A DNA stretch of 52,478 nucleotides from an uncultured Chitinophagaceae bacterium (GTDB taxonomy: Bacteria > Bacteroidota > Bacteroidia > Chitinophagales > Chitinophagaceae), in contig CAIVPM010000380.1 in assembly GCA_903907815.1 (NCBI GenBank), positions 1 through 52,478 on the forward strand, in the 5' to 3' direction. Shown here piece after piece: positions 1 through 52,478 of this stretch; positions within the stretch are counted from its first letter, which is position 1; every line of letters starts with the position of its first letter. The notes under the pieces were generated by a model. That model searched no databases. It was given only the letters and a program-made list of their open reading frames with translations, and had not been told where the DNA came from. The position numbers and the translations under genes were made by a program.

Positions 1-339
1 AGGTCTTCTCCGTAAAGTAACTTTATCAGGAATACGTAATATTACCGTACAATTTGAATATCAATATTGGGACTAAAGTCTTCCACCTTTGCAGGCGTTC
101 TTCACCTGCAATACGTTGTTCAGCGAAGTCACTTAGTTCCCCTCTCAGTTCAGCATTCAAAATATACAATGGTTCTCAAAACAGTCTGCACCTGTTTCCT
201 AATCTATTGCTTCATAAAGCTTCATTTCTCCATTAAAAATGAAACGAAATGCTCAATACATTCCTTAAAACTACTTGTATTCAATTCTATACCCCTCCTT
301 AATTGTATATTTTTGACAACCATCATAACTTAATATTCA
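1..339. other. Gene-poor left edge
   Basis: I see no convincing gene here. Two overlapping short plus-strand frames (54-236 and 67-333) have no recognisable motif and compete for the same bases. A 48-codon minus-strand frame between about 27 and 175 is preceded directly by a stop and could be a degraded gene end, but I cannot identify it. Confidence 0.4.
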
Positions 340-690
340 GACAACGTCGATAAATTAAGAGCTCTCGTCAATTTAGCGTCAGACATCGTCTATTTAGCGT
401 CCGCAATTGCATAAATTAACAAGACATCGTTCATTTAATGTCCAACATCGTCAATTTAACGTCAGACATCGTCTATTTATCGTCCGACACATTATGAAAA
501 AGTCAATCATCGTCAATTTATCGACCAACATCGTTCATTTAACGTCAGACATCGCCTATTTATTGACAGACATCGTCTATTTATCGTCCGACATATTATG
601 AAAAAGTCAATCATCATCAATTTAACGTCCAACATCGTTCATTTAACGTCAGAAATCATCTATTTAATGTCAGACACAATTAAAGTCTAG
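340..690. repeat. Degenerate 21-bp tandem repeat, locus 1
   Basis: About 16 head-to-tail units, most exactly 21 bp and close to CGTCaATTTAaCGTCagACAT. Two units (near 490-510 and 595-615) are a divergent 20-bp form starting ATTATGAAAAAG, which gives a higher-order block of about five units. One frame reads as seven-residue repeats, but the 20-bp units break it. There are no spacers between units, so it is not a CRISPR array. Confidence 0.85.
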
Positions 691-739
691 GCTATCTACT
701 ACTTTAAGAGATTAAATAGAAGCTAATGCAAGTGCTAAT

Positions 740-780
740 AAAAGATAAAAGGCCACAACGGCCGCTTGCCAAACAACCCA
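740..780 (+). repeat. Decayed right end of the covarying dispersed element
   Basis: This ~40-bp stretch matches the right end of the full elements at 24331-24448 and 36922-37039. The AAAGATA block, the CAACGGCCGCTTGC block and a corrupted AACGCCC end are recognisable. The left arm and the long stem are missing, so this is a remnant. Confidence 0.6.
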
Positions 781-921
781 AGACTAATTAGCTATTTAAC
801 TAATATGATAATTTGCTAATCAGTACAATTTAAAAAGATAAGTTTATCTTAACTACCCTCCCTATATTTTAACAATGCAGAATCAACTGCAATTCCTACT
901 TTCATTTTTCAAATTATATAT

Positions 922-2484
922 ATGTCGGCAGCAAGAATTCTTTGGGTAGATGATGAGATAGAAAGTCTTCATTCTTTACAGATATTTTTAAAGCAGAAGG
1001 GATACGAGCTTACCACTTTTACCAATGGCTACGATGCAGTAGAATACGTAAAAGACAATATTGTAGATGTGGTATTGCTGGACGAATCGATGCCCGGTAT
1101 GTCGGGACTGGAAACGCTGGAGAAAATAAAGAATATCAACCGCTCATTACCGGTAGTACTTATTACCAAGAACGAAACGGAAACCCTGATGGACGAGGCT
1201 ATTGGTAGTCAGATAAGCGATTATTTGCTAAAGCCCGTAAACCCCAATCAGATACTGCTGAGCATTAAGAAAATACTGGATAATAAAAGATTGGTAGCGG
1301 AGAAAACTACTACTTCGTATCAGCAACAATTCAGCCAGCTATTTATGGCTTTAAATAATAATCCTACGCATACAGAATGGATGGATATTTATAAAAAGCT
1401 GATATACTGGGAGCTCGAAATGGAGAAAAGTAATAGCCCCGAAATGCAGGAGATTCTATCCTCGCAAAAGAGTGAGGCTAACTCTGAGTTCTTTAAGTTT
1501 GTAAGTAAGAACTATACTAAGTGGGTGAACCCTAAAACGATTGATGCACCTATTATGAGTCATAATCTGATGCAGCTGAAAGTATTGCCGCATATAGAAA
1601 AGGGCATCTCTACTTTCTTTATACTGATCGACAATCTACGCTACGATCAATGGAAGGCTATAGAACCCATTTTTGCAGAACACTTCAGGGTAACAGAAGA
1701 GGAAACATTTTATTCCATTCTTCCTACGGCTACGCAATATGCCCGCAATGCCATTTTTGCAGGAATGCTCCCTATAGATATAGAAAAGAAATTCCCTGGC
1801 AAGTGGAAGAATGATGAGGAAGAAGGCGGCAAGAATTTATATGAAGAAGACTTTTTGCGAGATCAGGTAAAAAGACTGAGAAGAGAAGATACGAAGGTTA
1901 GTTACCAGAAAATAGTGAACTTTAATGATGGCCAGAGCCTGGTAAATAATGTACACAATTTACTGCAGAACGACCTGAATGTGATTGTATACAATTTTGT
2001 AGATATGCTGAGTCATGCAAGAACGGAGATGGAAGTTCTGAAGGAACTTGCCAGCGACGAGGCCAGCTATAGAAGTGTAACAAGAAGCTGGTTTGAACAT
2101 AGTGCATTGAATCAGGCACTGAAAAAGATTGCCGATAAAAAGATTCGTTTAATACTGGCAACAGACCATGGAACAATGCGGGTAAAAACCCCTTGTAAGG
2201 TAATTGGCGACCGACAAACTACGGCGAACCTAAGATATAAACATGGCAGAAATCTGGATTATGATAACCGTGATGTGCTGGCATTTAAAGATCCAAAAGA
2301 AGCAGGATTGCCTGCACCTGCATTAAACTCTTCTTTCATTTTTGCTAAGGAAGATAAGTTTTTATGTTATCCTAATAACTACAATCATTTTGTAAACTAC
2401 TATAAAAATACTTTCCAGCATGGAGGCATTAGTCTGGAAGAAGTAATTATACCAGTGATAAAGATGGAGCCGAGGAATTTGTAA
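922..2484 (+). CDS. porX: T9SS response regulator PorX (receiver + PglZ-like domain)
   Basis: PorX is the cytoplasmic response regulator of type IX secretion. The receiver domain fills about residues 5-125, with the acidic pair D10-D11, the phospho-acceptor D54 in VVLLDES and the conserved Lys in DYLLKPVNP. After a helical linker, residues ~210-515 form a PglZ/alkaline-phosphatase-like domain with likely metal ligands in FILIDNLRYD and ATDHGTM. Known PorX proteins have this exact architecture, and the second domain has been reported to be a zinc phosphodiesterase acting on oligonucleotides. The length of 520 residues is normal. It stands alone, convergent with the next gene, and its sensor partner PorY is not in the window. 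No clear TAnnTTTG promoter precedes it. Confidence 0.95.
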   Translation: MSAARILWVDDEIESLHSLQIFLKQKGYELTTFTNGYDAVEYVKDNIVDVVLLDESMPGMSGLETLEKIKNINRSLPVVLITKNETETLMDEAIGSQISDYLLKPVNPNQILLSIKKILDNKRLVAEKTTTSYQQQFSQLFMALNNNPTHTEWMDIYKKLIYWELEMEKSNSPEMQEILSSQKSEANSEFFKFVSKNYTKWVNPKTIDAPIMSHNLMQLKVLPHIEKGISTFFILIDNLRYDQWKAIEPIFAEHFRVTEEETFYSILPTATQYARNAIFAGMLPIDIEKKFPGKWKNDEEEGGKNLYEEDFLRDQVKRLRREDTKVSYQKIVNFNDGQSLVNNVHNLLQNDLNVIVYNFVDMLSHARTEMEVLKELASDEASYRSVTRSWFEHSALNQALKKIADKKIRLILATDHGTMRVKTPCKVIGDRQTTANLRYKHGRNLDYDNRDVLAFKDPKEAGLPAPALNSSFIFAKEDKFLCYPNNYNHFVNYYKNTFQHGGISLEEVIIPVIKMEPRNL

Positions 2485-2520
2485 ACAATAGGGAGTTAGG
2501 AGATAGAATAATACAAAAGA

Positions 2521-2564
2521 CAGTTGCAAGTTTCTTGTTGCCAGTAACCAGTAACTTGCAACTG
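2521..2564. repeat. Palindrome between convergent genes
   Basis: A perfect 12-bp inverted repeat (CAGTTGCAAGTT at 2521-2532, AACTTGCAACTG at 2553-2564) surrounds a 20-base spacer containing CCAGTAACCAGT. It lies between the ends of porX and the head-GIN gene and could end both transcripts, but neither side has a strong T-tract. The inner CCAGTAAC word recurs at 18965-18995 and, in altered form, near 24470-24500 and 25190-25215. Confidence 0.6.
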
Positions 2565-2608
2565 CCTTATATTCCATAGTGCCTTGTATTCATTAGCACA
2601 TTAGCTAA

Positions 2609-3349
2609 TTATTCCCCATGCTTCACTTCCCCGCTTCCCGATACCGAACTATTTACCGTTGGATGCCCAAAATATTCTATATCACCACTACCACTGATAT
2701 GTGCTTCCAGGGTAGCTGTAGCAAATACCGAAGCATCGCCACTACCCGATATACTACAGGTTACATTGCTTGCTTTTACTTCAGAAAATCTCATATCCCC
2801 TGATCCGGAAATATGCAGAATAATATCATTAGCAGTACCCTTAAATTGAATGTCCCCCGATCCGGTAATAGAAGCATTTAACTTGTTCAGCTGACAAGGT
2901 TGTTCCGCTTCTATAGCGCCACTACCAGTAACACTGATTTTGTTAAGCTCATTAAAAGCATCTTTTAAAACTATATTGCCACTACCCGATATGTGTAGAA
3001 TATGCAATGCAACTGGGGTATGAATAATCACCTTAGAACGGGAGTTGGAAATATTAATATTCTCCGGCTCATTTTTAATAATCAGTCGGGTTCCTTCCAC
3101 CGAAGCCTGCGTGTATTTTATTATGTTTTCGTAGTCGCTCACTTCTACTGAAAGTTCGTTGCCTTTATAAATTTCCACATCGCTGTTATTGGCAATTTCA
3201 ATTTCATCAAACTTACTAAACGTCCGCATTTTGCTGATGATGCTACCTGTGCCAGTTATATGTTTTCCAAAAGCAAAGTCGCCTTCATCACATCCCGATA
3301 ATACCAAAGAACTGATAGAAAGTAATAAGCCAAGATAAATGTATTTCAT
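2609..3349 (-). CDS. Head-GIN domain (DUF2807) lipoprotein
   Basis: A secreted lipoprotein of 246 residues. The N-terminus is a lipoprotein signal ending in the lipobox LSGC, with Cys20 as the lipidation site. The rest is a DUF2807 'head GIN' domain, a beta-helix in which I-S-G-S-G-D recurs at least five times between about residues 115 and 235. The family is common in Bacteroidota and has been called a putative auto-transporter adhesin, but its role is not established. The acidic residues after Cys20 would, by the usual Bacteroidota export signal, favour surface display (inference). It is monocistronic and convergent with porX. Confidence 0.85.
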   Translation of the reverse strand: MKYIYLGLLLSISSLVLSGCDEGDFAFGKHITGTGSIISKMRTFSKFDEIEIANNSDVEIYKGNELSVEVSDYENIIKYTQASVEGTRLIIKNEPENINISNSRSKVIIHTPVALHILHISGSGNIVLKDAFNELNKISVTGSGAIEAEQPCQLNKLNASITGSGDIQFKGTANDIILHISGSGDMRFSEVKASNVTCSISGSGDASVFATATLEAHISGSGDIEYFGHPTVNSSVSGSGEVKHGE

Positions 3350-3480
3350 ACCGTGTTAGTTTTAATAATTAGCCGAAAAGTATTCATAATTACAATGCAA
3401 AGGTTGATGTATTTATTTATAAGGCAAAATAGGAAAGATAAAAGGCTGTAAAAGCTTTAGTTATTGTAGCACTAATGACC

Positions 3481-3520
3481 TAAAACAAAATCGCCCCTTT
3501 CGGGACGATTCTGCTTTTTT
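3481..3520 (-). terminator. Terminator after hppA
   Basis: A 9-pair hairpin with one mismatch (AATCG-C-CCC with GGG-A-CGATT, 3489-3510) is followed on the minus strand by TTTTGTTTTA. It lies ~70 bp downstream of the hppA stop. A T-run on the plus side too makes it potentially bidirectional. Confidence 0.7.
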
Positions 3521-3578
3521 AACATCAACGTTCAACAATGAAACATTCGGAAACTTGCTCAAAAAAAACTATGTTATA

Positions 3579-6029
3579 TTAATCAATACGCATTTTATAA
3601 AAGGAGCGCCATACAAATATCAGTGCAATAGAAAGGAATACTAAACCCACATAAGGCGCAACATCTCTAAAGTTTTTAGAGATAGCAATCTCCATTGCCA
3701 GCAAGCCAAAGAGGGTAGTAAATTTGATAATAGGATTTAGTGCAACGGAAGAGGTATCTTTAAAAGGATCGCCAACGGTATCTCCAATTACGGTAGCATC
3801 ATGCAACGGTGTACCCTTTGCTTTAAGATCTATTTCTACTACCTTTTTAGCATTATCCCATGCACCACCTGCATTGGCCATAAAGATGGCTTGAAACAAA
3901 CCAAACACCGCTATAGCAATAAGGTAACTAACAAACAGCGCAACGGCATTGTTGCCACCAATACTAGCAGGAGAAGAGAAGCAGGCAAAGGAAAGTGCGA
4001 AGAAGAAGATACCAACAAAGATGTTGAACATTCCTTTCTGTGCATATTGCGTACAGATTTTAACTACCTCGGTTGATTTTTCTACATCGGCTTTTCTGGG
4101 AGCATCCGGATCCAGATTAATATGTTCTTTAATATACTTTACAGCTCTATAAGCCCCGGTAGTTACTGCTTGCATAGAAGCTCCGGTAAACCAGTAGATA
4201 ACAGAACCTCCTAAAATAAATCCTAAAATAGTATATGGATTCAGTAGGTTTAAAATTTTTTCTGGCTCTATCTGCAAAGTATTTTTAATCATTAATATCA
4301 AGGAGAAAATCATGGTAGTTGCACCCACTACTGCGGTACCTATTAAAACTGGTTTTGCTGTAGCTTTAAAGGTATTACCTGCACCATCGTTTGCTTCGAG
4401 ATAGTACTTTGATCTTTCCCAGTCAGGTTTAAATCCAAAGTCTCTTTCTATCTCTGCACTGATATTCGGAACTTCTTCAATAAGAGACAGTTCGTATACA
4501 GATTGTGCATTGTCGGTTACTGGTCCATAACTATCTACAGCAATAGTAACAGGACCCATGCCCAGCATGCCAAAAGCGACTAAACCAAAAGCGAAAATAG
4601 AAGGATAAATCATGAACGCATCCAGTCCGAATGTGCTGGCAAAATAAGCGCCAAACATTAATATAAAGAATACAATTCCTTGCCAGAAAGCAGAGAAGTT
4701 TCCTGCTACTAATCCGGATAAAATAACGAGCGAAGCACCTCCTTCTTTACCTGCATGTACTATCTCTTGTACGTGGGTAGATTTAGGGGAAGTAAATATT
4801 TTAGTAAACTCGGGAATGATAGCTGCACCAAAGGTTCCACAACTGATAATGGTTGCTAAAATCCACCACATATTAGGGTTGCCATTAATGTCGGGAATCA
4901 TTAATTTGCTAACTACAAATGTTACTATAATAGATAGGATAGAAGTAATCCAGACAAGGTGTGTAAGTGGTGCTTCGAAATCAATATCTTCTTTTTTGCA
5001 ATACAATACTTCACTGATGATGCTATTGATATAAAAAGAAGCAACAGAGGTAATCACCATGAGAATTCTCATTACAAAAATCCATACCAGTAATGAAGTT
5101 TGTATTGTACCTGTAACCACAGGGCTCATGTGAAGTGCAGAACCACCAACTGCTAATAATATAAAAGAAATAAGCGCAACTCCGGTAACACCGTAAGTTT
5201 CAAAACCATCGGCAGTAGGGCCTACAGAATCACCTGCATTATCGCCCGCACAATCAGCTATTACACCAGGATTACGGGGATCATCTTCGCCAATTTTAAA
5301 GACTACTTTCATCAGATCGGAACCTATGTCGGCAATCTTGGTAAAGATACCTCCTGCAATACGAAGGGCAGAAGCACCAAGGGATTCACCAATAGCAAAA
5401 CCAATGAAGCATGCACCTGCAAGATTGGATGGCATAAGTAATAATATTACCAGCATCATCATCAGCTCTACACATATTAATACTACCCCAATACTCATTC
5501 CTGCATTCAGGGGTATTTTTAATAAGTTCAATGGTTTTCTTTTCAGCGATGCAAAGGCCATACGGGCATTTGCAAGTGTATTCATTCTGATGCCAAAAGC
5601 TGCTACAGAATAAGAACCTAAAATACCAATAACTGTCCATGACAATATAAGTACTACGCCACCTGGACCAAAGAGTGCATTGCCTTCATGATCTTTAGCT
5701 AAGAATCCAAAATAACCTGCTACGGCAGCACCAATAAATACAAATAATATTGCCAGAAATTTACCTTGCTGTTTTAGATATGCACCACAGGTTTTGTAGA
5801 TAACATCTCCAATTTCGAGCATGGTTCTGTGTGCAGGTAAACTCTTTACTTTTTTGAACTGATAAACACCAAATAACAAACCCAGAATGGTAACCAGAAA
5901 ACCCCAGTACAAAATTTTCTCGGAATGAATAGCTTCAGGAATTTTTAAATCTGCTTCGCTGGCATATGTATAAAGAGGAACGATTAAGGAACTAATGACG
6001 ATGACTAGAAAGCGAACAATCTTTTTCAT
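3579..6029 (-). CDS. hppA: Membrane-bound ion-translocating pyrophosphatase
   Basis: An inner-membrane pump that couples pyrophosphate hydrolysis to H+ and/or Na+ export. The 816-residue product has many membrane spans, and the pyrophosphate site is recognisable in EDDPRNPGVIADCAGDN and GDTVGDPFKDTSS. Two departures from the classical family stand out: the loop continues GDSVGPTADGFE rather than the usual GD..GM.AD form, and GNTFKATAK has Lys at about residue 555, where K+-dependent enzymes have Ala. This points to a K+-independent, divergent subgroup; ion specificity cannot be read from this. I chose the ATG at 6029 because it begins a hydrophobic signal-like segment and because the ATG 14 codons upstream (6071) lies inside the likely -7 promoter box. 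Confidence 0.92.
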   Translation of the reverse strand: MKKIVRFLVIVISSLIVPLYTYASEADLKIPEAIHSEKILYWGFLVTILGLLFGVYQFKKVKSLPAHRTMLEIGDVIYKTCGAYLKQQGKFLAILFVFIGAAVAGYFGFLAKDHEGNALFGPGGVVLILSWTVIGILGSYSVAAFGIRMNTLANARMAFASLKRKPLNLLKIPLNAGMSIGVVLICVELMMMLVILLLMPSNLAGACFIGFAIGESLGASALRIAGGIFTKIADIGSDLMKVVFKIGEDDPRNPGVIADCAGDNAGDSVGPTADGFETYGVTGVALISFILLAVGGSALHMSPVVTGTIQTSLLVWIFVMRILMVITSVASFYINSIISEVLYCKKEDIDFEAPLTHLVWITSILSIIVTFVVSKLMIPDINGNPNMWWILATIISCGTFGAAIIPEFTKIFTSPKSTHVQEIVHAGKEGGASLVILSGLVAGNFSAFWQGIVFFILMFGAYFASTFGLDAFMIYPSIFAFGLVAFGMLGMGPVTIAVDSYGPVTDNAQSVYELSLIEEVPNISAEIERDFGFKPDWERSKYYLEANDGAGNTFKATAKPVLIGTAVVGATTMIFSLILMIKNTLQIEPEKILNLLNPYTILGFILGGSVIYWFTGASMQAVTTGAYRAVKYIKEHINLDPDAPRKADVEKSTEVVKICTQYAQKGMFNIFVGIFFFALSFACFSSPASIGGNNAVALFVSYLIAIAVFGLFQAIFMANAGGAWDNAKKVVEIDLKAKGTPLHDATVIGDTVGDPFKDTSSVALNPIIKFTTLFGLLAMEIAISKNFRDVAPYVGLVFLSIALIFVWRSFYKMRID

Positions 6030-6068
6030 AACATCTAACTTTATAATGTAAAAAATATATTTACACTG

Positions 6069-6076
6069 CAAAGTTA
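6069..6076 (-). promoter_or_regulatory. Likely -7 box for hppA
   Basis: On the minus strand this reads TAACTTTG, a full match to the Bacteroidota TAnnTTTG -7 element. The expected start site falls ~30 bases before the ATG at 6029. No TTG sits at the ideal -33 spacing. Confidence 0.5.
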
Positions 6077-6281
6077 TTATTGAACAAATCCTTAATCTAT
6101 GACAACAATCATCATTTTGATAATATTACTAAAATGGGGTGATGCAATCGATTGTTTCAGCAAGAACAAACGATTGCGATTGTTTAATAAAATATAAACT
6201 GTTCATATTCTAACAAAGCATTAACCTAGTTGGGGTAAAATTTAGAGTTGTAAAGAACCTACAGTAATCTATTATCTTATA

Positions 6282-6926
6282 TTATAGGCTCAGCTTTATA
6301 CTATACTTAAAATGCGTATCGTCTTCTAAATCGGTAAGAATAAATCCTGCATTACGCTTGGTGCATTCTGTTGCTATAAGGTTGGCAGATTTTAGGGTAT
6401 TGGCCTCATCAAGATGACTAAATGGTTCATCCATCAGCAACCATTTAAAGGGCTGTACTAAGGCTCTGATAATGGCAATTCTTTGTTGTTCTCCATAGCT
6501 ACAGATACCTGCCTTCTGATGCAGGATATGGGTAATGCCCAGCTGCTCTGCCATTGTATCTATAACATCTTGATTATAGTAAGGTTGCTGCAATACCCTG
6601 TTGACTTCAATATTCTCTTTTGCTGTAAGTTGAGGAAATAAACGAAGATCCTGAAATACAATACTTACTTCTTGCTGACGTATAGCAGCAAGATCGGTTG
6701 TGCTAAAGTTTTTAAGGTCTTTATTGTTCCATAAAATGTTGCCATCATAATCGGTACGAAGAGAATATAGGCAATGAATAAAAGTAGTTTTCCCTGTACC
6801 ACTGGGTGCCTTTATTTTAATCCATTCTCCTTCCTGGAAAGAAATGGTTTCATTCCAGATATCAGAAGGCCGCTGCAATAACTTATCCTTCAATGGTAAT
6901 GGAACAATAGTTTTTAATTGAATCAT
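6282..6926 (-). CDS. ABC transporter ATP-binding protein (orphan ATPase)
   Basis: A 214-residue nucleotide-binding subunit of an ABC system. Visible motifs are Walker A (APSGTGKTT, residues 40-48), Q-loop Gln92, a signature CSYGEQQR (142-149) that departs from LSGGQ, and Walker B plus D-loop (WLLMDEPFSHLDEA, 162-175). The H-loop position reads ILTDLEDD (197-204) with no His, so hydrolysis may be weak or altered. It starts 12 bases after the stop of the DUF4836 lipoprotein gene, so the two are probably co-transcribed. No permease is encoded nearby. A LolD- or FtsE-like role is possible, but neither assignment is supported. Confidence 0.8.
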   Translation of the reverse strand: MIQLKTIVPLPLKDKLLQRPSDIWNETISFQEGEWIKIKAPSGTGKTTFIHCLYSLRTDYDGNILWNNKDLKNFSTTDLAAIRQQEVSIVFQDLRLFPQLTAKENIEVNRVLQQPYYNQDVIDTMAEQLGITHILHQKAGICSYGEQQRIAIIRALVQPFKWLLMDEPFSHLDEANTLKSANLIATECTKRNAGFILTDLEDDTHFKYSIKLSL

Positions 6927-6938
6927 TTGATGATAAGA

Positions 6939-8579
6939 TTAATGATGAGCATGGAAAACCTGACCTTCTTCTTTTCTTGCCTTAGCTACTTTTTCAGATA
7001 TATGCATGGTCATGTTGTGCAATTGAATAAGACTATTCTCTACAGTATCTTTCAGTCTTAATTCGCCATGTGTTTTTATTATTCCTTCGTTATTATTATC
7101 ACTACTAACAAAGGCGTCTTTCAAGGTGCTTTTCAACAAAGTTTTTACTTCATTACCCGTAGAAGACATTTCATTTAATACAACATCATCTACCCCGGAT
7201 AAATAACTATCGATATTAATATAACCTGCTGACGTTTTTCCTTTCACTACTTGTTTAATATCTTCCGGAATATTGTTTTTAGTTTTACCTAACAGATACA
7301 AATTATAAAAAGGTGTACTGGAACTGTATAATAGTTTGCTTTGATCTACATGCAAAGTTCCTGCTACAGGCAAAGATGAATTAATGGTATAATCATCCCC
7401 TTTTCTGGAAAGTAAACCAAAACTACTGGTTAAGCCAAGAAGCTTATCAGCACTGATTTTATTATGGATGCCTGCCATAACTATGCAGTTGTTATTAGTG
7501 CCTTTATTGCTGATAGAAAAGTCGGAGAATACAACACTTAAGTCACCCGAAATACTCAAGGTAATATCTTCCTTACTAATGCCGGATTTTAACAGTAGCA
7601 CATCTGTAATGGCCGCAATATCCATGTCTTTTATCAGCCCGTCAAAAATTGCAGGATTAAATGAAGAGAGGATAAAACTATTTACATTGGCTGATGGATA
7701 TTTATCCAGCAATTCGGTATTTACAACACCGCCAGCATATCGTTTAGTTAAACTCTTCAAAGCATCGTTCAGATAAATTGTACCGTTTAATACTACTTTT
7801 CCTATATCAAAATTGAAGGTAGCTGCATAGTAATTATTGCTGATAAAACTATCCAACCTAACAGGCTGAACTGCAAGCTGACTGGTATAATTAGTAAGGA
7901 AAGAAGAGTTGCTAAAAGTATATAAATCTGCAGACTCTTTTTGTAACTCATTGAATTGTTTTATAGAAGCAACAGATTCATTTTCTGCAAGACTATAATA
8001 CTTAGCCACCTGTTTTAGAAGAGAATTAGTGTCAGCAGGAATAAATTGTGCAGTATGTGTTTTAAAGTTGTATTCTTTTCTGTCTTTTTCTGGGTTAACA
8101 GAAAATATTACCACTTCTTTATTCCAGGAGACTTCAAATTTATTTTCAATAAGAGCGTAAGTAAAGTTTTCTTTTTTAGTGATGGATAAAGTCTTCCAGT
8201 CTTTATTGTTTTTTAGAGTTGTTTCCAGCTTCTCTCCATCTTTCAATAACCCTATAAAATTGATACTTGCAGAAGGTTTTCCCATGATAGTTTTAGGGGC
8301 AACAAATAAGTAAAGCTTTTCTTTTAGATCGATACATTCGTTGAGTTCTTCCAACTGATTTCTAAAATAATCATTATCCTTTTTGGTCAGCAAATCTTTC
8401 AATACACTATCCAGCTTAATAAAAGCATTGGTTTTTATTTTATCCATCAGCATGGGAGAATTGATAACCAATACTACAGCTGTTTCTTTTGGAATATACT
8501 TTGCAGGATCAGGCTTTTGATTATTACTACAAGCAATAAGCAGTAAGAAACAACTATAGAAAAGAAGCTTTTGTAGCAT
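6939..8579 (-). CDS. DUF4836-family lipoprotein
   Basis: A 546-residue lipoprotein with a short signal ending LLLIAC, Cys17 being the lipidation site. The mature start, with KYIPKETAVVLVINSPML, is characteristic of the DUF4836 family of large Bacteroidota envelope proteins of unknown function. No catalytic motif is visible; the protein looks like repeated alpha/beta modules with Ser/Asn-rich linkers. The C-terminus (VAKARKEEGQVFHAHH) is charged and His-rich. It forms a probable two-gene unit with the ABC ATPase 12 bases downstream. No clear promoter was found in the 60-base gap to hisS, so read-through from hisS is possible. Confidence 0.75.
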   Translation of the reverse strand: MLQKLLFYSCFLLLIACSNNQKPDPAKYIPKETAVVLVINSPMLMDKIKTNAFIKLDSVLKDLLTKKDNDYFRNQLEELNECIDLKEKLYLFVAPKTIMGKPSASINFIGLLKDGEKLETTLKNNKDWKTLSITKKENFTYALIENKFEVSWNKEVVIFSVNPEKDRKEYNFKTHTAQFIPADTNSLLKQVAKYYSLAENESVASIKQFNELQKESADLYTFSNSSFLTNYTSQLAVQPVRLDSFISNNYYAATFNFDIGKVVLNGTIYLNDALKSLTKRYAGGVVNTELLDKYPSANVNSFILSSFNPAIFDGLIKDMDIAAITDVLLLKSGISKEDITLSISGDLSVVFSDFSISNKGTNNNCIVMAGIHNKISADKLLGLTSSFGLLSRKGDDYTINSSLPVAGTLHVDQSKLLYSSSTPFYNLYLLGKTKNNIPEDIKQVVKGKTSAGYINIDSYLSGVDDVVLNEMSSTGNEVKTLLKSTLKDAFVSSDNNNEGIIKTHGELRLKDTVENSLIQLHNMTMHISEKVAKARKEEGQVFHAHH

Positions 8580-8639
8580 AAAGAAATATCTTATTGTGTT
8601 GTTAGCTATTGCAGTGTTATCAGCCCTTTAAAATATTGT

Positions 8640-10010
8640 TTATAGAAAAACGTAATCTATCAATGTACTCATGGAAACTGTTTGCTGTGTACTGGTAGTA
8701 AGGTGTTTTACCACGCAATTATTTTCCTCCAGTTCTTTGCTTCCAAGAATGATTATATAAGGAATGTTTTTCTTTTCGGCATATTTAAACTGCTTATCAA
8801 ACTTTGCATTTTCGTGATACATTTCACAAGCAATATCCTGTTCTCTAAGTTGTTGCATTAAACCAAAAGCAGCCTTGCTTTCTGAATCGCCCAGATTGAA
8901 GAATAATACTTTAGTACCAGACTGTACAGCTTCTGGAAACAACTTCAGTTCTTCCATTACATCATAAATTCTATCTACTCCAAAGCTGATACCTACACCA
9001 GGTATATTAGGTACGCCAAATAGTCCGGTAAGATCGTCGTAACGACCACCGCCACCAATGCTACCCATCTGAACGCCAATAGCTTTTATTTCGAAGATGG
9101 TGCCTGTATAATAATTTAAACCACGGGCAAGGGTAAAGTCAATAGTTAGTTTTGTTTCTTTGGTGGTGAAATTGGAAAGAATATGTTTTATTTCTTCCAG
9201 TCCTTTATTGCCCAACTCATTAGTGCCAAATAAGGAAGCAATGGAAGTTAATTTATCTTCGTTAGAACCATCAATGGAAAGATACTTTTCTATAATGATA
9301 ATCTGGTCATTGGTTAACCCTCTTTGAATAAGTTCATCTTTCACTTTATCCAGACCAATCTTATCCAGTTTATCAATAGCAATAGTGATGTCCATCATTT
9401 TGTCGGCACCACCACATAGTTCGGCTAATGCTGCAAGAATCTTTCTGCTATTGATTCTTATTTCTACCTCAATTTCGAGCTTTCTGAATACCGTAGCATA
9501 GATGTTTGTTAGTTCAACTTCGTTCAGTAAACTATTACTACCTACCACATCAGCATCGCACTGATAGAACTCCCTATAGCGACCTTTCTGAGGTCTATCG
9601 GCACGCCATACAGGCTGAATCTGATAACGTTTAAAGGGAAAGGTAAGTTGACCATGGTTCATGGCCACATAACGAGCAAAAGGAATAGTAAGATCATAGC
9701 GTAAAGCACGTTCGGTAATGTTCTTATTATTCTTTCCTTCCAGTACTTTTTCAAACTCTGCTTTTACCAAAGTGTGTTTATCAGGATTATCTAAACCATT
9801 ATTTAAAATTTTGAAAATAAGCTTGTCTCCCTCTTCGCCATACTTACCCATCAAGGTATCGAGGTTCTCCATTGAAGGAGTTTCCAAAGGCTGAAAGCCG
9901 TATATTTCAAATACCTTTCTAATGGTATTAAATATATAGTTCCGTTTGCGAACGGTTTCTGCATTAAAGTCTCTTGTGCCTTGTGGAATGCTTACGTTTA
10001 CTTTAGCCAT
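8640..10010 (-). CDS. hisS: Histidyl-tRNA synthetase
   Basis: A cytoplasmic class II synthetase that charges tRNA-His. The protein has 456 residues from the ATG at 10010, which starts MAKVNVSIPQGTRDF; an in-frame ATG 21 codons upstream lies in a repeat-derived leader and is unlikely. Motifs in order are QGTRDF (motif 1 region), REFYQCDADVVG (motif 2), the histidine-binding LARGLNYYTGTIFEI, and GVGISFGVDRI (motif 3), followed by an anticodon-binding domain with KQFKYAEKKNIPYIIILG. Length and motifs are complete. A TATTTTTG box at 10071-10078 may be its -7 element, giving a leader that contains the GTGAGTCGTGA repeat. Confidence 0.96.
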   Translation of the reverse strand: MAKVNVSIPQGTRDFNAETVRKRNYIFNTIRKVFEIYGFQPLETPSMENLDTLMGKYGEEGDKLIFKILNNGLDNPDKHTLVKAEFEKVLEGKNNKNITERALRYDLTIPFARYVAMNHGQLTFPFKRYQIQPVWRADRPQKGRYREFYQCDADVVGSNSLLNEVELTNIYATVFRKLEIEVEIRINSRKILAALAELCGGADKMMDITIAIDKLDKIGLDKVKDELIQRGLTNDQIIIIEKYLSIDGSNEDKLTSIASLFGTNELGNKGLEEIKHILSNFTTKETKLTIDFTLARGLNYYTGTIFEIKAIGVQMGSIGGGGRYDDLTGLFGVPNIPGVGISFGVDRIYDVMEELKLFPEAVQSGTKVLFFNLGDSESKAAFGLMQQLREQDIACEMYHENAKFDKQFKYAEKKNIPYIIILGSKELEENNCVVKHLTTSTQQTVSMSTLIDYVFL

Positions 10011-10019
10011 GTTATTTGT

Positions 10020-10066
10020 CGTGAGTCGTGAGAATACATAGTGAGTCGTGAGAAAATACTTCGTGA
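10020..10066. repeat. GTGAGTCGTGA repeat, copy A
   Basis: Two ~20-bp units of GTGAGTCGTGAgaAtAcat lie in the hisS leader. The same word, in the same orientation, lies on the far side of the IVP-like gene (10460-10499) and in inverted orientation at 10617-10651 and 26664-26700. Copies A and B bracket the IVP gene as direct repeats. Confidence 0.75.
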
Positions 10067-10093
10067 TATTCAAAAATAACGAAATGTTTCGCT

Positions 10094-10447
10094 CTAATAC
10101 ACAATCATCTTATTCAGCATTTGTACTGTTCTTATAATTAGTATTCCCGTTTCTTCTAACTCTTTTTTTTTTATATAATTTAAATCAATTGATATGTCAA
10201 AAATAGTGTCTACTTCAATTGCAGACCCTCTTGATACTTCAAAATATCTTCTTCTTTCAATGGACGATTTTCTGCTACATCCTTCTGCAATATTAAGATG
10301 AACTGATAATGCTGCTCTTCGTAGCTGCTGAACCATATTAAACTTTTCATCTAATGGCAATAGTTTTGATTTGCTGTAACAAGATAGAACCAACTGTTTA
10401 GTTGTCTTAAAAACATCTAATCTGGTATGAGCTAATTCGAGGAACAT
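10094..10447 (-). CDS. Four-helix-bundle protein, 23S rRNA IVP / S23 family
   Basis: A 117-residue all-helical protein of the '23S rRNA intervening-sequence protein' family (four-helix bundle, also related to Avd of diversity-generating retroelements). The diagnostic stretch is QQLRRAALSVHLNIAEGCSR (residues ~41-60), followed by YFEVSRGSAIEVDT. Founding members sit in insertions of 23S rRNA genes, but many Bacteroidota copies are stand-alone and their function is unknown. Here the gene lies between hisS and a phosphatase gene, bracketed by direct copies of a 20-bp repeat, and has its own promoter (10559-10586), which suggests an inserted unit. No reverse transcriptase or variable repeat is near, so a DGR role is not supported. 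Confidence 0.85.
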   Translation of the reverse strand: MFLELAHTRLDVFKTTKQLVLSCYSKSKLLPLDEKFNMVQQLRRAALSVHLNIAEGCSRKSSIERRRYFEVSRGSAIEVDTIFDISIDLNYIKKKELEETGILIIRTVQMLNKMIVY

Positions 10448-10459
10448 GGTAGTCTATTT

Positions 10460-10499
10460 CGTGAGTTGTGAAAATACATCGTGAGTCGTGAAAAACATC
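10460..10499. repeat. GTGAGTCGTGA repeat, copy B
   Basis: Two 20-bp units, GTGAGTTGTGAAAATACATC and GTGAGTCGTGAAAAACATCT, in the leader of the IVP-like gene. They have the same orientation as copy A on the other side of that gene. Confidence 0.75.
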
Positions 10500-10558
10500 T
10501 TTAATTAAGAGCTAAATGTGCTAAATATTTTTCCTTCCTCCTGTATTTTAAATTCTCG

Positions 10559-10586
10559 CAAATATACTTTAATAGAATACTATCAA
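10559..10586 (-). promoter_or_regulatory. Promoter of the IVP-like gene
   Basis: Minus strand: TTG (10584-10586), a 17-base spacer, then TATATTTG (10559-10566). This matches the Bacteroidota consensus TTG-N17/19-TAnnTTTG. The start site would be ~105 bases before the ATG at 10447, so the leader RNA carries repeat copy B. Confidence 0.65.
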
Positions 10587-10616
10587 CTTTATTAAATAAC
10601 AAAACATAAATGTATT

Positions 10617-10651
10617 TCTCACGATGTATTTTCACGACTCACGACTCACGC
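10617..10651. repeat. GTGAGTCGTGA repeat, copy C (inverted)
   Basis: Reverse complement of the same word, with the core CACGATGTATTTTCACGACT, running up to the end of the tyrosine phosphatase gene. With copy B it forms an inverted pair around the IVP promoter. Confidence 0.7.
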
Positions 10652-11110
10652 GTCTAACGAGTACTTACTCACAATATTATCACACGCTCTATCAATCATT
10701 TGAAACACTACATGAAAACCTTCTTCGCCACCATACCATGGATCGGGAACATCTCTGTCTTCACCCGGATACAATTCATTCAATAATAAATCTACTTTCT
10801 CCTCCTGCCAATTGTTGCCACAAATATGTTTTACATCATTGTAATTGCTGTTATCCATCACATAGATTTTATCATAAAAAAGAATGTCTTCCTTTCTGAA
10901 TTTTCTTCCTTTTTGTTTTGATATATCTATGCCATTCAACTTAGCTACTTTTTGTGAAAGATGATGGGGAGTTTCACCTATATGATAGCCTGCAGTACCT
11001 GCACTATCTACAGTCCATTTTAGCCCTGCTTTATCCGCCTTATCTTGTAAAATGCCTTCTGCTAAAGGACTTCTACAAATATTACCCAGACAAACCATCA
11101 GTATCTTCAT
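10646..11110 (-). CDS. Low-molecular-weight protein-tyrosine phosphatase
   Basis: A 154-residue cytoplasmic phosphatase with the family's P-loop at the N-terminus (CLGNICRS, nucleophile Cys7 and Arg13) and the general-acid loop DVPDPWYGG, with Asp123 as the acid. All catalytic residues are present and the length is normal. Relatives act on protein phosphotyrosine, often in exopolysaccharide control, but no tyrosine kinase or polysaccharide gene is in the window. The stop codon overlaps the edge of an inverted GTGAGTCGTGA repeat. It lies 50 bases downstream of the flavoprotein gene and may share its transcript. Confidence 0.93.
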   Translation of the reverse strand: MKILMVCLGNICRSPLAEGILQDKADKAGLKWTVDSAGTAGYHIGETPHHLSQKVAKLNGIDISKQKGRKFRKEDILFYDKIYVMDNSNYNDVKHICGNNWQEEKVDLLLNELYPGEDRDVPDPWYGGEEGFHVVFQMIDRACDNIVSKYSLDA

Positions 11111-11160
11111 GCGGCAAATTTAGTTGGCAGAATTTCTTTTGCTATAAAAGTTTTAATGTT

Positions 11161-12396
11161 TTATAAAGTAACCTCTACTTTTTTGTGATAAGCAGTATGT
11201 ATCCATTTCTTCAGATTGTTTTCGAAATACAGTCTAAAAAGTTGATTGTTTACTACATTATTCATAATAAAACTCATTGCATTAGGAGAAACCGACATAA
11301 GCCTTTTATAGAGCTTTACATCATCGGTAACTCTTCTTTGAATTTCCCTTGTATAGTTGGTAAACATACTGTTTTCGTAACAGTTTTGTTTAACAGCTCT
11401 TTCTATAAAATGAGCAGCAATATATCCCGTCATCATCCCTGTGCCAATACCTTCACCAGTAGTAGGAATAACCATCGAGGCAGCATCTCCTACCAAAAGC
11501 CATCCATCTCCAGAAGCCTGACGATTAAGGGACGCAAATGGAATTCCCCAACCCTTCACCTCTTCCAGTGGAGTTGCATTAGCAAAACGTTCAGCTAATG
11601 ATGAATCGGTCTTTAATAATGAATCAAAAATCTCTCTAATATTAAATGATTTGTCAGCAGCTATTTTACTTGTCATCCCATACCCTACATTCGCCTCTCC
11701 ATTGTTCTGAGGAAATATCCAGAAGTAGGACATAGGGTATTTTTTAGGGAAATATATTTCTATTAAATTATCGGGATGCATGTTATCAATTCCTTTCCAG
11801 TATTGACGAAGTGCTCCTGCGTAATGCAACCTGTTTATCATTCTTTCTCCTACATTTTTCAACACTATAGAATGGTCCCCATCTGCCCCAACAATCATAT
11901 TGGCATCAATGGTTATTTCTGTACCATCATTTCTTTTAGCCAACACTTTCCAGTCAGTATCTATTCTTAATAATTCAATCACTTTTGTTCCCTGAAAAAA
12001 TTGAACAAAAGTCTTATCAAGTTTGCCCTGTAAGAACTGATCGAACATCATTCTCTTGGCAATAAATAAAGGTGGTTCCAGTTGCTGTTCTTTAGAAGTT
12101 GGAAAGCGACCAAAGTCCATCGTTTTCTTATTCTCCAGCAACAATCTGAAACCCCATGAAGGCGTAAATTCAGGGTTCTTCAAAATTTCGTTGGGAATAA
12201 TATCTGGATCAATATGATTCAGCATCCGGACGGTTTTAATGTCCAGTCCATCTCCACAAATCTTATCTCTTGGAAACTCTGCTGCATCTACCATAATATG
12301 ATCAATACCCATCCGGGAAAGAAAAATAGAGGTAGAAGTACCTGCCGGTCCTGCACCTATAATACAAACTTTAGTTTTAAGACTGACACTATCCAT
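11161..12396 (-). CDS. FAD-dependent oxidoreductase, geranylgeranyl reductase family
   Basis: A 411-residue flavoprotein. The dinucleotide fold opens with VCIIGAGPAG (Gly14, Gly16 and Gly19), the second FAD contact is VGADGDHS, and the third is VGDAASMVIPTTGEGIGTGM. KICGDGLD at about residues 45-52 matches the cysteine-containing segment common in the geranylgeranyl reductase family. Members reduce isoprenoid double bonds or act on related lipids; the substrate cannot be inferred here. ispF (isoprenoid synthesis) lies 18 kb away in the same window, with no direct link. It follows purF by 51 bases on the same strand. Confidence 0.82.
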   Translation of the reverse strand: MDSVSLKTKVCIIGAGPAGTSTSIFLSRMGIDHIMVDAAEFPRDKICGDGLDIKTVRMLNHIDPDIIPNEILKNPEFTPSWGFRLLLENKKTMDFGRFPTSKEQQLEPPLFIAKRMMFDQFLQGKLDKTFVQFFQGTKVIELLRIDTDWKVLAKRNDGTEITIDANMIVGADGDHSIVLKNVGERMINRLHYAGALRQYWKGIDNMHPDNLIEIYFPKKYPMSYFWIFPQNNGEANVGYGMTSKIAADKSFNIREIFDSLLKTDSSLAERFANATPLEEVKGWGIPFASLNRQASGDGWLLVGDAASMVIPTTGEGIGTGMMTGYIAAHFIERAVKQNCYENSMFTNYTREIQRRVTDDVKLYKRLMSVSPNAMSFIMNNVVNNQLFRLYFENNLKKWIHTAYHKKVEVTL

Positions 12397-12447
12397 TCTA
12401 TAGAAAAGCCCTTTTCAGGATGTTATTTTATTGAATAATTTTATGGT

Positions 12448-14295
12448 TTAATATCCTCTTACATTCTTGCCTTCCATATAGTTCATAAAAGCTTTATTGC
12501 AAACTTTATTCCCTCCTGGAGTTGGATAGTTTCCTGTAAAATACCAATCACCGGTATTGGTTGGACAAGAATGATGTAAATCCTCGATATTCTGGTAAAT
12601 TACTTTTACAGGAATATTAATTTCCTTAGGTGTAATCAGCTGTGCAATTTTATCGGAGATCTCTTCGGTAGTAAAAGTCTTATAAATTTTACGGACAACA
12701 TTTTCGGTATGAAGGGTGTTGTTCCGTTGCATTTCTAAACATTGTTTTTGTAAATCTACCAGTACGTTTTCCATACCTTTTTCTTTAAGCAATTCTATAG
12801 CGGCTTTAAAGGCAATAAAGTCCCCCATTTTACTCATATCAATACCATAACAATCAGGGTATCTTATTTGTGGAGCAGAGGAGACTACTACTATTTCTTT
12901 AGGTTGCAAACGGGCCAGCATTCTTACAATACTTTCTTTTAAAGTAGTGCCACGAACTATACTGTCATCTATTACAACAAGGGTATCTTCGTTTTTTCTA
13001 ACAGTACCATACGTAATATCGTAAACGTGTTGTACCATTTCGTTTCGGTTCACATCTTCAGTAATAAATGTTCTTAGTTTAACATCCTTTATTGCTATTT
13101 TCTCCTGCCGGATTTTACGGGTAATCATCTCCTGTAACTTATCGGGATCTATATCACTTCCCCAGCTTAAAATTCTCTCAACTTTAATCTGATTAAGATA
13201 ATCTTCCATTCCTTTTACCAACCCATAAAAAGCTACTTCGGCAGTATTGGGGATATAAGAAAAGATAGTCCTTCTTAAATCATAATGAATATACTCCAAC
13301 ACCCTTTTACTAAGGTGGTGTCCTAAAGCAATTCTTTCTCTGTATATTTTTTCATCACTGCCTCGGGAGAAATAAATACGCTCGAAACTACAAGCTCTTC
13401 TTTCTTTAGGTTCAGCAACCTGATCAATAGTATAATTACCATTACAATCTACTATAAGTGCTTGCCCAGGCATTAACTCCTGAACTTCGTTTTCGCCCAC
13501 ATTAAACGCTGTTCTGATAGCTGCTCTTTCGCTCGCTGCCACTATTACTTCATTATCTATATAATAATATGCAGGTCTTATTCCATGCGCATCACGGAAT
13601 ACAAAAGAACTTCCATTGCCAATCAATCCACCTACTGTATACCCGCCATCAAATAGTTGTATAGATTTGGATAATACAGATTTTAAATCGGGGTTAGTAG
13701 GATTTTCCTCAGCCTCTTTAGAAAGAAAGTGATGAATAACCTCCATCATTGCTGCCAGATCACTTTGTTTCTGAAAAACGCCTGGATTAATATTTAAAAG
13801 GTCATAAATCTCATCCGTATTTACCAGATTAAAATTACCTGCAAGCGCTATGTTTTTGGATGGCACTATATCTCTCTTAATAAAAGGGTGACAAAAATCT
13901 ACCTGGTTTTTACCTTGTGTACCATATCGTAAATGACCTAACAATAACTCACCCAGAAAAGGTAGATGACCTTTCATTATTTCAGGGTGTTGCTTTGCAT
14001 CGGGAAGATACTTTTCCAGTTCATTGATTTCCTGACCCATTTTAAAGAAAATGTCAGCAATTGGTTGCTGCGCATTACTTCTTATTCTGTGTAAATAAGG
14101 GGAACCCGATTCAATATTTAATTTTACAGTTGCAATACCAGCACCATCCTGACCACGATTGTGCTGTTTTTCCATTAAAAGGTATAGCTTATTAATGCCA
14201 TAAAGAACGGTACTGTATTCTTGCTGATAATAAGAAAATGGTTTACGCAACCTGATAAAGGCTAATCCACATTCGTGTTTTATTTCGTCGCTCAT
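12448..14295 (-). CDS. purF: Amidophosphoribosyltransferase (PurF type)
   Basis: The first enzyme of de novo purine synthesis, transferring glutamine amide nitrogen to PRPP. The N-terminal class II glutaminase starts at Cys9 (MSDEIKHECG), so an eight-residue propeptide must be removed to expose the nucleophile. Supporting motifs are NRGQDGAG, HLRYGTQG and GNFNLVN. The PRPP loop VVIDDSIVRGTT lies at about residues 440-451. At 615 residues it is longer than the ~500-residue enterobacterial enzyme, with extra sequence in the glutaminase half and at the C-terminus, as I recall for one Bacteroidota paralogue. A near-consensus TACTTTAG box lies in its short upstream gap. Confidence 0.9.
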   Translation of the reverse strand: MSDEIKHECGLAFIRLRKPFSYYQQEYSTVLYGINKLYLLMEKQHNRGQDGAGIATVKLNIESGSPYLHRIRSNAQQPIADIFFKMGQEINELEKYLPDAKQHPEIMKGHLPFLGELLLGHLRYGTQGKNQVDFCHPFIKRDIVPSKNIALAGNFNLVNTDEIYDLLNINPGVFQKQSDLAAMMEVIHHFLSKEAEENPTNPDLKSVLSKSIQLFDGGYTVGGLIGNGSSFVFRDAHGIRPAYYYIDNEVIVAASERAAIRTAFNVGENEVQELMPGQALIVDCNGNYTIDQVAEPKERRACSFERIYFSRGSDEKIYRERIALGHHLSKRVLEYIHYDLRRTIFSYIPNTAEVAFYGLVKGMEDYLNQIKVERILSWGSDIDPDKLQEMITRKIRQEKIAIKDVKLRTFITEDVNRNEMVQHVYDITYGTVRKNEDTLVVIDDSIVRGTTLKESIVRMLARLQPKEIVVVSSAPQIRYPDCYGIDMSKMGDFIAFKAAIELLKEKGMENVLVDLQKQCLEMQRNNTLHTENVVRKIYKTFTTEEISDKIAQLITPKEINIPVKVIYQNIEDLHHSCPTNTGDWYFTGNYPTPGGNKVCNKAFMNYMEGKNVRGY

Positions 14296-14346
14296 GGTGT
14301 TTGTAGTAGGCCGCTAAAGTAATTGTAATATTTGGTTCTGATTTTA

Positions 14347-14802
14347 TTAGTCCGTATTAAATATTTTTTCCATCTTTAAATGTGGAATATTAACCTCCAT
14401 AAATTCATTTCCGTAGATATTATATCCTAATTTTTGATAAAATGGGACTGCAATCTTTCTGGCATGAAGATTTATTCTGTTAATTTTTTTACTTTTTGCA
14501 TAGTCTTCTACAAATTCTATTAAGTCTCTTCCTATTCCCTTGCCCTGATATAGTGGATCAACAGCCATTTGCCTTAGTTTAAAACTGGTATTTTTAGAAT
14601 AATTATCTACTACACAACACCCAATTATCTCTTTTTTATCATTAAAACAAGCAAATAAGTAACTGTGAATATCTTTATTTAAGTCTTCTGCAGAAAAATT
14701 TAATCCTAGTGGAATACGTAGTACTTTCCTACGTAAATCAACCATTTTTTCATATTCCGGACTATTAAAAAGTATAGTATTAATGCTAAAATTTATACTC
14801 AT
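14347..14802 (-). CDS. GNAT-family N-acetyltransferase
   Basis: A 151-residue acetyltransferase of the GNAT fold. The acetyl-CoA loop is visible as LRQMAVDPLYQGKGIGRDLI (residues ~76-95; Q/RxxGxG/A core QGKGIG), followed by the C-terminal FYQKLGYNIYGNEF typical of the family. The N-terminus (FNSPEYEKMVDLRRKVLRIPLG) resembles ElaA/YjdJ-like relatives. The substrate is unknown. It is transcribed divergently from acpP, sharing an 89-base gap with the strong acpP promoter. Confidence 0.85.
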   Translation of the reverse strand: MSINFSINTILFNSPEYEKMVDLRRKVLRIPLGLNFSAEDLNKDIHSYLFACFNDKKEIIGCCVVDNYSKNTSFKLRQMAVDPLYQGKGIGRDLIEFVEDYAKSKKINRINLHARKIAVPFYQKLGYNIYGNEFMEVNIPHLKMEKIFNTD

Positions 14803-14838
14803 ATGTAAATATTTGAAACAAAAAAATATTATTCATGA

Positions 14839-14867
14839 TTGCAAATTTGGTAAAAACTATACTTTTG
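14839..14867 (+). promoter_or_regulatory. Promoter of acpP
   Basis: TTG (14839-14841), an 18-base spacer and TACTTTTG (14860-14867): a full match to the Bacteroidota sigma-A consensus, with the ATG 25 bases beyond the -7 box. It is the best promoter in the window, as expected for the abundant acyl carrier protein. Confidence 0.8.
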
Positions 14868-14891
14868 CTGCTGAATTAAAAAATTATTACA

Positions 14892-15128
14892 ATGTCAGAC
14901 ATCGCTACTAGAGTGAAAAAAATTATCGTTGACAAGTTAGGAGTTGACGAAGCAGAAGTTACAACAGAAGCTTCCTTTACTAATGACTTAGGAGCCGACT
15001 CTTTGGATACTGTTGAGCTTATCATGGAATTTGAGAAAGAGTTTAATATCTCTATCCCAGACGAACAAGCAGAAACAATTACTACAGTTGGTCAAGCTGT
15101 TACTTACTTAGAAGAAAACGCAAAGTAA
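14892..15128 (+). CDS. acpP: Acyl carrier protein
   Basis: The 78-residue carrier of growing acyl chains in type II fatty-acid synthesis. The phosphopantetheine attachment site is Ser37 in [20 protein letters not shown], followed by the usual acidic helix. Size, charge and motif are canonical. It has a consensus promoter 25 bases upstream and heads the run acpP-fabF-rnc. A 9-bp inverted repeat in the gap to fabF (15160-15209) may let the abundant acpP message end or be processed separately. Confidence 0.97.
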
Positions 15129-15159
15129 GATTTACTTTATAGTTTAAAATGGAATAATC

Positions 15160-15209
15160 TAATCCGCCTTTCAATAGCGCTTTATAGGCTGCTGCTGTCT
15201 GGCGGATTA
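15160..15209 (+). other. Hairpin between acpP and fabF
   Basis: TAATCCGCC (15160-15168) and GGCGGATTA (15201-15209) form a perfect 9-bp stem around a 32-base loop that holds a further weak AGC/GCT pairing. No T-tract follows, so it is more likely an RNA stability or processing structure than a terminator. RNase III is encoded two genes downstream on the same transcript. Confidence 0.5.
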
Positions 15210-15230
15210 TAACTTAAACAGGCTTCTCAT

Positions 15231-16484
15231 ATGGAATTGAAAAGAGTTGTTATTACTGGTATTGGAGCAATTACTCCAATAGGAAATACATTAGATGAGT
15301 TTTGGACAAACCTTGTAGATGGTGTTTCCGGTGCCGACATGATTACACAATTCGACGCTTCTAAGTTTCGTACTAAGTTCGCCTGTGAAGTTAAAAACTT
15401 CGATCCTACTGTCTATATGGACAGAAAGGAAGCAAGAAAAATTGACCGTTTTACTCAATTTGCTATTGTTGCCAGCGATCAGGCTATGATTGATGCTGGT
15501 TTAAATAAGGAAAATGTAAATCCTGATAGAACTGGTGTAGTTCTTGCCAGCGGTATTGGTGGTTTGATTACTTTTCAACACGAAGTAACCGAATTTGCTA
15601 AAGGCGACGGAACGCCAAGGTTCAATCCTTTCTTTATTCCTAAAATGATCTTAGATATTGCCGCTGGACAAATTTCCATGCGTCATAACTTAAGAGGTCC
15701 AAACTTTTCCGTTGTAAGTGCTTGTGCTAGTAGTACCAATGCAATTATTGCTGCTTATAACCTATTACAATTAGGTAAAGCCGATATAATTGTTAGTGGT
15801 GGTAGCGAAGCAGTTATCAGCGAAGCTGGAGTTGGTGGTTTCAACGCTATGAAAGCAATGAGCGAAAGAAACGACGATCCTAAAACAGCTTCCCGTCCTT
15901 ACGATAAAGATCGTGATGGATTTATTATGGGAGAAGGTGCCGGTGTAGTTATACTGGAGACCTTGGAACATGCCTTAGCACGCGGTGCCAAAATCTATTG
16001 CGAAATAGCTGGTGGTGGCGCTACTGCCGATGCACATCATATTACAGCTCCTCATCCTGAAGGATTGGGTGCTAAAAATGTAATGCTTGCTGCTTTGGAA
16101 GATGCTGGCATGAAACCAGAAGATATCGACTATATCAATACCCATGGTACTTCTACTCCTTTGGGCGATATAGCAGAAGCAAAAGCAATCTTAAGTGTAT
16201 TTGGAGAACATGCTTATAACTTAAATATCAGTGCTACAAAATCTATGACAGGTCACTGTCTTGGAGCTGCTGGCGCTATTGAAGCAATCGCTTGTATAAA
16301 AGCAGTTGTTCATGATATAATTCCTCCAACTATCAATCACTTTACGGATGATCCTGATTTGGATCCTAAATTGAATTTCACCTTCAACAAAGCACAAAAA
16401 CGTACTGTCAATGCAGCCTTAAGTAATACTTTTGGTTTTGGCGGGCATAATGCTTGTGTTATTGTAAAAAAATATAAAGGTTAA
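15231..16484 (+). CDS. fabF: Beta-ketoacyl-ACP synthase II
   Basis: A 417-residue condensing enzyme that elongates acyl-ACP with malonyl-ACP. The Cys-His-His triad is complete: Cys165 in VVSACASSTNA, His305 in THGTSTPLGD and His342 in TGHCLGAAG. The C-terminus SNTFGFGGHNACVIVKKY is the FabF signature. It lies 102 bases after acpP, and its TAA stop directly abuts the GTG start of rnc, so translation is probably coupled. Confidence 0.97.
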   Translation: MELKRVVITGIGAITPIGNTLDEFWTNLVDGVSGADMITQFDASKFRTKFACEVKNFDPTVYMDRKEARKIDRFTQFAIVASDQAMIDAGLNKENVNPDRTGVVLASGIGGLITFQHEVTEFAKGDGTPRFNPFFIPKMILDIAAGQISMRHNLRGPNFSVVSACASSTNAIIAAYNLLQLGKADIIVSGGSEAVISEAGVGGFNAMKAMSERNDDPKTASRPYDKDRDGFIMGEGAGVVILETLEHALARGAKIYCEIAGGGATADAHHITAPHPEGLGAKNVMLAALEDAGMKPEDIDYINTHGTSTPLGDIAEAKAILSVFGEHAYNLNISATKSMTGHCLGAAGAIEAIACIKAVVHDIIPPTINHFTDDPDLDPKLNFTFNKAQKRTVNAALSNTFGFGGHNACVIVKKYKG

Positions 16485-17213
16485 GTGCAATTCTTTAAGC
16501 ATTTTTTCGCTTCGAATGATGCAAATAGTTTCCATAAAGAAATAAAGAAACTATTAGGGTTAAAACCCACCAATATTAATCTCTATATTACTGCGCTTAG
16601 TCATCGCTCCATGAAAGATGCTCCAGAGGCGAATAATGAACGCTTGGAATATTTAGGCGACGCGGTATTAAGTTCTGTTGTAGCCGATTATCTTTTTAAA
16701 AGATACCCCTACAAGGACGAAGGTTTTCTTACAGAAATGAGAAGCAAAATGGTGAATCGTCAGCAATTGAATGATATCGCTGTAAAAATTGGCTTAAAAA
16801 AAATTACCCTTTATAATAAAATTGATGGCTCACTAAAGAACAGTCATATTTTTGGCAATACCTTAGAAGCTGTTGTTGGTGCAATTTATCTGGATAAAGG
16901 ATACATAAAAACACATAAGTGGATTCTGAAACACTTAGTTATTCCACACATGTTTGTAGATAATCTGGAGCTGATAGATATTAATCTAAAAAATAAGCTA
17001 ATAGGGTGGGCCAGTAAAAATAATAAAATACTTTCCTTCGATTTAGCAGAAGAAAAATATGAATCTGGTAGAAGACTTTTTATTATTCATACCATGCTCG
17101 ATGGCGAAATAATATCGGAAGGCAAAGGGTTTAATAAGAAAGATGCTAGTATTATAGCAGCTCAGTTGGCAGTAGAAAAATTAGGTTTGCTAACAATAGA
17201 TAACAATAAATAG
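16485..17213 (+). CDS. rnc: Ribonuclease III
   Basis: A 242-residue double-strand-specific endoribonuclease acting in rRNA and mRNA processing. The family signature NERLEYLGDAV covers residues 51-61 with catalytic-type Glu55 and Asp59. In the second catalytic motif (HIFGNTLEAVVGAIYLD) Glu128 is present, but the position of E. coli Asp114 is Asn125; I recall Asn here in other Bacteroidota, so it is probably functional. A double-stranded-RNA-binding domain follows, ending NKKDASIIAAQLAVEKLG. Translation starts at a GTG immediately after the fabF stop (TAA-GTG, no gap). Confidence 0.95.
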   Translation: MQFFKHFFASNDANSFHKEIKKLLGLKPTNINLYITALSHRSMKDAPEANNERLEYLGDAVLSSVVADYLFKRYPYKDEGFLTEMRSKMVNRQQLNDIAVKIGLKKITLYNKIDGSLKNSHIFGNTLEAVVGAIYLDKGYIKTHKWILKHLVIPHMFVDNLELIDINLKNKLIGWASKNNKILSFDLAEEKYESGRRLFIIHTMLDGEIISEGKGFNKKDASIIAAQLAVEKLGLLTIDNNK

Positions 17214-17223
17214 AAATTAAACA

Positions 17224-17252
17224 GTTTATTTGCAGCTTACAAAGAAATAAAC
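17224..17252. repeat. Inverted repeat upstream of fabI
   Basis: GTTTATTT (17224-17231) and AAATAAAC (17245-17252) form a perfect 8-bp inverted repeat with a 13-base spacer, 27 bases before the fabI start. It could be an operator or a weak rnc terminator; no protein partner is known. Confidence 0.35.
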
Positions 17253-17278
17253 TATACAAAAATAAACCTCGATCGTAT

Positions 17279-18094
17279 ATGTCAAATAACTTATTGAAAG
17301 GTAAAAAGGGAATAATCTTTGGTGCTTTAAATGAACATTCTTTAGCATGGAAAACTGCTGTAAAATGTCATGAACAAGGGGCTTCCATAGTTTTAACCAA
17401 TGCACCTATTGCAATGCGTTTTGGTGAAATAAATCAATTAGGGGAGCAAATTAATGCACCTATCATTCCTGCGGATGTAACCAATATGGAAGATATTGAA
17501 AACCTGATTACAAAATCAATGGAACACTTTGGTGGTAAGATCGATTTTATCCTGCATAGTGTTGGTATGAGTATCAATGTTCGTAAAGGAAATGTATACT
17601 CAAACCTTAATCACGAATGGATGCTTAAAACACTCGATATCTCTGCGGTTAGTTTACACAGAGTATGTCAGGTGGCTTACGAAAAAGATGCAATGAACGA
17701 TTGGGGTAGCATTGTAGCACTTAGCTATATAGCTGCTCAAAGAGTTTTCCCTGATTACAACGAAATGGCCGATGCTAAAGCTTTACTCGAAAGTATTGCC
17801 CGTAGTTTTGGATACCATTTTGGTGTAAGAAATAAAGTTCGTGTAAATACCATCTCTCAATCTCCTACCATGACTACCGCTGGTAGTGGTGTAAAAGGAT
17901 TCGACGGGTTCCTGGTATATGCCGATAAAATGAGTCCATTGGGTAATGCAAGTGCAGATTCTTGTGCTGACTATTGCGTATCTATGTTCTCCGATCTATC
18001 CCGTTACGTAACCATGCAAAACCTTTTCCACGATGGAGGTTTCAGCTTTACAGGTGTTTCTCATGGCGTAATAGATATGATGAAAGAAATGTAG
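17279..18094 (+). CDS. fabI: Enoyl-ACP reductase (NADH)
   Basis: A 271-residue short-chain-dehydrogenase-like reductase that completes each fatty-acid elongation cycle. The active-site pattern Tyr150 / Tyr160 / Lys167 in ALSYIAAQRVFPDYNEMADAKALLE matches the FabI family (E. coli Tyr146, Tyr156, Lys163). The N-terminal nucleotide site GIIFGALNEHSLAW is the FabI form of the Rossmann loop. Together with acpP and fabF upstream it makes a fatty-acid cluster. The 65-base gap after rnc and the strong terminator 40 bases downstream mark it as the last gene of this run. Confidence 0.96.
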   Translation: MSNNLLKGKKGIIFGALNEHSLAWKTAVKCHEQGASIVLTNAPIAMRFGEINQLGEQINAPIIPADVTNMEDIENLITKSMEHFGGKIDFILHSVGMSINVRKGNVYSNLNHEWMLKTLDISAVSLHRVCQVAYEKDAMNDWGSIVALSYIAAQRVFPDYNEMADAKALLESIARSFGYHFGVRNKVRVNTISQSPTMTTAGSGVKGFDGFLVYADKMSPLGNASADSCADYCVSMFSDLSRYVTMQNLFHDGGFSFTGVSHGVIDMMKEM

Positions 18095-18133
18095 TTTTCA
18101 AATCAATAAGTTGATAACTATTCTATAAAGGAG

Positions 18134-18167
18134 TCCCCGAAGTATCCATACTTCGGGGATTTTTGTT
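18134..18167 (+). terminator. Rho-independent terminator after fabI
   Basis: A perfect GC-rich stem TCCCCGAAGTAT / ATACTTCGGGGA (18134-18159, up to 12 bp before loop strain) followed by TTTTTGTTTTT. Clear intrinsic terminator. Confidence 0.9.
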
Positions 18168-18251
18168 TTTATTCAAATAGCTACTCAGCATAATTATTGG
18201 GAACTTGCATAATAATCCCTTTCATTTGCCCCACGAACTAATAGTACATTA

Positions 18252-18950
18252 ATGCAATACCGTCACTTGTTTTTTGATCTTGATCACACGCTCTGGGATT
18301 TCGAAGTAAACTCCAAAGAAACCCTGCAGGAATTATACGATACTAATAACCTTGCTGGAAGAGGAGTAACCAGTTTCGAAGAATTCTTTAATAACTATAG
18401 TGCTCATAATCATCGCTTATGGGATAGATATACTAAAGGCTTTATTAAACAGGAAGAATTAAGATGGAAAAGAATGTGGCTTGCCCTGCTCGATTTCAAG
18501 GTTGCCGATGATGTTCTATCCAGAAAACTCTCTGTAGAATTTCTACAGATTCTACCTACCAAACGAAACATATTTCCTTATACTATTGAAATTCTGGAGT
18601 ACCTGAAAAATAAAGGCTATATCCTGCACTTAATTACCAACGGGTTCGAACAGGTTCAGTATGGCAAACTGAAGAACAGCAATATGGAACATTACTTCAG
18701 TAAAGTAATTACCTCCGAAATGGCCAGTAGCTTAAAGCCTAATAAAGAAATTTTCGATTATGCTTTAGAAAAAGCAGGCGCTAAAATGGAAGAAAGTATT
18801 ATGATTGGCGACAATATAGAAGCAGACATAAAAGGAGCAATGAATGCAGGCTGGGACGCCATTTTTGTAAACCATATCAATGCAGCGGTTAAAGATGTAA
18901 AACCTAAATACATAATTTACAATCTCGAAGAACTGGAAAGGATATTTTAA
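18252..18950 (+). CDS. yjjG: YjjG-family noncanonical pyrimidine nucleotidase (HAD hydrolase)
   Basis: A 232-residue HAD phosphatase. Motif I is FFDLDHTLWDF with nucleophile Asp9 and acid/base Asp11. Motif II is HLITNG, the motif III lysine is in SSLKPNKEIFDYAL, and motif IV is MIGDNIEADIKGAMNAG. The sequence HTLWDFEVNSKETL and the helical cap at residues 16-95 fit YjjG/YfnB, which hydrolyse non-canonical pyrimidine nucleotides and so help keep them out of DNA. It is flanked by the fabI terminator and the CCAGTAAC repeat, so it is probably monocistronic. Confidence 0.9.
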   Translation: MQYRHLFFDLDHTLWDFEVNSKETLQELYDTNNLAGRGVTSFEEFFNNYSAHNHRLWDRYTKGFIKQEELRWKRMWLALLDFKVADDVLSRKLSVEFLQILPTKRNIFPYTIEILEYLKNKGYILHLITNGFEQVQYGKLKNSNMEHYFSKVITSEMASSLKPNKEIFDYALEKAGAKMEESIMIGDNIEADIKGAMNAGWDAIFVNHINAAVKDVKPKYIIYNLEELERIF

Positions 18951-18961
18951 ACTAAATAAAT

Positions 18962-18997
18962 TTAGTTACCAGTTACTAGTAACCAGTAATTGGTAAC
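18962..18997. repeat. CCAGTAAC-type palindromic repeat
   Basis: GTTACCA...TGGTAAC encloses the inner palindrome GTTACTAGTAAC. It is built from the same CCAGTAAC word as the palindrome at 2521-2564, and lies just after yjjG. Confidence 0.5.
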
Positions 18998-19112
18998 GCA
19001 TATTTTGTATTCTCCTCTTTTAACAATTTATCATACAGCAATTTATCCATTAAACTATATCTAATAAAGGATTTACATCTTTTTGCAGTCTAAAGTATAT
19101 TACAAACACCCA

Positions 19113-21761
19113 ATGATATTGAAAAGGATACTCTTCGCTCTTTTACTGATAATTTCTACGGCCTTTTCGGCTAATGCCTTGCACATTAAAGGTGGTTGGA
19201 TAGAATATAAATACTTAAGCCGCGATACTGCGGCTAAGACTACTACCTACAATATTACGACCTATATTTTAGTTACTTGCGATGCTTCGGTGCCCTATCC
19301 TGCTTCATCTTTACAGCAGATTTATGTGGGTGTTTTCGATGCAGTTACTAATGCATATGTGTCTACTAAAACCATTCCCAATACCGGCGAAAACACGGTG
19401 TCTAAAACAGCTTATAGTCCCTGTCTCAGCAATCCGCCGCAGGTTTGCTTCAAGGTATACAATTATACTTCTACTATCACCCTGCCCGATAATGCACATG
19501 GCTATACATTGGCTATTCAGGACTCCCGCCGTAGCAGTGGTATTATCAATGTAAACAATTCCGGTACTACAGGAATTACTTTTACCAATGGAATTCCGGG
19601 CACTATCAATGGGGTAGATTACCATACCAATAGTAGCCCCTCTTTTGTGTTTAAGGATACTACCATTATCTGCCACAACTCCAGTTTTCTCTATCAGTTT
19701 AGTGCTACCGATGCTGATGGAGATTCGCTTAGTTATGCTTTCAACAATGGGTTGGATGTAAGCAATGCCAATCCGGGCACTACCTATAATCCGCCTGCTA
19801 ATCCTCCATACAATTCACTTAGTTATAGTAGCGGCTATAGTGGTTCTCAGCCGCTGGGTCCCAATGTAACAATCGATGCAGCTACTGGTATGATTTCCGG
19901 TACCGCTCCTGCTACTACCGGCGAATATGTACTCGCTGTTTATGTTACCGAATGGCGCAATGGCGTTAAGATTAATACCGTAAAAAAGGAACTGCAGTTA
20001 TATGTAAACAATTGCAGCCTGAGTGCCGCTTCTTTGCCTGTAAATATGCTTAATTGCAGCAATTATACCGAGTCGTTTCAGAACTTATCTGCTGCCAGTA
20101 ATATCACCAGTTACCTATGGGATTTTGGGGTGACTACCACCACCAAAGATACTTCCACCGCTCCCGTAGCTACCTATACTTATGCCGATTCTGGAACCTA
20201 TACCGTAAAGCTGAAAGTATCCAATACATTTGGCTGTACCGATTCTGCACAAACGAAAGTGAAAGTGTATCCCGGACTAAAAGCAAACTTCTCCGCTCAG
20301 GGAAGTTGCTATCAGTCGCCATTTAGTTTTACCAATCTTACTACTCCCGGCAAGGGCGGTTCGGCCTTTACTTATCTATGGAATTTTGGCGTAGCAGGAG
20401 TTGCTACCGATACGTCTACTGCCTTTAAGCCAACTTATTTATTTACCATCGCGGGCAATTATACCGTAAAGCTTACCGTTACCAGCAATAAGGGTTGTTC
20501 TGTAGATACTGCTAAAACGATTACCGTAAACTATAAGCCATTTATTTCGCTCCCATTCAAGGATACTTTAATTTGTAGTATCGATAGTGTTCCGTTAATA
20601 GCCCTTAGCAATGCCGGTGCTTCTTTTTCCTGGTCGCCTGCTTACAATATTATTGCAGCCAATACCAGCAATCCCGTGGTGTATCCAAAAGATACTACTA
20701 CCTATACCGTTACCGTGTCGGAAAAGGGCTGTGTTGATAGCGCTAAAGTGAAAGTAAATGTTCTCGATTTTATTACTGTTACGCTCATTAAGGACGATAA
20801 TTTATGCAAGACCGATAGCATTACCCTTTCGCCCGTTAGTTATGCTCTCAGTTACAAATGGAGCCCTTCTATCGGGCTGAATGATAGTACCGTTAAATAT
20901 CCGCTCGCATCGCCTGCTACCACTACTACCTACCATGTAATAGCCAACTTAGGCAAGTGTCAGGATAATGCTGCTATCACCATCCATGTGGCTCCTTATC
21001 CGCAGGTAAAGGTGGGCAACGATACTACTATTTGTTATGGTACTACCGCACAGTTGCAGGGTGTTGTAAAAAGTGTTTATTACAACTGGACGCCTACCGC
21101 TACCTTGTCCAGTTATTATTCGCTCAATCCTACCGCTGCACCGCTTACTACTACCAAGTATGTGCTGACCGTTACCGATACTTCTTACTGTAAAAAGCCC
21201 AAGACAGATACCGTAATGGTAACCGTTATTCCGCCCGTAATAGTGCATGCAGGCAACGATACTGCCATTGTAGCCGGACAACCATTGCAGTTGAATGCCA
21301 CCGGTCCCGATTCTACTTATTCTTTTCACTGGCAGCCGTCTTCGTATGTAAACAATGCGGCCATTGCCAATCCTATCGCCACCATTCCTTCCGTTATCGA
21401 TTCTATTCAGGATGTGGTTACCGCTATTTCGCCCGCCACTTGCGAGGGTAGCGATACTATAAAAGTGGTGGTGTACAAAACACTTCCCGATATATTTATC
21501 CCTACCGGATTTACCCCCAATGGCGATGGTTTAAACGATGTTATAAAGCCCATTCTCGTAGGTATTACTAAGCTGAATTACTTTACTATTTACAATCGTT
21601 GGGGACAGCAGGTATTTACCACCAGCACCCCCGATAAAGGTTGGGATGGAAAGATAAATGGCACCCTCCAGGATCCTTCCAGTTATGTATTTATGGCCGA
21701 AGCAATAGATTATTTAGGCAAAACCGTTTTCAAAAAAGGAACCTTCGTCCTAATAAGGTAA
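19113..21761 (+). CDS. Large secreted PKD-domain protein with CHU_C (T9SS type B) C-terminus
   Basis: An 882-residue surface or secreted protein. I chose the ATG at 19113 because it starts a clean signal peptide (MILKRILFALLLIISTAFSANA); a TTG ten codons earlier is less likely. Residues ~310-470 hold two PKD-like Ig modules (SYLWDFGVTTTTKDTST and TYLWNFGVAGVATDTST). Later come repeated Ig-like segments with the pattern YxWSPxxxL. The last ~85 residues are a gliding-motility-associated C-terminal domain (IPTGFTPNGDGLNDV, YNRWGQQVF, WDGKINGT), the type B T9SS sorting signal. Ser/Thr-rich composition fits an adhesin or filament; no enzyme domain is seen. Confidence 0.88.
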   Translation: MILKRILFALLLIISTAFSANALHIKGGWIEYKYLSRDTAAKTTTYNITTYILVTCDASVPYPASSLQQIYVGVFDAVTNAYVSTKTIPNTGENTVSKTAYSPCLSNPPQVCFKVYNYTSTITLPDNAHGYTLAIQDSRRSSGIINVNNSGTTGITFTNGIPGTINGVDYHTNSSPSFVFKDTTIICHNSSFLYQFSATDADGDSLSYAFNNGLDVSNANPGTTYNPPANPPYNSLSYSSGYSGSQPLGPNVTIDAATGMISGTAPATTGEYVLAVYVTEWRNGVKINTVKKELQLYVNNCSLSAASLPVNMLNCSNYTESFQNLSAASNITSYLWDFGVTTTTKDTSTAPVATYTYADSGTYTVKLKVSNTFGCTDSAQTKVKVYPGLKANFSAQGSCYQSPFSFTNLTTPGKGGSAFTYLWNFGVAGVATDTSTAFKPTYLFTIAGNYTVKLTVTSNKGCSVDTAKTITVNYKPFISLPFKDTLICSIDSVPLIALSNAGASFSWSPAYNIIAANTSNPVVYPKDTTTYTVTVSEKGCVDSAKVKVNVLDFITVTLIKDDNLCKTDSITLSPVSYALSYKWSPSIGLNDSTVKYPLASPATTTTYHVIANLGKCQDNAAITIHVAPYPQVKVGNDTTICYGTTAQLQGVVKSVYYNWTPTATLSSYYSLNPTAAPLTTTKYVLTVTDTSYCKKPKTDTVMVTVIPPVIVHAGNDTAIVAGQPLQLNATGPDSTYSFHWQPSSYVNNAAIANPIATIPSVIDSIQDVVTAISPATCEGSDTIKVVVYKTLPDIFIPTGFTPNGDGLNDVIKPILVGITKLNYFTIYNRWGQQVFTTSTPDKGWDGKINGTLQDPSSYVFMAEAIDYLGKTVFKKGTFVLIR

Positions 21762-21814
21762 TCAGTCCTTAAGTTTTTCCGTTTTTAGTCTTTAGTTTTT
21801 GTATTATTTGTATT

Positions 21815-21850
21815 CATTATCACATTATCAAATTATCGAATTATCACATT
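21815..21850. repeat. Short ATTATCACATT-type tandem word
   Basis: Three to four ~11-bp variants of ATTATCACATT directly before the dispersed element at 21860. AT-rich short words like this fill many gaps in the window. Confidence 0.5.
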
Positions 21851-21859
21851 AGTATTTTG

Positions 21860-21974
21860 GGGCGTTGCCTTCGGCCGGGCTATCTCTTCCTATCTTTCTG
21901 TGCCACTATGCAGGTAGGTTTTATAGCAATTTGTTAGTGGCACAGAAAGGATATTCCCTTATAGCCCTAACGCA
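21860..21974 (-). repeat. Covarying dispersed element, copy 5 (full)
   Basis: Read on the minus strand it starts TTGCGTTAG and ends AACGCCC, like the other copies. Its inner 7-bp stem is GGGCTAT / ATAGCCC, and its long stem is CTTTCTGTGCCACTA / TAGTGGCACAGAAAG (15 bp, perfect). Both sequences differ from every other copy yet remain self-complementary. The conserved internal blocks GGAATATCC and GATAGGAAGAG and the small GCC-GAA-GGC hairpin are present. It lies between the CHU_C gene and the rhomboid gene. Confidence 0.85.
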
Positions 21975-22065
21975 AATACAAATACAAGCGAATTTGATAA
22001 TAGGTTAAACAATAAATACTTACTGGAATTTAAATATCATTTTTATAATCTTGATCCAATTCTCC

Positions 22066-22073
22066 TATTTTTG
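22066..22073 (+). promoter_or_regulatory. Possible -7 box for the rhomboid gene
   Basis: TATTTTTG matches TAnnTTTG and lies 36 bases before the ATG. No TTG is at the ideal -33 spacing. Confidence 0.35.
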
Positions 22074-22109
22074 AGATCCAATTAAATTCGAACTCATAAA
22101 AACACACTT

Positions 22110-23570
22110 ATGGCATTCAGTTTCAATGCAAACCATTCTGAGGTTCTTAGCTTAGAAAACCTTACAAAACAACAAGCGCTTCTAGTCTCATACGAAATAG
22201 TAAATCAACTTGGATGGAACATTCATCATCTTAGTGAAAATGGAATAATTGCGTTTACCAACAGAGGATTATTTTCTTGGATTGCTAAGGTTACCATTAA
22301 AATAAACGACGAAAGTTTATCAATCATTAGTGAATCTGTTGGTAGTGAAATGATAGATTTTGGTAGAAATAAGAAGAACTTAAGAAAGTTTACTTTCCCA
22401 TTTTATGATCTAAGATATTTAAACGATACTTCAGATTTACAGGAAAGATATGAAGCATTAAAACCGCTGCTTGATACTACAGAACATGCTGAATTAAAAG
22501 AAATTAACAACGAAAACGCACCGGGTTTTTTATCCTTGTTCATTCCAAAAGAAGGCTACTTTATTACTCCTATTGTTATCCTCTTAAACATTGCTGTCTT
22601 TGTTTATATGGTCTTATATGGGGTAAGTGTTTTCATGCCTGCGTCTCAGGATCTAATAAACTGGGGTGCCAATTTCAGGCCCGTTACACTTCAGGGACAA
22701 TGGTGGCGATTATTTACATGCTGTTTCCTTCATATCGGTATTTTTCACCTCTTATTGAATATGTATGCCCTAATGTATATAGGCATACTACTGGAACCAT
22801 TATTAGGCAAAACAAAATTTATAACTGCTTACTTAATTACTGGAATAAGCGCAAGTATTGTTAGCTTATGGTGGCACGATCTTACCGTTAGTGCTGGCGC
22901 TTCAGGTGCAATATTTGGAATGTATGGTGTATTCCTTGCTTTACTTACAACTAGTCTTATCGAACAATCTGCCAGAAAAGCATTACTAACCAGTATCGGC
23001 GTTTTTGTTTTATACAATCTTATGAATGGTATGAAAGCAGGAATCGATAATGCAGCGCATATTGGCGGTCTCCTTTCTGGATTAATAATAGGCTACGCAT
23101 TTATCCCAAGTCTAAAAAATAAAGAGAATAAAAAACTTGAACTATTTATCCCTGTAGGGTTGACTATAGCAGCATTAGTAATTATAGGAATTGTTTATAA
23201 ATCTTTAAATAACGACATTGTAGTTTATGAAAAGAAAATGGATGAGTTTGCAAAGCTTGAGAAAGCTGCTCTAAAAATTTACAATTTACCCAATGGTACT
23301 CCCAATCAGACAATTTTATACGAAATAAAAGAAAGTGGAATTTATAACTGGAATAAAAGTTTAATAGTATTAAAAGAAGCTAGAAAATTAGAGATATCGC
23401 CAAAGCTTTTTACAAAGACAGATTTATTGATTGACTATTGTAATGAAAGAATTAACTGTTATAACTTTATTTATAAATCAATAGATGAACATACTGATAT
23501 TTATAAAGATTCAATAACCTATTACGATCAACTGATTCAACAGACAATAGAACGAATTAAAAAACAGTAA
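22110..23570 (+). CDS. Rhomboid-family intramembrane serine protease with long N- and C-terminal extensions
   Basis: A 486-residue membrane protease. The soluble N-terminal ~145 residues precede the rhomboid core (residues ~150-335). Core motifs are WWRLFTCCFLHIGIFHLLLNM, the catalytic GASG with Ser265, and AHIGGLLSG with His317. A seventh membrane span (VGLTIAALVIIGIVY) is followed by a ~120-residue charged C-terminal domain. The catalytic Ser-His pair is complete, so it should be active. The N-terminal domain probably faces the cytoplasm (inference); substrates are unknown. Its upstream gap carries a copy of the covarying element. Confidence 0.9.
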   Translation: MAFSFNANHSEVLSLENLTKQQALLVSYEIVNQLGWNIHHLSENGIIAFTNRGLFSWIAKVTIKINDESLSIISESVGSEMIDFGRNKKNLRKFTFPFYDLRYLNDTSDLQERYEALKPLLDTTEHAELKEINNENAPGFLSLFIPKEGYFITPIVILLNIAVFVYMVLYGVSVFMPASQDLINWGANFRPVTLQGQWWRLFTCCFLHIGIFHLLLNMYALMYIGILLEPLLGKTKFITAYLITGISASIVSLWWHDLTVSAGASGAIFGMYGVFLALLTTSLIEQSARKALLTSIGVFVLYNLMNGMKAGIDNAAHIGGLLSGLIIGYAFIPSLKNKENKKLELFIPVGLTIAALVIIGIVYKSLNNDIVVYEKKMDEFAKLEKAALKIYNLPNGTPNQTILYEIKESGIYNWNKSLIVLKEARKLEISPKLFTKTDLLIDYCNERINCYNFIYKSIDEHTDIYKDSITYYDQLIQQTIERIKKQ

Positions 23571-23580
23571 TTCTCCAACT

Positions 23581-23660
23581 CGGCACAGCTTACAAACACT
23601 CGGAGTGTCTCTCGGCACTGCCTGTGGCTGTGCCGTAATATGTTTCAGCTTGTGGCTGAA
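23581..23660. other. Possible three-way-junction structure after the rhomboid gene
   Basis: An outer 9-bp stem CGGCACAGC / GCTGTGCCG (23581-23589 with 23627-23635) encloses two small hairpins, ACACT-cgg-AGTGT and GGC-act-GCC. A separate 6-bp hairpin TTCAGC-ttgtg-GCTGAA (23644-23660) follows. There is no T-tract. It could be a structured RNA end of the rhomboid message or a small palindromic element. Confidence 0.4.
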
Positions 23661-23740
23661 TTTCCATCACACAAGAGTAGCAAAGCAATCTGAGTCCCAA
23701 TAAAATCCTTCACCCAATAGCCAACAATCCCTATTAATCA

Positions 23741-23775
23741 CATTCAACATTTAAAATTCAACATTCAACACAATG
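23741..23775. repeat. ATTCAACATTTAAAATTCA word, copy 1
   Basis: CATTCAACATTTAAAATTCA followed by ACATTCAACACAATG. An almost identical stretch is at 45025-45059. Such word repeats are, as I recall, common between Bacteroidota genes. The surrounding 23661-23840 shows nothing else. Confidence 0.6.
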
Positions 23776-23841
23776 TATTCACTCCGTAAATCACTCAAAA
23801 TCTAATGCTTTACACCTGAAACCCTCCGGCGCTTACTTTTT

Positions 23842-24085
23842 TCCAATTACTAGCAAATAGTTTTCAATTACTGGCTCAATGCATTCAATTACTAGCCCTA
23901 CGCTTTCAATTACTGGCGCTTTTTTCCAATTACTAGCAAATAGTTTTCAATTACTAGCTCAATGCATTCAAATACTAGCCTTACGCTTTCAATTACTGTT
24001 GCATTTTTTCAATTACTAACCCAACGGTTTCAATTACTAGTAACTATCTTCCAATTACTACCCAGAATTCATGCAATTACTCCAT
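23842..24085. repeat. Degenerate 21-bp tandem repeat, locus 2
   Basis: About 11 units beginning CAATTACTaGC, each 21 bp with a few of 20 bp. The first eight are two copies of a four-unit block (tails AAATAGTTTT, TCAATGCATT, CCTACGCTTT, GCTTTTTTC), so a block of about 83 bp has duplicated. One frame encodes FQLL-x3 heptads, but the 20-bp units break it. Confidence 0.88.
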
Positions 24086-24195
24086 TTATCTGTTGTTTGG
24101 TAGTCTCCGACTACATCATCGTGATAGTAAATCTTAGATTTGCTTCCACGTATTAAAACTATATAATCCTATGAACTTGTATGGGTCTATCATTT

Positions 24196-24277
24196 TATTA
24201 TTTGTAGACCAAAAATCAATTTTATATGCATCCTAGTATTATTTGTAGACTAAAAATCAATTTTATAGATATCCAAG
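24196..24277. repeat. 41-bp tandem duplication
   Basis: Two head-to-tail units of 41 bp, each starting TATTATTTGTAGAC/T and containing AAAAATCAATTTTATA, with a few differences. A partial third unit follows. Confidence 0.75.
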
Positions 24278-24330
24278 TATTTTATATCATTCAAAAGGAG
24301 GTAGCAATTATGATGCAATGTATTTTGCCT

Positions 24331-24448
24331 TTGCGTTAGTTGCAGCAGGAGAATCCTTTCCTACCACCCCTGAACGTACCAATATTTTGATGAAGATATA
24401 GTGGTAGGAAAGATAGGAAGAGCAGCAACGGCCGCTTGCGGAACGCCC
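24331..24448 (+). repeat. Covarying dispersed element, copy 2 (full)
   Basis: It starts TTGCGTTAGTTGCAGC and ends GCTTGCGGAACGCCC. GCGTT and AACGC can close the ends. The long stem is CTTTCCTACCAC / GTGGTAGGAAAG (12 bp). The inner 7-bp stem is TTGCAGC against GCAGCAA, with one A-A mismatch, i.e. intermediate between copies 3 and 4. The CCGC-TT-GCGG hairpin is intact. It lies just before a toxin-antitoxin locus. Confidence 0.85.
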
Positions 24449-24599
24449 TAAACAAAGTAAAATACAAATAGTACCAGCAACCGGAAACCAGCAACCTGTA
24501 TTCTCCTCCCTCCTTTTAAAACAGCTTCTAAACTTTAAAGATCCTGATTTTCTATACCTGTTTATAGAATACTAAACAGGTCTATACAATTAGAAACAT

Positions 24600-24607
24600 T
24601 ATATTTG
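24600..24607 (+). promoter_or_regulatory. -7 box of the antitoxin gene
   Basis: TATATTTG, a full TAnnTTTG match, 17 bases before the ATG. The same box at nearly the same distance precedes the decayed toxin at 51557. Confidence 0.5.
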
Positions 24608-24624
24608 CGAATAAAGCTTTTAAG

Positions 24625-24879
24625 ATGGAAACAACATTTGTAATAACACCTGATGAATTGGATAGCAATTTTTTAGACTCACTGAAAAAACTATTTAGAC
24701 ATCGTAAACAATTACAAATTTCTGTGTCCGTTGCGGAAGATTTTGATTTATTACAAACAGAATCACCTCAAGTACACCTTGCTCGTTTGGAGAAATGCTT
24801 GGCAGAAATTAATAAAGGTGAAAATACCATAACATACACCGACGCTCAACTGGATGATATAATTTTCAATAAACGCTAA
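24625..24879 (+). CDS. Antitoxin of a YoeB/Txe-type toxin-antitoxin pair
   Basis: An 84-residue protein with an N-terminal METTFVITPDELDSNFLDSLKKLF and a C-terminal toxin-binding-like tail (ENTITYTDAQLDDIIFNKR). I recognise the arrangement, not a strong motif: small acidic Bacteroidota proteins of this form precede YoeB-type toxins, and the sequence immediately downstream is a recognisable but broken YoeB/Txe gene. The antitoxin frame is intact and has a -7 box close upstream. With the toxin dead it may be an orphan, or may guard against a toxin elsewhere. Confidence 0.75.
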   Translation: METTFVITPDELDSNFLDSLKKLFRHRKQLQISVSVAEDFDLLQTESPQVHLARLEKCLAEINKGENTITYTDAQLDDIIFNKR

Positions 24880-25146
24880 CCATCTAAAGATAAAATTTAT
24901 CTTTCATAAAGATGCATTTGAGGATTTTACAAACTGGGCAATTGTAAATAAGAATACTTTTAAACGTATAGCATAACTATTAAAAGATATATCCCGTACT
25001 CCTTATGAAGGGAAAGAAAACCCGAAGCGTTGAAACATAACCTAACGGGCTGCTGGAGCAGAAGAATTACGGAAGAACACAGATTGGTATATCAGATTTC
25101 AGCAGAAGGAAATGTTCAAATAATTAGTTGTAAAGGCCATTATTAA
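24880..25146 (+). pseudogene. Decayed YoeB/Txe-type toxin
   Basis: Translation in the first frame gives FIFHKDAFEDFTNWAIVNK and then KRIA-stop-LLKDISRTPYEGKE. After a frameshift near 25020 it continues ALKHNLTGCWSRRITEEHR, then LVYQISAEGN, ending SCKGHY and a stop. This covers the whole YoeB/Txe family, including the C-terminal His-Tyr ending. Three lesions are visible: no ATG at the expected start (CTA AAG in its place), a TAA inside the gene (one base from CAA) and the frameshift. The toxin should be inactive, while its antitoxin directly upstream is intact. Confidence 0.85.
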
Positions 25147-25247
25147 ACAGAGAACTGTTACTGATAAACTGTATTATTCTGTCTCCTATTCAATTAACAT
25201 CAGTAACTAGCAACCTGTATTTCTCCTGACTCCTATCTCCCTCCTCT

Positions 25248-26015
25248 TTAAATCTTAAACGTTCCTAAAGCATTCTCCGTAGTTACCCTTGCCACTTCTT
25301 CCAGACTACAGGCTTTAATTTCCGCTACCCGCTGTGCTATAATTTTAATATAAGCACTCTCGTTACGCTTACCTCTATAAGGAACGGGCGTTAAATAGGG
25401 CGAATCGGTTTCGAGTACAATATGTTGCAGTTCAATATGCTTAAGTACCACGTCCAGTCCTGCTTTTTTGTAAGTACATACACCACCAATACCCAGCAGG
25501 AATCCCAGATCAATTATAGCATTCGCTTCCTCTACACTACCACCAAAACAATGAAAGATACCTTTCAGTCCCTTCGCGGCAAAAGGTTTCACCGCTTCTA
25601 TGGTTTCGGGAGTAGCATTTCGACTATGAATTACAATAGGTAACTCGTATTTCAGAGCCCATTGCATCTGAGTAGTAAAACAATGCATCTGCTGTTCCTT
25701 AAAGTTAGTATCCCAGTAATAATCCAGTCCTATTTCGCCAATAGCAGCAAAACTTCTTTTGGAAAGCCATTCCTCCACAATATTTAATTCGGACTGATAA
25801 TTTTCTTTTACATAACAAGGGTGTAAGCCCATCATAGGATAACACTTGCCAGGAAATTTCTGCTCCAGCAAAAACATATCCTCAATGGCAGAACTATCAA
25901 TATTTGGCAGAAAAAATTTATCAATTTTATTAAGCAAGGCCTGTTCTATTACCGTATCAATATCAGCCTTAAACTCTTCCAGATAAAGATGGGTATGTGT
26001 ATCGATGAAATGCAT
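25248..26015 (-). CDS. TatD-family metal-dependent hydrolase (DNase)
   Basis: A 255-residue TIM-barrel amidohydrolase of the TatD family. Metal ligands are visible in order: HTH in MHFIDTHTHLYL (His7, His9), Glu in AAIGEIGLDYYW, His in LPIVIHSRNA, His in GIFHCFGG, and Asp in VLETDSPYLTPVPYRG. Family members are 3'-5' exonucleases or other phosphodiesterases; the cellular role is usually DNA or RNA quality control. Length and residues are complete. A candidate structured RNA lies just upstream of its start. Confidence 0.92.
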   Translation of the reverse strand: MHFIDTHTHLYLEEFKADIDTVIEQALLNKIDKFFLPNIDSSAIEDMFLLEQKFPGKCYPMMGLHPCYVKENYQSELNIVEEWLSKRSFAAIGEIGLDYYWDTNFKEQQMHCFTTQMQWALKYELPIVIHSRNATPETIEAVKPFAAKGLKGIFHCFGGSVEEANAIIDLGFLLGIGGVCTYKKAGLDVVLKHIELQHIVLETDSPYLTPVPYRGKRNESAYIKIIAQRVAEIKACSLEEVARVTTENALGTFKI

Positions 26016-26033
26016 GTTTTTTTTGTTGCTTAT

Positions 26034-26175
26034 AAAATAAAAAAGAAAAGCCTCCGTTTATATATACGAAGCTATGAAAGAACGAATGTAGCTTCTCAAA
26101 ATACGATTTGAACTTTTGTTTTCATAGGGTACGGATTAAACACGGGCCGTGGTTTTTACCTCAGGCCTTTTTTTA
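26034..26175. ncRNA. Candidate rod-shaped structured RNA (6S-like?), strand uncertain
   Basis: This 140-base gap folds as one long interrupted hairpin on either strand. Paired blocks from outside in (minus-strand reading) are AAAAG(g)CCT / AGGCTTTT, CC(gt)GTTTA / TAAACGG, GTAC / GTAT, a perfect CTATGAAA / TTTCATAG and CAAAA / TTTTG. T-rich ends flank both sides (CTTTTCTTTTTTA on minus, CCTTTTTTTATTT on plus). The rod with internal bubbles resembles 6S-type RNA, and Bacteroidota have a 6S-Flavo family, but I cannot test the match and no consensus promoter is seen. It could also be a leader or terminator structure for tatD. Confidence 0.3.
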
Positions 26176-26191
26176 TTTAATTAATTGAATT

Positions 26192-26231
26192 TTGAATTAG
26201 CGGATTAACGAATTAGTGAATTAACGAATTA
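26192..26231. repeat. GGATTAACGAATTAGTG repeat, copy 1
   Basis: Sixteen-bp units GAATTAGCGGATTAAC and GAATTAGTGAATTAAC. The same two-unit word recurs almost unchanged at 51269-51306. Confidence 0.65.
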
Positions 26232-26271
26232 TTTGTATTCCAATTATCCATTATCCATTTTCAATTATTAA

Positions 26272-26622
26272 TTACCCTCCTGCTTTCTTCGTATTCTTAT
26301 AGCCATTTTTTATCAGCCAGGCTACCACCTTTTCTTTATTATCGCCCTGTATAATAGCTATTCCTTTTTTAGCAGAGCCACCAGTACCACAATGATTTTT
26401 TAATTTTTTAGCTAAGTCTTCCAGATCTTCTTCGGTACCTACAAAGCCATCAATAATAGTAGCCGCTTTGCCTCCCTTTATTTTAGTATCCAGCTTTATT
26501 CTTAATACTTGTTTATCGGGCGCTAAAGTTTCCTGCGATTCCGCTTCTTCTTTATTAAAATTAAAATTCGGATCGGTACTATATACAAATCCAAATTTGT
26601 CGGAATTGTTTTTCTTACTCAT
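26272..26622 (-). CDS. SUI1/eIF1-like translation factor (YciH type)
   Basis: A 116-residue protein with a C-terminal SUI1 domain (residues ~37-112). The characteristic segments are KQVLRIKLDTKIKGGKAATI, LAKKLKNHCGTGG and IAIIQGDNKEKVVAWLIKNG. Bacterial YciH proteins are homologues of eukaryotic eIF1 and are thought to influence start-site fidelity. The first ~35 residues are a Bacteroidota-style extension (GFVYSTDPNF). It is flanked by word repeats on both sides and is probably transcribed alone. Confidence 0.92.
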   Translation of the reverse strand: MSKKNNSDKFGFVYSTDPNFNFNKEEAESQETLAPDKQVLRIKLDTKIKGGKAATIIDGFVGTEEDLEDLAKKLKNHCGTGGSAKKGIAIIQGDNKEKVVAWLIKNGYKNTKKAGG

Positions 26623-26663
26623 CTATTTATATTTAAATATATGTATTAACTGTATTTGTATTC

Positions 26664-26700
26664 CTCACGACTCACGATGTGTTTTTCACGATTCACGGTT
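26664..26700. repeat. GTGAGTCGTGA repeat, copy D (inverted)
   Basis: CTCACGACTCACGATGTG followed by TTTTTCACGATTCACGG, the same word as copies A-C around the IVP gene, 16 kb away. Confidence 0.6.
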
Positions 26701-26747
26701 CCTAATGTATGCCGCTAAACGACTTAAACGCATTTAACGTTAAACGC

Positions 26748-27608
26748 TTATACAATCACTGCCTTCAAACTTAAATCCAGACTCTTAGCCTGATGAATAA
26801 TACCACCAACGCTAATAAAGTCCACACCAGTAGCAGCATATTCTTCTATATTGTTCAGACCAATTCCTCCACTTGCCTCAGTTTTAAATTCACCCTTAAT
26901 AATAGCGAGTGCTTCCTCTATCAAAGCAGGAGAAAAGTTGTCGAGCATTATTCTGTCTACCTTTCCTTTACCTACTTTACAAATCGTTTTTATATCCTCT
27001 AAATCTCTACTTTCAACTTCAATTTTTAATAACAGATTATTCTTTGTTATATAGTCGTGAGCTTTATTGATAGCCGCTTCCAGTCCGCCACAAAAATCTA
27101 TATGATTATCCTTTAGCATAATCATATCGTACAAACCAAAACGATGATTAGTACCGCCGCCTATTTTCACCGCTTCCTTCTCCAGTAATCTAAAGTTGGG
27201 AGTGGTTTTGCGGGTATCTAATAGTTTCGAATTATAGCCTTTAATCTTGTCTGCAAACTCGTGTGTCAAAGTAGCAATGCCACTCATACGTTGCATACAG
27301 TTCAGCACCAGTCTTTCGCACTTTAAAATGGTATGAATATCCGCCTCCACTTCAAAGGCAATATCGCCGGCTTTCATGCTATCTCCATCCTTTTTATACT
27401 GATGGAAAACAATGTCTTTTTCTTCCTGCAAAAATATTTCTTTAGCTACTCTTACACCCGCCAGAATACCATCCTGTTTTATTTTTAAAACTGCCTTACC
27501 TTTCTTATTTACAGGTATACAACTAAGGGTAGAATGATCGCCACTGCCAATGTCTTCCAGCAGAGCTTCTTTAATTAAATGTTCCAGTTTATTTTCATTC
27601 GTAAACAT
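26748..27608 (-). CDS. nadC: Nicotinate-nucleotide pyrophosphorylase (carboxylating)
   Basis: A 286-residue quinolinate phosphoribosyltransferase that makes nicotinate mononucleotide from quinolinate and PRPP in NAD synthesis. Diagnostic stretches are ERLVLNCMQRMSGIATLT, LLDTRKTTPNFR (substrate-binding Arg/Lys), KIGGGTNHRFGLYDMIMLKD and the C-terminal EASGGIGLNNIEEYAATGVD. All expected parts are present. nadK, the NAD kinase, lies 4 kb away on the opposite strand; there is no nadA or nadB here. Confidence 0.95.
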   Translation of the reverse strand: MFTNENKLEHLIKEALLEDIGSGDHSTLSCIPVNKKGKAVLKIKQDGILAGVRVAKEIFLQEEKDIVFHQYKKDGDSMKAGDIAFEVEADIHTILKCERLVLNCMQRMSGIATLTHEFADKIKGYNSKLLDTRKTTPNFRLLEKEAVKIGGGTNHRFGLYDMIMLKDNHIDFCGGLEAAINKAHDYITKNNLLLKIEVESRDLEDIKTICKVGKGKVDRIMLDNFSPALIEEALAIIKGEFKTEASGGIGLNNIEEYAATGVDFISVGGIIHQAKSLDLSLKAVIV

Positions 27609-27717
27609 TACAATCTGATTTTATATTTATAATCTTAAGCTTATTTTATTGTATGCAAAATAAATCATAAGTATTAATAGAAATTGCTGCGAATGTATAA
27701 GAGATAGCTTTTTCTAA

Positions 27718-27725
27718 TACATTTG
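27718..27725 (+). promoter_or_regulatory. -7 box of the PLD-like cargo gene
   Basis: TACATTTG matches TAnnTTTG, 18 bases before the ATG. No TTG at the correct -33 distance. Confidence 0.45.
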
Positions 27726-27743
27726 AGTTTGAAAATATAGATT

Positions 27744-29417
27744 ATGTTGCATAAACAAGGAGGAAATATTTCCTTCGTACGTTTTTCTTTGTTGATTTTG
27801 TGCCTCTTTATCAGCACTATTTCATTTAGTCAGAACCCAAAAATAAAATGTTATTTCAATCATCCGGTAAATAGCACCTTAAATTCTGGGGTAAAGGCTG
27901 TATACCTTAATGGTACTTTTCCCGATACCATTGTAGCCTATATAAACAGGGCAAAATATACATTGGACATTGCCATTTACAACTATGTTTCTATAGCGGG
28001 TGATGCACTAAGCAAATATGCAACTGCAGTTAACAATGCTAAAGCAAGAGGGGTGAAAGTTCGATGGGTTTATGATGGAAGCTCTTCCAATACAGGGTTA
28101 AAATTAGTAGATACTACTATTCATAGAATTGCTAGCCCTACCTCTTCAGGATATGGTATTATGCATAATAAATTTGTGGTAATAGATGTTAATTCTGCCG
28201 ATTCTAATGATGCATGGGTATTGACAGGTTCCTGCAACTGGACCTCCCAACAGATTACTACCGATTACAATAATTTACTATTTATACAGAATAAAGATGT
28301 TGCACAATTGTACTATACAGAATTTAATAAAATGTGGGGAGGAACAGGCTTAACACCCGATACTACTTTAAGTAAATTCGGCCCAAAGAAATCTACTTCT
28401 TTGTATCATCTTTTCAATGTGAATGGTACTAGTTTAGAAGTTTATTTTAGCCCTAAAGATACTGTTGGAAAACATTTAAAATCTGTTATAAATGCCGCAA
28501 CAAACGAACTCTTTTTTGGTATTTATACTTTTACAGATAATGCATTTGCTACACCCATAAATACTAAATTGTCTGCTGGTGTGAGCGTAAGAGGTATCAT
28601 GGATAATTTTAGTAAAACGTATACTCCATATACTACACTTAGCACAACATTAGGTGCCAATATGATACTGTATACTGGTACTGGAATATATCATAATAAA
28701 GTTCTTCTAAAAGATGCCTTACATCCTGCAAATGATCCCACGGTTTTCACGGGCTCCTTTAACTGGTCAACAGCAGCACAGATAAGCAATGATGAAAATG
28801 CTGTAATTGTGCACGATCCATTTATTGCCAATCAATATTATCAGTCCCTCTGTCAAAACTTTACCGACATGGGTGGTGCAGCATGTATTGCTCCATTACC
28901 TATCAATTTAGTTTCCTTTAAGGGTATAGCATACAACAATCATATTAATAAATTAGACTGGAGTACAGCTGCAGATAATAATACAGATGGTTTTATCCTG
29001 GAAAAGTCTTTCGATAAAGAAAACTTCTTTCCAATAGCTAATATTTCTGTTTCTAACAATAGCGTTTATTCCTTTCTGGATAAAAATATTGAACAGAATA
29101 CAACGTACTACAGGCTTAAACAAATAGACAAAAGTGGTAATTACCAATACTCTTTTGTTATTTCTATCAGTAATAAAGCGTCTGGTTCCATAGAAATTTT
29201 TCCTAATCCGGCACAATCTTCTATTAAAATCAAATCCCCTTCTCTTATAAATAATGTGGTACTTTTTGACTCTTTTGGCAAAAAAGTGAAGGAAATCAAT
29301 ATCAAAGAAAATTCAACTATCGCTATTATTGATATTAGTAACCTTTCCGCTGGTCAATACTTCGCTGAAATTACCAATAGAGATAATAAATTTGTTCAGG
29401 CTTTCTTAAAACACTAA
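27744..29417 (+). CDS. Secreted phospholipase D/nuclease-fold protein with T9SS sorting domain
   Basis: A 557-residue exported protein: signal peptide (LLILCLFISTISFSQ), then two PLD-like domains with HKD motifs at His141 (HNKFVVID, followed by GSCNWT) and His317 (HNKVLLKD, followed by GSFNWS). Both motifs are intact, so the pair can form one active site, as in Nuc/PLD6-type phosphodiesterases. Residues ~385-470 form a linker or fibronectin-like segment, and the last ~75 are a type A T9SS sorting domain (IEIFPNPAQSSIKI ... LSAGQYFAEI). The likely role is an extracellular nuclease or lipase. It sits directly upstream of porV; porU is not here. Confidence 0.9.
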   Translation: MLHKQGGNISFVRFSLLILCLFISTISFSQNPKIKCYFNHPVNSTLNSGVKAVYLNGTFPDTIVAYINRAKYTLDIAIYNYVSIAGDALSKYATAVNNAKARGVKVRWVYDGSSSNTGLKLVDTTIHRIASPTSSGYGIMHNKFVVIDVNSADSNDAWVLTGSCNWTSQQITTDYNNLLFIQNKDVAQLYYTEFNKMWGGTGLTPDTTLSKFGPKKSTSLYHLFNVNGTSLEVYFSPKDTVGKHLKSVINAATNELFFGIYTFTDNAFATPINTKLSAGVSVRGIMDNFSKTYTPYTTLSTTLGANMILYTGTGIYHNKVLLKDALHPANDPTVFTGSFNWSTAAQISNDENAVIVHDPFIANQYYQSLCQNFTDMGGAACIAPLPINLVSFKGIAYNNHINKLDWSTAADNNTDGFILEKSFDKENFFPIANISVSNNSVYSFLDKNIEQNTTYYRLKQIDKSGNYQYSFVISISNKASGSIEIFPNPAQSSIKIKSPSLINNVVLFDSFGKKVKEINIKENSTIAIIDISNLSAGQYFAEITNRDNKFVQAFLKH

Positions 29418-29594
29418 TTTTTTTTACTTGTTTAATAATTTTGTTGTAATATTGTCTCGTAAAACTTAAAAGCCGGTATCCAAAACCGCTTATAATTCAA
29501 AAATTAATGAATGATTTGATTTCTACTTGGTATTAAATTTTTATTGTAACAACAAACATTTTTGAATTAGTATTTCATTATTAAATTTTATTTC
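29418..29594. other. Gap before porV
   Basis: An AT-rich 177-base gap. A bulged 7-bp hairpin AAGC(c)GGT / ACCGCTT at about 29470-29492 is the only structure seen. No full TAnnTTTG box was found, so the porV promoter is unassigned. Confidence 0.3.
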
Positions 29595-30794
29595 ATGAAA
29601 AGACAACCAATAAGGTTAGCTGCCTTTATTTTATTAACTAGCTTTATCTGCAACTATTCATTCGGACAGGCCGATATTAATGTGGTAACTACTGCTGTTC
29701 CATTCTTAAGAATCAACAACGATGCTCGTGGTGGTGGTATGGGAGAAACGGGTATTGCTCTATCTCCTGATGCATACTCACACTTCTGGAATGCTGCAAA
29801 GACTCCATTTATTAAAGATAAATTTTCTGGTATTGGTGTTTCTTATACTCCATGGTTATCCGACCTTGGTTTGAACGACGTATATCTTGCTTCCCTTACA
29901 GGATTCTACAAACTTGGTGATGATGAAAAATCAGCATTAAGTGCAGGTCTAAGATATTTTAGTCTTGGTAGTATTCAATTTACTAAAGATGATGGTACAA
30001 ATCTTCAACAATATCGTCCAAGAGAATTTCAGTTTGATGTAGCTTATTCCAGAAAGCTATCTACTAAATTATCAATGGGTGTAGCTTTAAGATATATCAA
30101 CTCCGATTTGGCTTATGGTAATCTTGGTGGAGTAGATTATAAAACAGGAAGTGCTGTTGCTGGCGATATCACTTTATATCATCATGGTTTAGATGCAAGT
30201 GGAAAAGGATTAAACTGGGGGGTAACTTTATCTAATCTTGGTTCTAAAATAGGTTATACTTCCGATAATCAGAATAAAGATTATATCCCTGCTAACTTAG
30301 GTGTTGGTTTGGCTTATACTACTGTATTTGATGAAAGCAATAAAATGACTTTTGGCTTGGATTTAAATAAATTGTTAGTTCCAGCTACACCTATTTCATC
30401 TAATACTGGTGTTCAAACTTATGATGACTCTGTAAATGCTGTAAACCTTTCTGGTTACAGAAATAGCAGTGTAATTTCCAGCTGGTTCAAATCTTTCAGT
30501 GATGGTCAGAATCAATTGTCCGAAGTTCAGGCTTCATTAGGAGTAGAGTATGTTTACGATGATCAGTTCATGTTAAGAGCTGGTTACTTCTACGAAGATA
30601 AAAATAAAGGAGATCGTCAATACTTTACAGCAGGTATTGGTTTAAAGTATAGCTTTATGGGATTGAACTTTGCTTACATCATCCCTTCTAATTCTGGAAT
30701 CACTAGAAATCCATTGTCAAACACAATGAGATTTAGTATATTATTTGATTTGGAAGAAGGTGGTGGAACTGCAACTGCTGCTACCCCGAAATAG
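29595..30794 (+). CDS. porV: T9SS outer-membrane protein PorV (LptO)
   Basis: A 399-residue outer-membrane beta-barrel of the FadL-like PorV family. A signal peptide (FILLTSFICNYSFGQ) precedes the family start AVPFLRINNDARGGGMGETGIALSPDAYSHFWN; further matches are GIGVSYTPWLSDLGLNDVYLA and LRYINSDLAYGN. PorV binds cargo emerging from the T9SS translocon and hands it to the PorU attachment complex. The C-terminus TMRFSILFDLEEGG... carries a short Gly/Thr/Ala-rich tail. ispF starts 8 bases after the stop, so porV-ispF-nadK and the DUF6089 gene may be one operon. Confidence 0.95.
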   Translation: MKRQPIRLAAFILLTSFICNYSFGQADINVVTTAVPFLRINNDARGGGMGETGIALSPDAYSHFWNAAKTPFIKDKFSGIGVSYTPWLSDLGLNDVYLASLTGFYKLGDDEKSALSAGLRYFSLGSIQFTKDDGTNLQQYRPREFQFDVAYSRKLSTKLSMGVALRYINSDLAYGNLGGVDYKTGSAVAGDITLYHHGLDASGKGLNWGVTLSNLGSKIGYTSDNQNKDYIPANLGVGLAYTTVFDESNKMTFGLDLNKLLVPATPISSNTGVQTYDDSVNAVNLSGYRNSSVISSWFKSFSDGQNQLSEVQASLGVEYVYDDQFMLRAGYFYEDKNKGDRQYFTAGIGLKYSFMGLNFAYIIPSNSGITRNPLSNTMRFSILFDLEEGGGTATAATPK

Positions 30795-30802
30795 TTTTAA
30801 TA

Positions 30803-31276
30803 ATGCGAATTGGATTTGGAATAGATTTTCATCAGTTAGTTGAAGGAAGAGATTTGTGGCTTGGAGGAATTAAAATCCCACATCATAAGGGTTCTTTAGG
30901 GCATAGTGATGCCGATGTATTATTACATGCAATCTGCGATGCTTTACTAGGCGCAGCATGTTTGGGAGATATAGGAAAACATTTTCCGGATACCTCTTCA
31001 GAGTTTAAAAATATTGATAGTAAAATACTACTCAAACGTACAGTTGAATTATTGTTGGTAGAAGGGTACTCCATCATCAACATTGATTCAACTGTTTGTT
31101 TAGAGTTACCCAAGATAAAACCTTACGTAGAGGAAATGCAGAGAACTATTGCGGAGATTTGTAATATCACCAACCGCGATATATCTATTAAAGCTACCAC
31201 TACAGAAACAATGGGTTTCGTGGGACGTCAGGAAGGATTGCAGGCTTTCGCTACTGCACTCATTCAACGTAAGTAA
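30803..31276 (+). CDS. ispF: 2-C-methyl-D-erythritol 2,4-cyclodiphosphate synthase
   Basis: A 157-residue enzyme of the non-mevalonate isoprenoid pathway. The metal-binding Asp8-x-His10 of GIDFHQL, the HSDADVLLHAICDALLGAA segment with a further His ligand, GDIGKHFPDT and the C-terminal KATTTETMGFVGRQEG are all canonical. It lies 8 bases after porV and 36 before nadK on the same strand, so it is probably translated from a shared message. Confidence 0.96.
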   Translation: MRIGFGIDFHQLVEGRDLWLGGIKIPHHKGSLGHSDADVLLHAICDALLGAACLGDIGKHFPDTSSEFKNIDSKILLKRTVELLLVEGYSIINIDSTVCLELPKIKPYVEEMQRTIAEICNITNRDISIKATTTETMGFVGRQEGLQAFATALIQRK

Positions 31277-31312
31277 GCTGCTGGTTTTTATATGTTCGTC
31301 TAAAAATGTTAC

Positions 31313-32191
31313 ATGAAGGTTGCAATTTATACTAGAGGGTTAGATATTGATCAGGTGAATCCTTTACAGGTTTTACTGGAGGAGCTGGAGAAATATAATG
31401 TCGACGTTCTAATCTACAGACCACTGCTTGGAAAATTCCCTTTACCTGCAAAACACCTTGATAAACTTACCCCTTTTCAGGTTTCAGAAGATCTTGATGA
31501 TTCTGTTGACTGCATGATTACTATTGGCGGAGATGGAACCATCTTGGATGCCGTTACCCTTATTAAGGATAAAAATATACCTATCCTCGGTATCAACTTT
31601 GGCCGATTAGGTTTCCTTGTAAACATTAATAAAGAAGAATTAACTGCTGCTGTTGAAGCACTGATTAATAGAACATACGTAATAGATAAAAGAAGTCTCT
31701 TACATGTAGATGCAAACAAACCTTTGTTCGAAAGCGCTCCTTTTGGATTAAACGAATTTGCAATACATAAAAGAGATACGGCACCCATGATTAAAATTCA
31801 TACTTATCTAAATGGTGAGTTCCTGAATTCTTACTGGGCCGATGGTTTAATAGTATCAACACCTACAGGTTCTACAGGGTATAATATGAGCTGCAATGGC
31901 CCAATATTATTCCCCGAATCTGCTTCCTTTGTAGTTACGCCCGTAGCGCCTCATAATTTAAATGTTCGCTCTATTATTATTTCCGACGAGAGTGTAATAT
32001 CTTTTGAGGTAGAAGGTAGAACTGAACATTTTATTTGTGCGTTGGATGCAAGAAGAGAAATAGTGGATGTAAGCTTTCAGATAGCAGTAAGAAGAGAAAA
32101 ATTCTGCGCTAATCTGATCCGTCTTAATGAAAACAGTTTCCTATCTACTTTACGTACAAAATTAATGTGGGGTTTAGATAAAAGGAATTAA
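31313..32191 (+). CDS. nadK: NAD kinase
   Basis: A 292-residue ATP-dependent kinase making NADP. The GGDG motif (IGGDGTILDAV, catalytic Asp74) and the second substrate segment DGLIVSTPTGSTGYN are present, followed by PVAPHNLNVRSIII. Length is typical for Bacteroidota. It sits between ispF and a DUF6089 barrel gene; I recall nadK next to a DUF6089 (PorG-like) gene in other Bacteroidota, so the order looks ancestral. Confidence 0.95.
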   Translation: MKVAIYTRGLDIDQVNPLQVLLEELEKYNVDVLIYRPLLGKFPLPAKHLDKLTPFQVSEDLDDSVDCMITIGGDGTILDAVTLIKDKNIPILGINFGRLGFLVNINKEELTAAVEALINRTYVIDKRSLLHVDANKPLFESAPFGLNEFAIHKRDTAPMIKIHTYLNGEFLNSYWADGLIVSTPTGSTGYNMSCNGPILFPESASFVVTPVAPHNLNVRSIIISDESVISFEVEGRTEHFICALDARREIVDVSFQIAVRREKFCANLIRLNENSFLSTLRTKLMWGLDKRN

Positions 32192-32238
32192 CATTTTCTA
32201 TTCTTTATTTGCCTCATTTTTACACTACTAATTTATCT

Positions 32239-33084
32239 ATGCAATTAAGGAAATACATATTATCCTTCTTCTTTCTGTCGGCTGGTATTATAGGTCATAC
32301 GCAGGTGGTAGAAAGCTATCAGAAACTCGCAGAGTTGGGAATGTCTACTGGTGTAGCACACTATTTTGGCGATCTTAATTCCAATGCTGCTGTTAATTGC
32401 CCTAAGACTACAACATCACTTTTCTTTACTAAGCAGTTTAATAATTATCTGGGTATTAAAATAGCCGGCACTTATGCTCAACTGGGCTATGCAGATAAAT
32501 ACAACAGTAATTATGTGCAGCAAAGAAGAAATCTAAGCTTTAATACAGATGTATGGGAGTTATCGGTAATGGGTGATTTTAATTTCTATGAATTTTATCC
32601 TGGCCTTCGTGGCAATTATACTTTCACACCGTATATGGGGTTAGGTGTTGGTATATTTAGTTACGATCCTTATGCATACTTACAAGGACAAAAATATTAC
32701 CTACGCGATCTGGGTACAGAAGGTCAATTGGCTAATGGTGGAAAGAACTACAGTAAAACAGCTGTTTGCTTCCCGCTTTGTGTTGGTATTAAGGTAAACC
32801 TTACCCGACGTTTAAATTTCTATACAGAGCTTTGTTATCGACTTACTACAACCGATTATATTGATGATGTAAGTGGCAACTATTCTCCCGATTCATTTAA
32901 TCCTAATGCAGGCGGCAATCAGTTAATTACGTATCAATTACAGGATAGAAGCTATGAAACCGGAAGCCGAATAGGTATTCAAGGCCGTCAGAGAGGCAAT
33001 TCCAGCAGAAACGATGCTTATGTTACCTTACAGGTAGGATTATCCCTCAATTTCTTATCTTATCTCTGCCCTGGTTTTAATTAG
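32239..33084 (+). CDS. DUF6089 outer-membrane barrel, PorG-like
   Basis: A 281-residue predicted outer-membrane beta-barrel. The start at 32239 (MQLRKYILSFFFLSAGIIGHTQ) gives a proper signal peptide; a TTG ten codons upstream is less likely. The family start ELGMSTGVAHYFGDLNSNAA and FTPYMGLGVGIFSYDPYAYL mark the DUF6089 group, of which some members are annotated as the T9SS barrel PorG. The final residue pattern (Val-Gly-Leu-Ser-Leu-Asn-Phe) fits a last beta-strand. It follows nadK by 47 bases. PorG itself is plausible because porV is close, but other DUF6089 paralogues exist. Confidence 0.75.
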   Translation: MQLRKYILSFFFLSAGIIGHTQVVESYQKLAELGMSTGVAHYFGDLNSNAAVNCPKTTTSLFFTKQFNNYLGIKIAGTYAQLGYADKYNSNYVQQRRNLSFNTDVWELSVMGDFNFYEFYPGLRGNYTFTPYMGLGVGIFSYDPYAYLQGQKYYLRDLGTEGQLANGGKNYSKTAVCFPLCVGIKVNLTRRLNFYTELCYRLTTTDYIDDVSGNYSPDSFNPNAGGNQLITYQLQDRSYETGSRIGIQGRQRGNSSRNDAYVTLQVGLSLNFLSYLCPGFN

Positions 33085-33157
33085 TATAACAAGCGTGTTG
33101 TAATCATACAATAAAAAAGATCTAAACATACCTGAGTTATTAATAGCTCAATTACGA

Positions 33158-33457
33158 TTAAATCCTAATGGATAATTCTAAATGTCCACCTAAACCTTGT
33201 TCTACAATTTTCTGAAGAGTAGATATTCTAACTTCTTTTAAGTTATTCTCAATTCGAGAAATGTACCCTTTATTGGTACCACATTTAACAGCAAGTTGTT
33301 CTTGAGTCATCCCTTTATTAAGTCTGGCTTGTTGTAACAAAGCCCCGAGTTTAAAAGCTTCGAATCCTTTTTCAAACTCATCTCTTTTTGATGTGCCTTT
33401 TTCACCGTATTCTTCATCAATAAATTGGTCGAGTGATTTTAAATTATTATTCTTCAT
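33158..33457 (-). CDS. HigA-type antitoxin (XRE helix-turn-helix)
   Basis: A 99-residue DNA-binding antitoxin. The helix-turn-helix is LLQQARLNKGMTQEQLAVKC and GTNKGYISRIENN (residues ~39-73). The N-terminal MKNNNLKSLDQFIDEEYGEKGTSKRDEFE is the usual charged lead. Its ATG overlaps the TGA of the toxin gene by four bases (ATGA), so translation is coupled and the toxin is made first, as in higBA loci. Both partners are intact. Confidence 0.88.
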   Translation of the reverse strand: MKNNNLKSLDQFIDEEYGEKGTSKRDEFEKGFEAFKLGALLQQARLNKGMTQEQLAVKCGTNKGYISRIENNLKEVRISTLQKIVEQGLGGHLELSIRI

Positions 33458-33819
33458 TTCTTATTATTTATTTGTTGCTTCTCAGCAAAGTATTCAACTT
33501 TTATTTTTTCTGCTTTTTCGATTTCCTGTTTTGGAGTTTTCTGAGATTTCTTTTGAAACCCATTTGCTAATACAATTAATCTACCATTGTCAAAGAAAGA
33601 AAAAATTCTAAAAATATCACTTCCATATTTTACCCTTATCTCATAAAGCCCATCAGTAGATTCCAGATGTTTAAAATACTCTTCAGGTACAATTCTTAAT
33701 GTTTCTACTAGTTTAATTGTCCAGATTATTTTCTCTTTTACTTTTGGCTTTTGTATTATATAGAAGTCAGTAAAATAGTTTTTATACAAAAATGATATCC
33801 TTAACTTTTCTTCCTCCAT
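33454..33819 (-). CDS. RelE/HigB-type toxin (Gp49-like)
   Basis: A 121-residue RelE-superfamily mRNA endonuclease. The Gp49-like signature is visible as GLYEIRVKYGSDIFRIFSFFDNGRLIVLANGFQKKSQKTP (residues ~57-96, cut here in two: GLYEIRVKYGS and FQKKSQKTP are the diagnostic ends), followed by a basic C-terminal helix QEIEKAEKIKVEYF. No disruption is seen. The antitoxin gene overlaps its stop by four bases. It is likely a stress-response or stabilisation module. Confidence 0.88.
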   Translation of the reverse strand: MEEEKLRISFLYKNYFTDFYIIQKPKVKEKIIWTIKLVETLRIVPEEYFKHLESTDGLYEIRVKYGSDIFRIFSFFDNGRLIVLANGFQKKSQKTPKQEIEKAEKIKVEYFAEKQQINNKK

Positions 33820-33908
33820 TTATGTAAAAATAACAAAGTTGTCCGAATGTACAACAATTATTATATTTTGGATAAGATATTCAATTGGTACCATACTTTA
33901 TTTACCCC

Positions 33909-33950
33909 TAAAACAAAAAGAGCGATTTAGTTTCCCGAATCGCTCTTTTC
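33909..33950 (-). terminator. Terminator after the DUF3830 gene
   Basis: A 12-bp stem AAAAGAGCGATT / AATCGCTCTTTT (33917-33949), followed on the minus strand by TTTGTTTTAGGGG. Nearly identical to the terminator at 34515-34563. Confidence 0.85.
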
Positions 33951-34012
33951 TAATTTCGTATTTAAATACACTAATACAATGTACTTGTTTCTAAGTCTAT
34001 ATTTTGTAGAAA

Positions 34013-34429
34013 CTAATCTATCTTTTGAAAGGAGAGAGTCTGCCCTCCGTTTTTCCATATTTGTTCCCCAAGCGCTTTTAGTTTTACTAAATCGCTCTCA
34101 ATAACTTTTGCAAATATATTACAGCAATCCAGTCCTTTTCCTTCACCATAATATATACCCATACAGTTTGCAGTCTTTGTTCTGGTGGGTTTAGAAGGCC
34201 CTAAAACAACTTCTCCTGTTTCGGTAAATACAGATGAATTTTCTTGAATGATATCAAGCCCTGGAACATTATCAATCCATATTTCCTGTCCCGATACTCT
34301 GGCATGTAAAAATGTTCTTTTAAATGGCAAAAGCAATTCAAATGCTTTAACTGTATTGGGTGCTTCATTTAAATAGTATTCAAAAAGAATGCTTTCATTG
34401 TCTTCTGTTATTACTTTAAAGCCTGTCAT
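34013..34429 (-). CDS. DUF3830 family protein (cyclophilin-like fold)
   Basis: A 138-residue small soluble protein. The segment NEAPNTVKAFELLLPFKRTFLHARVSGQEIWID matches the pattern of the DUF3830 / cyclophilin-like family (a lid of 'aP.t..af...LP......harwsG...w'). Its later part KTANCMGIYYGEGKGLDCCN has a Cys-Cys pair but no catalytic motif I recognise. Members have no firm function. It lies between the PpiD-like gene and a higBA module and has its own terminator downstream, so it is a single-gene unit. Confidence 0.65.
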   Translation of the reverse strand: MTGFKVITEDNESILFEYYLNEAPNTVKAFELLLPFKRTFLHARVSGQEIWIDNVPGLDIIQENSSVFTETGEVVLGPSKPTRTKTANCMGIYYGEGKGLDCCNIFAKVIESDLVKLKALGEQIWKNGGQTLSFQKID

Positions 34430-34514
34430 AGTTTTAATACTTTGAATAATTAAACGGTAAATTTATTTAAAATTTTTATTAGATGCAAAGTGTCCATTAA
34501 AACATACTGATTGT

Positions 34515-34563
34515 ATAACCCTAAAACAAAAAGAGCGATTCAGTTTCCCGAATCGCTCTTTTT
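34515..34563 (-). terminator. Terminator after the PpiD-like gene
   Basis: A 13-bp perfect stem AAAAAGAGCGATT / AATCGCTCTTTTT (34528-34563). The minus-strand tail TTTGTTTTAGGG completes an intrinsic terminator. Almost a copy of the one at 33909-33950. Confidence 0.88.
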
Positions 34564-34596
34564 ATTTATTATCCCCCTTTAGGAGATAGGTATCTA

Positions 34597-36705
34597 CTAA
34601 TAGAATTTACTTCTGTAGTCTTTAATAGAAGCATCTTTTTTCAAGGCTTCACTACCACGGTAAACCGCCATTCTTAAACCTTGTATAATTTGCTGCTTAA
34701 TGTTATCATCGCTTTCTGTTACTGCTTTAGTACCAATGTTCTCCACTCTTACAGAGAATACGCCAGTAGCACCAGCAATAGCTTCAGTAGCTTTACCTTT
34801 GATATCTTTATTGAAAGCTAATCCTAAGAATTTATTGTCGTTTCCAATTCCAGGAACAAATGCATTAGCAAAAGAAAGACTATCCGCTTTTTGCACCTGT
34901 GCACCCGATGCACTTGCAATAGCTTCTAAAGAACTTCCTTTAAATTTACTATCAATAATTTGTTTAGCTTTCTTTTCATTTTTCACTAAAGGCTCTACCT
35001 GCGGACGTAAAGTTTGTGCAGAAGGAATACCTGGCTTGTTTACAGCAGTAACAATTGCAACTACAAGCTTATTGCTGTTTACACCAGCATTCACTTCAAA
35101 TGGTTGTTCGCTTACATCACCTACTTTATGTTCGTAAACCCATCTTACTATCTGACGTGCAGAACTTAATCCAGGTATATTACCTTCATTTTCTTTCAGT
35201 TCATTAGCAGGAGTAGCAGATTTGTTTAATTTCTTAGCATTCGCATCAAAAGCTTCTTTTGTTTTAGAAGTAGCAGCAAACTGAGCAGCAGCAGTACTAA
35301 CTGCATTTACTGTTTCGTTGCTTACATTGATAGGACGGGATAAGTATGCAATTTTATAAGCAGGAGAAGATCCTTTCTGACCTAATACTTCTACATAATG
35401 TATACCGTATTCAGTTTCTACAGTTCCTTTGCTACCAACTGGTTTGCCAAAAGCAAAATCGTTGAAAGAAGCTACCATTCTCGATGTAATAAAGTAGTCG
35501 TATACACCACCTTTATCTTTATTGCCATCATCAGAATATTTAGCACAAACAGAATCGAAGTTAGCACCGCTTCTCAGCATCGCTTCTACAGTATCCATTC
35601 TTTTACGGGCAGTACTATCATCTCTGCTTCTTACTTGCTGACCAGTTTGAGGATCTTGCTGATGTGTAGCTACTAAAATATGACGAACCTTTGCAGAATC
35701 AGGCCATACTCTACTATCTACCATTTTAGCAATTACAAAGTTATTTCCATCAGCATAAGGGCCATAAGTAGCACCCGGAGCTAATTTAAACAATGAATCC
35801 TTTACAGGTTGTTTTATTTCATTCTTAGAAATGTAGCTATCATAAAACTGCATTTCAGAAGATGTTTTAGCAAAGAAGTTCTTCATATCTTTTGAAGCAA
35901 CAAACTCTGGCTTAATAGTTTCAAGCTGTGTTTTAGTTACAGCACTATCAGCAGCAGTAGGCGCTACATCAAAAGTTACAAAAGAGATACCTCTTGTTTC
36001 TTCATCTTTCTCGTATTCTTTCTTGTGTTTGCTTGCATATGCAACTATTTCATCATCATTTACTTTAACAGCAGAATCAGAAACGCTTGAATATGGAACA
36101 TATACATACGATACAGAAGCAATACTTCCAGCTTCAGCCTTTTGCTTTTCTATCAGCCATTTAGGCGCATAAGAAGACTGCGTAAGGATGCTTTGATATT
36201 TTTGTTGTAAAGTCTGCTGAATGGTAGGCTTAATATAAGCTTCAGCAATTTGCTCTAATTGTTGTTGATCTACTTTCTTAGATTTCTTAAGTTGATCAAA
36301 TGCTTGTCTTGCCTGATCAGCATTAAAGATACCCGTTTTAGGATCGGTGAATTCACGTTTCAATGGAGAATTTTCTCCAAACATTACTTCACTCAATTCT
36401 TTGTTGGTACACTTTAAACCCAGTTTATCGTACTCTTGTTGTTGCAGGATAGTATTTACTTCCTGATTCCACAACTGAGGGATTAACTGTTCTCTTGGTT
36501 GATTTCTACCATAAAGTTCAATTTTCTTCTCAAACTCTTCTTTCTCAATAGCCTGACCATTTACCTTACCAACGGTAGTGGTATTAGAAAACAAACTTCC
36601 TCTACGGCCAAGGCCATCCTGGAGGATAAATGAAATAAGGGCAATTGCAATGATACTAAAAATGATCCATGCGCCTTTGTCGCGTATGCGTTGAATAACA
36701 GACAT
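34597..36705 (-). CDS. PpiD-like periplasmic peptidyl-prolyl isomerase
   Basis: A 702-residue membrane-anchored foldase. An N-terminal span (GAWIIFSIIAIALISFIL, residues ~11-28) is followed by a SurA_N-like chaperone region, a parvulin domain at about residues 340-440 (VRHILVATHQQDPQTG, YSDDGNKDKGGVYDYF, FAFGKPVGSKGTVETEYGIH) and a long C-terminal chaperone region. PpiD/SurA relatives assist folding of exported and outer-membrane proteins, a fit for a bacterium with many barrels and T9SS cargo. A consensus promoter lies at 36738-36767 and a strong terminator follows, so it is monocistronic. Confidence 0.9.
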   Translation of the reverse strand: MSVIQRIRDKGAWIIFSIIAIALISFILQDGLGRRGSLFSNTTTVGKVNGQAIEKEEFEKKIELYGRNQPREQLIPQLWNQEVNTILQQQEYDKLGLKCTNKELSEVMFGENSPLKREFTDPKTGIFNADQARQAFDQLKKSKKVDQQQLEQIAEAYIKPTIQQTLQQKYQSILTQSSYAPKWLIEKQKAEAGSIASVSYVYVPYSSVSDSAVKVNDDEIVAYASKHKKEYEKDEETRGISFVTFDVAPTAADSAVTKTQLETIKPEFVASKDMKNFFAKTSSEMQFYDSYISKNEIKQPVKDSLFKLAPGATYGPYADGNNFVIAKMVDSRVWPDSAKVRHILVATHQQDPQTGQQVRSRDDSTARKRMDTVEAMLRSGANFDSVCAKYSDDGNKDKGGVYDYFITSRMVASFNDFAFGKPVGSKGTVETEYGIHYVEVLGQKGSSPAYKIAYLSRPINVSNETVNAVSTAAAQFAATSKTKEAFDANAKKLNKSATPANELKENEGNIPGLSSARQIVRWVYEHKVGDVSEQPFEVNAGVNSNKLVVAIVTAVNKPGIPSAQTLRPQVEPLVKNEKKAKQIIDSKFKGSSLEAIASASGAQVQKADSLSFANAFVPGIGNDNKFLGLAFNKDIKGKATEAIAGATGVFSVRVENIGTKAVTESDDNIKQQIIQGLRMAVYRGSEALKKDASIKDYRSKFY

Positions 36706-36737
36706 AATTTTCCTATTATAAATATTTAAAAGGATGG

Positions 36738-36767
36738 CAAAAGTAAGGGAATCTATCTATTAGACAA
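36738..36767 (-). promoter_or_regulatory. Promoter of the PpiD-like gene
   Basis: Minus strand: TTG (36765-36767), a 19-base spacer, TACTTTTG (36738-36745). Full consensus; the -7 box is 32 bases before the ATG. Confidence 0.75.
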
Positions 36768-36921
36768 ATAACTATGAAATTTTAAATTTTTGAACACATT
36801 TTAGGGCAATTATCAATAGGATTATAGGCAAATAATGCCAGTATTACGTACATAAACAATCTATTTCCCGCAATATAGCGTGCGTTTTTTACTTTTACTT
36901 TTTATTTCTTTACTTTATTTT

Positions 36922-37039
36922 GGGCGTTCCGCAAGCGGCCGTTGCAGCCTTTCCTATCTTTCCTACCACTATATCAGCATCAATTTTTAAGTAGGTTCAG
37001 GGATGGTAGGAAAGGATATTCCTTGCTGCAACTAACGCA
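36922..37039 (-). repeat. Covarying dispersed element, copy 3 (full)
   Basis: Minus-strand reading: starts TGCGTTAGTTGCAGCAAGG, ends GCTTGCGGAACGCCC. The inner stem is TTGCAGC / GCTGCAA (7 bp, perfect) and the long stem CTTTCCTACCA / TGGTAGGAAAG (11 bp). It is the closest relative of copy 2, sharing much of the loop. It occupies the gap between a higBA module and the PpiD-like gene. Confidence 0.85.
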
Positions 37040-37163
37040 TTCAATACATTCATGTCATGTTGTATATAATGGATTATTCTAATTGTCAATTCAAAGAATA
37101 GGTAAAGCAGATGAGGAGGAAAGACCTATATATTAGTATGCTGTTTTGTGAAGAAGTACAATA

Positions 37164-37535
37164 CTATTGCTGGATATTATATTCTTTTATTAAAACATCT
37201 GCAGGTATTCTCAATAGTTTACTAAACTTTCTAATCATGGTTAAAGTAAGGGGCTGTTTATAATTCATCACTTTACTAATTGTTCCTTTATCACCATATT
37301 CCTGAGCAAGTGTGGATTGTTTGTACCCAAAATCTTCCATTCTTATTTTAATAAATTCAATAGGGTCTACATCTGGTAAAATAGATTTTTGTTCTTCGTA
37401 TTTTGTTATCAGTAATAATAGCAACATCTTTTCCTTATAATCGGGTTCGCCTTTTTTAGCAGTTCTTATTTTTTCGAACCTTTCAGAAGCTGCTTTTAAT
37501 TCCTTATCGTTTTCTATAATTCCCCAAGTTTTCAT
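37164..37535 (-). CDS. HigA-type antitoxin (second module)
   Basis: A 123-residue antitoxin. A C-terminal XRE helix-turn-helix (residues ~70-112: FGYKQSTLAQEYGDKGTISK, then MIRKFSKLLRIPADVLIKEY) is preceded by a helical domain with a leucine-rich run (KEMLLLLLITKYEEQ-like). This is the typical HigA layout for HigB toxins of the PF09907 type. It follows its toxin gene by 11 bases. A palindrome inside the promoter (37884-37900) is its likely operator. Confidence 0.88.
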   Translation of the reverse strand: MKTWGIIENDKELKAASERFEKIRTAKKGEPDYKEKMLLLLLITKYEEQKSILPDVDPIEFIKIRMEDFGYKQSTLAQEYGDKGTISKVMNYKQPLTLTMIRKFSKLLRIPADVLIKEYNIQQ

Positions 37536-37546
37536 ACTATTAATTT

Positions 37547-37840
37547 TTAAATTGTAGATGCATCTATTTTATCATATTCCGAATGTGTACCTATAAACCT
37601 AACCTGAACAAATTGATCATCGTAGTCTATTTCTACTATCAGTCTGTATTTATTATGTGTAATTTCAAATCTTGCTCTGTTGTTCTTCAACATTTTGGCT
37701 TTTGGAAAATCCAATAAAACTTCTTGCTTTCTTCCCCATTTAGCCAATAAAGTAACCTGTTTCCATACAGCAATACTTTTCCTGGAATCTGCATGCGATT
37801 TTGCAAATATTTCCAAAGCTGTAAGGTTAATTATCTTCAT
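37547..37840 (-). CDS. HigB-type toxin (mRNA interferase)
   Basis: A 97-residue toxin of the HigB_toxin family (PF09907-like): [36 protein letters not shown] and the C-terminal [17 protein letters not shown], which contains the conserved HxxYD(x)I ending. Family members cut mRNA on the ribosome. The frame is intact and its antitoxin follows by 11 bases. It has the best-defined regulatory region in the window apart from acpP. Confidence 0.92.
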
Positions 37841-37870
37841 AATTTATGAAGCTTTTGTAAAGCTACCATG

Positions 37871-37900
37871 CAAATGTAAAGAAGTTGGTAATATTCCAAC
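37871..37900 (-). promoter_or_regulatory. Promoter and operator of the second higBA module
   Basis: Minus strand: TTG (37897-37899), an 18-base spacer, TACATTTG (37871-37878). The palindrome GTTGGTAATATTCCAAC (37884-37900) covers the -33 element and most of the spacer, which is where a HigA repressor would bind. Confidence 0.7.
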
Positions 37901-38095
37901 CTTTTTTAATAGTTGTAGAATTTTAAATACATAAAAAATTACTAAATATTAAGGTAATTCTGAGTTTATCTTCTACTATTATATAGCCTGTTCCTAATAA
38001 GTAAATGCAGCTACAAGCTGCAATGAATTGCATCACCGTTACAACCAGTGACGAGCGACACTCTGATCATTTTTTAAGCTGATTCGAGTGGGGTG

Positions 38096-39103
38096 TTATC
38101 TTATGCGATTAATCGGAGAAAACCTAATAAAAAAATTGTATCTACTTGGTTTTCTATATCGTAATTTCCACCAGCTTTTATTTCCTCTCATATCCCAATA
38201 AATATATTTACTGAATATATGTTTAATATCAGATAGCGTTTTTTCGTCGCAAACCGGATCAGTAACAATATTTACAGCTTCTCCTTTTGTATTTAGTTCA
38301 TAATGTATTGTCACATAATCATATAGCGACTCTTTTGTAATACTATCTCTATCCTGACTATGTTCCTGTAAATAGAAAGTTAGTTTATTAAAATCTCCTT
38401 TAAATTTAGGAGCGTTAAAGTGAGGATTTCTCCTTTTCCATCTGTTATACTGTTTTTTTGTTATTTCAATTCCTAAGGAGTCAAAATATACTTCAAATGC
38501 TTGTTTTTCTTTATAATTTGTAGAAGAGCATAATTTCCCATTATTATAAAATGTTTTCTTATACCCCGTATCGTTTAACAGATAAGTTCTTTCAGTTATG
38601 TTACCATCATGGTTATAAACTAAATCTTCATATACCTTTTTATCCTTCTTAAATATGGTATAAGAATAGTTGAACAGTATATCGTCCAGATATTTATAAT
38701 GAATTTCAGTTAATAAGGAATCTTGATGATAGGTAAAAGTATCAATCTCCACCCTGTTGAAAGGAATCTTTTTATAAGAACATTTTACATTGTTTCTGGT
38801 AAATTCTTCTCCTTCCAGAACAATGTTTCCTTCTTTATCTAATGATTCATATTTGCCATTCAAAACTGTTAAACTACTGTCTTTATATAATCCTTTAAAC
38901 ATTAACCAATTAGATGCTCTTTCATACAAATAACACTGCCACAACGTGTCATTTATTTTATGCCCAATCATTTCTATTGTAGCGCTTTTGTTTGTGGATG
39001 TTCCAAATGTATCATTCAAATAATAGATAACTGAATCTCTTTGGGCATTAACCCTTACCATAAAAAGTAAAAGACATAAAACAATAAATATTTTGTTTTT
39101 CAT
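38096..39103 (-). CDS. Secreted protein with TonB-like C-terminus, function unknown
   Basis: A 335-residue exported protein. The ATG at 39103 gives a clear signal peptide (MKNKIFIVLCLLLFMVRVNAQ); an ATG 11 codons upstream is less likely. The middle has MORN/YwqK-like pairs (ILFNYSYTIFKKDKKVYEDL, ITERTYLLNDTGYKKTFYNN), as in Bacteroidota 'toxin-antitoxin YwqK' proteins. The C-terminal ~75 residues (YVTIHYELNTKGEAVNIV ... CDEKTLSDIKHIFSKYIYW) resemble a TonB_C / energy-transducer fold. No membrane anchor other than the signal is seen, so it is not a normal TonB. Function unknown. Confidence 0.7.
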   Translation of the reverse strand: MKNKIFIVLCLLLFMVRVNAQRDSVIYYLNDTFGTSTNKSATIEMIGHKINDTLWQCYLYERASNWLMFKGLYKDSSLTVLNGKYESLDKEGNIVLEGEEFTRNNVKCSYKKIPFNRVEIDTFTYHQDSLLTEIHYKYLDDILFNYSYTIFKKDKKVYEDLVYNHDGNITERTYLLNDTGYKKTFYNNGKLCSSTNYKEKQAFEVYFDSLGIEITKKQYNRWKRRNPHFNAPKFKGDFNKLTFYLQEHSQDRDSITKESLYDYVTIHYELNTKGEAVNIVTDPVCDEKTLSDIKHIFSKYIYWDMRGNKSWWKLRYRKPSRYNFFIRFSPINRIR

Positions 39104-39226
39104 ACCCTTAGTTTTCAATTGACTTAATAAAGTCATTAATGTATAGCCTTTTTAATTTAAGAAAGTAGACATCATAGTTACATCTTGCTGCCTTGCTAGT
39201 AAAAATACACCTGTTATGTTTTGGTT

Positions 39227-39718
39227 TTATTTGTTTAGTTCATTTAGACTCCATTTCAGTCCGTCGTAAAATTGTTGATAACTGATTAACCATTCAACGT
39301 TTTCTAAATTCTTAAACTCTATTTTTCTTTCAGAAATGATTTGGTCAAAAACAGTTTTGTTTACTTCGTATCCACGAATTAGCTCACTATAAACAATCTT
39401 TGTCCGGATGCCCAAACTCGTTAATGTCACCATTAGTCCACCAATGGATTCGTCTTGAAAATCAAAAGGTAAAAAGATAGTTTTAATATTGTCAGTCATT
39501 CCAATGCGGCTATTCCAATAATGTATCAATTGCTTAGTTGCATAACTGAGAACTTCTTCGTTCTGAATGTTATTTTGTTGTAAATAGTCATCTGTTATTT
39601 CAAGAAAGTCTAATAAGTAATAACTATCAACTGTCTTAATGTATGTTGGAGAATTGTCTATCTTAATGAATAAGTCTTCATGTCCACTGCCCAATTTGTC
39701 AATAAATATTCGAACCAT
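39227..39718 (-). CDS. Hypothetical protein
   Basis: A 163-residue soluble protein that I do not recognise. It has no signal peptide or membrane segment, is rich in Ile, Asn and acidic residues, and has a regular alpha/beta pattern (TIFLPFDFQDESIGGLMVTL, RTKIVYSELIRGYEVNKTVF). The frame is complete and its codon use resembles neighbouring genes. Small single-gene units of this kind often appear in immunity or TA contexts, but nothing here proves that. It lies between repeat-rich gaps. Confidence 0.6.
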   Translation of the reverse strand: MVRIFIDKLGSGHEDLFIKIDNSPTYIKTVDSYYLLDFLEITDDYLQQNNIQNEEVLSYATKQLIHYWNSRIGMTDNIKTIFLPFDFQDESIGGLMVTLTSLGIRTKIVYSELIRGYEVNKTVFDQIISERKIEFKNLENVEWLISYQQFYDGLKWSLNELNK

Positions 39719-40190
39719 TAATAGCTTATTAGAGTCATTTTAAAAAGACGCTAAACCTTATCCTGCATCAGTAAAAAATAGTATTAATTTTATCCCAATT
39801 TCCACCTAACAAAAAATTTAGCAATCCCACCTTAGTCTTTCCTTCTTCCCTCTGCAAAAGAAACCAATAAACAAACACCAGACAACCGTTGTTTAACGGT
39901 ATTTTATTTAAACCTTTTTTGCCATTATTTAAGTATTGTATCAAAAAGGGCTTTTAAGCTATATTAATTTAAAAAGTGGGTAATCTGGCATAACCAGTTA
40001 CTTTTGTACCACGAAAATAAACAGGTCAAAGGTGGGCTACCAAAATCCACCATGTACATCCTCTTTTTTAGATAGGGTAAACGACAAACTTTTAGCAATA
40101 AAGTGCCGCTTAAGGCAAGAACAATCCTTAATAGCCGCTCCTTTTAATGTTACTGCAAACTACATTATTCATTTAAGGGCAATACTGTTG
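39719..40190. other. Gap with a possible promoter and operator
   Basis: A bulged palindrome GTAATCTGG-cataa-CCAGTTAC (about 39980-40001) overlaps TACTTTTG (39999-40006), a full -7 match on the plus strand. No gene follows closely, so this promoter may drive the repeat tract at 40195-40455 or, with a ~600-base leader, the gene at 40607. Confidence 0.35.
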
Positions 40191-40194
40191 CATT

Positions 40195-40455
40195 ATAGCT
40201 GTACAATAGTTTGTAATACCATTACTATAACGTCTGTACAGGATATTCTATTCCAAATGGAAACTCCAGAGATGCTCTACAGCCCTCTAATAAAACAATC
40301 CATAGCTGAAGTAAAGCACTTCAAAGCTGAAGAGATTCCCTTCAGTGCTATAATGAAACCCTTCAACGCTCAACTATTCCTCTACAGCACTGTACTGCTT
40401 CATTATAGTACGGTAATAAAATACTGGAGTTGTTTAGGGAAATACTTCAGTACCC
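40195..40455. repeat. Degenerate 21-bp tandem repeat, locus 3
   Basis: Units such as CTTCAAAGCTGAAGAGATTCC, CTTCAGTGCTATAATGAAAC and CTACAGCACTGTACTGCTTC follow at exactly 21-bp steps from about 40277 to 40450. The upstream part is less regular. It lies inside an open frame (40032-40508, GTG start) that reads heptads such as FKAEEIP, FSAIMKP, FNAQLFL, YSTVLLH. I do not call that frame a gene. Confidence 0.8.
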
Positions 40456-40606
40456 AGATATTTTCTTTCCCTTCCAGAATATTTCTATGCAGGGCTACTA
40501 TACCTTAATGCATACTGAAAAGAAAATATTTTCCGCAGGTTCTGTTTAGGTACCCAACCTGTAGTTAAAACAACAAACTTCATTTTAATACAATAAACAT
40601 TTTATT

Positions 40607-41308
40607 ATGCCAATCGATTTAAGCGATATAGATTCCGAATTTGCTATTCAATACAATCAGCTTTGTACTAACATTTCTAAATATGATTCTGTACTTACCC
40701 CCGATGCAGACGAAGTGGCCGAGCTTAAAGCAGTAAATGATTATATACAATTTGTATTTGGAATAAACTTATTAGTACAGGCTTATGCGCATTCATTTAC
40801 CAGTTATAAGAACCAGTTGCATTTTGGTCCGTCGAAAGGATTATTAAGCAGCTTGCCACAAGCTCCTGTTTATCCTACAGTTCCTATTACAATTACCAAT
40901 GGAAATGCCAAGGCTTTGTATTTAAAATTTGCAAAAGAATGTATGAAGAATAAAAATTTTACGGATGCTATTGGAATTGCTTTAGGGTTATTTCCTGCTA
41001 CTTCATCTGCTAAAGACCCTACGAATATTACCCCTAAGCTTACCATAAAACTTACTACTGGTGGTCATCCTATTTTGCATGCTCCAAAAAGCATCTATCA
41101 GGGCTATCAGGTATGGAAAGATGTGAATGATGGTAAGGGATATTGTAAACTGGATTCCAGTTTATGTGCCGATTATCACGATACTTCCGATTTACCTGTT
41201 ATTGGAACAGGAAAGGTTTGGAAATACAAAGTAATTTACCTGCTGAAAGGTGCACAATGTGGCAACTGGAGCAATGAGGTTACTATTGGGGTATTTGGGC
41301 AGATATAA
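40607..41308 (+). CDS. Hypothetical protein downstream of 21-bp repeats
   Basis: A 233-residue protein without signal peptide. Residues ~1-75 are helical (NQLCTNISKYDSVLTPDADEVAELKAVNDYI). The C-terminal part (YQGYQVWKDVNDGKGYCKLDSS ... WKYKVIYLLKGAQCGNWSNEVTIGVFG) looks like a fibronectin/Ig-type domain. I recall similar uncharacterised proteins in Chitinophagaceae but no function. A GU-containing terminator lies downstream at 41434, and a 21-bp repeat tract upstream, so it forms an isolated unit. The nearest promoter-like box is ~600 bases upstream. Confidence 0.65.
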   Translation: MPIDLSDIDSEFAIQYNQLCTNISKYDSVLTPDADEVAELKAVNDYIQFVFGINLLVQAYAHSFTSYKNQLHFGPSKGLLSSLPQAPVYPTVPITITNGNAKALYLKFAKECMKNKNFTDAIGIALGLFPATSSAKDPTNITPKLTIKLTTGGHPILHAPKSIYQGYQVWKDVNDGKGYCKLDSSLCADYHDTSDLPVIGTGKVWKYKVIYLLKGAQCGNWSNEVTIGVFGQI

Positions 41309-41433
41309 TCAATTAGCTAATGTGCTAATGTGCAGATGTGCTAATGAATACAAACAGCCAATACAAATTTGAAAATGCATTAAGGCAGAACGCTTAAAGC
41401 TTAACGCACAACGCTTAATACAAAATACAGAAG

Positions 41434-41467
41434 AGTCCTGGGAGGTTTACTCTCGGGGCTTTTTTTA
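41434..41467 (+). terminator. Terminator downstream of the hypothetical gene at 40607
   Basis: AGTCCTGGGAG-gttta-CTCTCGGGGCT (11 pairs including three G-U) followed by TTTTTTT. The sequence between it and the gene (41309-41433) is short word repeats (GTGCTAATGTGC, AACGCTTAAAGC). Confidence 0.8.
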
Positions 41468-41486
41468 TTTGTAATTCATAGCGGAT

Positions 41487-41554
41487 ATTACTCGTCTGAC
41501 GCCTTGTTTAGTAATTAAATTTTGTAGATGTTGGGTAGGCGTACTGACGAGTGG
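41487..41554. repeat. CTCGTC-type hairpin, distant relative
   Basis: CTCGTC-tg-ACGCCT and AGGCGT-act-GACGAG can pair around a ~38-base loop. The arms resemble the tighter hairpins at 51309-51344 and 52222-52265. Confidence 0.45.
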
Positions 41555-41570
41555 AACGATGTATTTGTAT

Positions 41571-41637
41571 TTGCGTTAGTTGCAGCCTATAATACCTATA
41601 AGGTTTTAAAAACCTTATAGGTATTTGTATTTTGTTG
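41571..41637. repeat. Element head with an inserted 17-bp hairpin
   Basis: TTGCGTTAGTTGCAGCC, a left end of the dispersed element, is followed by a near-perfect hairpin AATACCTATAAGGTTTT / AAAACCTTATAGGTATT (41591-41625). A second, complete element begins at 41638, so this looks like a nested or duplicated insertion. Confidence 0.6.
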
Positions 41638-41760
41638 TTGCGTTAGTTGCTGCAGGGAATATCCTTTGTTTTGCCCACCCCCAATCCCCTAAAGGGGAGC
41701 TAAATACAGGGGCAAAACAAAGATAGGAAGAGCAGCAACGGCCGCCTCAGCGGAACGCCC
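41638..41760 (+). repeat. Covarying dispersed element, copy 4 (full)
   Basis: It starts TTGCGTTAGTTGCTGC and ends CAGCGGAACGCCC. The inner stem is TTGCTGC / GCAGCAA (perfect) and the long stem CTTTGTTTTGCCC / GGGCAAAACAAAG (13 bp). The loop contains another hairpin, CCCCTAAAGGGG. The P4 hairpin is CCGC-ctca-GCGG. The sequence differs from copies 2, 3 and 5 in both stems but keeps the constant blocks. Confidence 0.85.
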
Positions 41761-41900
41761 AAATTTAATTGATAATTGAAAATGGATGATTGATAATGAA
41801 TACTTAATTCAAAAAACTAAAGATAGGTTGGCACTGCCTCCATTCCTTGTATTATGTATTACTTTGTGCCTATGTGCCTCGTTGCCTTTACTCTTGCCTT

Positions 41901-42980
41901 CTACTGCATCAGATTCGCCTTAATATTCTTCCAGCTTTGTTCTCTTTCAGCATTCACTGTATTGGTAGTATCGTGAGTGGCTATAAACTTATCGGCATTC
42001 TTTATTCTTTCCTTGGTTAATGGATGAGAACTCATAAAGGATAAAGAGCTTGGTATATCATCGTGTGCCTTCTGCAAAGATTCCATCAGCATCTTCATCC
42101 CCTTAGGATTAATCTTATTATTAACCATCAGGTTCATGCCTTGTTCATCGGCTTCGCGTTCCAGATTGCGGCTATAACTCATCATTCTAAAAGAGTTTGC
42201 ATTGTTAAGCAATGCACCACCACTACCCATACCACTGGTAATGATGGATAGCAACACAGAAGAACTAATACCGGTAAGCATAGAGCGCAGACTATGGCGA
42301 TAATTAACGTGAGAAGATTCGTGCGATAAAAGGGCTACCAGCTCACTGGAAGTATTCATTTTATCCAGCAAACTCATATACACCACTACATGCCCGCCGG
42401 GAAGTGCAAAGGCATTGTACTTAGGAAACTTTACATCGTTGATTACGGTAACTTTTATGGTATAATTACTACTCAGGTGCAAGCCACCAGCAAACCTGCC
42501 AAGTTCAGCAGTAAGGGCAGAGTCTACCGTTTCATCTTCAATAATAGATTTGTACAGCGTCTCACCCATAGCGGTTTCCTTTTTGGTAGAAATTACTTTC
42601 ATACCAATGGCAGGAATCAGATAGGTAGAGCTAAGGTATAAGAAAGCAAATATTCCTATAATAATACTGGTAAGCGATAGCCAGTTGAGGCGCATAAGAG
42701 AATGCTGTATTCCTTTTATATGGGCATCAACTCCTTTCTTTATTTCGGGCCAGTGTGGATTGTCTTCCTCCATCAACAGGTAGGCGGTAGACTGCTTATT
42801 AAGATAGATAAATACCTTATTGTTGTTTTTGGTATAATGACAATCTTTTAGGGCATAATAAATAGGCTTTTCCAGCTGCTCTATATCTACAATAAAAACA
42901 ATATTGTTCTCTATTTCTACCGACACATTAAAGGGCCGGGCAGTATTGCCGCTGTAAAATGCTATTATATTATCCGTCAC
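41901..42980 (-). CDS. M48-family metalloprotease
   Basis: A 359-residue membrane zinc protease. The zinc motif is LLSHESSHVNYRHS (His220, Glu221, His224), with the third ligand Glu in YSRNLEREADEQG (ExxxD form). One membrane span lies at about residues 105-128 (LTSIIIGIFAFLYLSSTYLIPAIG). The N-terminal ~90 residues are a cytosolic Bacteroidota-style domain. The gene starts 16 bases after the yjgN-like gene; this pairing of a DUF898 membrane protein with an M48 peptidase recurs in bacteria, which suggests joint work at the membrane (inference). Confidence 0.9.
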   Translation of the reverse strand: MTDNIIAFYSGNTARPFNVSVEIENNIVFIVDIEQLEKPIYYALKDCHYTKNNNKVFIYLNKQSTAYLLMEEDNPHWPEIKKGVDAHIKGIQHSLMRLNWLSLTSIIIGIFAFLYLSSTYLIPAIGMKVISTKKETAMGETLYKSIIEDETVDSALTAELGRFAGGLHLSSNYTIKVTVINDVKFPKYNAFALPGGHVVVYMSLLDKMNTSSELVALLSHESSHVNYRHSLRSMLTGISSSVLLSIITSGMGSGGALLNNANSFRMMSYSRNLEREADEQGMNLMVNNKINPKGMKMLMESLQKAHDDIPSSLSFMSSHPLTKERIKNADKFIATHDTTNTVNAEREQSWKNIKANLMQ

Positions 42981-42996
42981 GTTTATATACTGATTA

Positions 42997-43953
42997 TTAT
43001 ATTACAAAACCTAAATCAAGAAAGTCTGCCAGGTCATCGCCAGTAGCATTATCATAATCCTGCTGTGCCTGTTGCAACTCATCAAAAGAGTAGTTGCCAA
43101 TAGGGGCAATATTATTTGCAACATAAGTAAGGGTGCGGGTTACAGCCCATGAAAATCCTAAGCCCAATGTAAGAACAACAATAAAAAAGTTGCCAATCAT
43201 TAATTTTGCATAACCACCACCGGTAGCATTGGAACGAAACATTACGCCACGGCCATTCTGATATAATTCCAGATTATTTACATAGTAATTAAAGATATCT
43301 TTCTGCCACCAGAAGCCATAAATACCTAATGTGAAAATGGTGAGGAAATAACCTTTTAAGTTTAAGAAGAAATATTCTGCGCCATCGCCATTATAACGAA
43401 ATTCGGCATTACCAATACGGATATGCCCTACAACATATTTTCTTAAATCTATTTTGAACCATGCGCCATAAAAACCAAGGGTAATGATGGTAAAAAAGAT
43501 TCCTTTTAAGAACAATAAAAACAGTTCTTTTCTATCGCCGGTATAGCCAAAACGAATACCTCTCCAAACAGTTTTAGCCATACGATATTTATAAGAACCA
43601 TGAATGGCTATTGGCAATATGGACAGGAAGAATAAGTAAAAGAATAAAAGTGCAAATTGTTTCATGCCGTCGGAAAGCAGAAAAAAGAACAGACCATACC
43701 CTACCAACAGAAATATAACGGCTTTTACAAAGCCTTTAAACATTTCTTTTCCTGTACCGGTAAATGCCAGTGGATGTTCTTCGAAGATTGTCTGACTATA
43801 CAGGTATTGTAGCTTAGCTGCTTTAGCCCAGGGATAATACAATCCCAGCGTTAGCATGGTAAGAATAGCGTTTACAATTTGAATTTTAAAAAGATCGATT
43901 CCCTTTCCAGTAAAGGAAAGTTTGTAAATGTTTACTTCTGGTTGATTCTCCAT
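42997..43953 (-). CDS. YjgN-family (DUF898) membrane protein
   Basis: A 318-residue polytopic inner-membrane protein of the DUF898 family. The family hallmark repeats in each half: LTMLTLGLYYPWAKAAKLQY, FTIITLGFYGAWFKIDLRKY, LTIFTLGIYGFWWQKDIFNY and VLTLGLGFSWAVTRTLTYV. Each opens with T-L-G and an aromatic patch at the end of a membrane span. Function is unknown. It is the first gene of a two-gene unit with the M48 protease 16 bases downstream. Confidence 0.92.
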   Translation of the reverse strand: MENQPEVNIYKLSFTGKGIDLFKIQIVNAILTMLTLGLYYPWAKAAKLQYLYSQTIFEEHPLAFTGTGKEMFKGFVKAVIFLLVGYGLFFFLLSDGMKQFALLFFYLFFLSILPIAIHGSYKYRMAKTVWRGIRFGYTGDRKELFLLFLKGIFFTIITLGFYGAWFKIDLRKYVVGHIRIGNAEFRYNGDGAEYFFLNLKGYFLTIFTLGIYGFWWQKDIFNYYVNNLELYQNGRGVMFRSNATGGGYAKLMIGNFFIVVLTLGLGFSWAVTRTLTYVANNIAPIGNYSFDELQQAQQDYDNATGDDLADFLDLGFVI

Positions 43954-44045
43954 TTTGCAGTATTTAGTTGCGATAAAAATAAGGAAAACTATAAATGGAA
44001 AGTATTTATCTAAAATTATTTATTTTCACGCATTAATTTTATGCA

Positions 44046-44945
44046 ATGAAATATAGTGCTAAGAATACACTTGCAATAGTGGTATTGGTAATGATAGTCA
44101 TTATCTCTTCCTGTAAAAAATCGGATGACGGAGGTACTTTGTTGCCGGTAATTACTACACCCGATCCACATGTTGCATTGGTATTAAAAGATGTTTCATA
44201 TGGCACAGATTCTTTACAGAAAGTAGATATCTATCTTCCTGCAAACAGAAGTATAGATAGCACTAAGATATTGTACCTGATACATGGTGGTGCCTGGACT
44301 GCAGGGGATAAGAAAGACTTTGATTCTAATGTAATAGTTATGAAAACATTGTTGCCACAATATGCCTTTGTAAACATCAATTACCGCCTGGCTACTTTTA
44401 CGGGTATTAATGAATGGCCTACGCAGATAAATGATGTAAATGCGGCGATAGACTTTGTAACGAATAAAAATAGTTATTATCAGATTAATAATAATAAGTT
44501 GGCTGTAATGGGGGCGAGTGCAGGCGCTCAGTTAGCTTTGTTGAAAGGCTATAACTTCAATAGCAATCATAGTATAAAAGCTGTAGTGGATTTATTTGGC
44601 CCTACCGATTTAATTGATTTGTACAACCATCCTGCCAATCCAACTTATCCGCTGATGTTACAGATATTTATGTCTGGGACACCTGCTACAAACAATGCTA
44701 ATTATGTAAGTGGAAGTCCGTTATACTCCGTAAATGCAAGTGTGCCGCCAACTATAATATTTCAGGGTACGGCAGATAGTACCGTGCCTATGCGTCAGAG
44801 CGATAGTTTGAACTTACGGTTAACAAATGCAGGGGTAACAAAGCAATACATTACCTATACAGGAGAGGGGCATGGATGGGCAGGTAATAATCTGATAGAT
44901 ACTTATAATAAAGCAGCGGCTTTTCTGGTAGCAAATAATAAGTAA
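44046..44945 (+). CDS. Alpha/beta-hydrolase (esterase) lipoprotein
   Basis: A 299-residue lipoprotein esterase of the BD-FAE / carboxylesterase-like group. The signal ends IISSCKK with Cys23 as the lipidation site. The oxyanion motif is HGGAW, the nucleophile elbow GASAGAQ, the acid Asp in GTADSTVPM and the base His in GEGHGW. All are present. Substrates may include polysaccharide acetyl esters or short acyl esters. It is convergent with malQ, sharing a strong bidirectional terminator. Confidence 0.88.
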   Translation: MKYSAKNTLAIVVLVMIVIISSCKKSDDGGTLLPVITTPDPHVALVLKDVSYGTDSLQKVDIYLPANRSIDSTKILYLIHGGAWTAGDKKDFDSNVIVMKTLLPQYAFVNINYRLATFTGINEWPTQINDVNAAIDFVTNKNSYYQINNNKLAVMGASAGAQLALLKGYNFNSNHSIKAVVDLFGPTDLIDLYNHPANPTYPLMLQIFMSGTPATNNANYVSGSPLYSVNASVPPTIIFQGTADSTVPMRQSDSLNLRLTNAGVTKQYITYTGEGHGWAGNNLIDTYNKAAAFLVANNK

Positions 44946-44972
44946 TAGAGTGCTTAGTAACTTTTAATAAAT

Positions 44973-45023
44973 AAAGAGAAAGAGGTTGAATTTATATAAG
45001 ATAAATTCAACCTCTTTCTCTTT
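44973..45023. terminator. Bidirectional terminator between the esterase gene and malQ
   Basis: A perfect 23-bp stem, AAAGAGAAAGAGGTTGAATT... paired across the 5-base loop ATAAG (44996-45000), with T-rich tails in both directions. It is the longest perfect hairpin in the window. Confidence 0.9.
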
Positions 45024-45024
45024 T

Positions 45025-45059
45025 CATTCAACATTTAAAATTCATCATTCAACACAATG
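45025..45059. repeat. ATTCAACATTTAAAATTCA word, copy 2
   Basis: CATTCAACATTTAAAATTCATC followed by ATTCAACACAATGA; nearly the same as 23741-23775. Confidence 0.6.
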
Positions 45060-45061
45060 AA

Positions 45062-47947
45062 TTAATTTCTTCCGCTTCTTTCTATTAAGCCTTTTAAATC
45101 TGTATTGAAGTTGGTTTCATTCATCAGTTGTTCCAACCCTAAATGCATTCTGTAGCGCCAATAATGTTTAGGATTTGCAGGCACATTTATTCTTTCATCA
45201 TTTGGGTTCTCAATTCTTAACTGATCATCAATTCCCATTAAATCCTGCAACTGGAATATCGACCACATAGCAGGTGAATAAAGGTGTTGGACTACAATTA
45301 ATCTGTTGATCCATGCTTCGCAGAAATAAGGAGCACCGCCTTCTTTACCTAAGTCGTGATTATAGAATTGCTGCATCTTGGCTTTATCTTCTTCCCACCA
45401 ACCACGAATAGTACTCATGTCATGAGTAGATGGCGTAACAACACTTAAATAAGGAGCATCGTTAGGATGGAAGAATTCCTTGGTGTTATCCTTTGGCATT
45501 CTTTGAATCTCGAGGCTTAATAAACCTAACTGTTTCATTAAATCCGGAACACAGGCAGGTACAAGTCCAAGATCTTCTCCGCAGATAAGCATATTGGTTA
45601 CCCTACGTAATGCAGGCAATTTATTCATAGCTTCCTTCATCCAGAAATCATCCTGACGACGGAAGAAATAGTTTACATAAAGTTCTTTTAAGCTCTCTTT
45701 TACAGTATGATCAAGATACTTGAAAGATAAAGTGCTTTCCATATTAAAACGGAAGTGGAATGCAGTAGCATTGCTACCTTCTTCTTCAAAGAAAATCACA
45801 TTGCTGATTAAATCGTACAGACCAATCTTGATTTTATTATTGAAATCATTTTGTTCTTTAGCTTCAAAATAAGTTTCCACTTTTACCTGTGTATCAAACT
45901 CTTCCCTTAAGGTATAATTGCCATACCCTGCATTGTTCAAGAAGTTATTTTTAATATAAGTATCATCCTGTCCAAATTGATCGTGCAATACTGCATCAGT
46001 AATAAATGGACGGTTATAACGCATATAATCAAAATGAATTCCTTTTTGGTTCAGTTCATTTATACGTACTGGTATTGCCGGAACAAAATGACCCATAATA
46101 CCTTCAACAGCATTTAAAGGGATGCTCCATATACGGAAGAAACCAAGGATATGATCTATTCTAAACGCATCGAAATAATAGTTCATTTGCTCGAAACGTT
46201 GTCTCCACCAGGTAAAGCCGTCTTCTTTCATTCTGGCCCAGTTGTAAGTAGGGAAACCCCAGTTCTGACCTTTTACTGCAAAGTCATCAGGAGGTGCACC
46301 TGCCTGTGCATTCATGAAGTATAGTTCTGGCGATTGCCATGCATCGGCACCATAACGATAGATACCTATAGGAATATCTCCTTTAAATACCAGCTTTTTA
46401 GAATGCGCGTAATCAGTAGCTTCTTTTAATTGTACATGCAATAAATACTGCACAAAACTGTGTATTGCAATAGCATCAAAATTGTCTGCTTTACTACTGG
46501 TAAGTTTATCTACATCAGTAGTAGCGTAACTATTGTTTTCAGGCCAGTTGTAGTAATTGGAAGTTCCATAAAGGTCTCTTAAATAACAGAAAACCGTGTA
46601 TGGCTGAAGCCAGTGTTTATTGTTGTTACAGTACTCTTTATATTCTTTTGATGCAAATACTTTGTCTTTTAATAATGGATACAGCTTGGCAATAACTTTC
46701 CACTTTAGTTTTATTACCCCTTCATAATCAATCTGAGGTAGATTGTTTAGTTGTACTCTTTCTTCTTCAAACTCTTCCATTAAAGATTGATCGGAAGTAA
46801 GGGAAGGAATATGAAGGTAAATAGGATGCAAGGCAAAAGCAGAAATGGCAGAATATGGATAAGAATCTGTCCAGGAATGATTGGCTGTTGTATCGTTAAT
46901 AGGTAATATCTGCAATAGTTTCAGCCCTATCTGATGTCCCCAGTCGGCTACTAATTTAATATCATTAAATTCTCCAATACCCCAGCTGTTTTTACTACGA
47001 AGACTAAATACCGGAATAGCTACTCCCGAACCTTTCCAGTGATGTAAAGGAACTTGCAGGAAGCCATCGTTTATAATAGTCAATTTATTTTCTGAAGCAC
47101 CATCAAACAACATTCTATTGTTACCATTTTCGAAACGGACAAACTTCTTTTCTGTTACATTATAGATACCATATTTGTAAGCAAAAGGAACCTGTGTTTT
47201 GGTAAGGTTTAAATAAGCCTCATAGCTATCCGACCCTTCGGAACGGCTCATAATAACTGGCTCCAGTTTATTCCAGTCGCCCAACTGTTTATTACTACCT
47301 AATAAACAAACTGTTTCACCTTCAGCCAGTAAAGGCGTTTTAATTCTGAATACATGGGTTACTGTCGCTGGCTTTTTAGTTTCAGCAACTGTATAGTTGT
47401 TTTTGAATATTACGTTCTTAAATGCTGCTGTATAAAATGCATTTTCGTAGTAGCCAGCATGATTCCATGCATCCAGCATCAGTATACTTTTGCTTTTAAG
47501 ATCGGATAGATTTATTTTTCTATCATTATCAGCATCATATATGTACGAACCATCTGCATTTTGTAATAAGTAGTGGTAAGAAATTTCTTTTTCATCGTAA
47601 TAGTCTCCCTCTATTAATAACTCGGCAGTCCATATTCCATCATTCAGGAAGTGCATTGGGATTGCTTTTGTTACATCACCATTACCAAATATTTCGTGGT
47701 TTCCGGTAATAAAAAGGTTTTGACCGTAGTTGGTATGAAATACAATATGAAAGAATACCGTATTCAATAAATTCTTATTCACTGGAGTAACATTTTTTGT
47801 TTCCATAATCTTCTTTTCAATTACAGGTTCTTTAATTTTTTGACTTACTTTCTTAGGAGCTTTTGTTTCTTTTTTGGGAGACAAATTACCAACAGAATCT
47901 TTCTTTTTAGCAGGTGTTTTTACACCTATTTTTTCAATAGCAGCCAC
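45062..47947 (-). CDS. malQ: 4-alpha-glucanotransferase with two CBM20 domains
   Basis: A GH77 amylomaltase of 961 residues that moves glucan segments in glycogen/maltodextrin metabolism. Two starch-binding CBM20 modules come first (FHIVFHTNYGQNLFITGNH and VFRIKTPLLAEGETVCLLGS), then the GH77 barrel with nucleophile Asp598 in FRIDHILGFFRIW and the acid/base region CGEDLG. The Bacteroidota form is known to carry such CBM20 pairs. Translation probably starts at the GTG at 47947, since a near-consensus TACTTTAG box is at 47968-47975; an in-frame ATG at 47806 would drop a Lys-rich leader of 47 residues. Confidence 0.92.
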   Translation of the reverse strand: MAAIEKIGVKTPAKKKDSVGNLSPKKETKAPKKVSQKIKEPVIEKKIMETKNVTPVNKNLLNTVFFHIVFHTNYGQNLFITGNHEIFGNGDVTKAIPMHFLNDGIWTAELLIEGDYYDEKEISYHYLLQNADGSYIYDADNDRKINLSDLKSKSILMLDAWNHAGYYENAFYTAAFKNVIFKNNYTVAETKKPATVTHVFRIKTPLLAEGETVCLLGSNKQLGDWNKLEPVIMSRSEGSDSYEAYLNLTKTQVPFAYKYGIYNVTEKKFVRFENGNNRMLFDGASENKLTIINDGFLQVPLHHWKGSGVAIPVFSLRSKNSWGIGEFNDIKLVADWGHQIGLKLLQILPINDTTANHSWTDSYPYSAISAFALHPIYLHIPSLTSDQSLMEEFEEERVQLNNLPQIDYEGVIKLKWKVIAKLYPLLKDKVFASKEYKEYCNNNKHWLQPYTVFCYLRDLYGTSNYYNWPENNSYATTDVDKLTSSKADNFDAIAIHSFVQYLLHVQLKEATDYAHSKKLVFKGDIPIGIYRYGADAWQSPELYFMNAQAGAPPDDFAVKGQNWGFPTYNWARMKEDGFTWWRQRFEQMNYYFDAFRIDHILGFFRIWSIPLNAVEGIMGHFVPAIPVRINELNQKGIHFDYMRYNRPFITDAVLHDQFGQDDTYIKNNFLNNAGYGNYTLREEFDTQVKVETYFEAKEQNDFNNKIKIGLYDLISNVIFFEEEGSNATAFHFRFNMESTLSFKYLDHTVKESLKELYVNYFFRRQDDFWMKEAMNKLPALRRVTNMLICGEDLGLVPACVPDLMKQLGLLSLEIQRMPKDNTKEFFHPNDAPYLSVVTPSTHDMSTIRGWWEEDKAKMQQFYNHDLGKEGGAPYFCEAWINRLIVVQHLYSPAMWSIFQLQDLMGIDDQLRIENPNDERINVPANPKHYWRYRMHLGLEQLMNETNFNTDLKGLIERSGRN

Positions 47948-48096
47948 AAGTTAATCGTTTAGAACCGCTAAAGTAATATAATTAATGTGTAAAATACACA
48001 CATTCGGTGTAAAATTTTAATATTTAACCGACATTTTATAGAAGGGGCTTGCTTTTTAGGGCTTAATATTATCTAAGCTGATAAGATATCAAATAA

Positions 48097-48135
48097 AAAA
48101 AGCCTTTCTAATGTTACTTAGAAAGGCCTTTAATA
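48097..48135 (-). terminator. Terminator after the M43 protease gene
   Basis: Minus strand: GCCTTTCTAA-gtaaca-TTAGAAAGGC followed by TTTTTTTATTT. Confidence 0.88.
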
Positions 48136-48153
48136 AACAATGAAACTATTGTA

Positions 48154-50748
48154 TTAATCTTTAATGAATTTAGTTACTTTGATATCCATTTCATTCTTCA
48201 CCATCAGTACATAATTTCCTTTGGCAAGATTGCTGATATTAATCTTATAAGTTTGTGTACCTAAAGCTGTTGTTACTTGATTTTCGTATACAACTCTTCC
48301 CAGATAATCAACAATCTGAATGGTGTTTTTAGTATTGTTATTAGTAGAATTTGTTACTTCTACATTTATAACACTCGTAGCAGGATTTGGATAAACAATT
48401 ACTGCTTGTTTTTCTCCAATTTTAACTGCAATAACGTTGCTGTACGAGAACTTGCCATCATTATCAATAGATTTTAAACGATAGTAAATTACGGATGTTC
48501 TTAATCTATAAGCGCTTTCGTCGATGAACTGGTAAAAGCTATTTGAACTTGTTGTTCCAATCGCTTTTTTAGTGCCTATTTTTTCAAAAGACTTACCATC
48601 TATACTTCTTTCAATTTCAAAAATGTTTACGTTCGATTCATTTACTGTTTGCCATTTGCAGGTTATGTTGTTTGTGTTTTGCTGACCAACAAACTGCACT
48701 AATGTTAGCGGTAAAGGAGCTTTAGTATAAATGTTGATGTTATCTATATAAAGGTTCTGACCGTTGCCGTTAATTGTTTTGAATGCTAAATAGAATGGTG
48801 CATTTCTATAGCTTGTTAAAGGAATTACCACAGAAGAAGTTTTCCAGTCAGAAGCAATAGCTGTCCAGGCAGTATTCGATGTTCTTGCATTGGTAGGTAA
48901 AGTTGTACCACCATTTCTCCATAAAGAAGTCCATGTAGCAGTTGAAGGATCACAATTGGTAGTAGCAACTAACATTAGTGTATCTTTCTTGGAAGCTGCA
49001 GCGGTAGACTTTAAGATATAAGCATAATCGAAACTGATGAAAGCAGAGTCGGTGGTATTGTTAAAGTTAATACCTGGAGATAACAGGTAATCTAAATCAC
49101 CTACAGCAGAATTACCAAACATAGTAAGGGAAGCACATGCAGTACCTGTTTTAGCAGCTGCAGTAGTTCTTGCAAAAGTATTAGTACCGCTGGTAGGATT
49201 GTACACTTTCCAGCCATTAACTGTAGGATTGAAAGCAGGATCTTCGAAGCCTTCAAATATTGGCAAAGTAGAAGCAGGAACTGGTGCATTATTAAAGTTT
49301 ACCACTTTAGTTAAGGTATCATCATTGGTAAAACTATCTACCACACCATTAGGACTACTGGTAAAAAATTTAAGCACATTTGTACCATTGATAAGATGCT
49401 GAACTGGTAAAGAGAAAACAGCACTTTTTGCATAATCTAATTTTGTGGTAAAAGTTTGTTGAGCTATTAAATTGCCATTATTTAAAACGCCAATGGTAAT
49501 GGAAGTTAATAAGTTAGCACCATAGTTGGTAACCTGTAATTTTGGCGTAAAGGTATCTGCACCACAAGCAGGTGTTCTATAGGTTACGGCAGTACAACCA
49601 ATCATTTCGCTTCCGCCCGGATTTACTATGGCATTAGCTGTAGCATTATTTTTAGGAATACTATCTGGCAATAAATAACCCTTGGTAGTCCAGTATCCTG
49701 GTCTGAAATTATCTATTACATATTGCATTCTGGTAACCTGACTTTTTGTAAATAAGGTAAGTACAGCATCATCGCTATAGTCCATATAGTTTTGAAACAT
49801 TTTTGCGATAGATGGGGTACAACCATTTTTAGCACCTACAGCTGGTTTACCATAAGTAGCAGCACTGGTAGGAGGAGTATCATCGTTTGCTGCAGTAATT
49901 AAATTTGCAGGAAGAGCCATACCAGCGGATGATAAATTGGTAGTAAAATCTACACTGGTACATCCACCCTGAAAAGTATGGTATAGTCCCATGTTGTGCC
50001 CAATTTCATGCACAGAGGTACGTGCTAAATTGTAAGCTGCAGCACTGTAACAGGTGCTATGGGAAAATCCTTGATAATCACAACAAATACCATCAATTGA
50101 ATTACCAGTCTGGAATGCTGGGCCAATTTCAGGAGAAATACCTAATAGACCTAATGCAGAACCATCACCTACCCAAAGGTTATAGTATTGGGTAATATCC
50201 CATGGTGGTAAACCTCCTGCTGCTGTTTTAATGGTTTGAGGGTTACCTCCACCAATTACTCCAGCACCAATTTTACGTTCAATACCAGTGGTGTACTTGC
50301 CATTAATATCTCTACGAGCTAAGGTAAAACGAATCAGTGAATGACCTCTTACACTATAGAAAGAACTTCCATTAGCACTATCCGGATTAAAACCACTATA
50401 ATCTAAGTTTAGTCTGTTGATGAAATATTGTACATCATCATCAGTAATAATGTTAGGGTTTGGTAGCACTATATGTACTACTACCGGTATAATAACGGTA
50501 TCGCCATTTGCAAAACTTTTTGCAGTTCCACCTCTGCGGGCAGTAACAGTAGTAGGGTGAATTCTGATGTAGTTGTCAGCATCTTTTTGTTTGGCTTCAA
50601 AATCTGCTTTGAAAGCCGGATCAGATAGAAGCCTTTGCTGAATAGCTTCTTCTGTACCACAACGATGCATGGTTTGCGCTTTAGGTGTGCTAAATATTGC
50701 TAATAAAGCAATGCACAATAAAGCAAACTGGGGAAATTTAAAACTCAT
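48154..50748 (-). CDS. Secreted M43-family (pappalysin-like) zinc metalloprotease, T9SS cargo
   Basis: An 864-residue secreted protease. Signal peptide (FALLCIALLAIFSTPKAQ), a propeptide of ~65 residues, then the M43 catalytic domain with HEIGHNMGLYH (His247, Glu248, His251, His257) and the Met-turn NYMDYSDDAVL. Residues ~390-480 form an adhesion or CARDB-like module and ~490-670 a MAM/jelly-roll-like module (ILKSTAAASKKDTLMLVAT; LYIDNINIYT). The last ~80 residues are a type A T9SS sorting domain (VIVYPNPATSVINVEV ... LAKGNYVLMV). All catalytic ligands are present, so it is an active extracellular protease in prediction. Confidence 0.92.
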   Translation of the reverse strand: MSFKFPQFALLCIALLAIFSTPKAQTMHRCGTEEAIQQRLLSDPAFKADFEAKQKDADNYIRIHPTTVTARRGGTAKSFANGDTVIIPVVVHIVLPNPNIITDDDVQYFINRLNLDYSGFNPDSANGSSFYSVRGHSLIRFTLARRDINGKYTTGIERKIGAGVIGGGNPQTIKTAAGGLPPWDITQYYNLWVGDGSALGLLGISPEIGPAFQTGNSIDGICCDYQGFSHSTCYSAAAYNLARTSVHEIGHNMGLYHTFQGGCTSVDFTTNLSSAGMALPANLITAANDDTPPTSAATYGKPAVGAKNGCTPSIAKMFQNYMDYSDDAVLTLFTKSQVTRMQYVIDNFRPGYWTTKGYLLPDSIPKNNATANAIVNPGGSEMIGCTAVTYRTPACGADTFTPKLQVTNYGANLLTSITIGVLNNGNLIAQQTFTTKLDYAKSAVFSLPVQHLINGTNVLKFFTSSPNGVVDSFTNDDTLTKVVNFNNAPVPASTLPIFEGFEDPAFNPTVNGWKVYNPTSGTNTFARTTAAAKTGTACASLTMFGNSAVGDLDYLLSPGINFNNTTDSAFISFDYAYILKSTAAASKKDTLMLVATTNCDPSTATWTSLWRNGGTTLPTNARTSNTAWTAIASDWKTSSVVIPLTSYRNAPFYLAFKTINGNGQNLYIDNINIYTKAPLPLTLVQFVGQQNTNNITCKWQTVNESNVNIFEIERSIDGKSFEKIGTKKAIGTTSSNSFYQFIDESAYRLRTSVIYYRLKSIDNDGKFSYSNVIAVKIGEKQAVIVYPNPATSVINVEVTNSTNNNTKNTIQIVDYLGRVVYENQVTTALGTQTYKINISNLAKGNYVLMVKNEMDIKVTKFIKD

Positions 50749-50964
50749 TTAATCCAATTTTTGGTAATATAATTTGTATAAAGAAGCCGTGAATGTATAA
50801 AAATAAAATAATATACATAAAATATGGGCCAAAAACATAATTTTTAAGCTAAAAACTTACAAAATCTTATTTATCTTACCCTAATGGAGAAAGGAGAATA
50901 CTTCTTCTGGCAAGAACTCAATCAAGCAAAGACGCTGATAATACATTCTAAATGGTGTCGGACA

Positions 50965-51200
50965 AAATAATGACTAAGACTAACAGCTTATTGGATAAGA
51001 CTAACAAAAACTTGGATAAGACTAACAAAATATTGACGAAGACTATCAACTTATTGACGAAGACTATTAAAATATTGGCGATGACTCATAACTTATTGAA
51101 GTTGCTAGCAACTTATTGATTATGTTTCATAACTTATTGAAGTTGCTGACAACTTATTGACGAAGACTATCAAAATATTAATTATGACTCATTATTAAGT
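50965..51200. repeat. Degenerate 21-bp tandem repeat, locus 4
   Basis: About ten units such as ATAAGACTAACAAAATATTGA and CGAAGACTATCAACTTATTG, mostly 21 bp with some of 20. From 50970 one frame starts with ATG and reads leucine heptads (DKTNKIL, TKTINLL, TKTIKIL) for 49 codons before it is broken by a 20-bp unit. The rest of 50749-50964 holds nothing I recognise. Confidence 0.85.
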
Positions 51201-51268
51201 TGTAGAGACTGATGAATATATACGATTGGGGAGAATAGAGCAGAAAGAATACTTGAAAACAGATTAGC

Positions 51269-51306
51269 GAATTAGCGGATTAACGAATTAGTGGATTAAC
51301 GAATTT
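51269..51306. repeat. GGATTAACGAATTAGTG repeat, copy 2
   Basis: The same two 16-bp words as at 26192-26231, directly before the hairpin at 51309. Confidence 0.65.
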
Positions 51307-51308
51307 CT

Positions 51309-51344
51309 ACACGTCTGACGATGAGCGCCAATCGTCTGACGTGT
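51309..51344. repeat. CGTCTGACGA hairpin, left of the TA locus
   Basis: ACACGTCTGACGA / TCGTCTGACGTGT around the loop TGAGCGCCAA, with a single T-T mismatch. The copy at 52222-52265 has the same loop and mismatch, but its outer arm has a changed base pair. A 65-codon open frame that begins in the hairpin (51321-51518) is not supported as a gene. Confidence 0.8.
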
Positions 51345-51530
51345 GAGCACTTCTGCTTGGAAGTACTCTCTAATGGCAATAAAGGGAAAGGTGCGGAAGG
51401 TGTGTTTGTGAGACGTCAACCACTAGATAAAGAGTTGTTTAATGCCTTTAAAGTAAGGGTTGCACTGTTTTACATAACAGCTATGAACGAACCTAAAGTT
51501 AAAATAGTTTCTTTTTAACGAAACCGCCCT

Positions 51531-51538
51531 TATATTTG
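51531..51538 (+). promoter_or_regulatory. -7 box of the decayed toxin-antitoxin operon
   Basis: TATATTTG, 18 bases before the ATG at 51557. It rules out the TTG at 51536 as the true start. Confidence 0.5.
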
Positions 51539-51556
51539 TCTATAATATTAAAATGG

Positions 51557-51849
51557 ATGGACAAGCTTTTTGATATTGTATTTTTAGAAGATGCGTTTGC
51601 TTTTCTGAAAGAGCTTGACAAGAAGCATTACGAAAAGATATTATACAATATTCGTAAAGCACAAACAGCAAATGACCCAGAACTTTTCAAGAAACTTACA
51701 GAAGAGATTTGGGAATTCAGGACACTTTGGTAATATCGACCCATGGATTTATAAAAAAACGCAGTAAAGTACCTGATAGTGAAATTGCCAGAGCAAAACA
51801 ATTGCGTTTAAAATACTTTGAAGACAAAGAGAAACAAGTTAAAAAATAA
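51557..51849 (+). pseudogene. RelE/HigB-type toxin with an internal deletion
   Basis: The first 58 codons (MDKLFDIVFLEDAFAFLKEL ... KKLTEEIWEFRTLW-stop) and the tail in another frame (LVISTHGFIKKRSKVPDSEI ... KQVKK-stop) are both clear parts of a Gp49-like RelE/HigB toxin. The middle, about 20 residues including the core strand, is missing, and the tail is out of frame, so a deletion that is not a multiple of three removed it. The antitoxin gene follows by 4 bases. The toxin cannot be active. Confidence 0.85.
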
Positions 51850-51853
51850 ATAA

Positions 51854-52168
51854 ATGAAAACATATACATTAGACCAGGTTCAGGATGAACTTATTGGTGA
51901 AATTGGTACTGCTAACAGGGACAGATTTGAGTACGAATTACAAATGGACTTAATTGGTAAAGCGATTAAACAAACACGTCAAGAACGAAATTTGACTCAA
52001 GAAGAATTAGGTAAACTTATTGGTGTACAAAAGGCTCAGATTTCAAGACTTGAAAGTAATGCTAGTAATGTGACAATGGACACGTTGTTAAGAGTTTTTA
52101 CTGCATTGAAAGCTAAAGTTAAATTGCAAATTGAGCTACCAAACTTAAACATCAACATCGTTCAATAA
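51854..52168 (+). CDS. HigA-type antitoxin (XRE helix-turn-helix), toxin lost
   Basis: A 104-residue antitoxin with an intact helix-turn-helix (AIKQTRQERNLTQEELGKLI and GVQKAQISRLESNASNVTM, residues ~37-75). The N-terminal lead (YTLDQVQDELIGEIGTANRDRFEYELQ) matches that of the other RelE/HigB partner antitoxins. It is downstream of its now broken toxin, and the pair is bracketed by two nearly identical hairpins. It may remain as a repressor of its own promoter or guard against a related toxin. Confidence 0.88.
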   Translation: MKTYTLDQVQDELIGEIGTANRDRFEYELQMDLIGKAIKQTRQERNLTQEELGKLIGVQKAQISRLESNASNVTMDTLLRVFTALKAKVKLQIELPNLNINIVQ

Positions 52169-52221
52169 CGAAAGCTAACAACAAACAGTTTTGCAACTGC
52201 GGTGGTAAAAGGCTTAAATTT

Positions 52222-52265
52222 AGCTACTCGTCTGACGATGAGCGCCAATCGTCTGACGAGTAGCT
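52222..52265. repeat. CGTCTGACGA hairpin, right of the TA locus
   Basis: AGCTACTCGTCTGACGA / TCGTCTGACGAGTAGCT (17-bp arms, one T-T mismatch) around the loop TGAGCGCCAA. It is the sister of the hairpin at 51309-51344. Confidence 0.85.
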
Positions 52266-52293
52266 GGAGCATGATTGAAATTTGAGCGAGCGC

Positions 52294-52321
52294 AAAGGAT
52301 AGGAGCGGTATCCTTTTTTTT
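52294..52321 (+). terminator. Terminator-like hairpin at the right end
   Basis: AAAGGATA-ggagcgg-TATCCTTT followed by TTTTT. It fits an intrinsic terminator for the TA locus. The GGATAGGAGCGG motif resembles the GATAGGAAGAG block of the dispersed element. Confidence 0.7.
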
Positions 52322-52346
52322 GCCAGCCCCTTTCATTTTATACCAT

Positions 52347-52478
52347 TTATACATATAAGTCAGTCCATTTTATTGAGTCAAAGATGTAGCTAAAAGCACA
52401 GGTACTTTTTACTACATCTTCGGTGATTTTTTTAGTATGGTGTGTAATAAAGTCACTTACTTCGTCTAAAGTTTTGTA
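52347..52478 (-). CDS. Partial gene at the window edge, unknown
   Basis: The last 43 codons of a minus-strand frame that runs out of the window: YKTLDEVSDFITHHTKKITE, then DVVKSTCAFSYIFDSIKWTD, LYV and a stop. The composition looks like a real protein end, but the piece is too short to name. Confidence 0.4.
   Translation of the reverse strand, partial: YKTLDEVSDFITHHTKKITEDVVKSTCAFSYIFDSIKWTDLYV

What the first reader, a model, noticed from the sequence alone, without database searches (positions are those of the whole stretch)
10020..10651. IVP-like four-helix-bundle gene bracketed by direct 20-bp repeats with its own promoter
Copies A (10020-10066) and B (10460-10499) of GTGAGTCGTGA-type units flank the gene in the same orientation; copy C (10617-10651) is inverted beyond its promoter (10559-10586). 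Copy D is 16 kb away. The gene lies between hisS and a phosphatase gene, unlike the founder IVPs in 23S rRNA. This looks like a small mobile or recombinable cassette in which the repeats mark the edges.
Basis: partly seen in the sequence, partly recalled or inferred. Interest (0 to 1): 0.55.

Follow-up and report, generated by a model that had tools for sequence, protein, structure and literature searches.

The report
Mobile IVP gene between heptamer repeats
A small four-helix-bundle gene, of the family known from inserts in ribosomal RNA genes, sits in an operon between mirror-image arrays of a 7-base word; relatives of the protein carry matching words in other bacteria, and the gene-plus-arrays unit seems to move between genome sites, so this looks like a little-recognised kind of small mobile element.

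Summary
The IVP gene and repeats A-D are real. The unit is not the direct A-B pair but the IVP gene with INVERTED arrays of a 7-base word (A and C), set in the phosphatase-hisS gap. That gap is short and IVP-free in 11 of 19 genomes read; of those, only the same-genus species has the element. Of 98 IVP genes tested in 29 genomes, 72 have inverted flanking arrays; 8 of 409 control genes do. Words differ between elements but follow the protein's clade across genera, mostly at unrelated places. The window's clade uses G(T/G)GA words in other phyla too (75 of 78 named loci). A sister element is cleanly absent from the sister species, which keeps a single array there; a second case is weaker. Dispersed IVP-less arrays tend to track the clade. 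No RVT_1 or Y1_Tnp match was found in this genome. Coxiella's published 23S rRNA insert has like parts. Best reading: a small mobile element whose IVP pentamer recognises its own word. Binding and insertion mechanism are inferred.

The parts
10646..11110 (-). low-molecular-weight phosphatase gene (LMWPc), upstream in the operon; its stop codon comes from array C
   Evidence: PF01451 E=1.2e-35; sequence
10617..10651 (-). array C: upstream arm (GTGAGTC words on the minus strand), inverted relative to A
10559..10566 (-). possible Bacteroidota-type -7 box TATATTTG upstream of IVP (TATATTCG in G001)
   Evidence: read by eye; consensus recalled; sigma-70 scan found nothing here
10460..10499 (+). array B: extra internal array in the same orientation as A; absent from G001
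10094..10447 (-). IVP gene, 117 aa, four-helix bundle
   Evidence: PF05635 E=1.3e-26; AF2 pLDDT 96.4; 2gsc, 2rld, Avd fold
10020..10066 (+). array A: downstream arm, double-heptamer units joined by AATACA, next to the hisS start
8640..10010 (-). hisS, downstream gene of the operon
   Evidence: ORF; homologues in 23 of 23 genomes, own included
26664..26697 (-). copy D: solo array with TGTATT nearby, no IVP

Best explanation
The feature is a small mobile element: one IVP gene between two inverted arrays of a 7- (or 8-) base word, inserted co-directionally between two genes of an operon. Shown by sequence: the anatomy, its recurrence with different words, the link between protein clade and word, the same gene-plus-word pair at unrelated places, and presence or absence of a whole unit between two species of one genus, with a single array at the empty site. 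Inferred: the IVP pentamer binds its own word (as single strand or stem), and new units insert at or beside an existing cognate array, using host DNA machinery, since no RVT_1 reverse transcriptase or Y1 transposase was detected; in the transcript the arms pair, as in 23S rRNA intervening sequences, of which this would be the form resident in messenger RNA.
For: Inverted arms beat the best of 200 shuffles in 72 of 98 IVP genes tested (direct: 11 of 98); controls 1 of 37, 7 of 348, 0 of 24. Best period 7 in 44 and 8 in 20 of 68 arms. Word follows protein: different-genus pairs at 50% or more protein identity score 26 or more on the same strand in 25.4% of 71, opposite strand 4.2%, pairs of 20-30% identity 0.4% of 1040; Mantel r 0.271 against a maximum of 0.117 in 2000 permutations; 23 of 25 hand-picked different-genus pairs have no homologous neighbours. 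Named XCC0516-like loci: 52 of 78 inverted, G[GT]GA 548 sense against 64 antisense, 75 of 78 loci sense-biased. Clean empty site in G001 with a solo array, a weaker second one. Dispersed GTGARTC pairs (4 or more): 6 of 11 genomes with the clade against 3 of 138 without, p=2.6e-6; within the family 5 of 8 against 0 of 10, p=0.0065. dN/dS about 0.14 and 0.05. RNA fold z=-4.78 with A and C paired. No RVT_1 or Y1_Tnp match in G000. Coxiella 23S IVS: 28-bp terminal stem (passage) and three GACAGAT heptamers before the ORF (section).
Against: 26 of 98 elements show no significant inverted arms, among them 3 of the 10 rows of the window's own clade (L082, L084, L104). G005, G009, G025, G051 and G166 have the clade but fewer than 4 word sites; G066, G137 and G157 have the word without a close clade member. 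Much of the similarity among XCC0516-like loci is vertical: 47 of 80 share one site, accB-accC. The Mantel correlation is modest. Flavobacterium L251 and L260 have an antisense excess. The second empty site (C473) lies at a contig end that shares 131 exact bases with another contig, so the assembly branches there. No target duplication or excision product was seen; gain against loss is argued, not proven. In Coxiella the authors think the IVP protein is not made in vivo and is expendable, and its expression in E. coli had no growth effect; whether the heptamers there are mirrored at the 3' end was not in what I read. No binding data. Other transposase families were not searched.
Confidence: 0.67

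Rival explanations
1. Regulatory reading: the arrays are binding or pairing sites through which IVP controls its own operon and a regulon of genes near dispersed arrays; the gene is resident, not mobile.
For: Co-directional neighbours 76 of 94 against baseline 264 of 495; purifying selection; arms of one element change together at the accB-accC site kept in 47 of 80 named loci (46 compared; word overlap 0.77 against 0.37 permuted, 0 of 5000; related species are not independent).
Against: Presence or absence of a whole unit between two species of one genus; same gene and word at unrelated loci; IVP-less array material inside hisS of two genomes.
Confidence: 0.16
2. IVP is cargo: the arrays are mobilised by another system (RAYT or Y1 transposase, reverse transcriptase, another transposase) and IVP rides along.
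For: Dispersed short inverted repeats resemble REP/RAYT systems; the Avd fold is a partner of a reverse transcriptase.
Against: No Y1_Tnp or RVT_1 match in G000; RVT_1 in 8 of 31 genomes with IVP and 4 of 8 without, own genome included, so no positive association; the word follows the IVP clade. Other transposases untested; Y1_Tnp is present in same-genus G001 and in 28 of 39 genomes.
Confidence: 0.13
3. Chance: low-complexity heptamers arise by slippage in gaps, and IVP genes happen to lie in repeat-rich gaps.
For: The repeats are short, degenerate and common in some genomes (G010 78.6 TRF arrays per 100 kb).
Against: G005 has a background like two IVP-free genomes (19.3 against 18.6 and 23.6 per 100 kb) yet 10 of 13 of its IVP genes tested have inverted arms; controls 8 of 409; word-clade link.
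Confidence: 0.03
4. One reading: a cassette moved by recombination between the direct repeats A and B.
For: A and B are direct and similar.
Against: B is missing in G001 although the element is at the same site; the other G000 elements have inverted arms.
Confidence: 0.04

Closest known systems
23S rRNA intervening sequences (IVS) with S23p/IVP ORF (Coxiella, Leptospira)
   Same: IVP gene, terminal inverted repeats that pair, heptamers just before the ORF (Coxiella GACAGAT), sense orientation in the host transcript (passages and section of PMC4990558)
   Different: Here in a protein-coding operon; a dozen copies in this genome with different words; dispersed IVP-less arrays; gene under purifying selection, whereas the Coxiella ORF is said to decay
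REP / RAYT (REPIN) systems
   Same: A gene with cognate short repeats around it and many gene-less copies elsewhere (analogy, recalled; RAYT papers seen as search listing only)
   Different: Protein is a four-helix bundle, not a Y1 transposase; repeats are tandem 7-mers, not REP palindromes
Xanthomonas GGGAATC and Nostoc heptamer repeats (PMC4692102)
   Same: Period 7, dispersed, in Xanthomonas often in inverted pairs (passages); the XCC0516-like IVP gene in Xanthomonas is bracketed by GGGAAT words
   Different: The paper's main text names neither XCC0516, accB, accC nor a helix bundle (term search)
Avd of diversity-generating retroelements
   Same: Fold (4dwl, 8ube, 8ub7); likeness to PF05635 is in print (passages of PMC10053308)
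   Different: No RVT_1 match in this genome
Rickettsia palindromic elements (recalled)
   Same: Short repeat material inserted in frame in a coding gene (hisS of G001 and G014)
   Different: Heptamer arrays, not one fixed palindrome

Membership tests
IVP/S23p protein family (PF05635) | profile match over the cut-off | tested here: met
   93.3 bits against 33.8
IVP/S23p protein family (PF05635) | four-helix bundle like 2gsc | tested here: met
   TM (query length) 0.86-0.92 to 2gsc chains
IVP/S23p protein family (PF05635) | homopentamer | not testable with these tools
   2gsc has 5 chains and is described as a homopentamer (passage); the window protein was modelled as monomer only
23S rRNA intervening sequence | terminal inverted repeats enclosing the IVP ORF | tested here: met
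23S rRNA intervening sequence | lies in a 23S rRNA gene | tested here: not met
   between LMWPc and hisS
23S rRNA intervening sequence | excised by RNase III | not testable with these tools
   needs RNA work
REP/RAYT | Y1 transposase gene | tested here: not met
   no PF01797 match at E <= 0.001 in G000
REP/RAYT | dispersed gene-less copies of the same repeat | tested here: met
   10 of 12 words exceed the reversed control in the 578 kb of G000 held, contigs chosen for IVP genes or this word
Diversity-generating retroelement | reverse transcriptase | tested here: not met
   no PF00078 match at E <= 0.001 in G000
Heptamer tandem repeats (STRR-like) | tandem period of 7 | tested here: met
   lag-7 self-match 0.56, lag-14 0.52, lag-8 0.39, lag-15 0.34, the other lags of 4-13 0.25-0.28
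Classical IS/MITE | one fixed terminal inverted repeat shared by copies | tested here: not met
   words differ between elements; cross pairs score below own pairs
Classical IS/MITE | target-site duplication | tested here: inconclusive
   two empty sites show a solo array, no clean duplication

The most novel reading that the evidence does not exclude
IVP genes across bacteria form one class of minimal mobile element that carries a single non-catalytic pentameric protein and homes to arrays of its own 7-base word; each protein clade has its own word, and the scattered heptamer repeats known in Xanthomonas, Nostoc and others, as well as 23S rRNA intervening sequences, are footprints of this class.
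Probability: 0.45. Interest if true: 0.9.

Novelty: new variant of a known kind. Interest (0 to 1): 0.78.

Why it matters
The function of IVP/S23p proteins and the way 23S intervening sequences spread are described as unclear in the paper read (passages of PMC4990558), and heptamer repeats in several phyla have no known mechanism (passages). A gene-to-word code testable with one purified protein and a few oligonucleotides would tie both together. If the pentamer does guide insertion at its word without a transposase of its own, that is a new way for DNA to move.

Tried and rejected
Direct-repeat cassette A-B: rejected after G001, which lacks B. One shared word for all IVP genes: rejected. Reverse-transcriptase partner as for Avd: no RVT_1 match in G000 and no positive association. 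RAYT: no Y1_Tnp match in G000, though G001 has two. Five words for five subunits: the median arm is 36 nt, but Xanthomonas arrays mostly hold four units (passage), so kept only as speculation. Operon orientation in the named loci: 21 of 69 same/same, but my longest-ORF caller is unreliable in GC-rich DNA (it misses the accB-accC pairs found), so it is not used. First count on named loci gave 17 of 78 because gene ends were set too wide and arms were cut off; recounted with ends from stop codons and shorter flanks: 52 of 78. The two window sizes for G000 give 10 of 10 and 9 of 10 (C88 fails). An early count on the best locus per genome gave 18 of 28. L009, L011, L012, L014, L019, L026, L027 and L029 were held on the opposite strand; corrected for the tree and pair tests, no effect on the inverted test. 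One G001 site search (L037) found no orthologous flank. A first script for the LMWPc-hisS gap missed most hisS starts and was replaced.

Full report
CHECK. The IVP gene (10094-10447, -) matches PF05635 at 1.3e-26. The word GTGAGTCGTGA with at most one mismatch has 145 sites in G000 against 25 for the pattern read backwards. The 20-bp unit is two 7-mers and a linker: AATACA/TGTATT lies within 25 nt of 54 of 63 exact sites in the held G000 DNA, about 10% expected. Of five genomes compared, the linker is frequent only in the genus of G000 (11 of 12 elements, mean 3.7 copies; G001 4 of 5, 1.8; G005 3 of 10, 0.3; G008 4 of 10, 0.7; G010 0 of 6).

EACH IVP GENE HAS ITS OWN WORD. G000 has 12 IVP genes. 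For the 10 with both flanks, the upstream flank aligned to the reverse complement of the downstream flank beats the best of 200 shuffles in 10 of 10 with 300-nt flanks and 9 of 10 with 350-nt flanks, while flanks of different elements score lower. Words differ: GTGAGTC (window), GGAGACA, AAGGCACA, GGTTCAAGA, AATTTGAAA and others. I took 101 of the 145 matches counted (31 of 39 genomes have IVP, own included), from 30 genomes; 98 had both flanks (29 genomes): 72 of 98 inverted, 11 of 98 direct. Controls with the same scorer: window genes 1 of 37, other G000 contigs (chosen for IVP genes or this word) 7 of 348, relatives 0 of 24. Best period is 7 in 44 and 8 in 20 of 68 arms. G005, a single-contig genome whose sampled 140 kb hold no more background arrays than two IVP-free genomes, has arms on 10 of 13, so a repeat-rich background is not needed.

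PROTEIN CLADE AND WORD GO TOGETHER. Among 69 elements with arms, different-genus pairs with at least 50% protein identity share words on the same strand far more than unlike pairs (25.4% of 71 score 26 or more; opposite strand 4.2%; pairs of 20-30% identity 0.4% of 1040); Mantel r 0.271, highest of 2000 permutations 0.117. In 23 of 25 different-genus pairs, picked by hand for similar proteins and mostly similar words, the neighbouring genes held are unrelated, so gene and word travelled together. The window clade (10 rows of the tree) has significant arms in 7 of 10, with GTGAGTC, GTGAATC, GTGAGAG or GTGAAAG words in several genera. A scan with a fragment of its PDB relative XCC0516 (2gsc) kept the best 80 of 465 loci, from Pseudomonadota, Flavobacterium, Nitrospirota, KSB1, Berkelbacteria and others by their titles. 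Of 78 with flanks, 52 have inverted arms, and G[GT]GA words number 548 on the gene strand against 64 on the other, with 75 of 78 loci biased that way and 2 the other way. In Xanthomonas the gene lies between accB and accC with GGGAATC words before and ATTCCC words after; 47 of 80 loci share that site and the two arms change together (46 compared; word overlap 0.77 against 0.37 permuted, 0 of 5000; species are related, so this overstates independence). Eight of the 15 plasmid records hit, all eight cyanobacterial, were opened: 6 of 8 show inverted arms, for example AGGGAACAGGGAAC; two of the six are near-identical Nostoc elements.

DISPERSED ARRAYS TEND TO FOLLOW THE CLADE. In 149 genomes of the order (own included), GTGARTCGTGARTC occurs in 17 (reversed control: 3 genomes with one hit each). 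Four or more sites: 6 of 11 genomes with the window clade (E of 1e-25 or less) against 3 of 138 without, p=2.6e-6; within the family 5 of 8 against 0 of 10, p=0.0065. Same-genus contrasts agree: G143 59 sites with clade, G116 none without; G158 9 with, G091 none without; G022 38 with, G153 none with only a weaker match. Exceptions: G066, G137, G157 (word, no close clade) and G005, G009, G025, G051, G166 (clade, few sites). In the 578 kb of G000 held, 10 of 12 words have 5-45 further hits against 0-1 in reversed DNA; the other two do not exceed their control.

PRESENCE AND ABSENCE OF WHOLE UNITS. At the window site the phosphatase-hisS gap is 7-142 nt without IVP in 11 of 19 genomes whose hisS start was found (of 23 loci), 635 in G000 and 557 in same-genus G001, which has the IVP and GTGAGTC arrays but no B copy. 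Of the other 6, G013 reads as adjacent without IVP though the script missed it, and 5 showed no phosphatase. A sister element of G000 (C140, between two genes I read by eye as CoA-transferase subunits) is absent from G001: 476 nt of G000 face 5 nt, well inside a G001 contig, and G001 keeps a solo right-hand array; G000 has left array, IVP, right array, linker and then the array also found in G001. A second one (C473) shows the same pattern, 460 nt facing 12, but the G001 junction lies near the end of a contig that shares 131 exact bases with another contig's end, so the assembly branches there and the case is weaker. Since the arms are inverted, deletion between direct copies cannot make the G001 state, so gain beside an existing array is the simpler reading (inference). 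A third site (C193b, accB-accC by eye) is shared by both species. Array material without IVP lies in frame inside hisS of G001 and G014 (2 of 23 genomes).

WHAT THE PROTEIN IS. AlphaFold2 gives a confident four-helix bundle (pLDDT 96.4), nearest to 2gsc, then 2rld, then Avd and Avd chains of a retroelement reverse-transcriptase complex. 2gsc is a homopentamer (passage in PMC4990558). dN/dS against G001 is 0.126/0.923 (window) and 0.025/0.49 (C88), so the protein is maintained. G000 has no RVT_1 and no Y1_Tnp match, which speaks against a reverse transcriptase or RAYT partner now present; other transposases were not searched, and G001 does have Y1_Tnp matches.

HOW IT MOST LIKELY WORKS. In the relatives, IVP units lie mostly co-directionally between genes (76 of 94 with both neighbours on the same strand, baseline 264 of 495), and the window transcript folds with A and C paired (z -4.78, 20 shuffles). 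This is the anatomy of 23S rRNA intervening sequences. The Coxiella one has a 28-bp terminal stem (passage) and, right before its IVP start codon, three (in some strains two) tandem heptamers GACAGAT (section 16 read), with the 5' RNase III site at the first of them (passage). Its authors think the protein is not made there and the RNA matters more, which is against a needed protein in that species. I propose that IVP pentamers recognise their own word, that units insert at or beside cognate arrays, and that 23S inserts are the rRNA-resident form. Recognition and the insertion step are inferred.

NOVELTY. Ten paper searches in an open-licence library listed no paper that, from title, abstract start or passages seen, joins IVP genes outside rRNA to cognate heptamer arrays. 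PMC4692102 reports 70 and 75 inverted pairs of GGGAATC in two Xanthomonas genomes and generally saw no link to mobile elements (passages); its main text does not name XCC0516, accB or accC. PMC4679880 reports TAACTGA heptamers in Beggiatoaceae, perhaps horizontally transmitted, with no mechanism evident (passages). Most subscription journals and preprints are outside that library.

Noticed in passing
L142 (G001 hisS) and L147 (G014 hisS): About 80-90 nt of heptamer-array material inserted in frame near residue 285 of hisS in two genera
   Followed up: partly
L271, L273 at about 2480-2860: IVP gene between cas6 and cas4 of type I-D CRISPR loci on two cyanobacterial plasmids
   Followed up: no
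L032:552-902 and 47 of the 80 XCC0516-like loci: IVP elements of different clades and words occupy the accB-accC junction in G000/G001 and in Xanthomonas relatives
   Followed up: partly
window 784-820: Tandem array (CTAATTAG)x4.6, resembling the word of another IVP element (C193b) of this genome
   Followed up: no
window 26620-26700: Solo GTGAGTC array with TGTATT linkers (copy D)
   Followed up: partly
G000 and G001 arrays: TGTATT/AATACA linker joins successive arrays of quite different words, perhaps a junction signature of serial insertions
   Followed up: partly
G001 C222 and C311 (L316, L315): Contigs share 131 exact bases right before the C473 junction; the population may hold both the filled and the empty state
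   Followed up: partly
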